A stretch of DNA of 35,116 bases from Spirochaetota bacterium (GTDB lineage: Bacteria; Spirochaetota; Spirochaetia; Treponematales; UBA12059): NCBI GenBank assembly GCA_018815555.1, contig JAHIWF010000087.1:1-35116 (forward strand), written 5' to 3'. Shown here one piece after another: positions 1-35,116 of the stretch. The notes under the pieces are model-generated. The model ran no database searches. It was given only the letters and a program-made list of their open reading frames with translations, and was not told the DNA's origin. Position numbers and translations under genes: made by a program. How positions within the stretch are numbered: the stretch's first letter is position 1; each line of letters starts with the position of its first letter.

Positions 1-173
1 GAGCCGAACTGGTCGCAGCCATCAGCGCAGCCATTGCAGCTTTTCAGGCTGGCTCAGGGCAGAAAGACGGAAGCTTCCGGATTGTAGAGATCATCAAAAG
101 CGGTGTCAGCACACCAGCCTGGAGTTCCCAGGATCGCACACGCAAACATCCCCGTGGCGTAAGCAGCAACTGA
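1..173 (+). CDS. Small membrane (gamma/delta) subunit of a sodium-pump decarboxylase, C-terminal part
   Basis: The gene is cut by the left edge; codons start at base 3 and the stop is TGA at 171-173. The visible 56 residues begin [14 protein letters not shown], continue with [10 protein letters not shown] and end with the PAW-S tail. This is the pattern of the C-terminus of OadG/MmdD-type subunits (alternating Ala/Ile helix, then an F-R-I-V-x-I segment and a P-x-W motif). In the family this subunit is a one-helix membrane protein that tethers the carboxyltransferase to the membrane pump. It is followed after 13 bases by the biotin carrier gene and then the beta subunit, which matches the mmdA-D-C-B order of methylmalonyl-CoA decarboxylase clusters. 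The carboxyltransferase subunit would lie upstream, outside the window, so the substrate (oxaloacetate, methylmalonyl-CoA, glutaconyl-CoA) cannot be told. Confidence 0.75.
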
Positions 174-186
174 ATATAAGGAGAAT

Positions 187-555
187 ATGATGCTTAAGAA
201 ATATCGTGTTAATGTTAATGGTCAGTCCTATGATGTAAGTGTTGAAGAACTCGCTGGTGGACAGACTGCTCCGGCAGCAACTCCCGTGGCTGCTGCACCG
301 GCTCCTGTAGCTCAGGCCGCTCCGACTGCTGCTGTAGCCGGAGCGGGAACTGTTAAAGCTCCGATGCCCGGAACCATCCTTTCGGTAAAAGTCAGTACCG
401 GTCAGCAGGTAAAGGCTGGCGATGTCCTGCTGATTCTCGAAGCCATGAAGATGGAAAACGAGATCTGCGCGGCCGGTAACGGCGTGGTAACCCAGATACG
501 TGTACAGAGTGGTACTACGGTTAATACCGGTGACCCTCTGATCGACCTGGCCTGA
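187..555 (+). CDS. Biotin carboxyl carrier protein of a sodium-pump decarboxylase
   Basis: A 122-residue protein with three parts: a short N-terminal segment (1-25), an Ala/Pro-rich flexible linker (about 26-55), and a biotinyl domain (about 56-122). The biotin motif EAMKMEN is intact, with the acceptor lysine at about residue 88; the APMPGTI segment at its start is also typical. It carries the CO2 removed by the carboxyltransferase to the membrane beta subunit. The Ala/Pro linker is the usual swinging arm of MmdC/OadA-type carriers. Two ATGs (187 and 190) follow the ribosome site AAGGAGA at 178-184; either could be used. It lies between the gamma/delta and beta subunit genes and is clearly part of their operon. 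Confidence 0.92.
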
Positions 556-577
556 GCAGGAGAGTGTAGGTAAATAT

Positions 578-1753
578 ATGCTTAATAATATTCTGGAATT
601 TCTCCAGTCCACCGGTTTCGCGGCCTTTGCCAACAGTCAAATGATGATATTCGGCTTCATACCCGGAGAATTGGTCATGATACTGCTGGCCTGTTTCCTG
701 CTGTATCTTGGTATCGGTAAAAAATTCGAACCGCTGCTGCTGGTGCCTATTGCCTTCGGTATGCTTCTGGTTAATCTGCCATTAGGCGGAATAATGACCA
801 AACATGCCGTAGACGCGGCCGGTGAAGTTATTCCCGGCGGCTTGGTATATTATCTGTACCAGGGTGTCAAACTGGGTATCTACCCGCCACTCATTTTTAT
901 GGGTGTTGGTGCAATGACCGATTTTGGTCCATTGATTGCCAATCCTAAAAGCCTGCTGCTCGGAGCGGCTGCGCAGGTTGGTATTTTTGCAACCTTTATT
1001 GCAGCCAATTATCTCGGGTTTGACATGAATGCAGCGGCCTCCATCGGTATCATTGGTGGCGCTGATGGCCCCACTGCTATCTATCTTACCAGCAAACTCA
1101 AACCGGAATTGCTGCCGGCCATTGCCATAGCGGCTTACTCATATATGGCTCTGGTGCCGATAATACAGCCGCCGATCATGAAAGCGCTGACCACCAAAAA
1201 AGAACGCGTGATCGTAATGAAGCAGCTTCGCGAGGTATCAAAGACCGAGAAAATCCTTTTCCCGATCATCGTTACCATCCTGTGTGGTCTGTTGCTTCCT
1301 TCAGCAGTGCCCCTACTTGGTTCCCTCATGCTCGGAAACCTATTCCGCGAGAGTGGAGTTACCAACCGGCTATCAGATACTACTCAGAATGCCCTTATTA
1401 ATATCCTCACCATATTTTTGGGAGTTTCTGTTGGAGCAACTGCCATGGCTGATAAGTTCCTGCAACTGGAAACGCTTACCATTATCGGTCTGGGACTGGC
1501 TGCTTTTGCTGTCGGCACCGCATCCGGTGTACTACTCGGAAAGCTGATGTGTCTGCTTAGCGGTGGTACCATCAATCCGCTTATCGGATCTGCCGGCGTT
1601 TCAGCAGTACCGATGGCCGCCCGGGTTTCACAAGTTGTCGGCCAGAAAGAGCATCCTGGCAATTACCTGCTGATGCACGCCATGGGCCCCAATGTGGCCG
1701 GAGTTATCGGCAGTGCTATTGCCGCCGGCGTTATGCTGGCTATGCTGAATTAG
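578..1753 (+). CDS. Decarboxylase beta subunit (OadB/MmdB/GcdB family sodium pump)
   Basis: A 391-residue polytopic membrane protein that decarboxylates carboxybiotin and couples this to outward sodium transport. It carries the family signature [10 protein letters not shown] at about residues 159-168, whose aspartate is the essential sodium/proton-relay residue in OadB. The C-terminal [13 protein letters not shown] motif in the second repeat is also present. The length is normal for MmdB-type beta subunits (about 370-430). Translation starts at ATG 578, with AGG at 568-570 and AGGAG further up at 558-562. It is the last gene of the operon and is followed by a strong hairpin. The OadB, MmdB and GcdB names cannot be told apart from this subunit alone. 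Confidence 0.93.
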
Positions 1754-1772
1754 TTATCTGACTTTATAGCGA

Positions 1773-1809
1773 AAAGGCCTCCTCGTGCAGAGCGCACAAG
1801 GAGGCCTTT
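1773..1809. terminator. Intrinsic terminator, probably bidirectional, between convergent genes
   Basis: The left arm 1773-1788 pairs with the right arm 1794-1809 over 16 positions with one C-A mismatch, around a five-base loop. It lies between the stop of the decarboxylase beta gene (+) and the stop of the thioesterase gene (-). The A/T runs at the stem base are short in both directions, so efficiency is uncertain, but the position between converging genes fits. Confidence 0.85.
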
Positions 1810-1844
1810 ATGTATGTTATGACAAATACCGCCGCGGTGCCAGC

Positions 1845-2345
1845 CTAAGGTCTGCTTTTCGCTGGCGTATCCTGCTCAAAAAAAGCTTCCAAGCCCGGAT
1901 AGGCAAACATTTTTCGGGCGATATGAGGGGTAACGATATAGTATTCAGCCGTTGATTCGCTGCAAAGTTTGCCGCATGAGTCGAACAGGCTGGTGCTCAT
2001 CACGGCCTTCTTCTCCTCGGTCCGGACCAGTTTCGACCGTAAGGTCAGCGGGCTATTTTTAGTATATACTGGTGATAGATAATTCATTTCCAGTTTCGAA
2101 GTATATCCAGCCGTTTCCAGTTTGATGAATACAACCCAGCTGGCAATTTCATCATGCAGTGTAGCCTGTATACCGCCATGCAGCACTCCCTTGAACCCTG
2201 CGTACAATTCTCCAGGTTCCCAGGTACTTACTATTTCCTCCCCATCCTCGGCAAATTGCATGGCCAGCCCGATGGTGTTGCCGGGGGCACAGCCGAAACA
2301 ATTATATCCATCCAGATGCAGAAAAGGATTTTTAATACTTCTCAT
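1845..2345 (-). CDS. Hotdog-fold acyl-CoA thioesterase, PaaI/YbgC-like
   Basis: A 166-residue protein of the hotdog thioesterase group. An N-terminal CFGCAPGNTIGL segment is followed by LHGGIQATLHDEIASW (about residues 55-70), which matches the HGG-x5-DE helix that holds the catalytic acid in this group. It probably hydrolyses an acyl- or aryl-CoA; the substrate is not predictable. I place the start at ATG 2345, not at the in-frame ATG 2387. Codons upstream of 2345 run through the hflC terminator hairpin, whereas GGAG lies 7 bases before ATG 2345. It follows hflC on the same strand but beyond that terminator, so it may have its own promoter, proposed at 2390-2418. Confidence 0.85.
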   Translation of the reverse strand: MRSIKNPFLHLDGYNCFGCAPGNTIGLAMQFAEDGEEIVSTWEPGELYAGFKGVLHGGIQATLHDEIASWVVFIKLETAGYTSKLEMNYLSPVYTKNSPLTLRSKLVRTEEKKAVMSTSLFDSCGKLCSESTAEYYIVTPHIARKMFAYPGLEAFFEQDTPAKSRP

Positions 2346-2371
2346 GCCTACACTCCGTATATAAAATAAAA

Positions 2372-2402
2372 AGCCCGATACCGCCAATCAGGGTATCGGG
2401 CT
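2372..2402 (-). terminator. Rho-independent terminator of the hflKC operon
   Basis: A perfect 11-bp stem (2372-2382 with 2392-2402) encloses a nine-base loop. On the minus strand it is followed by TTTTTATTTT. It lies 55 bases after the hflC stop and just before the ribosome site of the thioesterase gene. Confidence 0.9.
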
Positions 2403-2418
2403 CATTATGCACTGTCAA
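2390..2418 (-). promoter_or_regulatory. Possible sigma-70 promoter for the thioesterase gene, overlapping the hflC terminator
   Basis: On the minus strand a perfect -35 TTGACA (2413-2418) is 17 bases from TACCCT (2390-2395). That hexamer keeps the three best-conserved -10 positions. The start site would fall near 2383, giving a leader of about 38 bases with GGAG before ATG 2345. The RNA would begin after the first terminator arm and so could not form that hairpin. Confidence 0.4.
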
Positions 2419-2456
2419 GCGGTTCTTAGCCGCAAGACAGTATTGCTTTGATCATG

Positions 2457-3437
2457 TTAGCGGCCATTAGGACCATATAGATAATCAAAATACTCAGCAC
2501 TGGTGCTCAGGGTCTTAGTAAATTTAGGCAAAGTAGTGCGATAAGACTCAATAGCCCGCCAGAAATTAAAGAAGCCAACATCCTTGGAGTACGCGTCCGC
2601 ATATATACGGCTTGCTGTCGCGTCAGCTTGGCCTTTAATTATTTCAGCCTCTTCATACGCCTTTGACAATATTGAGCGTAGCTCATTTTCCTGCTTTCCG
2701 ATCCATTCCTGTTTGCGGCCTTCTCCGAAAGAGCGGAAAGCCTGGGCTATCTGATTACGCTCTTTGATCATGCGCTCATAAACGCTCGGAGTCAGCTCGT
2801 CACTATACCGAATTTGTCGAGGCAGTACGTCAATTAATTCTATACCATAGTCAGGAGTCAATTGCCGGGATAGATTTAAAATGCTTTGGGATAAGGAACT
2901 CCGTCCCTTTTCAATAACTTCATGTGCAGTATTGGATTGGGTAAGCTGACGTAAAGAGTCCGAACCCTCCAAATCACCGGTTTCAAAGGTCTCTCGAGTA
3001 GTGGACTGGTTAATCTGGTTACTGTTACGTACTGCTTCGCGCATATAATTAGCCGATATTATATTGCGCACAGCGCTGTCTATAACATCGTCAAGTTTAC
3101 TGTATGCTCCCTGCATGGTCGAAACGGATTCGTAAAACTTTACCGGATCCACTATCTTCCAACGTGCTGTGGTGTCTACAAAAATGAACTGATTTTCTTT
3201 AGTTGGGAAAAGCTTGGCATCACCATCCCAGGACAGAATACGTTTGGTATATTTAACCACGTTGTCAATAAAGGGGGTCTTAAACTTTAGGCCTGCCTCG
3301 GTTTCAACTTTTCTGATTTGTCCAAAGCGCAAAACAACAGCCTGTTCGCCTTCGTTAAGCACATATAATGGACCCATCAGAAAGAACAAAATTACGGCAA
3401 CAAGCAGGATAATTCCGGCTGTAATCAATTTTTTCAT
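2457..3437 (-). CDS. hflC: HflC, SPFH/prohibitin-family modulator of FtsH
   Basis: A 326-residue protein (E. coli HflC is about 334) with an N-terminal membrane anchor (about residues 4-27). The SPFH/band-7 domain follows, with the typical GEQAVVLRFG strand, the phrase GLKFKTPFID, and DTTARWKI. A long charged helical region (about 240-285) then matches the coiled coil of HflC. In the family HflC pairs with HflK in a large periplasmic cage around FtsH and tunes membrane-protein degradation. The ATG overlaps the hflK stop as ATGA (3434-3437) and has GGAGG upstream, so the two are translationally coupled. No ftsH lies in the window. Confidence 0.93.
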   Translation of the reverse strand: MKKLITAGIILLVAVILFFLMGPLYVLNEGEQAVVLRFGQIRKVETEAGLKFKTPFIDNVVKYTKRILSWDGDAKLFPTKENQFIFVDTTARWKIVDPVKFYESVSTMQGAYSKLDDVIDSAVRNIISANYMREAVRNSNQINQSTTRETFETGDLEGSDSLRQLTQSNTAHEVIEKGRSSLSQSILNLSRQLTPDYGIELIDVLPRQIRYSDELTPSVYERMIKERNQIAQAFRSFGEGRKQEWIGKQENELRSILSKAYEEAEIIKGQADATASRIYADAYSKDVGFFNFWRAIESYRTTLPKFTKTLSTSAEYFDYLYGPNGR

Positions 3438-4399
3438 TGTTGTCCTCCGCCAATGTTCATGAGCGGTATAAAATTGCTCAGATTGTCATCAATAAGCTCT
3501 ACTCCGGTTTCATTCTGGAATACCGCCTCCATCATTTCATAATATAGCCGCTCTCTGGTAACGGCTGGAGCGCGGCGATACTCATCATAGACTGAAAGGA
3601 AGCGCGCTACATCGCCGTTTGCCCGGTTGATGCGCTCCGTTGCATAACCTTTGGCAACCTGGATAATGGCATCAGCCTGCCCCTTTGCCATCGGGATCTC
3701 TTTGTTATACGATTCCTTGCCTTCGTTTATTGATCTGTTCATGTCCTGAATGGCCTTATTTACATCCTCAAAGGCAGCCTGCACTCCAGCTGGCGGAATG
3801 ATGCTCTGCAATTTAACTGTAGTCACAATTATCCCTAAACCATATGAATTGAATTTTTCATTCATTATGACTTGTCCTTGCTGTTCTATTGCAGTGCCTT
3901 CTGGACCAATAACATCAAGAATCGCTCTATCACCTACCAACTGGTTTATTACCGACTGTGAAATGTCTCTGATTGTCTTTTCCCTGTCCTGCGTGTTAAA
4001 CAACCAGGCTTTTGCATCATTGATGCGATATTGAATAATCCACTCAACATCCACAATATTTAAATCTCCGGTAAGCATTGTTGATTCTTCAGAATAGTCC
4101 CCGCTTGAATAGCGGGTTACTATGCCGGCCTCAGCGGTTCTGTAGCCAAATTGCGCTGACTGTATAACCTGTGTTTGTACATTATAATTGCGTTGAATGC
4201 CAAAAGGCAGCTTAAAATGCAAGCCGGCTTCTTTTGTTGCCGTATATTTGCCGAAAGTAGTTACTATCGCTACTTCAGTTTGATCCACCATAAAAACGCT
4301 GCTGATGGCAGTTACGGCGACAAACACCACAACAATGATGGTTACAACAAGCCCTATCCTGATCGGCAAACGGCTTGGTGTTATGTTTCGTTCGTCCAT
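3434..4399 (-). CDS. hflK: HflK, SPFH/prohibitin-family partner of HflC
   Basis: A 321-residue protein with one N-terminal membrane helix (about 17-38). The SPFH domain follows (VDQTEVAIVTTFGKY, then GLHFKLPFGI), and then the helical segment IIPPAGVQAAFEDVNKAIQD typical of HflK. It is shorter than E. coli HflK (about 419), mainly because the Gly-rich N-terminal cytoplasmic tail is missing, as in many non-proteobacterial homologues. The open frame extends upstream to 4480, but ATG 4399 has GGAGG five bases before it and begins the recognisable protein (MDERN). The longer frame would run into the upstream pseudouridine synthase gene. It is the second gene of a three-gene unit with hflC. Confidence 0.92.
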   Translation of the reverse strand: MDERNITPSRLPIRIGLVVTIIVVVFVAVTAISSVFMVDQTEVAIVTTFGKYTATKEAGLHFKLPFGIQRNYNVQTQVIQSAQFGYRTAEAGIVTRYSSGDYSEESTMLTGDLNIVDVEWIIQYRINDAKAWLFNTQDREKTIRDISQSVINQLVGDRAILDVIGPEGTAIEQQGQVIMNEKFNSYGLGIIVTTVKLQSIIPPAGVQAAFEDVNKAIQDMNRSINEGKESYNKEIPMAKGQADAIIQVAKGYATERINRANGDVARFLSVYDEYRRAPAVTRERLYYEMMEAVFQNETGVELIDDNLSNFIPLMNIGGGQQ

Positions 4400-4442
4400 G
4401 TATTCCTCCAAGTAATAAGGGTAGTGATACCAGCCGGAGTAA

Positions 4443-5396
4443 TCAAGCAAAAAAAAGCGATAGCAGCTGATTTTCCGCAAAAAAACTGCCTAGTGTCTGC
4501 AAGGCAGAAGAAGACAGAGGGGCCGTCAAAGTTGCTGGTAGCTGGCCGAAAAGAGTGCAATCATTAGCAAATTCAAGCTTCCAGGCATGTAAAAGATACC
4601 CGCCATCAAGGAAACTGCCTGCATATTTTTTGTCGCCGCTTAAGGCATAGCCGTGTGCTGCACACTGCGTCCGGATCTGGTGGGTTCGCCCGGTCTCCAG
4701 AACAATTGAGGCAAGTGTATAATTATGCGTAGTCAGTAGTGGCCTGATGATCGTTCGGGCAAGCTGGCCCTTATGGTCCGTGGAAAGCGCACTTTTTTTT
4801 ATTTCGGCATCGCGTACCAGATAATCTTCGAGTAATTCCTCTTTTTTTAGCTCTCCATCCACCAGAGCCAGATACTCTTTATGTATTTTCCCGTCATGCA
4901 GTGCCGAACTGAATTCGTTGGCACCGCGTAAACTAGCCGAGACAGCAACTATTCCACTAGTATTTCTGTCCAAACGGTGTAAAGGGGCAGGTGTAAAAGC
5001 CAGGGCTGTCCCCATCCGATTACTAAAATAACTTTTCGCAAGTACATCCAGTCCGTTAGTCCCGTGTGTAAGCATCCCTCGTGGTTTGTTGACCAGCACC
5101 AGATCGGCAGTTTCCGCGATTATCAGTGTTTGAAAATAAATAGCAGCATCAGAACCGAAATTGCTCTCAACATTTCTGGTATCTACAAGCTCTATTTCAG
5201 GAATTGAAATTATATCGCCTTCGCAGATCCGGTATGCAGGGATGGATTTAGCGTTATTTACCCGAATTCGCCCTGTTCGCATCAATTTGAATATAGCCGA
5301 TAAACTAGCATCCGGAAGCATGATCTTAAGGATCTTGTCCAGGCGTCGATTGTGGTCATCTTTTCCAGCCTTATACTCTTTGCAATTTTGGCGCAT
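4443..5396 (-). CDS. RluC/RluD-family rRNA pseudouridine synthase
   Basis: A 317-residue enzyme that converts uridine to pseudouridine in RNA, probably 23S rRNA. An S4 RNA-binding domain occupies about residues 17-70 (LDKILKIMLPDASLSAIFKLM). The catalytic domain begins at about 97 with LVNKPRGMLTHG. HRLDRNTSG at 140-148 contains the catalytic aspartate (D143), and GRTHQIR appears near the C-terminus. All are signatures of the RluA superfamily; the S4 domain points to RluC/RluD rather than RluA. It is the first gene of the rlu-hflK-hflC unit, 43 bases before hflK. There is no obvious ribosome site before ATG 5396, and a promoter predicts a start site at or next to this ATG. Confidence 0.88.
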   Translation of the reverse strand: MRQNCKEYKAGKDDHNRRLDKILKIMLPDASLSAIFKLMRTGRIRVNNAKSIPAYRICEGDIISIPEIELVDTRNVESNFGSDAAIYFQTLIIAETADLVLVNKPRGMLTHGTNGLDVLAKSYFSNRMGTALAFTPAPLHRLDRNTSGIVAVSASLRGANEFSSALHDGKIHKEYLALVDGELKKEELLEDYLVRDAEIKKSALSTDHKGQLARTIIRPLLTTHNYTLASIVLETGRTHQIRTQCAAHGYALSGDKKYAGSFLDGGYLLHAWKLEFANDCTLFGQLPATLTAPLSSSALQTLGSFFAENQLLSLFFA

Positions 5397-5402
5397 TATG
5401 CT

Positions 5403-5431
5403 AATCTATGACAGCTTGTCTGCAGGGTCAA
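5403..5431 (-). promoter_or_regulatory. Sigma-70-type promoter of the rlu-hflKC unit; predicts a leaderless mRNA
   Basis: On the minus strand TTGACC (5426-5431) is 17 bases from TAGATT (5403-5408). A start seven bases past the -10 falls on the A of ATG 5396, and no Shine-Dalgarno is present. The placement suggests leaderless translation. Confidence 0.5.
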
Positions 5432-5476
5432 GCTGATTGTTTCCTTAATTACGTTTAGTAGGCAGGACTTCGAATA

Positions 5477-5959
5477 ATGACCAATGGTTTTAGTATGGGT
5501 GGATTAATCATTCTGGCACGGCATCCGGTTTTCCTGTCGGCGCTCATGAGCTGGTTTGTAGCCCAATTTGCAAAAGCCCTTATCTCATCATTGCGCCATC
5601 CGGCCGGAAGTTTTAGAGAAGTACTCCTGACTCTTTTTTGGAAAACCGGTGGCATGCCCTCCAGCCATAGTGCGCTTTCTGTTTCCATTACTACAGCAAT
5701 TGCCCATACCAGCGGCTTAAGCAGCGATGTTTTTATTCTTTCTTTTTTCTTCAGCATGGTTGTCATCCGTGATGCAGTCGGAGTACGGCGCTCTTCCGGA
5801 CTGCAGGCCAGGGCCATTAATCAGATGGGGAGGGAATTAGCTAAAGCTAACGGTACGGTATTCAGTCCGGTTAAAGAAGTGCACGGGCATACCATCCCCC
5901 AAATAATAGTCGGCAGCCTTTTAGGCTTCTTCATTGCCCTTGCCGTATGTACACTCTAA
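5477..5959 (+). CDS. DUF212 (divergent PAP2/acid phosphatase-like) membrane protein
   Basis: A 160-residue membrane protein. It has the DUF212 hallmarks: an N-terminal helix with SWFVAQFAKAL, then GGMPSSHSA (about 58-66), RDAVGVRR (about 97-104), and a C-terminal EVHGHTIPQIIVGSLLG. The PSSHSA and histidine motifs resemble those of PAP2 phosphatases, but the enzymatic activity of this subgroup is not established. It is the first gene after a divergent gap and overlaps the next gene by 13 bases, so it heads the strand that leads into the Rnf-like genes. Start at ATG 5477, with a weak AGGA about ten bases upstream; a later ATG six codons in is also possible. Confidence 0.85.
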   Translation: MTNGFSMGGLIILARHPVFLSALMSWFVAQFAKALISSLRHPAGSFREVLLTLFWKTGGMPSSHSALSVSITTAIAHTSGLSSDVFILSFFFSMVVIRDAVGVRRSSGLQARAINQMGRELAKANGTVFSPVKEVHGHTIPQIIVGSLLGFFIALAVCTL

Positions 5960-7437
5960 AATTGATTCTGAAATTTAGAAGACAAATTACCTGTTCCCTC
6001 GCACTGCTCATGGTGGCAGGCAGCGTTTTGTGGCTATTTCAACATAATGGCAGACCAGCAGCGATAAATGCTGACAACATAGCTTCACCTTCAGTTCTAT
6101 CTTTCTCAGATACTGATAATTATAACCGGGCTCTGTATCTATTACAAAACACTCTACAGCTCAGGCCGCTTGCTCTTGAAACAATACCAATACCATTTAC
6201 AGATTTTACCAAGATAAGCTTGCTTTCCTATGAACAGGCACAACGCCGGCTTATACAAGGCGATCCCCGAAGGACAAGCTATTTTGAAGAGTTAGCTGTT
6301 TTCTTCAGTGCCGAAGGTGATACAGGACGGTTGATCTACCTTTCTGATGAAGACACTACCAAATTGGATTTTATTATTGAACAACTATCTGCAGCTGGAA
6401 TTCAGTTTTTATATACGTCTGACAATAATCATGAATCAAAAAACAACTGGCTCGTCATTTTATTTTTCATTCTAATTCTAACCCTCACTCAGGAAAAAAG
6501 CCGGAAGCAGCTGTATCGGCTACTAGTCTATATCCCATGGCTACTTGTTCCGGTTTTTAATGATTCAATCATCGCAGCCTTATTGTCGCTCGCCTGTATC
6601 TACGCTGCCCATAATCTGACCAAGCTGTTGCCATATATACGCAGCAGTCATCCGAAACCGGCTATTACCTTATCCAACATTACCTCCGTGCTAACCCATT
6701 TAGGTCCGGTTAGTCTGGTTATTATACTATTCATTGTGCTGGACCGTTCTCTGTTGGGTTGGCTTCTTGTTTCTATGCTAATAAGCGGCCTAGTATTCCG
6801 TTTTCGAAATCAGCTCTATCAAGCTGATAATTTTTATCATTATCATAAAATACCGGTTTTCAAGCCAATTTTTCCAACCCGTACACTCAAGGCTGGCAGT
6901 GCTTTTTATATATATTTATTGTTCACCGTAATGTTTTTGGCAGCTTTATCTATACCCGCAGCAGGATTAAACAAATCGAACCCTTCCGATTTTTCCGATA
7001 CAGAAATTTTACACGTTTCTTCGTTTTCCGACCTGCAAGAATTGTTGCTCAAACATCTCTTTGTACAAAATGCCCTGACCGAAGGGATAATTGGCACGTA
7101 TGATCCAGGACAGCGTGTATATAATGTGCATTTTACAAATTATATGGATTCCAGGCCAAGCGGCATTGCCATCCAAAAAAAAGAATATTCAAACAGCATT
7201 TCGTCCCTTGAAGCTCAACTCATCCAGCTCGATTCCATAGCTTTTATGCCATTTCAGACACTCGTACCTGATTTGGCTATCCATCAAGCGGAAAATGGGC
7301 AAATTAAACAGGTAAAAGTACTTGATATTCATACCTATCTTGTCAGTATAATAGCGCTTGCCTTGTTCTTCGGGCATGGCATTTTATCCAGATTACTGCA
7401 TGTGCGCATGCTATCATATATGGAGCAACCGGATTAA
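5947..7437 (+). CDS. Polytopic membrane protein of unknown function at the head of the Rnf-like cluster
   Basis: I do not recognise this 496-residue protein. It has an N-terminal helix (about 14-32), a soluble loop of about 135 residues, then roughly six hydrophobic segments (about 168-181, 192-204, 206-222, 254-283 as a pair, 318-335). A second soluble region of about 120 residues follows (340-460), and a final helix at about 461-477. No iron-sulphur, flavin or nucleotide motif is visible, and it has only two cysteines. It overlaps the gene before it by 13 bases and its TAA shares a base with the ATG of rnfC, so it is translationally coupled to the Rnf-like genes. An accessory or structural role in that complex is an inference from position only. 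Confidence 0.8.
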   Translation: MYTLKLILKFRRQITCSLALLMVAGSVLWLFQHNGRPAAINADNIASPSVLSFSDTDNYNRALYLLQNTLQLRPLALETIPIPFTDFTKISLLSYEQAQRRLIQGDPRRTSYFEELAVFFSAEGDTGRLIYLSDEDTTKLDFIIEQLSAAGIQFLYTSDNNHESKNNWLVILFFILILTLTQEKSRKQLYRLLVYIPWLLVPVFNDSIIAALLSLACIYAAHNLTKLLPYIRSSHPKPAITLSNITSVLTHLGPVSLVIILFIVLDRSLLGWLLVSMLISGLVFRFRNQLYQADNFYHYHKIPVFKPIFPTRTLKAGSAFYIYLLFTVMFLAALSIPAAGLNKSNPSDFSDTEILHVSSFSDLQELLLKHLFVQNALTEGIIGTYDPGQRVYNVHFTNYMDSRPSGIAIQKKEYSNSISSLEAQLIQLDSIAFMPFQTLVPDLAIHQAENGQIKQVKVLDIHTYLVSIIALALFFGHGILSRLLHVRMLSYMEQPD

Positions 7438-8732
7438 TGAGGCGTATCAAAAAATTCAGGCATGGCGGGTTATATCAACGTGGTCAGGCTTTTGTCGGCG
7501 GCCAATCAATAGAAAATGCCTATCTGCCCAATCATGCATTGCTGATTTTTCGTGAGCACGAAGCTGCCGGCGAACCGGACCTTGCAGTTAATGAAGGTCA
7601 ACTGGTTAATGAAGGCCAATTGTTAGCCAAGGCAACTCGCAATAATGCCCTTAATGTTCATGCTTCGATTCCGGGAATTGTACGCAAAATCATGACGATT
7701 CCGTCCCCAGAAGGCTTTAATACCCGTGCATTGGTTCTCAGTCTGCAAGGACATTTTAAATTAAACGGAGCTATATCTGGCAAACGCCCATGGCAGTCAC
7801 TGAATCGTCATGAATTATCGTTTGTTTTACAAGAAAAAGGTGTAGCCTGCACTGCGACTGGTCTTGGGCTTCACCAAATTCTTGGTAACGCCCATGGTGT
7901 TGATACTTTGATAATCAATGCTATTGATAGCACTAACTATCCGGCACACGAAATTGTTATACTGGAAGAATATCTGAATGAGGTTATGGAAGGTTGTGCA
8001 ATTATTAAAAAAGCCAGCACTGTCCAATCCGTGTTAGTTGCTTTGTCCGGCTCACGAAACCAGAAACTTGAAGTCAATATTGCAAAAGCTGCCGAAAGTT
8101 TTGATTTGCAGTATCGAATCGAGTACTTCAGCGATAAATATCCACAAGCCTTTCCACATCAGATTATCTCCGCTTTAGGTGTTAATAAGAACAAAAACCC
8201 TTGTCTGTTTCTCGTTCCAGGTACCTTATATGCAGTGTACAATGCAGTCAGCCTGAACAGGCCGCATATAGATCAATTTGTTACTTTTGGTGGCGATGTA
8301 CTTAAACATCACCAGCTGCTTAAAGTAAGAATAGGTACACCAGTGGGGCGGCTCATAGAAGAGTGCGGGGGGTTTATCCATGCTCCTGAAATCATTGCAC
8401 TCAATAATCCAATGGTAAATGGTTGTATTTCCAATCTGGATACTCCGGTATCTAAAACAACCCGATCTGTATGGGCTTTATCAAAATCCGCCACTAGACT
8501 GGGGGTTCCCGATAATTGCATTCGATGCGGGGCCTGCATTCAGGTTTGTCCTGAAAGGCTTGATCCATATTTGATGTACAAGCTACTTGGTTCAGGCAGT
8601 ATAGAAAAAATCCGGGGACAATTGGATGCATGCACTAGTTGTGGAGCTTGTTCATATGTATGTCGTTCCCGGATACCACTCTCTGTACATTTTAAAAATA
8701 AAAAAAAGGAAAAGCTGAAAGATGAACAATGA
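7437..8732 (+). CDS. rnfC: RnfC-like electron-transport subunit with degenerate FMN/NADH site
   Basis: A 431-residue soluble protein. The N-terminal RnfC sandwich domain is recognisable: HGG at 9-11, GEPDLAVNEGQ, and NVHASIPGIV at 73-82. The SLBB-side motif GTPVGRLIEECGGF (300-313) is also present. Two complete [4Fe-4S] motifs lie near the C-terminus, with cysteines 361/364/367/371 and 399/402/405/409. Between them, the glycine-rich GxGGAxFP loop expected near residue 137 reads VACTATGLG, and the ECEP motif expected near residue 163 reads IDSTNYP. In Rnf and NuoF proteins these segments bind FMN and NADH. The start is at ATG 7437, overlapping the previous stop by one base; the stop overlaps rnfD. 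Confidence 0.88.
   Translation: MRRIKKFRHGGLYQRGQAFVGGQSIENAYLPNHALLIFREHEAAGEPDLAVNEGQLVNEGQLLAKATRNNALNVHASIPGIVRKIMTIPSPEGFNTRALVLSLQGHFKLNGAISGKRPWQSLNRHELSFVLQEKGVACTATGLGLHQILGNAHGVDTLIINAIDSTNYPAHEIVILEEYLNEVMEGCAIIKKASTVQSVLVALSGSRNQKLEVNIAKAAESFDLQYRIEYFSDKYPQAFPHQIISALGVNKNKNPCLFLVPGTLYAVYNAVSLNRPHIDQFVTFGGDVLKHHQLLKVRIGTPVGRLIEECGGFIHAPEIIALNNPMVNGCISNLDTPVSKTTRSVWALSKSATRLGVPDNCIRCGACIQVCPERLDPYLMYKLLGSGSIEKIRGQLDACTSCGACSYVCRSRIPLSVHFKNKKKEKLKDEQ
7587..7622 (+). repeat. Abutting 18-bp tandem repeat inside rnfC
   Basis: Bases 7587-7604 and 7605-7622 are adjacent copies that agree at 16 of 18 positions and encode VNEGQL twice. The duplicated stretch lies in the N-terminal sandwich domain. 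Confidence 0.85.
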
Positions 8733-9798
8733 TCGGATCAGTAAGTCCATCCCTCCTCATGTACATACCTGGCAAACAGGACGAAAATCTATCTGGATTG
8801 CGGTTCTTACATTAATACCGGTTATCGCATGGTCTATCGTGCTCTTTGGCCTGCCAGCGATATATATCTGGGGTAGTACAATCTTTACTGCACTTATTAC
8901 AGACGGTATTTCTTCGCTGGTTATGCATAAGAAATTCTATGTTAGTGACGCCTCTGTACTTACCGGCATATTGATCGCCGCCGCCATGCCGGCAACTGTA
9001 CCATTGTATATTCCTATACTGGCAAGTATTTTCGCTATTTTAGTAGTTCGACAGTTCTTTGGTGGCGTTGGTTCTAATTGGATGAATCCAGCAATGGCTG
9101 GTATTGCCTTTGCTTATGTTAATTGGCCTCAGAGCATGCTGCCGCAGCTAAATCCGCTAAACTGGCAATTGGATACCCTTACTGGCGCTAGTCCGATGGC
9201 TGCGATCCAGGAAGGATTCAATGCATACTATAATACCAGCCCTAGTATTATGTCGGGCCTAATTTCCGGCGCTGACCAGGCTGTTACCAGTTTTTTAAAT
9301 ATTTGGATATTCAACCCCCTACATGCAAAACTACCAGAAGGCTATGTAAATTTTCTATTGGGCTTAAATGCCAATACCTTAGGCGAAGCCGGTTTGCTAT
9401 TCATCATACTTGGTTCAATTGTCCTGATATCATTGAATCTGGTTAAAATTGAAATACCGGCGGCTTTGTTTATTATGTATCTTGTTCTGGTAAAAATATT
9501 CGGATTAGGAATCTCCGATCTGCCTACAGTTGATACCAATATTCTTACTAGTCTGACTATGGGAGGATTCTTGCTTTGTACATTCTACTATGCGACTGAT
9601 CCGGTAAGCTCTCCGGTAACAAGAGCAGGAATGATATTCTATGGTATTTTAGTTGCGTTCTTGTTCTATATTTTTTCCCGACATCGTGCATTTATTGAAG
9701 GTGGCGCTTTCGCGGTTATAATAGCCAATATTTTTGTTTCATCAATTGATAAATTAGTAATTCGGATCAAGATTTTACTGCGGAGCAAATCCGCATGA
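8722..9798 (+). CDS. rnfD: RnfD-like membrane subunit with covalent-flavin motif
   Basis: A 358-residue polytopic membrane protein of the RnfD/NqrB family. FGGVGSNWMNPAMAG (113-127) matches the conserved FGG-x-G-x-N-x2-NPA segment. DTLTGAS (151-157) fits the D-x-x-[ST]-G-A-[TS] site where ApbE-type transferases attach FMN through a phosphoester; the acceptor would be Ser157 rather than the commoner Thr. YYATDPVSSPVTRAG near residues 290-304 is the second family signature. Of all subunits in this cluster it is the best conserved. Overlaps of 11 bases with rnfC and 4 with rnfG show tight coupling. No apbE gene is in the window. Confidence 0.93.
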   Translation: MNNDRISKSIPPHVHTWQTGRKSIWIAVLTLIPVIAWSIVLFGLPAIYIWGSTIFTALITDGISSLVMHKKFYVSDASVLTGILIAAAMPATVPLYIPILASIFAILVVRQFFGGVGSNWMNPAMAGIAFAYVNWPQSMLPQLNPLNWQLDTLTGASPMAAIQEGFNAYYNTSPSIMSGLISGADQAVTSFLNIWIFNPLHAKLPEGYVNFLLGLNANTLGEAGLLFIILGSIVLISLNLVKIEIPAALFIMYLVLVKIFGLGISDLPTVDTNILTSLTMGGFLLCTFYYATDPVSSPVTRAGMIFYGILVAFLFYIFSRHRAFIEGGAFAVIIANIFVSSIDKLVIRIKILLRSKSA

Positions 9799-10274
9799 AC
9801 AAGCAAATCATAATTCGTTATATAATATTGTTTCTTATACTATCAGTTTTAGTAGCGGCGGCAGTGGTACTAGCAAGGTATGCAGAACTATATTCGACCA
9901 AAACATGGAAAAATCTTGCCAGAATAAATTCTAACCAGACTATAGGCGAAAGCAGCTTCTATTTTGTACGCCAAGACAATCTTAAAGCTGTAATAAAATC
10001 GAAAGACGAAACATTGCTTTTTACCCATTTTGATTTTTCCGGAACCAGTTCATGGTATTTGTTGCGATATGATATAAATGCAACGCTGCAGAGAACTGTG
10101 AAACTTGACGCTACGAACAGTTCTCCAGCCAGTCAGATTTTCGCGGAATTAGCTAAACTTCATGAAAATGATAATACGACCACACCTACATCAAATATCC
10201 CCGAGTTGCTCTGGAAAGCTCGAACCTTTAGCTTCAGCACTTATATCCAGCCAGAGGAGAGGGAGAAACCATGA
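9795..10274 (+). CDS. rnfG: RnfG-position single-helix periplasmic subunit, divergent
   Basis: A 159-residue protein with an N-terminal membrane helix (about 7-27) and a soluble domain predicted outside the membrane. I name it from its place between rnfD and rnfE and from this topology; sequence support is weak. RnfG proteins are usually about 180-220 residues and carry a C-terminal D-x-x-[ST]-G-A-T flavinylation site. Here the nearest string is LDATNSSPAS (104-113), which lacks the G-A-T core, and DFSGTSS (80-86) has the wrong spacing. A covalent FMN is therefore unlikely unless the motif has drifted. It overlaps its neighbours by four bases on both sides. It could also be a new small subunit that replaced RnfG. 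Confidence 0.6.
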   Translation: MNKQIIIRYIILFLILSVLVAAAVVLARYAELYSTKTWKNLARINSNQTIGESSFYFVRQDNLKAVIKSKDETLLFTHFDFSGTSSWYLLRYDINATLQRTVKLDATNSSPASQIFAELAKLHENDNTTTPTSNIPELLWKARTFSFSTYIQPEEREKP

Positions 10275-10864
10275 ATACTCAGCAGTATAGTTCAGTAGAA
10301 AATAAGTATTTTTTACTTTTTCTTGGCATTATGCCAATCTTGATAGCTGCCGAATCACTGAAGCTTGGATTAATTATTGGATCACTCTATTTTTTCATGA
10401 TCTCCATCGCAGTACTAACAGTTTCATTATCCAGGTTTTTTTCTGATTATAACTTCTTTTTTTTCCTGCAAAACTTCATTTACGCGCTCATCTTGGTTTT
10501 TGTAACCACGCTATTGCGTATTATTTCTCCGTTCTTGTTTGAGGAATTACATCCGGTTTTATTTATGTTCGCATTCACTACTCCGGTTCTAACCATATTT
10601 GCAGCGGATTCTAAGCAAAGTGATCAGGATTGGGCATGGCAAAAAATTTCCGAAGGATTATTATACATGACTGCGCTGGTCATTATAGGTTTTCTGCGTG
10701 AATTATTGGGGACTGGATCAATTACACTTTTCAAATCTCAAAATACCGGATCTGAATCATTATTAGCTATCTTTCTCCAGCCTTCCGGTGCTTTTATCCT
10801 TATTGGCATCTTATTTGCTGTATTTAAATTTGTTTCGCGAAAAACCAAAGGAGGCGCTGCATGA
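10271..10864 (+). CDS. rnfE: RnfE-like membrane subunit without cysteines
   Basis: A 197-residue protein with about six membrane segments. Family marks include LLFLGIMPILIAAESL (15-30), IGFLRELLGTGSITLF and LQPSGAFILIG near the C-terminus, all in the order of RnfE/NqrD. In the family a cysteine follows LG[LI] in the first half-repeat and another follows N in the second; together with two in RnfA they bind a [2Fe-2S] cluster in the membrane. Here the first is Met21 and the second position reads TTPVLT, and the whole protein contains no cysteine. It overlaps rnfG by four bases and rnfA by four bases. Confidence 0.82.
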   Translation: MNTQQYSSVENKYFLLFLGIMPILIAAESLKLGLIIGSLYFFMISIAVLTVSLSRFFSDYNFFFFLQNFIYALILVFVTTLLRIISPFLFEELHPVLFMFAFTTPVLTIFAADSKQSDQDWAWQKISEGLLYMTALVIIGFLRELLGTGSITLFKSQNTGSESLLAIFLQPSGAFILIGILFAVFKFVSRKTKGGAA

Positions 10865-11445
10865 ATTTTGTTAGTTTCGCTTTTTATGCGGTTTTCGGAA
10901 CCAATATATTGCTACATTGGGGAGTAATACCTCATTCGATGAAGTTCTCCTTTATGTCCTGGCAACGCTTATTGATAATCACTATAGTGACCACATTATT
11001 TTCATTGCTGCAAGCCCTTTTTTTCCGTTATGTCCTACAACCTTTTGGCCTGATCAATCTTTTACCGGTCTTTTATTTCGCTTTTTTTTCATTAAGCATG
11101 TTTTTATATCTTATCTATAAAAAATATATCGTTAAAAGTGAACTTGTTTTTATGGACTTTTTTACTGAACCGGTTTCTGTTTCTCTGCTTGTCTATTTAG
11201 GTGTTCTCATTGCCGGCATGCAGCAAGCAAACCTGACCCAAATAATGGGAATCGGTTTCTTTTCTGTTCTAGGTTATTGTGCGGCGGCAATTTTGGTCAA
11301 TGATATAATGGAGAGATTGGAACTTCAAGATATTCCATACGTATTTAGAGGGTATCCAATTTTGTTCATAACCGTAGGATTGATTTTACTTGCATTCTCC
11401 GGATTGGATAAAGTTTTTTTCTATGGCATTTTTAATAAGCTTTAG
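10861..11445 (+). CDS. rnfA: RnfA-like membrane subunit lacking the cluster cysteines
   Basis: A 194-residue protein with about six membrane helices, paralogous to the preceding RnfE-like protein. TNILLHWGVIP (14-24) aligns with the family N-x-x-L-x-x-x-L-G-[LI]-C-P segment, with Ile23 in the cysteine position. PVSVSLLVYLG (after about residue 102) aligns with the second half-repeat P-L-I-x-V-N-C-x-x-L-G, with Leu in place of Cys. IMERLELQDIPYVFRGYPILFITVGL matches the conserved C-terminal end (written here in part: ERLELQDIP, then GYPILFI). One cysteine remains, in LGYC, at a non-family position. It is the last gene of the cluster and no rnfB follows. Confidence 0.82.
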   Translation: MNFVSFAFYAVFGTNILLHWGVIPHSMKFSFMSWQRLLIITIVTTLFSLLQALFFRYVLQPFGLINLLPVFYFAFFSLSMFLYLIYKKYIVKSELVFMDFFTEPVSVSLLVYLGVLIAGMQQANLTQIMGIGFFSVLGYCAAAILVNDIMERLELQDIPYVFRGYPILFITVGLILLAFSGLDKVFFYGIFNKL

Positions 11446-11477
11446 ATTGGCTATTGCTAAATAAATCATCCATGATA

Positions 11478-11486
11478 TGCTATAGT
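11478..11486 (+). promoter_or_regulatory. Possible extended -10 promoter for the GH57-like gene
   Basis: TGCTATAGT matches the extended -10 form TGnTATAAT at eight of nine considered positions. It lies 22 bases before ATG 11509, in the 63-base gap after rnfA. No -35 at normal spacing is seen. No terminator hairpin is visible in this gap, so read-through from the rnf genes is also possible. Confidence 0.35.
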
Positions 11487-11508
11487 TGAAAAGCAAGGGA
11501 AAAACGGG

Positions 11509-13392
11509 ATGCGGAAAACTGCGGTTATTTTGGGATTATATAATCATTTACCGGAAGGGGTAAGTGATACGGTATTAGAAGATACCTATCAGACTTGTTA
11601 CAGACCATTTCTCAGTACGCTCAACCGTTTTCCGGAGATCAGTGTGGTTATGCACTTTTCCGGTTGTTTGCTAAAAAAACTCGAAAATCGTCACCCTGAG
11701 TTCTTTATGCTGCTCGAGGAGCTCATCGGAAAAAGACAAGTTGAGCTCTTGGGTGGGGCTTTTTATGAACCAATTCTTCCACTTATTCCAAGTCCAGACA
11801 GACTGGGCCAAATTGAATTGCTTACAACTTATCTACGTAAAAGCTTCGGTCGGCGTTCACGCGGTTGCTGGCTTCAGGAATATTCTTGGGAACCATGGCT
11901 AGCCTCCACGATGCAGACCTGTGGTATTGATTATTCATTTCTATTGGATGAACAATTTCAGCGAGCCGGCATAGAATCCGGCTCAGGGTTTCCTATACTA
12001 ACAGAAGATCAAGGACGCTGTGTTACAATCTTTCCAGTATTTGATTGTGACCGCTCTTTTGATAAAAAGCTCAGCCTGGAAAATGCGGTAGATAGGGTGC
12101 TCGAGCAGCGAAAAAACGCGGAACTGATCTCCGTAATGATGTCAGGCGAATCTATCGGTAACTTGTGGAAAAACACCGGACTGGAATCACCGGATATTGT
12201 AATGGAACAAACTTTTGTATGGTTCAGAAAAAACACGCTCTCAATTGATATAACTACTCCAACCAAATTTCTTAAGAACCGAAGAACGGCCGGTCGGGCC
12301 TATTTCCCGGGGATGGCTTCAAGGCAATTATTGCTGGCGATAAATCCGGTACGTTATGACTATGCAACCAATCATGGCAGCCTGCGCCAGGCTGTCGCCT
12401 GGCATCCATGTGCTCGCAATCTATATTCGAAAATGTCGTATGTGCATTTGCAAATCGGTCAGCTTCGGGGTGATAAAGCCAGAAAAAAAAATGCTGCTGA
12501 AGATCTCTGGGCAGCCCAAGGAGCAGATGCTTTCTGGCCGGCACCTTTTGGCGGAATTGTCGATCCCAGAATTCGCCAGGCTGCATGGAAAGGTTTAATC
12601 GAAGCTGAACAAACTACCCGACATAAATCTGCGTTTAAATCCGGCTTTATATATGCAGATATCGATTTTGACGGTGAAAAAGAAATCCTCTGGCAGGCTA
12701 ACGACTTTAATGCCTATGTGAATCAGGCTGCGGCCAATGTTTTTATTCTGGATTGGCTTAAGCCAAGAAGAAACTTATGTGATGTTTTTATTACAGACAG
12801 CGATGAATCAGATCCCTGCGGCTTATTTATTGACTATATTTCGGAAGAACATGATGCAACTATTGGCAATCAAATTTCCCATCCTTATCATATTCGCACG
12901 TATCATGCCGAAAAAGCAGATAAACCGGCTGATTCTCTGGTATTCTCTGCTGATTTGCGCTTTGCGCAACCTATTGCCTCTGTTGGATTACAGATTACCA
13001 AAAGACTGCAGTTTAGCAAAAAGAAAATCAGTGTTCAGTATGCTATCAGCAATCCATCCATGCTGTCAGTAAATACCGTATTTTCGGTGCGCAATACCCT
13101 TGCGCTCCTACCTTCCGAGCTTGCACAAGTAATTCTTGACGGCAAGGCTGGTTTACTGGAAGATGATCTTGATACAGCCTGTCATTGTGTTGATCTCCTT
13201 TCGACCGAAAACTCTATGTCACTAAGGATTGAAACAAAGCAGGATGCAAAAATAAGCCTGCATAAAATTACCACAAAACATGGAGTATGGAACCCCACCG
13301 ATCAGGGAATCGATACACTGTGCAGCTGGAATCTGGAACTGACTCCGGGCGAAACACTTATCCGGCAACTAGACCTTTATCTTCAGATTTAG
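11509..13392 (+). CDS. GH57 4-alpha-glucanotransferase-like protein, probably inactive or altered
   Basis: A 627-residue homologue of the GH57 4-alpha-glucanotransferase/alpha-amylase group, with the catalytic barrel followed by DUF1925/DUF1926-type domains. ELLGGAFYEPIL (79-90) is the second conserved region. WLQEYSWEP (121-129) is the third, with the nucleophile Glu at 124. GADAFWPAPFGG (about 345-357) corresponds to the fifth. Two regions are damaged: the first, normally HxHxP, reads YNHLP (11-15), and the fourth, normally DDGEKFG, reads MSGESIG (211-217), so the acid/base aspartate is a serine. The gene is intact and of normal length, so it is likely kept for some function, perhaps binding alpha-glucan or a changed reaction. 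It is followed by murC after 29 bases. Confidence 0.8.
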   Translation: MRKTAVILGLYNHLPEGVSDTVLEDTYQTCYRPFLSTLNRFPEISVVMHFSGCLLKKLENRHPEFFMLLEELIGKRQVELLGGAFYEPILPLIPSPDRLGQIELLTTYLRKSFGRRSRGCWLQEYSWEPWLASTMQTCGIDYSFLLDEQFQRAGIESGSGFPILTEDQGRCVTIFPVFDCDRSFDKKLSLENAVDRVLEQRKNAELISVMMSGESIGNLWKNTGLESPDIVMEQTFVWFRKNTLSIDITTPTKFLKNRRTAGRAYFPGMASRQLLLAINPVRYDYATNHGSLRQAVAWHPCARNLYSKMSYVHLQIGQLRGDKARKKNAAEDLWAAQGADAFWPAPFGGIVDPRIRQAAWKGLIEAEQTTRHKSAFKSGFIYADIDFDGEKEILWQANDFNAYVNQAAANVFILDWLKPRRNLCDVFITDSDESDPCGLFIDYISEEHDATIGNQISHPYHIRTYHAEKADKPADSLVFSADLRFAQPIASVGLQITKRLQFSKKKISVQYAISNPSMLSVNTVFSVRNTLALLPSELAQVILDGKAGLLEDDLDTACHCVDLLSTENSMSLRIETKQDAKISLHKITTKHGVWNPTDQGIDTLCSWNLELTPGETLIRQLDLYLQI

Positions 13393-13421
13393 CTGATTAT
13401 CACTACACAAACTAGGGGACA

Positions 13422-14882
13422 ATGCAGTTTATGAATGAAACCGCGCCAGTATTTTTGGCTGACATCCATAGAATTTTCATGGTGGGGATCAAAGGAACTG
13501 GCATGTGCGCACTTGCCGAGCTATTGGTCTCGAAGGGCAAGCATATCAGTGGTTCAGATGTCCAAGAAGAATTCTACACCGATTCAATATTAAAAAAACT
13601 GGCTATACCTGTATTGCCTTTCGCCGAACAAAATATCAATGCAGATATAGATTTGATAATTTTTTCTGCAGCATATAAGCCTGATTCGCATCCGGAATTA
13701 CTTGCTGCCCAAAAGTGTTCAATACCTTTGATGACGTATCCTCAGGCTCTTGGCGCATTTTCTAAACTCCAGCCATCCTGCGGAATCGCCGGAGTTCATG
13801 GAAAGACTACAACAACGGCAATCTGTGGAACAGTAGCAGCAGCACTAAAAATTCCGGCTACTGTGCTGGCGGCCAGCGCTGTAAAAAGCTTTGGAGATAA
13901 ATCAACACTAATATTGGGTGATGATTTTTTTATTGCCGAAACCTGTGAGTATCGCAGGCATTTTTTAAACTTCAATGCTCAAATAATCGTGATTACCAGT
14001 ATTGAGCCCGACCACCAAGATTATTATCCTGATTACGATTCAATATACGCTGCATTCTTGGAATACGGGTTATCTTTGCCGCAAAATGGCTGCTTGGTTT
14101 TCTGTGCTGATGATTCTGGCGCATTAGCCTTGTCAAATGATATAGCCCAAAAACGACCTGATATAAAATTGATACCATATGGATTTAGCTGTGATGGTGA
14201 TTTTAAAATAACTAAAAAACCCAATCATGCAGGAATCTTTGCACTTGATATTTTCCCTGATCATTTTTTTTCCTTACGCATCCCAGGGCTGCACATCATG
14301 CTGGATGCGGTTGCGGCAATTGCAGTGTGCAGTGCAATTCTAGAAAATTTAGTTGGTATCCCTCGGTCACAACAAAATGCTGCAGATTTCATGAAAGGTA
14401 TCGCTGCCTTTTCTGGTTCAAAGCGGCGAGCTGAGATAATTGGAGAAGTTTCGGGAATTATGTTTATGGATGACTATGCTCATCACCCCACTGCTATCAA
14501 AATGACTCTACAGGGATTAAAAGATTTCTATCCGGGACGCAGGCTGGTTGTTGACTTTATGTCTCACACATACTCACGTACACAGGCCCTATTCGCTGAT
14601 TTCGCCACTGCTTTTACAGATGCTGATGTTTTAATTTTACACGACATATATCCTTCAGCGAGGGAAAAAGCACCGGAAGAGTGGAAGGTAAGCGGACTGG
14701 CTCTTTTTAATGCTGTAGCAAAAAACTCTCCTTCTGTAAAATATTTCAGCAAACCGCTTGATGCTTTTACATGGATAGATGATCAGTTGCGATCGGGCGA
14801 TTTGTTCATTACACTTGGGGCTGGTGATAACTGGGTTCTATCTCAAGAATTATTCCGAAAACGAAAGGAAGAGAACGACTGA
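13422..14882 (+). CDS. murC: UDP-N-acetylmuramate--L-alanine ligase (MurC)
   Basis: A 486-residue Mur ligase that adds the first amino acid of the peptidoglycan stem peptide in the cytoplasm. The N-terminal nucleotide-sugar domain starts with VGIKGTGMCALAELL and contains GSD. GVHGKTTTT (124-132) is the ATP loop. The middle domain has EPDHQDYY, and the C-terminal part has DDYAHHPTAI and HTYSRT, which favour MurC over MurD/E/F. The first loop has Lys where most MurC have Gly (GIGGTGM). Mpl is an alternative, but the overall motif set fits MurC better. Start at ATG 13422 just after AGGGGA, or ATG 13431. The stop overlaps yicC by one base. Confidence 0.87.
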   Translation: MQFMNETAPVFLADIHRIFMVGIKGTGMCALAELLVSKGKHISGSDVQEEFYTDSILKKLAIPVLPFAEQNINADIDLIIFSAAYKPDSHPELLAAQKCSIPLMTYPQALGAFSKLQPSCGIAGVHGKTTTTAICGTVAAALKIPATVLAASAVKSFGDKSTLILGDDFFIAETCEYRRHFLNFNAQIIVITSIEPDHQDYYPDYDSIYAAFLEYGLSLPQNGCLVFCADDSGALALSNDIAQKRPDIKLIPYGFSCDGDFKITKKPNHAGIFALDIFPDHFFSLRIPGLHIMLDAVAAIAVCSAILENLVGIPRSQQNAADFMKGIAAFSGSKRRAEIIGEVSGIMFMDDYAHHPTAIKMTLQGLKDFYPGRRLVVDFMSHTYSRTQALFADFATAFTDADVLILHDIYPSAREKAPEEWKVSGLALFNAVAKNSPSVKYFSKPLDAFTWIDDQLRSGDLFITLGAGDNWVLSQELFRKRKEEND

Positions 14883-15745
14883 TGATCAGTATGACCGGCT
14901 ACGCTGATACCAGAGTAACCATTGAAAATTATACCTTTCAAATCATTATCAAGTCATGGAACAACCGCTATCTGGATATAAATCTACAGCTACCGTCATC
15001 TTGTCTTCCCATTGAACGCAATTGCCGCAAAGAGTTGGAAAAGCGTATTCAGCGGGGTAAGATTGAGTGTACCATTCGGCAGGAAAGCCTGCATGATTCT
15101 CCCGAAGCACACATACAGCTCTCTGTTTTTAAGCAAACGGCCAACTATTTGCGGGAGGCCGCAAAAGCCGCTGGAATCAAGACAAGACTCAGCATCTCGG
15201 ATATTTTAGCAGTCGAAGCTGTATTTAAGCCTGATAGGGCTATAAATGAAGAAATATTATGGGAACAGCTTTCACCGGCACTTATTTCATGCATTGATTC
15301 CTTCAATAATGACCGGGCCCGAGAAGGAGCTGCTACTCAACAGGATATCGAGCAAAAATTAGTATTGCTTCAAGACTCACTGCAGTCGATTGCACAACTT
15401 GCCCCATCCGCTGATATTGCAATCCAACAATCCCTGCGCAAGAAATTTGAAGAAGTCATGGGGGATCTGATTGATGAAAACAGAATTCTGGCAGAAATTG
15501 CAATGTATCTAGCCAAGTATACCATCAACGAGGAGTTGGTTCGTTTTGATGCCCACCTAGCTGCATTCCGCTCTGCAATGCAAGAACCTTCGTGTGGAAA
15601 GAAACTGGATTTTATCTGCCAGGAATTAAACCGCGAAGCAAATACCATGGGGTCAAAAAGCACTCTTGCTGCAATATCGCATATGGTTATTGGAATGAAA
15701 GAAGCTATTGAAAACATTCGTGAGCAATTAAGGAATGTAGAGTAA
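14882..15745 (+). CDS. yicC: YicC/YloC-family endoribonuclease
   Basis: A 287-residue protein, the usual length for YicC. It opens with ISMTGYADT and the IIKSWNNRYLDINLQLP stretch (family: SMTGFAR and SVNxRYLDxxxRLP), followed by RGKIEC. The C-terminal DUF1732 part holds EELVRFDAHL, GKKLDFICQELNREANTMGSK and ends IREQLRNVE. E. coli and B. subtilis members are reported to be endoribonucleases. In many genomes yicC is next to a nucleotide kinase gene such as gmk; here the following gene is a CMP-kinase-like gene. Its last stop base is the A of the next ATG, and its ATG shares a base with the murC stop, so three genes are translationally linked. Confidence 0.92.
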   Translation: MISMTGYADTRVTIENYTFQIIIKSWNNRYLDINLQLPSSCLPIERNCRKELEKRIQRGKIECTIRQESLHDSPEAHIQLSVFKQTANYLREAAKAAGIKTRLSISDILAVEAVFKPDRAINEEILWEQLSPALISCIDSFNNDRAREGAATQQDIEQKLVLLQDSLQSIAQLAPSADIAIQQSLRKKFEEVMGDLIDENRILAEIAMYLAKYTINEELVRFDAHLAAFRSAMQEPSCGKKLDFICQELNREANTMGSKSTLAAISHMVIGMKEAIENIREQLRNVE

Positions 15746-16275
15746 TGAAAACTTCATCAATCATAGCTATTTCAGGCAAAAGCGGCTGCGGCAATTCAAC
15801 CGTCTCCAGATTATTGGCAGAACGTCTGCATCGTCGTCTCATTAATTATACTTTCCATAATCTGGCCGATGAGCTGGGTATTCCATTTACCGAATTGCTT
15901 GAAAAAGCAAAAACTGATTTCTCATACGACCGCATGCTGGACAACCATCAGATTAAACTGGCCGGTGAAGCAGATTGTGTTATTGGTTCACGACTGGCAA
16001 TCTGGCTCATCCCGCAGGCCGATCTGAAAATTTATCTGTATGCAGATCCAGAAATCCGGGCAACTCGTGTGCATCAACGTGAGGGGGGATCTATTGAGGA
16101 AATAGTACAGTTCACCCAGAAACGTGACGAAATGGATACCGCTCGCTATCAGCAGATATACAGTATCAATAATGATTCGTATAATTTTGTCGACCTAATA
16201 ATTAATGCTGGAAGAATGAGCCCCGAGCGTATAGTCAACACCATAATTGCAGCTTTACCAGCAAGTAAGCTATAA
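15745..16275 (+). CDS. Cytidylate-kinase-like P-loop protein with Asn in place of the Walker A lysine
   Basis: A 176-residue protein of the short (archaeal/type-2) CMP-kinase group. The phosphate loop is GKSGCGNST (11-19), where residue 17, normally the Walker A lysine, is Asn. The middle has VIGSRLAIWLIPQADLKIYL, the CMP-site GRL and hydrophobic core region. The end has KRDEMDTARYQQIY and LIINAGRMSPERIV, matching the family R-x2-D-x2-RY-x-x-Y and L-I-I-N pattern. A separate CMP kinase with an intact GTGKST loop is present at 29274, so this copy need not supply the housekeeping activity. It overlaps the stop of yicC by one base and meets the next gene tail to tail with a six-base overlap. Confidence 0.72.
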   Translation: MKTSSIIAISGKSGCGNSTVSRLLAERLHRRLINYTFHNLADELGIPFTELLEKAKTDFSYDRMLDNHQIKLAGEADCVIGSRLAIWLIPQADLKIYLYADPEIRATRVHQREGGSIEEIVQFTQKRDEMDTARYQQIYSINNDSYNFVDLIINAGRMSPERIVNTIIAALPASKL

Positions 16276-17541
16276 ATCGTTCAGCATATCCAGTAGATAA
16301 TCTATCCAGACAGTACATTCACGATAATAGTACGGTTGTGCTTGCAGAAACTCAAAAAATGCTTCGCGCCATAGACCAAGTTTTACATACGATTGACCTT
16401 TAAACAATCTGGCTCGTGCGGCTACTTCTGGGGAGCGGGGCAACGACAAGAATAAATTCAGGTTCTTCACAGTGTCGGCATACTGATCTTTCGTGAAATT
16501 TGACACCAAAATTTCTTGTAAAAGGTATGCTTCACCTCTACTGACAGTCGACAATGATCCAGGATTTGATAAGGATGGTTGCTCAATACTTGATTCTTTA
16601 CCGGCCTGTCGAAGTATGTCATTTACCGCTTTTTCTGTGTCAGCCGAAATTGGTACTGAAATGAATCTGTTTGGTTGGGCTAAATTTGAATTTTGGCTGA
16701 CCCCACGATCAATAACCAGGTAAGGTAAAGGAATAGATCGTGATACCGGATTAGCAGCCGGCAGACCGCTGCGGAACAAACCAGCAGGGATGGTAACAGC
16801 AGCTATGGTTGAATTCAAACCGGGTGTAAAACTGATTGTTCCGGTTTTCAGACTGGTTTCAGGGATAGCTGCATAATAGTAGGGTACACCGGGAATCGGA
16901 TAATCCTGATAAGCGCTGATCCCAGAATCTAAAACAGTCACAACGATCGAGTTTAATAGATCAACAGAATTTCTCACCGGAACAGTTGCCCGATAAAGCA
17001 CTGTCCGAACTGAACGTGTATTTTTAAAAGAGATCTTTACTGCATCGACAGCTAATTCCGCCTTCAATTCCATAACTGTATTTACCGCCAGCTCACTTAT
17101 TGAAGGGGTTGTTTCGGCGGCTGCAACTTCAACCGGCATAAGCGTAACATTGCGTAAAGGGATAAAAATTTCATAGACCGAATCATCAGCAGTTTTAGCC
17201 AGAATAAAGTAATAATAGGCCACATTGTTGGTAGATTTTAGAGTATACGTCCCAACATCCGAAGCAACATCAGCCAGCTTTTCCGCCATCTTATAATTTT
17301 CGATCGCAGGAAGTTCTTCAGATCGGAAAATACTATAGCCAAATTGAACATCAGGACTGTCTTCCCAGCTGATAATTATATCTGTAGCTCTTGAGCCTAC
17401 ACGGATTTTATCAGGGAAAGGGGCAAAAACTGGAGTAATTGTAGTTTCAGCGTCGTTTTCTGGCTCAGTAGTCTGGGATATAAGCATCCCAGAAATGAGG
17501 ATTATAACGAGAAAAACCAGAGCTCTTTTTCTTGTATCCAT
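16270..17541 (-). CDS. Exported protein with Fn3-like domains and a C-terminal helical repeat region
   Basis: I recognise no named family for this 423-residue protein. It starts with a signal peptide (DTRKRALVFLVIILISGML, residues 2-20), then a Thr/Glu-rich spacer. Two Fn3-like beta units follow: the first holds IIISWEDSP and YSIFRSEE, and the second starts near AVKISF and ends near GVPYYYAAIPE. The C-terminal 100 residues look helical with a TPR-like pattern (ARARLFKGQSYVKLGLWREAFF, written in part: SYVKLGLWREAFFEF). I place the start at ATG 17541; the open frame goes on to 17808 but the extra 89 codons lack a signal and overlap the divergent Cas2-like gene. Its role is probably in the cell envelope. 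Confidence 0.75.
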   Translation of the reverse strand: MDTRKRALVFLVIILISGMLISQTTEPENDAETTITPVFAPFPDKIRVGSRATDIIISWEDSPDVQFGYSIFRSEELPAIENYKMAEKLADVASDVGTYTLKSTNNVAYYYFILAKTADDSVYEIFIPLRNVTLMPVEVAAAETTPSISELAVNTVMELKAELAVDAVKISFKNTRSVRTVLYRATVPVRNSVDLLNSIVVTVLDSGISAYQDYPIPGVPYYYAAIPETSLKTGTISFTPGLNSTIAAVTIPAGLFRSGLPAANPVSRSIPLPYLVIDRGVSQNSNLAQPNRFISVPISADTEKAVNDILRQAGKESSIEQPSLSNPGSLSTVSRGEAYLLQEILVSNFTKDQYADTVKNLNLFLSLPRSPEVAARARLFKGQSYVKLGLWREAFFEFLQAQPYYYRECTVWIDYLLDMLNDL

Positions 17542-17548
17542 ACTCTTT

Positions 17549-17554
17549 ATAATA
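17549..17554 (-). promoter_or_regulatory. -10 element of the Fn3-like gene
   Basis: On the minus strand TATTAT ends seven bases before ATG 17541, so the start site would lie at or beside the ATG. No convincing -35 and no Shine-Dalgarno are visible, so only the -10 supports this. Confidence 0.35.
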
Positions 17555-17607
17555 TCGGAAGAATTGAAGAAACTCCAGTGCTTTATTTGCGAAACAAGGT
17601 TCGGGCT

Positions 17608-17636
17608 TTGACAATTTTTGCTGGTTAAGCTACCAT
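17608..17636 (+). promoter_or_regulatory. Sigma-70 promoter of the Cas2-like/prfB unit; predicts a leaderless mRNA
   Basis: A perfect -35 TTGACA (17608-17613) is 17 bases from TACCAT (17631-17636). ATG 17642 begins five bases after the -10, so transcription would start at the ATG or within it. No Shine-Dalgarno precedes that ATG. Confidence 0.55.
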
Positions 17637-17641
17637 GCAGT

Positions 17642-17926
17642 ATGTTTGTTTCAGTAATGTGTGACCTTGGAAGCGAGGATTCCCGAAAGGCTGTATTTGG
17701 CTTGTTGCCGGAATACGGATTCGAGAAAGTACAGCGAGCTTGCTTTGAGAGCAGCCGCATATCCGAAAAGCAGCTTTCAGGCTTAAAACGGGATATCGAC
17801 AAAGTCACCGATTATTATGACACGATCAGGATTTACCAGTATCCGATAGAAGGTCGTCTGGCCATTTCAATTCTTAAGGAAAACAAGTGGAAACGAATTA
17901 TGGTCAGTCCGCCAGTAGCACAATAG
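17642..17926 (+). CDS. Solitary Cas2-like protein
   Basis: A 94-residue protein with the size and layout of Cas2: MFVSVMCDLGSED (first strand with the conserved Asp8 in the V-x-x-D position), EYGFEKVQRACFESS (family: YG-x2-VQ-x-S-V-F-E), a helix ISEKQLSGLKRDIDKV, and DTIRIYQY (family: D-x-[VI]-x-[IF]-Y). Cas2 is the dimeric partner of Cas1 in spacer uptake, and some homologues are nucleases; VapD-like toxins share the fold. No cas1, other cas gene or repeat array is present in the window. A TTG start at 17618 is possible but the match begins at ATG 17642. Its stop precedes prfB by ten bases, with the prfB ribosome site overlapping the stop. Confidence 0.7.
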   Translation: MFVSVMCDLGSEDSRKAVFGLLPEYGFEKVQRACFESSRISEKQLSGLKRDIDKVTDYYDTIRIYQYPIEGRLAISILKENKWKRIMVSPPVAQ

Positions 17927-17936
17927 AGGAGTTTGT

Positions 17937-19074
17937 ATGCTTGAAGATTTTGCCCAACCCATCAATGAGCTAAAAAAAGAAATTCTGGAAATCTGGGGGC
18001 GTCTTTGACGCCCCGGCAATAGAGCGAAAAATACATCAAAAAGAGGAACTCACACAGGATCCGGAGTTCTGGAATAATCCCCAGAAAAGCCAGCTAGTTA
18101 TGTCTGAATTGAAAATGCTCAGAAGTCGGCTGGATACGTGGCAAATCCTTAAAAAGGATGCTGAAAGTCTGGAAGAAATTTATGGCATGGCATTGGAAGA
18201 GCAGGATAACTCTTTCGAGGATGATATCAAAGCCAGTCTTGTCGATATCCGGGCTCGTTTTGAAGCTGGCATTACACTAGAGCTTATGACCGGAGAGGCT
18301 GATAAAGCTGATGCATTTTTAACAATTCATGCCGGTTCAGGGGGAACCGAAGCCTGTGATTGGGCTAGCATACTTTTCCGTATGTATTCACGATGGTCTG
18401 AACGGCGTGGATTCAAAACTGAAGTGCTCGATATGCTCGAAGCAGAAGGTGGCATTAAGAGTGTCACAATACAGATTAACGGAATGTATGCATATGGTAT
18501 GCTGAGAGGCGAAACCGGAGTACACCGACTGGTTCGCATAAGTCCCTTTGATGCAAATGCCCGTCGCCACACCAGCTTTGCCAGTGTCGCGGTACTTCCT
18601 ATACTAGATGATACAATCGAAGTCATAATAAAACCTGAAGATATACGAATTGACACATACCGCGCTGGGGGCGCTGGAGGGCAGAAGGTTAATAAAACCG
18701 ACAGTGCGGTACGAATTACCCATCTGCCGACCAATATCGTCGTAACCTGTCAGAATGAGCGCAGCCAGCATAAAAACAAAGATTTAGCCATGTCTGTGCT
18801 AAAAAGCCGTTTATACGAAGTGTATCGTGAAGAAAAGGACCGTGAAAATGCTAAGTATTCTGCGGATAAGAAAGAGAATACCTGGGGTTCACAAATCCGC
18901 TCATACGTTTTCCAGCCCTATACCATGGTAAAAGATCACAGGACTAAATTTCATGTAAACAATATTCAGCCGGTAATGGATGGCGATATCGATCCCTTCA
19001 TTCAGTCATATCAACACTTTCTCTGGAAAGGCGGAACCATCTCTTCAGATGACGATGATGATACGGACATATAA
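17937..19074 (+). CDS. prfB: Peptide chain release factor 2, expressed by programmed +1 frameshift
   Basis: RF2 terminates translation at UGA and UAA. Translation begins at ATG 17937 (GAGGAG upstream), runs 23 codons to CTT TGA (18003-18008), then shifts +1 so that the next codon is GAC at 18007. The product is about 378 residues (E. coli 365). After the shift, QDPEFWNNP matches the RF2 N-terminal helix. ISPF supplies the SPF tripeptide that reads UGA, and GGAGGQKVNKTDSAVR is the catalytic GGQ loop. GGGGG at 17995-17999 sits three bases before CTT, the same internal Shine-Dalgarno spacing as in E. coli prfB. Low RF2 lets the ribosome pause at UGA and shift, so the gene senses its own product. 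The first part alone is an apparent short frame. Confidence 0.96.
17995..18014 (+). promoter_or_regulatory. prfB frameshift site inside a perfect hairpin
   Basis: The internal Shine-Dalgarno GGGGG (17995-17999) and the slippery CTT-TGA-C lie within an inverted repeat. GGGGCGTC (17996-18003) pairs with GACGCCCC (18007-18014) around a TTT loop. All eight pairs are perfect. Confidence 0.9.
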
Positions 19075-19089
19075 GTGGGTAGGTCCAAT

Positions 19090-20535
19090 ATGCGGCTGGC
19101 ATGTATCTTTTTGCTCTCGATTCAACTTCTCGTGGGTTTGCTTTCTCCTTCAGCGGACATAATTGTTGCCCAGGACGCAGTTACGATACTTGTAATGCAT
19201 GAATTTGACAGCACTAAACTCCGGCCCGAGTTAGCCTATTTGGGAAGCTTATTGCCCCAGCAATTGATAAACCAACTTGATTCAATTAGCATACGCCAAC
19301 TCAGCGATGAAGAAATCGCTGAACTGTCTGTTGCCAAAACAAGCAATCAATCTGAAAGTTTCCGCACCGCAGTTGCAAGTGCCAGTAAAAAACGTGACAC
19401 CGTTTGGCTAAGTACAGTAGATCCCGCTGAAAAACTAGCTGTGCTAAAATCAGCCGAAGCGGCAGTGGCTACAGCACGTGAAAAAAGGGCAGCAGAACCT
19501 GAAACTTCTGCTGTGTCTGATTTTTCACAATTTTCAAAACTCGAATTTCACATTAGCAATGCTGATGGAAGTCTGCTTAAACCTTTCCAACCTGATGATG
19601 TTACCCAGACCTTTAAATCCAATGAAATTTCCATCTACGGTTCATTGTCTGAAAACGGACAATGGATAATTCTGGATCTTGGTATTTTTTTACATGCAGG
19701 TGAAAGAGTACTTTTGGAGCAACGCTACTATACTGAGATTGATGGGATCGACGCATTATTATCTGATATACGGCGGCCGCTTTTTACCGCCCTTTTAGGA
19801 CGAAATTATGCTCTGCTCGAATTTGTAATCGATCCACCTACTGCGGAACTTACAATCGGTCCGGCTATCCAGACAAAAAAGCAAATATTAATTTATGAAG
19901 ATGGCAACCAAGTTTTTTCAATCAGTCATCCGGGCTTTATAACACGTGAGCTGCAAATGGATCTGCTTACCGGACAAGATTATTCTATTCCGATTACTCT
20001 TGCTAGAGAAAACAATGCCGTACACAGTGTTGATACCCTACCTTCAGGAGCATCTGTTTATATTGACACAAGGCTGGCTGGTATCAGTCCATTGCAAATC
20101 TTAGAACTTAATCCCAATTCGCTGTTGAGTATTCAGAAAGAAGGATATGAAACAGTTTTTACTGTGATCTCAGCCTTGGATTTAATAAAGCCAATAACTC
20201 TGAACTATAGTCTTCTGCCGAGCGATTCGGCTCCTGAGGATATAAAAACAACAAAGCGAAAATTTTTGACATCACTTGGCTATCTGATATCCAGTCTTCC
20301 GTTTTCTATTTTATCGTATGGTGCATTCAATATGTATTATCAGGCACAAGAGAAAGCTCTCGCCGATTATGAGAACGGTATAATCGATTTAGCAACACGG
20401 AATATTGCAAAAGATGAACTCGAATCCAAATTTATACAAAGCCAACTTGTTTTTTGGCCATCATTGGCTGCAAGTATTCTGCTTGGAGCACATGCAGTGT
20501 ATCGCCTGGTTATTTATATTGATTCTGTACGTTAA
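19090..20535 (+). CDS. Exported PEGA-domain protein with C-terminal membrane segments
   Basis: A 481-residue protein, name unknown. A signal peptide (MRLACIFLLSIQLLVGLL, residues 1-18) leads into a region with TILVMHEFDSTKLRPEL, then an Ala/Glu-rich stretch. A beta-rich region follows, then a PEGA domain: LPSGASVYIDTRLAG followed by SPLQI and LLSIQKEGYE (about 310-355). After it come two hydrophobic segments near the C-terminus (FLTSLGYLISSLPFSILSY, in part, and FWPSLAASILLGAHAVY). PEGA domains in spirochaete surface proteins are thought to bind cell-envelope components. GTG 19075 is an alternative start, but ATG 19090 has AGG six bases upstream and begins the signal peptide. It follows prfB by 15 bases. 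Confidence 0.75.
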   Translation: MRLACIFLLSIQLLVGLLSPSADIIVAQDAVTILVMHEFDSTKLRPELAYLGSLLPQQLINQLDSISIRQLSDEEIAELSVAKTSNQSESFRTAVASASKKRDTVWLSTVDPAEKLAVLKSAEAAVATAREKRAAEPETSAVSDFSQFSKLEFHISNADGSLLKPFQPDDVTQTFKSNEISIYGSLSENGQWIILDLGIFLHAGERVLLEQRYYTEIDGIDALLSDIRRPLFTALLGRNYALLEFVIDPPTAELTIGPAIQTKKQILIYEDGNQVFSISHPGFITRELQMDLLTGQDYSIPITLARENNAVHSVDTLPSGASVYIDTRLAGISPLQILELNPNSLLSIQKEGYETVFTVISALDLIKPITLNYSLLPSDSAPEDIKTTKRKFLTSLGYLISSLPFSILSYGAFNMYYQAQEKALADYENGIIDLATRNIAKDELESKFIQSQLVFWPSLAASILLGAHAVYRLVIYIDSVR

Positions 20536-20560
20536 CATCACAGCAACTTAAGGTGGAATT

Positions 20561-21424
20561 ATGTCTTTAGGAGACAAGATAAAAAAAATATTCGGTATTC
20601 AGCTTGTCAATGACGAAATCTGGGATGATTTTACCGACACACTGATAGAATCAGATATTGGTCCAGCCTATGCCATGCATCTGACAGTTGAAGTAAAAAA
20701 AGCCTTGCGTGGGAAAAGATGCTCGGTAGAAGAAATTCGCAACACGCTTTCCAGTTTGATTGCAGATGATATTAAAACAGCCACATTACCTGTCGACCAA
20801 GCCAAACTCACTGTGCTTATGCTGCTGGGGGTCAATGGAGTCGGGAAAACTTCCACTGCTGCAAAATTAGCAGATCACTTTGCGGGAAAACAAGGTAAGG
20901 ATAAAGTTATCCTGGCAGCTGCTGATACTTTCAGGGCCGCGGCTATCGACCAGTTGAAAATTCATGGAGATCGCTTGCAGATTAAAGTAATCGCCCAGGC
21001 GCATGGTTCTGATGCCGGAGCGGTAATTTACGATGCACTCCAATCGGCCATTGCCTCTAGGGCTGAGTTATTGATTGCTGATACTGCTGGCCGCTTGCAT
21101 AACAAGCAGAATCTGGTTCGCGAGTTGGAGAAAATTAACAAGATCATCAGTGCTCAGGAAAAGGTGACTCATTATCGCAAACTGCTGGTAGTAGATGCAA
21201 CAACCGGCAGCAATGCCTTGCGTCAAGCCGAGATATTTTCTGAATCAGTAAAACTGGACGGTATTATAATGACCAAGTTTGATTCAAGCGCAAAAGGAGG
21301 CATGCTGGCCACAATTTGCCGACAGCTGAAATTACCGGTATTTTTTATCTGCAATGGTGAGAATTATGGTAATATTCAGCAGCTCAATCCTGCTCAATAT
21401 GTTAATGATCTTCTGGATATGTAG
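20561..21424 (+). CDS. ftsY: FtsY, signal recognition particle receptor GTPase
   Basis: A 287-residue SRP GTPase. The helical N domain (about 1-75) is followed by the G domain with GVNGVGKT (90-97), DTFRAAA (121-127), DTAGR (173-177) and TKFD (237-240). The acidic, membrane-binding A domain of E. coli FtsY is absent, as in many short FtsY proteins. The DTFRAAA motif and lack of an M domain separate it from Ffh. The G5 area reads ICNGENYGNIQQLN, slightly unusual but recognisable. It delivers ribosome-SRP complexes to the membrane translocon. The next gene starts at the base after its stop, so it probably shares a transcript with the exported-protein gene and the LolCDE-type genes. Confidence 0.93.
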   Translation: MSLGDKIKKIFGIQLVNDEIWDDFTDTLIESDIGPAYAMHLTVEVKKALRGKRCSVEEIRNTLSSLIADDIKTATLPVDQAKLTVLMLLGVNGVGKTSTAAKLADHFAGKQGKDKVILAAADTFRAAAIDQLKIHGDRLQIKVIAQAHGSDAGAVIYDALQSAIASRAELLIADTAGRLHNKQNLVRELEKINKIISAQEKVTHYRKLLVVDATTGSNALRQAEIFSESVKLDGIIMTKFDSSAKGGMLATICRQLKLPVFFICNGENYGNIQQLNPAQYVNDLLDM

Positions 21425-22183
21425 ATGATAACAAGCGGGAGAGCCAAGCGTACAATCATTATTCTCCTCATCGTATCCTTTGTCGTAGTTCCTTTAACGG
21501 CACAAAGTACCGAGGAAGATACTCGGGGTACTTTTAATTCTATCATTTTACAGAATGGAAGCCTTCTGCTTAGCTCCTTCGAAACTGGTACGAGTGGCAC
21601 TTTTATCAATGTGGATTCTGGTAGCTATTATTCGTGGACCTACAGTGAGGAAATACTTTCATTATTGGAAATTGATGTCAATGGGCAGCCAATACGCCGA
21701 GAAAGCTACAATGATAATGGAAATCTTCTTACGTCAATAATCTACAGCTACGAGAATGGACTTTTATTGGAATCGTCAAGTACTGATCTGCAGACCGCAA
21801 CAAACACGATAATACTGTATAACGAGAACGGCAAGCCCATTACGGAAACTACCCATCAGGATAACAAGCTGATATTATCAACAAGCTATTTATATGATAC
21901 TCATAGCCAAATAATTAAAAAAACATTGAACGATAATAACTCGCATTCAATAACGGAAATTGAATATGTGTATACCGAGAACGGAGAACTTCAAAATGAA
22001 ACATGGATTGCTTCTGGATTCATACAGAAATTAATAGAGTATCAAAACCCACTGAATTACATTATTTCCTTTTATGATGCTGGCATCTTGTTTGCTAAAG
22101 ATTTTTATGTAGACGGAGTGCGTAAACTACAGGAACTCTGGCAGGGCGATGTTCTTATCCGGGAGCGAAAGTTTGGATTATGA
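21425..22183 (+). CDS. Exported repeat protein of unknown function
   Basis: A 252-residue protein with a signal peptide (TIIILLIVSFVVVPLTA, residues 10-26, with a likely cleavage after LTA). The rest consists of imperfect repeats built around tyrosine/asparagine-glycine turns: YNDNGNLLTSIIYSY, LYNENGKPITETT, YVYTENGELQNETW. These resemble YwqK/YD-type repeats, so a beta-rich envelope protein is likely, but I recognise no family with a known function. It starts one base after the ftsY stop and overlaps the next gene by four bases (ATGA), so it is inserted in an ftsY-lol operon. A link to lipoprotein export or assembly is only a positional guess. Confidence 0.75.
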   Translation: MITSGRAKRTIIILLIVSFVVVPLTAQSTEEDTRGTFNSIILQNGSLLLSSFETGTSGTFINVDSGSYYSWTYSEEILSLLEIDVNGQPIRRESYNDNGNLLTSIIYSYENGLLLESSSTDLQTATNTIILYNENGKPITETTHQDNKLILSTSYLYDTHSQIIKKTLNDNNSHSITEIEYVYTENGELQNETWIASGFIQKLIEYQNPLNYIISFYDAGILFAKDFYVDGVRKLQELWQGDVLIRERKFGL

Positions 22184-23427
22184 AAAGTTTGAATAACTGG
22201 ATCAATCACATCGCCCTCCGCTGGTTCACTAAAGGCACTGATACCAGTACATCTTTCATACCAGCAGCTGCTGGCATTGCCATTGGAGTTACTGCTTTAA
22301 TTGTAATAATTTCGGTAATGAACGGATTTCAGATGGGTTTTATAGAATCGGTTTTAGAGTTGGACAGCTATCATTTGCGAATCGCCCGGCAAGCTACTGT
22401 TACCATTGATCAAATCAGCTCATTACCGCAAATTCGAACGGTAATGGCATTTTCAGAAACACGTACGATGATTCGCAATCAGGCAGGAAGCCTTTTACCA
22501 GTTAAATTGAAATTCATACCGGATAATCCCGAACACTTAGATCCAGAACTTGGCTCTCGACTAAATCTAATCCAAGGCAGCCTGCAAAATACAGATGGTA
22601 TTTTGATTGGGAATGAAATGGCCAGACGGTTACGAGTGGCGACCGGGGATACTTTGTCATTGCTTGTGCTCAAATCGTCCGTTGCTGATGGTCTCAATAC
22701 CGAGCTCGCCGAGCTTGAAGTAAAGGGAATTTATAATAGCGCATATTACGAATTTGATTCAGGATTAGCTTTTCTATCCGAATCCGCTATTCCGGATCTT
22801 TTGCCTGAAGGTCTTGAATTTTGGGGCATTATGCTTAAAGACAGATTCGATGATATATTGGTTATGAGTCAACTGATCGATTTGGGAATCCCGCTTGAGG
22901 ATATAGAAAGCTGGAGAACATATAACAAGGCATTTTTCGGAGCACTGCGCATGGAGAAAACAATTATGCTCTTGCTCGTAGGGATCATCTTTCTAGTTGT
23001 TGGGGTCAATATTTTTTATGCTATGCGAAAAATAATTTTCGAGCGAATGGATGAAATAGCAATTCTGAAAGCAATCGGGGGCAGGGTATACTCAGTTCGC
23101 CATATATTTGTAATAAACGGACTGGTAACAGGAACTGGCGGTGCATTAATCGGCTTAATATTCGGACTACTTATAAGCATGCATATAAATTCAATTGCTA
23201 AGGCCATCGAAACAGCGGCCGGTCTGCTGGCCGGCTTTACCGGACTACGCCAGCTTAATATACTATCTTCAGACATTTTTTATATGGCCGGCATCCCGGT
23301 TCGAATTGTTTTTTCTGAAGTATTATTTATTACGCTAGCCGGTATTTTTTCAGCCGTGTTTGCAGCCTGGTTCTCCTCAGGCAGAATAACCAAATTTAGG
23401 CCAGCGGAGGTTTTACGTCATGAATGA
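22180..23427 (+). CDS. LolC/LolE-family transmembrane subunit of an ABC lipoprotein exporter (first)
   Basis: A 415-residue membrane protein with one helix near the N-terminus (about 28-48), a large periplasmic domain and three C-terminal helices (FtsX-like). VMNGFQMGFIESVLEL is the family's hallmark after the first helix, and ILKAIGGRVYSVRHIF is the coupling region before the C-terminal helices. It should form the channel, with the next membrane protein and the ATPase, that releases lipoproteins from the inner membrane. The start overlaps the previous stop as ATGA, and its end overlaps lolD by eight bases. Which of the two membrane proteins is LolC and which LolE cannot be decided. Confidence 0.9.
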   Translation: MKSLNNWINHIALRWFTKGTDTSTSFIPAAAGIAIGVTALIVIISVMNGFQMGFIESVLELDSYHLRIARQATVTIDQISSLPQIRTVMAFSETRTMIRNQAGSLLPVKLKFIPDNPEHLDPELGSRLNLIQGSLQNTDGILIGNEMARRLRVATGDTLSLLVLKSSVADGLNTELAELEVKGIYNSAYYEFDSGLAFLSESAIPDLLPEGLEFWGIMLKDRFDDILVMSQLIDLGIPLEDIESWRTYNKAFFGALRMEKTIMLLLVGIIFLVVGVNIFYAMRKIIFERMDEIAILKAIGGRVYSVRHIFVINGLVTGTGGALIGLIFGLLISMHINSIAKAIETAAGLLAGFTGLRQLNILSSDIFYMAGIPVRIVFSEVLFITLAGIFSAVFAAWFSSGRITKFRPAEVLRHE

Positions 23428-24100
23428 TGAAATAATTGTATGTAGAAATATAAAAAAGAATTTCATTACAGATGCTGAAAATTTGCTTATTCTTCGTTCG
23501 GTAAACTGTGTAATTAAAGCAGGCGAAACTGTTTCCATAGTAGGACCCAGCGGATGCGGGAAAAGCACACTCCTATCGATAATCGGAGGATTGGACAAAC
23601 CAAGTTCCGGTGAACTGGAAATACAAAATTGGCAGCTGCATTTGGAAAACGAAGAAGGACTATCTGATTTTAGAGCAAAAGAAATAGGTTTTGTGTTCCA
23701 GTTCCATTATCTTCTCAAAGATTTTTCAGCACTCGAAAATGTTTTACTTCCCGGGTTCATGGCCCATGGCGATCAAAAAGCTGCCGAAGAGCAAGCCAAG
23801 GCTTTATTGGAACAAGTTGGCCTTTCTAACAGAATGCATCATGTTCCCGCAAAGATGTCCGGCGGTGAGCGTCAGCGTGTTGCCATCGCAAGGGCAATGA
23901 TAAACCGGCCAGCAATACTTCTTGCAGATGAACCCACCGGAAATCTTGATGAAGGAAGTGCGGCGATCATTGAAGAAATTCTGTTCAGCCTGGCTGAAAG
24001 CTGGGGAACAACCCTGGTTGTGGTAACCCATGATGCCCGAATGGCTGCCCGCGCCAAACGACGATTTAGAATGCATGAAGGCGAGATTTTCGAAGAATGA
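23420..24100 (+). CDS. lolD: LolD-like ABC transporter ATPase
   Basis: A 226-residue ATPase, typical LolD length. Walker A GPSGCGKST (42-50), a glutamine loop in FQFHYLLKDF, signature MSGGERQRVAIARAM, Walker B ILLADEPTGNLDE and the switch VTHD are all intact. FQFHYLLKDFSALENVLLP is the form seen in LolD and MacB-type proteins; the two flanking LolC/E-family proteins point to LolD. It powers release of lipoproteins from the inner membrane. Gene overlaps of eight bases (front) and four bases (back) indicate strong translational coupling. Confidence 0.93.
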   Translation: MNDEIIVCRNIKKNFITDAENLLILRSVNCVIKAGETVSIVGPSGCGKSTLLSIIGGLDKPSSGELEIQNWQLHLENEEGLSDFRAKEIGFVFQFHYLLKDFSALENVLLPGFMAHGDQKAAEEQAKALLEQVGLSNRMHHVPAKMSGGERQRVAIARAMINRPAILLADEPTGNLDEGSAAIIEEILFSLAESWGTTLVVVTHDARMAARAKRRFRMHEGEIFEE

Positions 24101-25404
24101 ATAAACTCGCATTACTGTTCATCGGCAGCCGTTTTATATTTGGTCGCAGATCAGCTGCCATTCCGCAAGATCTTGCGAGGAAAGCCGTGCGTGGTGCTAT
24201 TCTTAGTGTTGCCATCAGTTTGGTTCCACTGATAATTGTCATGCAAGTATCAAGTGGTATGATTCAAGGAATCACCGCACGCTATATTGAATTGGGCACA
24301 TACCACTTACAACTTTGGCAAGGCTCGAATAATCTGCGCCAACAAGCGCTTGTAGATGAACTGCGACTGAAACCTGAAATCCATGGCGCCTGGCAGGAGG
24401 CACGCTCTGCCGGGGTTGTCTTTGTTGGCGGTAAACAGGAAGGTGTCGCAATTCGAGCATTGGAACCAAGCTATTTGCAGGATGAGCGAACATTGCAATA
24501 CTTGGAGCTGAAGGCCGGAAGCCTGACCCTTGATCAACCTGTAGATGCCCTCATTGGCTCTGCTCTTGCCGAAAAACTTGGGCTATCGGTTGGCCAGGCG
24601 ATTAATCTGATTACGCTTCGGAATATTGGTTCTGGTCAAACTATGCCCAGAATCAGTATTTTTATTATCCGCGGAATCATCTCGGCCGGATACCGCGAAC
24701 TAGACGCTCACTGGCTGTGTATCCCCTATGCATCTGCCAGTCGGGTAATGGAATTAAGCACTTCTGACACGTTTATCGGCATCAAAGTAGCTGACCCATA
24801 CTCAGACGCTCCTGCCATAAAAAGCCACTTGCTCCAAACACTCACTCCTGGCAGCCGTTTACACACTTGGCAGGAACTGGAGCGGAATCTATTTGCGTCT
24901 CTTGCCAATACCCAGCTTATGCTCTTACTGATCATGGCCATTACTGTAATAGTAGCTGCTGTAAACATCACCAGCGCATTATCAACAATGACGCTTGAAC
25001 GGGCCCATGAGATTGCCATTCTTAAATGTATGGGCGCGAAAGCTGCCGACATGCGCCTCCTGTTTTCGGTAACTGGAGCCTGCCTTGGGGCCTTGGGCAG
25101 CATCCTGGGCAGTGCCGGAGGTATATTGCTTAGTTCTCATGTTAACAGCATTATTATCGCCATCGAAAAAACCTTGAACGTACTTCGCTCTCCATTCGCT
25201 TCATCCACCAACGGCTTGATCAATGACTCAATACGCTTGCTAGAACCCACATACTATCTGGAGTCCATTCCTATAGACATCAAATTCAGCAGTATTGCCG
25301 CAATCATAGTCACAAGTATTATTGTCTCTTTCTTTGCTGCCCTTTTACCGGCTAGAAAAGCTGCCCGTCTGATTCCACTTGATATCTTCAGGAAACATAA
25401 TTAA
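24097..25404 (+). CDS. LolC/LolE-family transmembrane subunit (second)
   Basis: A 435-residue paralogue of the first membrane subunit: N-terminal helix (about 33-53), SSGMIQGITARYIELGTYHL after it, a periplasmic region, and the C-terminal FtsX-like part with IAILKCMGAKAADMRLLFSV. The two genes flank the ATPase gene as in lolC-lolD-lolE operons. It ends 98 bases before recA with no clear terminator in between, though a promoter for recA is visible there. The N-terminal sequence FIGSRFIFGRR resembles the IALRYL/FVALRYL opening of the family. Confidence 0.9.
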   Translation: MNKLALLFIGSRFIFGRRSAAIPQDLARKAVRGAILSVAISLVPLIIVMQVSSGMIQGITARYIELGTYHLQLWQGSNNLRQQALVDELRLKPEIHGAWQEARSAGVVFVGGKQEGVAIRALEPSYLQDERTLQYLELKAGSLTLDQPVDALIGSALAEKLGLSVGQAINLITLRNIGSGQTMPRISIFIIRGIISAGYRELDAHWLCIPYASASRVMELSTSDTFIGIKVADPYSDAPAIKSHLLQTLTPGSRLHTWQELERNLFASLANTQLMLLLIMAITVIVAAVNITSALSTMTLERAHEIAILKCMGAKAADMRLLFSVTGACLGALGSILGSAGGILLSSHVNSIIIAIEKTLNVLRSPFASSTNGLINDSIRLLEPTYYLESIPIDIKFSSIAAIIVTSIIVSFFAALLPARKAARLIPLDIFRKHN

Positions 25405-25418
25405 TAAAGACATAAATA

Positions 25419-25447
25419 ATGACAAAAGTCGTTGTTTATAGTAGTAT
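25419..25447 (+). promoter_or_regulatory. Probable promoter of recA
   Basis: ATGACA (25419-25424) is 17 bases from TAGTAT (25442-25447), in the 98-base gap after the Lol genes. The leader would be about 50 bases, with AGGAGG before ATG 25503. I see no LexA-type operator of the E. coli or B. subtilis kind in this gap. Confidence 0.45.
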
Positions 25448-25502
25448 CAGATGTATTTTTTCGGCTAACTCAGTGCGTTAATTTCTGCAGGAGGATCTGA
25501 TT

Positions 25503-26690
25503 ATGGCAAAAAGTGATAGCAATGGTGTCAACAGTAACAGCACCACTGAAGAAAAGATGAAAGCACTGGAAGTTGCCAGACTGCATATCGAAAAACAGTA
25601 CGGTCAGGGATCTTTGATGAAGCTTGGCGCACATCAGATGTCACAGGGAATCGAGGCTGTTCCCTCTGGATCTATACTGTTGGACGAAGCTCTCGGCGTC
25701 GGAGGCTATCCTCGCGGACGTATTATCGAAATATATGGACCGGAATCTTCCGGAAAAACTACACTTGCCCTGCACGCAGTGGCTGAAGCTCAAAAAATGG
25801 GCGGAATTGCAGCCTTTATTGACGCAGAACATGCGCTGGATCCAGTATATGCCAAAAACCTTGGGGTAAATACTGACGAATTATGGGTTTCCCAGCCGGA
25901 TAATGGTGAACAAGCGCTCGAAATTGCTGAATCCCTGGTCCGGTCTGGTGCTGTGGATATTATTGTAGTGGATTCGGTAGCAGCACTTACCCCGCAAGCA
26001 GAAATCGAAGGTGATATGGGTGATTCCCATATGGGTTTACAAGCCAGGCTGATGAGCCAGGCTTTGCGTAAACTTACCGGCACTATCGGGAAATCAAAGG
26101 CTATCCTCATTTTTATCAACCAGATTCGAATGAAAATTGGTGTCATGTTCGGCAATCCTGAAACAACAACCGGTGGTAACGCACTTAAATTTTACGCTTC
26201 ATTGCGGCTGGAAGTTCGCCGCATCGAAACGATAGAGCGGGGTGATAATGATGCCGTAGGCAACAAGGTCAGGGTAAAGGTAGTTAAAAACAAAGTCGCT
26301 CCGCCATTTCGGAAAGTTGAAATGGAAATCATGTTTGGTAAAGGGATATCCGCCTCCGGAAGTCTGGTTGACGCCGCGGTAAAATGCGGCATAGTTGACA
26401 AAAAAGGCGCGTGGTATGCCTATGGTGATGAAAAACTGGGCCAGGGACGCGAAAATGTTAAGCTTGCCTTTGAAGAGAATCCTAAACTCTCTGCTGAAAT
26501 CGAGAAAAAGGTACGTGCAATTTTCTTCCCGGGCAAACAAGCAGTTCCGACTGCTCCCTCGCCTGCAGAAACAAACATGCCTGAAGCACCAATTGGAATG
26601 GTTAAAGGTGTAAGCTCAAAAGCTGTAAAAAGCGGTCGATCGCCTGCGAGTACCGAAGCGGACGCCGCTACGGACGGAGGCTTGTTCTGA
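25503..26690 (+). CDS. recA: RecA recombinase
   Basis: A 395-residue protein (E. coli 353). It forms filaments on single-stranded DNA and drives homologous recombination and repair. [12 protein letters not shown] opens the conserved region; Walker A GPESSGKT is at 79-86, and [10 protein letters not shown] and [17 protein letters not shown] are intact. The C-terminal tail (about 340-395) is longer than in E. coli and rich in Ala, Pro, Ser and Thr, with few of the acidic residues that regulate E. coli RecA. A 20-residue Ser/Asn/Thr-rich N-terminal extension precedes the core. AGGAGG lies eight bases before ATG 25503. Confidence 0.97.
26676..26689 (+). promoter_or_regulatory. Shine-Dalgarno and CTG start of folK
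   Basis: GGAGG (26676-26680) is six bases from CTG (26687-26689), inside the end of recA. The recA stop TGA shares bases 26688-26690 with the CTG codon, giving a CTGA overlap. It is the only start that keeps the conserved HPPK N-terminus. Confidence 0.75.
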
Positions 26691-27190
26691 GCACAAAAGT
26701 ATTTTTAGGCATCGGTTCAAATTGTGGAGACTCTCAAAAGCTGATATTCACAGCTTATAAATACCTGACTGAGGTAATGGAATCTTGTAAGCTGTCTCCA
26801 CTATATCGCAGTGCCGCAATGTATGTGACAGAACAGCCGGATTTTCTGAATGCTGTTATAAGCGGCGAATACGAAGGAACACCAGAGCAATTGCTAGACC
26901 TTGTTCAGAAAATAGAAAGTGATCTCGGCCGGATTCGCTCTCAGGAGCTACGTCGCGGGCCACGGACCATGGACATCGATATATTATTGTTCGGTAATAA
27001 GAAAATTGAGAATTCTGAATTATCCATTCCGCATTCCCTTATGCGGGAGCGCGCATTTGTTCTAAAGCCACTTCTAGACTTGGATATGGACCTGCATGAT
27101 CCGGTAAGCGGAATAAAATTTAGTGAAATTTTATCGGAAATAGACGTCCAGGAAATTTGGCCTCAGGCAATTGATAATGAAAACGAGTAA
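26687..27190 (+). CDS. folK: HPPK (2-amino-4-hydroxy-6-hydroxymethyldihydropteridine pyrophosphokinase) with a CTG start
   Basis: The enzyme activates the pterin in folate synthesis. Reading from CTG 26687 gives 167 residues, the normal HPPK size, with [12 protein letters not shown] at the very N-terminus (family: x-[VA]-[YF]-[IL]-[GS]-L-GSNLGD). Later come the [23 protein letters not shown] catalytic stretch (here quoted in parts: [13 protein letters not shown] and DIDILLFG) and [16 protein letters not shown]. The first in-frame ATG (26777) would delete the GSN segment and is too late. No in-frame ATG, GTG or TTG lies between the recA-side stop and that segment. CTG 26687 has GGAGG (26676-26680) six bases upstream, and its CTGA overlaps the recA stop. 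Confidence 0.88.
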
Positions 27191-27195
27191 TAAAT

Positions 27196-27975
27196 ATGCA
27201 AACAGAAACTGAAGAGAAGGCATCAGGACCTAATACAAATGGCCGTAATTTCCTACTGAACGACTTTGAAGGCCCACTTGATCTTTTGCTTTTTCTGATT
27301 AAAAAAAACGAAGTCAGTATTTACGATATTCCAATTGCCACAATAACTGAACAATTTCTGGCGGTACTTAATTCCGAGGAAAAACCTGGTCTTGATAACC
27401 TGACTGAATTTTATTCGCTGGCTGCAACCTTGTTATATATAAAAAGCCGCATGCTGCTCCCGGTTGAGGTTGATTTATCGGAGGAAATAGATGATCCGCG
27501 TCAAGATTTGGTTGAAAAACTGATTGAATACCAAAAATATAAAAAATTATCTGAGTTGATGGAGCAAAAAGAGCTAGAAGCCGAATGGTCTTTGGAACGA
27601 AAGAAAATTCAACGTCCATTGCCGTTTTCGGATACAGAACTTTGGGATGAAATTGATGTATGGGATCTTCTTAAATCTTTTTCTGTATTAATCGGAGATA
27701 TCTCATCAGAAAGAATCATTGACTTATACGAAGAAGTATCGATAAATGAAAAAACCGTACTCATCCAGGAACTACTAGATACCAGAGATTTTTTTAGCTT
27801 TCATGACCTTATTACCCGAAAGGGATCTACACTTGATATTGTCTGTGCCTTTCTGGCCTTGCTTGAAGCTGTAAAATTTCGTATGATTTGCATCCTTCAA
27901 CACCGTCTTTTCGGTGATATTCAAATAAAAGCCTACCATAAACGGAGTGAAGATGGAACTGAATCTGGATCGTGA
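27196..27975 (+). CDS. scpA: ScpA, kleisin of the SMC-ScpAB condensin complex
   Basis: A 259-residue kleisin that bridges the SMC heads and, with ScpB, helps condense and segregate chromosomes. The N-terminal pattern FEGPLDLLLFLIKKNEVSIYDIPI (quoted in parts: FEGPLDLLLFLI and EVSIYDIPI) and LLYIKSRMLLP are the family's strongest marks. The middle is variable and acidic, and the C-terminal winged-helix part ends near VCAFLALLEAVKF. It begins five bases after folK with a weak ribosome site and overlaps scpB by 23 bases. The smc gene is not in the window. Confidence 0.92.
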   Translation: MQTETEEKASGPNTNGRNFLLNDFEGPLDLLLFLIKKNEVSIYDIPIATITEQFLAVLNSEEKPGLDNLTEFYSLAATLLYIKSRMLLPVEVDLSEEIDDPRQDLVEKLIEYQKYKKLSELMEQKELEAEWSLERKKIQRPLPFSDTELWDEIDVWDLLKSFSVLIGDISSERIIDLYEEVSINEKTVLIQELLDTRDFFSFHDLITRKGSTLDIVCAFLALLEAVKFRMICILQHRLFGDIQIKAYHKRSEDGTESGS

Positions 27976-28504
27976 GGCAGCTATCCTCGAAACCATCTTT
28001 TTTCTTGAAGCTGAGCCTCTGGATATAGCTGCTTTAAGTCGAATTAGCGGCCTTTCCAAGGAGCTAGTAGAAGCCAGCATCGAACATCTTTCAGAAATAT
28101 ATACAAGTCCGATGCATGGGCTCGAATTAGTACAGATGAGTGGAGGCTGGCTTTTTGTCCCTAAAAAAGAACTTTGGGAAGGATTAAAAGATCGTTACGG
28201 CAAAAAGAATGAGCAAAAAATGTCCCGGGCGGCGTTGGAAACACTGTCAATAATCGCCTATTCACAACCGGTTACCCGAGGCGAAATAGAAGCCATACGC
28301 GGGGTCTCTGCAGACAACATGATCCGTTTCCTACTGGATAAAGGTTTTATCAAAGAAACAGGAAAAAAAGATGCTCCAGGCAAACCGATACAATATGGCA
28401 CCACTAAAGAGTTCTTGAAATTTTTCCGGCTTAACAGCATTGCAGACCTACCCAAACTCGATGAACTGGAACGTGAACGTTTCGAGCTGGAGGCATCCGA
28501 TTGA
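27953..28504 (+). CDS. scpB: ScpB, partner of ScpA
   Basis: A 183-residue protein of the ScpB family made of two winged-helix domains. LEAEPLDIAALSRISG near the N-terminus, then LETLSIIAYSQPVTRGEIEAIRGV (in parts: LSIIAYSQPVTRGEIE and IRGV), which is the family signature, and then GKPIQYGTTKEFLKFF. It binds ScpA and stabilises the SMC complex. ATG 27953 with GGAG five bases upstream is preferred over GTG 27947. The gene overlaps the end of scpA and shares bases with the TTG start of the next gene. Confidence 0.92.
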   Translation: MELNLDREAAILETIFFLEAEPLDIAALSRISGLSKELVEASIEHLSEIYTSPMHGLELVQMSGGWLFVPKKELWEGLKDRYGKKNEQKMSRAALETLSIIAYSQPVTRGEIEAIRGVSADNMIRFLLDKGFIKETGKKDAPGKPIQYGTTKEFLKFFRLNSIADLPKLDELERERFELEASD

Positions 28505-29250
28505 TAGCCCCTGATCCTCAGGAGCCTTTACGCCTGCAAATCATCATGGCCCGCAGCGGTTTCTGCAGCCGCCGTAAAGCCGAAGAATACATTACTCAAG
28601 GTAAGGTCTGTGTAGACGGAATTCCTGTACTTCAACTGGGAACCAAGGTAAAACCAGATGCCAGAATTACCGTAAATGGGGTCAATCTGAGGCTTGAAAG
28701 TAAAATGCATTATTTGCTTTTGAATAAGCCAGCTGGGTATTTATGTGCGATGTCTGATGGCTATGGCAGACCACTGGCAGTTGATCTATTCAAGCCGGAT
28801 ATTAAAGAACGTGTATACAATGTCGGCAGACTGGATTTATATTCTTCGGGACTAATTGTGTTTACTAACGATGGCGATTTTGCTGCAGGACTGTCGCATC
28901 CATCAAGCAACATTATTAAAAAATATCGAGTTACTACCGATCAACCTGTGCCAGCAGAATTTCTAGATGATTTCATAAACGGAATCAATGATAATGGTGA
29001 AGTATTAAAAGCTGAGCAGGCAGAATTAATTTCTGATAATGTTATATTAATCAGCTTGCGGGAAGGCAAAAACCGAGAAATCAGGCGGGCACTTGCAGTA
29101 CATAAACTGCATGCACGGGTGTTGCATCGAATTGCTATCGGCCCTGTCGAAAGCAATGATTTGCCATCAGGGAAATGGCGCCCACTGCAGGATTTTGAGT
29201 TGGCTGGATTAAAGAAAATGTTTTCCGGCTCTGTAATAAGCAGAGGATGA
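28501..29250 (+). CDS. RluB/RsuA-family pseudouridine synthase
   Basis: A 249-residue enzyme. An S4 domain (RLQIIMARSGFCSRRKAEEYI) is followed by the catalytic domain, with LLLNKPAGYLC, VGRLDLYSSGLIVFTNDGD carrying the active aspartate (GRLD), and LREGKNREIRRAL. These fit RluB/RluE/RsuA rather than the RluC/D gene at 4443. RluB modifies the peptidyl-transferase region of 23S rRNA and is often next to scpAB, as here. TTG 28501 is the start: GGAGG (28489-28493) is seven bases upstream and TTGA overlaps the scpB stop. Confidence 0.9.
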   Translation: MIAPDPQEPLRLQIIMARSGFCSRRKAEEYITQGKVCVDGIPVLQLGTKVKPDARITVNGVNLRLESKMHYLLLNKPAGYLCAMSDGYGRPLAVDLFKPDIKERVYNVGRLDLYSSGLIVFTNDGDFAAGLSHPSSNIIKKYRVTTDQPVPAEFLDDFINGINDNGEVLKAEQAELISDNVILISLREGKNREIRRALAVHKLHARVLHRIAIGPVESNDLPSGKWRPLQDFELAGLKKMFSGSVISRG

Positions 29251-29273
29251 TTCAGAGTATTAGAGGTAGTATC

Positions 29274-31643
29274 ATGATAATAGCCATGGATGGCCCCGCC
29301 GGTACCGGTAAAAGTACCATAGCCCGAATGATCGCCGAGAATTATGGCTTTATTTATGTTAATTCTGGCAGTTTTTATCGGGCTATTACACTGGCAAGTT
29401 TCGATTCCGGGATCAACCCCGAAGACACTCAGGCAATTATTGAAATACTACCCAAAATTCAGCTTGGATTCAGCAATCACGCACTGCATCTTAACGGACG
29501 CAATGTGGAAAAGCTGTTACATTCCGACCGGATCGATCTTTATGTTGCTCAGATATCAGCCATACCAGAAGTACGGGAAAAGGTAAACCAAGGCCTGCGT
29601 GAATACGCAAAAGATCACAATCTAGTTATGGAAGGACGCGATATTACAACTGTTGTGTTCCCGGACGCCGATCTTAAGGTCTATATTGACGCATCTCCGG
29701 AAGCCAGAGCCAGACGAAGATTTAATCAAGGTACCAGTGAGCTTGGATTTGAGGAAATTAAAGCCGGGATAGAGAAGCGTGACGTTATAGATCGCAACAA
29801 AAAGGTCGGAGCTCTCAAAATCGCCGAGGATGCATGGTATTTGGATACATCGGACTTGACCATAGACGCTGTTTATGCGAAAATAAGCGCGAAAATTCAA
29901 CAGCAAGGGAACCGTATGGCTAAGGAAGTGGAAATGGGCGCAGTCGCACCCTCTGACGACAGCATCCAGACACAGTTACAAGAACAGTATCTTAAAAGCA
30001 TGGATCACCTCGAAGAGGGAGACCTTGTAGAGGGTCGGGTGGTTCAGGTCGCATCTGACTGCGTTTTTGTGGACGTAGGTGCCAAGAGTGAAGGTAAAAT
30101 TCCTCTCAGCGAATTTCAGGACACACCACAGGTTGGTGATGTCGTCACGGTTGTTCTCCTGAAAAAGGAAACAAAATCAGGCGAAAGTATCGTTTCAAAG
30201 CAGAAAGCGGACGAAAAGGTCCATTGGCGAAACGTACAAGAAGCTCACAAGAATCATGAAGTAGTCGAAGGCACTATTGAAAAAGAAATCAAAGGTGGTT
30301 TCGAAGTCAGTCTTGGCTATGGCTTACGTGCATTCTTGCCGGTTTCTAAAGCTGATGTTCAGCGCGTCGAAAAAGGTGATTATCTGATCAAGCAAAAATC
30401 ATCTTTTTACATCGAGCGCCTGTATTCTGAACGCAGGGTGAACATCGTTGTAAACAGACGTGAATGGCTGGAAGAAGATATCAAAAAGCGTCGTGAAGAA
30501 TTTTTCTCTACCATCAATATCGGAGATTCGGTAACCGGAACAGTAAAGAGCTTTACCAGTTTTGGCGCTTTTATCGATCTCGGTGGATTTGATGGCCTAT
30601 TGCATATTAATGACATGAGCTGGGGTCATGTTACCAAGCCGAAAGAATTCGTGCGCAAGGGACAGGAAATCAAACTTAAAGTAATCAAGATTGATCCTGC
30701 CGAAGGTCGCATAAACCTGTCGCTTAAGCATTTTACGCAGGATCCATGGGATACCTTCGAAGAACGCTATCAGCTTGATGCCGTCGTAAAAGGTACTGTA
30801 ACCAAACTCACAGATTACGGTGCATTTATAGAGCTTGAGGATGGCATTGAAGGGCTTGCCCATATTTCCGAATTTTCATGGGTTAAACGCATAAAGAAGC
30901 CGGATGAAATGCTTAACATCGGCGATTCAGTTGAGTGCATGATTCTTGGCTATGACCTGGATCAGCAAAAGGTGTCACTGGGTCTGCGTCAGGTTCAGGA
31001 TAATCCGTGGGAAACCGTCAATACCAATTACCCAGTTGGCATGCGTCTGACAAAGAAAGTAGTTAAAGTTACCGCTTCTGGTGCGTTTGTTCAGTTAGAA
31101 GACGGAATCGATGGTTTCTTGCCAGCCGAAGAGCTTTCCTGGACAAAGAAAGTACGGAATCCAGGCTCGGAAATTCAGGTTGACCAAGAGATCGAAGTCA
31201 TCGTAATTGAAAACAATCCTGAGAATCATAGCATTCGGCTCTCTGTTCGTCGTTTGGCTGATGACCCCTGGCAAAGTTTCTGCACCGCCTATCAAACAGG
31301 TTCAGTTGTTGAAGGCATCGTTTCTTCTGTTACCGATTTTGGAGTGTTTGTAAAAGTACAGGGAGACATTGAAGGTCTTCTCCATAAAGCCAATATATCA
31401 GACAACAAAGATGACGACATGGATGCACTGCTGAAGAAGTTTGAGCCTGGTACAGCCGTAAAGGCTGTTATTACCGAACTCAGTCCGGATAAACAGAAAC
31501 TTTCGTTGTCGATCAAGGATCTTAACCGCAAAGTACAGCAGGCAGAAATTTCCAAATTTATGGATCAAGGAACTGCCAGCGAAGGCTTTACACTTGGCGA
31601 TCTGCTGAAGCAGAAGAAAGACGATACGCGCGACGACGCGTAA
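29274..31643 (+). CDS. CMP kinase fused to ribosomal protein S1
   Basis: A 789-residue fusion of Cmk and RpsA. Residues 1 to about 205 are CMP kinase: IIAMDGPAGTGKST, VMEGRDITTVVFPDADLKVYI, and RARRRF. From about residue 215 there are six S1 RNA-binding domains, ending with the units GAFIDLGGFDGLLH, GAFIELEDGIEGLAHISEFSW, GAFVQLEDGIDGFLP and GVFVKVQGDIEGLLH; the first two are more divergent, as in S1 generally. Cmk makes CDP from CMP, and S1 delivers mRNA to the 30S subunit. Separate adjacent cmk and rpsA genes are common; here they are one frame. ATG 29274 has AGAGG seven bases upstream; ATG 29247 is an alternative with an ill-spaced site. Confidence 0.92.
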   Translation: MIIAMDGPAGTGKSTIARMIAENYGFIYVNSGSFYRAITLASFDSGINPEDTQAIIEILPKIQLGFSNHALHLNGRNVEKLLHSDRIDLYVAQISAIPEVREKVNQGLREYAKDHNLVMEGRDITTVVFPDADLKVYIDASPEARARRRFNQGTSELGFEEIKAGIEKRDVIDRNKKVGALKIAEDAWYLDTSDLTIDAVYAKISAKIQQQGNRMAKEVEMGAVAPSDDSIQTQLQEQYLKSMDHLEEGDLVEGRVVQVASDCVFVDVGAKSEGKIPLSEFQDTPQVGDVVTVVLLKKETKSGESIVSKQKADEKVHWRNVQEAHKNHEVVEGTIEKEIKGGFEVSLGYGLRAFLPVSKADVQRVEKGDYLIKQKSSFYIERLYSERRVNIVVNRREWLEEDIKKRREEFFSTINIGDSVTGTVKSFTSFGAFIDLGGFDGLLHINDMSWGHVTKPKEFVRKGQEIKLKVIKIDPAEGRINLSLKHFTQDPWDTFEERYQLDAVVKGTVTKLTDYGAFIELEDGIEGLAHISEFSWVKRIKKPDEMLNIGDSVECMILGYDLDQQKVSLGLRQVQDNPWETVNTNYPVGMRLTKKVVKVTASGAFVQLEDGIDGFLPAEELSWTKKVRNPGSEIQVDQEIEVIVIENNPENHSIRLSVRRLADDPWQSFCTAYQTGSVVEGIVSSVTDFGVFVKVQGDIEGLLHKANISDNKDDDMDALLKKFEPGTAVKAVITELSPDKQKLSLSIKDLNRKVQQAEISKFMDQGTASEGFTLGDLLKQKKDDTRDDA
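29905..29918 (+). promoter_or_regulatory. Probable internal translation start for free S1
   Basis: AAGGGA (29905-29910) is five bases before an in-frame ATG (29916), exactly at the kinase-S1 junction. The product from it would be 575 residues, close to a stand-alone S1 (E. coli 557). This implies two products from one frame. Confidence 0.5.
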
Positions 31644-31650
31644 CACTGAT

Positions 31651-33162
31651 ATGATCAATAGTATAGATCCCGAAAAGTTTAAAACACTGATCGAGATCAA
31701 TACGCTTATAAATTCCAACTATGGTGATGCCACCGAGTTGCTTACTCAAATTCTTGAGTCGGCAACTCGGCTTACTCAAGGTGAAGCATCCTCGCTTGTT
31801 CTAAAAAACGAGGATGATGGCAAGCTGTATTTTGAAATCGCCTTAGGACCGAAGGGTCGTGACGTCAAGAAATTCAGCTTAAATCCTGGAGAAGGAATCG
31901 CCGGCTGGGTTGCTGAGCGCGGACAATCCTTGATTGTTAACGATGTCGAAACTGACTCTAGATTTTCTAAAGAAATTTCAAAGTCCATTGGATTTCCAAC
32001 ATATAGCATATTGGCTGTCCCCATGCTTATCCGTGATCGCTGTATGGGCGTGATCGAAATAATCAACAAGAAGGGCCAGAAATACTTTACTCAAGATGAT
32101 TTGCAGTGGCTCGAGATTTTCGCTGTACAGTCCTCTATCGCTATTGAAAATGCACGATATCTAGAAAAAGCCCGTGAAGAAATCGGTTATTTACGCAATC
32201 AGATATCTTCCGAAAAAGGATATCATGTCTTTATAGCAAAAAGTCCTGATTTGCTTGAGAAACTTGAACTGATTGATAAAGTTGCAAAGACAGATTCTTC
32301 AGTTTTGATTCTTGGCGAAAGTGGTGTCGGCAAAGAACTTATAGCTGAACAGGTTCATCTTAAAAGCAACCGAAGGAATAAACCTTTTATAAGGGTCAAT
32401 TGTGCCGCTTTACCAGAAGGACTCTTGGAAAGCGAACTTTTCGGTCATGTAAAAGGAGCTTTTACCGATGCTATCCAAAATCGCAAGGGCCGTTTTGAAC
32501 TTGCAGATGGTGGAACTATATTTCTTGATGAGATCGGCGATCTTCCGCTCAGGCTACAGGCAAAACTATTGCGAGTCTTGCAGCAGAAAACATTCGAAAG
32601 AGTAGGGGACAGTTCGACTGTACAGGTTGATGTACGTATTGTCGCTGCCACCAATCGAGATATTGCTGCGCAAGTAAAAAGCGGTGAATTTCGCAGCGAT
32701 TTGTTCTATCGATTAAATGTTTTGCCAATTTACGTACCGTCCCTGCGTCAGAGGAAAGAAGATATTCCTGAACTGGCGAATTTTTTCCTTAAAAAATTCG
32801 CCATGGAAACAAATAAGCAGTTTACCGGATTTTCCGATAGTGCTATGGAATTAATGCTGTCCTATGCATGGCCTGGTAATGTACGTGAGTTGGAAAATGC
32901 TGTAGAAAGGGCTGTAGTAATTGCCAAAGATAAACTAATAAGCTCTAAAGACCTCCTTATTGGTGGTAGCTCGATCAAGCCTGATGATTTTAAAGGTAAG
33001 GATCTTAAAGAAGCACTGATGATTTTTAAGCGGCATTTCATTGGTACAGCGCTTGAAGAACATAGCTGGAATCAAACTGAAACAGCCAAAGCACTGGATA
33101 TTCAAAGAACCTATCTATCCAGATTGATTAAAGAATTGGCAATTAGCCCCCCGAAGGAGTAA
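31651..33162 (+). CDS. GAF-domain sigma-54-dependent transcriptional activator
   Basis: A 503-residue NtrC-type activator. A GAF sensor domain covers about residues 20-170 and may bind a small ligand or nucleotide. The AAA+ domain (about 190-420) has Walker A GESGVGKE (222-229), the sigma-54 contact loop GAFTDA (269-274), Walker B GGTIFLDEIGDL (288-299 area) and WPGNVRELENAVERAV. A Fis-type helix-turn-helix (ETAKALDIQRTYLSRLIKEL) closes the protein. It would start transcription at sigma-54 promoters. I see no convincing sigma-54 (-24/-12) site in this window, so targets are probably elsewhere. It starts eight bases after the rpsA part of the fusion and so shares its transcript. Confidence 0.92.
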   Translation: MINSIDPEKFKTLIEINTLINSNYGDATELLTQILESATRLTQGEASSLVLKNEDDGKLYFEIALGPKGRDVKKFSLNPGEGIAGWVAERGQSLIVNDVETDSRFSKEISKSIGFPTYSILAVPMLIRDRCMGVIEIINKKGQKYFTQDDLQWLEIFAVQSSIAIENARYLEKAREEIGYLRNQISSEKGYHVFIAKSPDLLEKLELIDKVAKTDSSVLILGESGVGKELIAEQVHLKSNRRNKPFIRVNCAALPEGLLESELFGHVKGAFTDAIQNRKGRFELADGGTIFLDEIGDLPLRLQAKLLRVLQQKTFERVGDSSTVQVDVRIVAATNRDIAAQVKSGEFRSDLFYRLNVLPIYVPSLRQRKEDIPELANFFLKKFAMETNKQFTGFSDSAMELMLSYAWPGNVRELENAVERAVVIAKDKLISSKDLLIGGSSIKPDDFKGKDLKEALMIFKRHFIGTALEEHSWNQTETAKALDIQRTYLSRLIKELAISPPKE

Positions 33163-33166
33163 TACA

Positions 33167-33877
33167 ATGAGTACTAAGGTTAAATCCACAGAAAAGGCAA
33201 AAAACATAGACGAGCCTAATTTTTTCACCAAGCTGAATGATTTTTTACGTAAAAATCGCATCATAATTGTTAGCCTGTTTGCCTTATTGCTTGTTATTGT
33301 TGCCGGTATCGGTGTTTGGTCAGCCGTTTCTGCGTCCAGACTTAAAAATGCAACAGCGCTTTTGGAGAAAATTGAAGCCGAGTTTGAATCATGGCAATCA
33401 GCAGTCGATGAAGATAAAACCAAACTTGAAGAGAGCATATTGGCTATTTCTAATGAACTTGCTGCAAAATACAAAAAATTATATCCGGCCTTACGGTCAC
33501 GAAATCTGAGTGCCAGCATTTTTATTAGTCGTAATGATTTTACAAGGGCGATTGAACTGTATAAAGCAATTTATGAAACTGCTCCTGATTCACATCTTGC
33601 TCCGCTTGCAATGTATAACGCGGCAATAGCCCAGGAAAAAAATGGTGATGTGGCTGATGCTTTGGTCACACTCGAAACTATTTATACTGATTATCCAGGT
33701 GTTGCCAACATCAATCGTGTATTGTTCAATATTGGACGATTATACGAAGCAAATGAGCAATATACTGAAGCCTATCAAAACTATACGAAAATAATAGTTA
33801 AAGGTGGGGTTGATGATTGGACAAAGCTTGCACAAAGCCGTATAATTTACTTCGATTCAAGAGGAATCGGTAAATAA
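33167..33877 (+). CDS. TPR-containing single-pass membrane protein
   Basis: A 236-residue protein with a cytoplasmic N-terminus, one membrane helix (about 33-55, IIIVSLFALLLVIVAGIGVW in part), a helical spacer and several TPR-like repeats. Examples are DFTRAIELYKAIYETAPDS, GDVADALVTLETIYTDYP and EQYTEAYQNYTKII. It looks like the TPR_21/YfgM type of envelope protein, which in E. coli assists the translocon and periplasmic chaperones, but orthology is not shown. It lies four bases after the activator gene and is closed by a hairpin at 33918-33944. Confidence 0.75.
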   Translation: MSTKVKSTEKAKNIDEPNFFTKLNDFLRKNRIIIVSLFALLLVIVAGIGVWSAVSASRLKNATALLEKIEAEFESWQSAVDEDKTKLEESILAISNELAAKYKKLYPALRSRNLSASIFISRNDFTRAIELYKAIYETAPDSHLAPLAMYNAAIAQEKNGDVADALVTLETIYTDYPGVANINRVLFNIGRLYEANEQYTEAYQNYTKIIVKGGVDDWTKLAQSRIIYFDSRGIGK

Positions 33878-33888
33878 GCATAAGCTAT

Positions 33889-33917
33889 TTTTCACCGAAC
33901 TTCCTCCTTTATATGAT
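33889..33917 (+). promoter_or_regulatory. Possible promoter of the CHASE2 gene, adjoining the terminator
   Basis: TTTTCA (33889-33894) is 17 bases from TATGAT (33912-33917). The start site would fall near 33924, inside the first arm of the terminator hairpin at 33918-33944, so the transcript would not carry the full hairpin. A ribosome site AGGGGAG follows before ATG 33968. Confidence 0.4.
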
Positions 33918-33944
33918 CCCTGCAGGATGCAATTCCTTGCAGGG
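33918..33944 (+). terminator. Intrinsic terminator after the TPR gene
   Basis: CCCTGCA (33918-33924) pairs with TGCAGGG (33938-33944), and further weak pairs (GG with CC) may extend the stem. It is followed by TTTGTT. It lies 41 bases after the TPR gene stop and closes the recA-to-TPR stretch. Confidence 0.75.
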
Positions 33945-33967
33945 TTTGTTCATCAGGGGAGTTAATT

Positions 33968-35116
33968 ATGTCCAAGAAGCGAACAAGTTTCTTCAGCGTT
34001 AAAGTATTCTCACTTGTTATTGCGGTTTTTATTGTTTTCTTAACCGTCTTAATTTATAAGACTACTGGCATTTTCGCTAATTTGGAAGACAAAATTCTGG
34101 ACACCCACTTTCAGCTTAAAATCGGCAGAGAAACCAAATCAATTCAAGAAGGCGCAGTATTATCACAGAACAATTTAGCAATTTCTGATGATATACTGAT
34201 TTTAGGCATTGATCAGCGCTCACTTGACCAGTATGGCAAATGGCCGTTCCCGCGGACCAGGTTTGCCCATCTTATCAACGCTTTTGCCAGAATTAGTGAT
34301 CAAAATAACCGCGAATCGGCTCTTTTCCTGGATATTTTCTTTAATGATCGTGATGCTAATCCTACACATGATGCATTGCTTGCAGAGGCTATTCAACAAT
34401 CAGATCGTGTTTTCCTTGAAACCGTCCTCGTCGGCACTGGTGTTCAAACCGAAACTGATCCCTTATACCTAAGGCAAAAAGCTTTATTTGATACAAAAGG
34501 TAGCATAAAAAAGGTGAGTGGCGATTGGAAGAAGGTTCCTGCTTTCCCCAATGTCGACCCGCCACTAGAACCAATGGCTGTTGCGGCGGCTGGCTACGGT
34601 CATGCAAATTTTAATCCAGATCCCGATAAAATTTTCAGACGACAACCAATGATCCTTCGGTCTAGTGTTTTACTAAAACTGATTCGCCTAGATGAAATCA
34701 GACCAGGCTATTCAGTAAACGAACAAGAATTTGAGCGCCTTGCCTGGTATGACATTGATGGCAGTCCTCATGAAATCGATACACCTATCAGTGCTGCCGC
34801 CTTACAGAAGCTAAAAGCCACTCTTGCAGAAAAAGCCCCAATGGTATCCGCAATTTCAGAGGCGACAGGTCAAACCGAAAGCTATCATATTATCCGGCAT
34901 TATAAAGATCACTTTGTGCCGGCAATCACTCTGTCTCTGGCTTTGAATTATTTCAATAAGGGATATGATGACATTGAAGTGATAGTCGGTTCTCATATCA
35001 GAATCAGCAATCCAATGATTAAAAATCCCGATAGTGGTGAATTAGCACCATATTCCATCAGAGTCTCCGATGATATTTTTGACACTGATGGAAATCTGGT
35101 CAAAGAAGGTACTTTT
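33968..35116 (+). CDS. CHASE2-domain sensor protein, N-terminal part
   Basis: The frame from ATG 33968 stays open to the window's right edge (383 codons), so the gene is truncated. A signal-anchor helix (VKVFSLVIAVFIVFLTVLIY, residues 12-31) is followed by NLEDKILDTHFQL, then ILILGIDQRSLDQYGKWPFPRTRFAHLI (in parts: LGIDQRSLDQYGKWPFPR). That block is the core signature of CHASE2 sensor domains, as is GYGHANFNPDPD. These domains are extracellular and usually precede a nucleotide cyclase, histidine kinase or diguanylate cyclase; in spirochaetes a class III adenylate cyclase is frequent. The output domain is outside the window. ATG has AGGGGAG about seven bases upstream. Confidence 0.85.
   Translation, partial: MSKKRTSFFSVKVFSLVIAVFIVFLTVLIYKTTGIFANLEDKILDTHFQLKIGRETKSIQEGAVLSQNNLAISDDILILGIDQRSLDQYGKWPFPRTRFAHLINAFARISDQNNRESALFLDIFFNDRDANPTHDALLAEAIQQSDRVFLETVLVGTGVQTETDPLYLRQKALFDTKGSIKKVSGDWKKVPAFPNVDPPLEPMAVAAAGYGHANFNPDPDKIFRRQPMILRSSVLLKLIRLDEIRPGYSVNEQEFERLAWYDIDGSPHEIDTPISAAALQKLKATLAEKAPMVSAISEATGQTESYHIIRHYKDHFVPAITLSLALNYFNKGYDDIEVIVGSHIRISNPMIKNPDSGELAPYSIRVSDDIFDTDGNLVKEGTF

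Follow-up and report, generated by a model that had tools for sequence, protein, structure and literature searches.

A treponeme-type Rnf orthologue predicted to be stripped of most of its redox centres, with a counterpart in Treponema pallidum

Neither Rnf nor Nqr can work by its textbook mechanism without the [2Fe-2S] cluster of the paired membrane subunits RnfA and RnfE (the A/E cluster). What, then, does an Rnf-like complex do if the cysteines of this cluster are missing? Our study addresses this question for an operon of a Spirochaetota bacterium (contig JAHIWF010000087.1; the whole stretch of 35,116 nucleotides that was analysed is referred to here as the window), in which a preliminary description had reported the loss of all four cluster cysteines. 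In canonical Rnf the electrons pass from ferredoxin to RnfB, the A/E cluster, the FMN of RnfG, the FMN and then the riboflavin of RnfD, the Fe-S clusters of RnfC, the FMN of RnfC and finally NAD+ (PMC11889175). In Acetobacterium woodii, mutation of the AE1 Cys, of the FMN-G Thr or of the riboflavin ligands abolishes Rnf activity, and removal of the cluster cysteines leads to loss of ferredoxin:NAD+ activity (PMC11889175).

The cysteine columns were placed by reference to two further, canonical Rnf/Nqr copies from the same genome, on contigs C134 and C96, and to the solved RnfE structures 7zc6 and 9eri. RnfE and RnfA of both copies carry a cysteine at LG-[LI]-C and another at N-C. In the alignment the four corresponding columns of the window proteins, placed to an accuracy of about one or two residues, hold Met21 and Thr104 (or the neighbouring Pro105) in RnfE and Ile23 and Leu109 in RnfA, and no cysteine lies near any of them. 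The reported absence of all four ligands is thus borne out, as are the complete lack of cysteine in RnfE with Met21 in the LG-[LI]-C column, and the isoleucine and leucine in RnfA, whose one cysteine is unrelated to the cluster. Only the second RnfE column needs amending: the loss of the cysteine stands, and the column falls on the threonine just ahead of the proline that had been named. A sequencing error at these codons is ruled out because at least a dozen independent genomes of this clade, surveyed at the same columns, show the identical state. A lone cysteine at a cluster column in loci L042 and L064 is probably an alignment coincidence.

Both window proteins match the Pfam family Rnf-Nqr. 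Their AlphaFold models have pLDDT values of 88.7 (RnfE) and 80.5 (RnfA) and find their best PDB matches in RnfE/NqrD and RnfA/NqrE, respectively (TM about 0.64-0.76). The RnfE model has helices broken at residues 20 and 103, adjoining two of the cluster positions. The ligands are therefore lost while the fold, as modelled, is retained, in agreement with the preliminary description.

The window unites homologous C, D, E and A subunits in one operon (Table 1), and ATGA-type overlaps join the C, D, G, E and A genes, in keeping with the translational coupling noted earlier. There is no rnfB in the operon; a GH57 gene follows rnfA after 63 bases. Upstream of rnfC stands H496, a fast-evolving membrane protein that belongs to no known family and occupies this position at most loci. 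It is kept at most orthologous loci, full canonical Rnf loci included, and may perhaps be an extra subunit of spirochaete Rnf; no orthologue was detected at the T. pallidum locus.

Table 1. Coordinates of the operon features in the window.
Feature	Position	Strand	Remarks
H496	5947..7437	+	predicted membrane protein, 496 aa, 5' of rnfC; matches no known family
RnfC-like subunit	7437..8732	+	barrel-sandwich and SLBB parts kept; Gly-rich FMN/NADH and ECEPY motifs missing
RnfC eight Cys (361, 364, 367, 371, 399, 402, 405, 409), two predicted [4Fe-4S] sites	8517..8663	+	
RnfD-like subunit	8722..9798	+	riboflavin residues Asn122 and Asp293 kept
RnfD DTLTGAS, residues 151-157	9172..9192	+	exact ApbE flavinylation motif, Ser replacing Thr
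RnfG-like protein, single-TM, 159 aa	9795..10274	+	no FMN_bind match, no flavinylation motif
RnfE-like subunit, 197 aa	10271..10864	+	zero Cys; fold kept
RnfE Met21, first [2Fe-2S] Cys column	10331..10333	+	helix break in model
RnfE Thr104-Pro105, second [2Fe-2S] Cys column	10580..10585	+	helix break in model
RnfA-like subunit, 194 aa	10861..11445	+	fold kept; one Cys, in later helix outside cluster region
RnfA Ile23, first [2Fe-2S] Cys column	10927..10929	+	
RnfA Leu109, second [2Fe-2S] Cys column	11185..11187	+	
Gap between rnfA and GH57, the place of rnfB in orthologous loci	11446..11508	+	gene-free

The A/E cysteines are not the only redox feature to be missing. Beyond what had been reported, there is no RnfB, RnfC has lost its FMN/NADH site and RnfG its flavinylation motif, and these losses go together with that of the cluster. 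Where the canonical RnfC of the same genome reads GIGGAGFP and ECEPYLT, the window RnfC has CTATGLGLH and DSTNYP, and its Pfam Complex1_51K score is 31.0 bits, below the cut-off, against 183.5 bits for the canonical copy. The motif DAITGATITF, present in RnfG of canonical syntenic loci, is missing from the window RnfG, in which neither an FMN_bind match nor a covalent-FMN motif was found. Other sites are kept. All eight cysteine ligands of the RnfC [4Fe-4S] clusters are present in the sequence, as they are throughout the clade (42 of 42 loci). The riboflavin residues N123 and D249 and the FMN-bearing T156 of A. woodii RnfD align with Asn122, Asp293 and Ser157, and DTLTGAS fits the ApbE motif D-x-x-[ST]-G-A-[ST] exactly; the genome encodes one ApbE gene. 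From these ligands and motifs the complex is predicted to carry the RnfD flavins and the RnfC clusters. The genome (G000) also has a separate canonical Rnf with RnfB on C134 (L037) and, on C96 (L038), an Nqr-like set with an NqrF-like reductase gene.

The order pseudouridine synthase / DUF212 / H496 / rnfC / rnfD / rnfG / rnfE / rnfA / (rnfB) / GH57, often followed by murC, recurs within the family, across the order and in further spirochaete records. Many of the syntenic loci are complete canonical Rnf (for example L095, L101, L109, L119 and L133), with GGATFP and ECEPY in RnfC, a GATITF-type motif in RnfG, the four A/E cysteines and an RnfB of about 21 cysteines. These full loci occupy the same place as the window operon, with H496 on the 5' side and GH57 on the 3' side, share its pseudouridine synthase and DUF212 neighbours where detected, and stand nearest to it in a tree of RnfC and RnfD. 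In this tree the loci that lack the NADH motif and have altered A/E subunits form one clade nested inside canonical syntenic Rnf (support 0.976-1.0). Judged from gene order and sequence, complete spirochaete Rnf has its direct positional orthologue in the window operon, which has been stripped of most of its predicted redox centres while keeping its proteins. The loci were drawn with the bait peptide LIEECGGF, which biases the sample, and many come from metagenome assemblies; the bait also drew ordinary Rnf of Nitrospirota and Firmicutes, which served as outgroups.

The relatives display the losses in an order, from the NADH site of RnfC through the RnfG flavin and the A/E cysteines to RnfB. 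The RnfC motif is the sole loss in L087 and L059. L058, L051 and L053 have lost the RnfG motif too and keep four cysteines and RnfB; for L051 and L053 the absence of the motif is the result of the automated scan. Since the automated flavinylation pattern missed GATITF variants, RnfG proteins were otherwise read by eye. Three to one A/E cysteines remain, with RnfB, in L052, L056, L099, L100 and L104, one in L086, and none in L054, L103, L115, L067, L070, L071, L088 and L135, all of which still have RnfB. The window, L039-L050, L066, L060/62/64/65/72/138 and Treponema proper have at most one A/E cysteine and no RnfB. None of the clade's 24 loci without RnfB retains more than one of the four cysteines, and all 8 with three or four cysteines have RnfB (Fisher P 0.0007, uncorrected for kinship; about three independent losses of RnfB). 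The window complex, first taken for a single oddity, instead marks one end of a series, found in many genomes, in which an orthologous spirochaete Rnf has been stripped by degrees.

A strict rule by which loss of the cluster precedes that of RnfB is obeyed within the clade and is broken outside it by L093 (8244-10690) and L105 (1280-3906), in which syntenic C, D, E and A genes with all four cluster cysteines occur and RnfG and RnfB are both missing. Several variants were observed besides. RnfB shrinks ahead of its loss in L067, L070, L071 and L086, where 13-19 cysteines are left, and the N-terminal FeS motif (CxxCxxxxC) is gone in the first three. The syntenic locus of L112, L116, L117 and L148 (and L144) consists only of H496, RnfC and RnfD, directly followed by GH57, and several of these retain the NADH motif of RnfC. 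A different change marks L139, L145, L147, L151, L155-L160 and L162 (mostly Nitrospirota), in which alanine replaces the second RnfE cluster cysteine (LIVAFASILARAE versus LIVVNCIILGRAE), leaving three ligands in an otherwise canonical Rnf; the RnfB of these loci is long, with 32-34 cysteines where intact.

The stripped genes have been maintained. Close pairs of stripped loci give dN/dS values (NG86) of 0.07-0.20 for E and A, 0.08-0.17 for C and 0.10-0.23 for D, alongside 0.06-0.10 for the neighbouring GH57 gene, and the reading frames are unbroken in every stripped or partly stripped locus that was read. The stripped E and A subunits are under strong purifying selection, which upholds the earlier judgement that their state is not decay.

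The same locus is present in the syphilis bacterium, T. pallidum. Genome G032 (1,139,633 bp) encodes a protein that matches TpN47 (PDB 1o75) almost throughout and is therefore T. pallidum. Its locus L057, at 172-176 kb, comprises C, D, G-like, E and A genes; published maps place tp0151 = rnfD at about 174 kb (PMC6103504, PMC11371664, PMC4403809) and describe TP0153 as a phosphatase-type protein and TP0154 as a pseudouridine synthase (PMC4403809), which fits the DUF212 and pseudouridine synthase genes of L057. The window operon and the RNF locus of T. pallidum are orthologous, sharing both their gene order and their neighbours. Like the window, L057 is without RnfB, the NADH motif of RnfC and all four A/E cysteines. 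It is stripped further: the RnfD flavinylation motif is gone, the riboflavin-site Asp has become Glu, H496 is absent, and the A and E subunits have ceased to match Pfam Rnf-Nqr. A search of the rest of this genome revealed neither a further Rnf-Nqr subunit nor an RnfB-type FeS domain. In the complete genomes of T. putidum and T. vincentii (L085, L089), which likewise have no RnfB, the first RnfE cysteine is the sole one kept. RnfD flavin residues are gone in several lineages of the clade, the FMN motif being lost in Treponema proper and T. pallidum, and the two [4Fe-4S] sites of RnfC are the only redox sites shared by every member, T. pallidum included.

Comparison with the known systems defines what is left. 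The window operon shares with canonical Rnf (A. woodii 9eri, Clostridium tetanomorphum 7zc6, Azotobacter vinelandii 8ahx) five homologous subunits in the usual order C, D, G, E, A, the E and A folds, the 2x[4Fe-4S] ligands of RnfC, and the riboflavin residues and ApbE motif of RnfD; it differs in having no RnfB, no A/E [2Fe-2S] cysteines, no RnfC FMN/NADH motif and no RnfG flavinylation motif. Na+-NQR likewise has no RnfB, and its B, C, D and E subunits are homologous to those of the window. However, Na+-NQR retains the [2Fe-2S] cluster, has gained NqrF and has a cofactor-free NqrA (PMC12174285), whereas the window complex keeps the RnfC Fe-S sites and has no NqrF replacement in its operon.

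Taken together, the absence of RnfB, the A/E cysteines, the RnfC FMN/NADH site and the RnfG motif implies that the complex is neither a ferredoxin:NAD+ nor a flavodoxin:NAD+ oxidoreductase, and that it would not pump ions by the A/E cluster mechanism. Rnf-type chemistry through the A/E pair is, on the evidence of these sequences, excluded, and the effect of cysteine removal in A. woodii (PMC11889175) supports the preliminary description on this point. Of the canonical chain, the three initial carriers and the final one are missing and a contiguous middle part is kept, namely the ligands or motifs for FMN-D, riboflavin-D and the RnfC Fe-S clusters. These kept sites adjoin each other in the U-shaped chain, which favours a wire that crosses the membrane once. 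We therefore propose, with a probability of roughly one half, that the complex is a stripped Rnf orthologue serving as a remnant wire from the RnfC Fe-S clusters to the flavins of RnfD, carried by a scaffold that does not pump. On the cytoplasmic side RnfC would be the docking site for a soluble Fe-S or flavin protein, electrons would cross the membrane once, between the RnfC Fe-S clusters and the riboflavin and FMN of RnfD, and a periplasmic partner near the RnfD flavin would form the other end, with RnfA, RnfE and RnfG retained as a non-redox scaffold. We infer this function from the kept sites; no candidate partner was found for either end of the wire. The conservation of RnfA and RnfE seems to exceed what a passive scaffold would need. 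The RnfD FMN motif and Asp are lost in other lineages of the clade, so the wire would not be the function of all members; where the RnfD flavin motif is gone (Treponema proper, T. pallidum), the membrane-docked RnfC with 2x[4Fe-4S] would be the last clear redox part.

Because only the RnfC clusters are left where the RnfD flavin sites have gone, the main rival is a membrane part that is redox-silent, acting as a transporter or scaffold, with the RnfC Fe-S clusters sensing redox state or iron, so as to gate this part or to serve a soluble partner. The cofactor-free A/E subunits keep their fold under purifying selection, and inward/outward switching is already how the inverted RnfA/RnfE pair of canonical Rnf works (PMC12174285, PMC11889175). 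Together with RnfC being the sole common redox site and the loss of RnfD flavin residues in several lineages, this makes such a function a serious, if less likely, possibility, but the riboflavin residues and the exact flavinylation motif that the window clade retains in RnfD would be needless in a redox-silent complex. A chemistry closer to the classical one, in which the cluster is held by other ligands, could appeal to the broken-helix geometry retained at the cluster site of the RnfE model; yet no Cys, His or Asp is conserved as a substitute at the cluster columns across the clade, and RnfB, which would donate the electrons, and the RnfG FMN, which would accept them next, are missing too, which leaves this the least credible of the readings considered.

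Two further explanations take the presence of other Rnf-Nqr sets as their starting point. Given the canonical Rnf (RnfB included) and the Nqr-like set encoded elsewhere in the window genome, subunits of the operon might serve as an alternative C/D module that assembles with the canonical RnfB, RnfA, RnfE or RnfG. We regard this as improbable: T. pallidum keeps the stripped operon although no further Rnf-Nqr subunit or RnfB-type domain was found in its genome, and the operon retains A and E genes of its own, in overlapping frames and under selection. The progressive loss of functional sites, and the canonical copy carried by many of the genomes, would also suit a redundant second Rnf in neutral decay. 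We reject this on the dN/dS values, and it is made still more improbable by the intact frames, the invariant RnfC cysteines and the fact that the sole copy in the reduced T. pallidum genome is kept.

The preliminary description had seen here a candidate for an undescribed system. In part this must be withdrawn, as the T. pallidum member has already been termed a "noncanonical" RNF (PMC7512555); what holds is that, a 2015 mBio paper proposing RNF aside, we found no published account of missing cofactors at the T. pallidum locus, and nothing relevant in the literature on Rnf without RnfB. The parts of the window complex are recognisably Rnf, within a visible evolutionary series, but four defining features of Rnf were looked for and are missing, and the complex is therefore not to be filed as a functional Rnf.

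The consequences reach beyond the window. T. pallidum RNF has been proposed to act as a flavodoxin:NAD+ ion pump (PMC7512555, PMC11717252, PMC11371664), and the T. pallidum sequence, as we read it, conflicts with this proposal, because it has no RnfB for electron input, no membrane cluster, no NADH site and no motifs for flavin attachment. The finding thus bears on how T. pallidum energises its membrane, for which the current proposal rests on this locus. On balance we lean slightly towards the view that, in treponeme-type spirochaetes including T. pallidum, the alternating-access A/E pair has taken on a new function, either non-redox or that of a single wire, under the control of the [4Fe-4S] clusters of RnfC. 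As the A/E cluster is essential to the textbook mechanism, a conserved complex that has been stripped of it stepwise constitutes a natural deletion series, which may reveal the role of each subunit and what the A/E pair is able to do without redox chemistry. If our reading is true, a redox pump would have been turned into another machine, with the steps of the loss still displayed by its surviving relatives.
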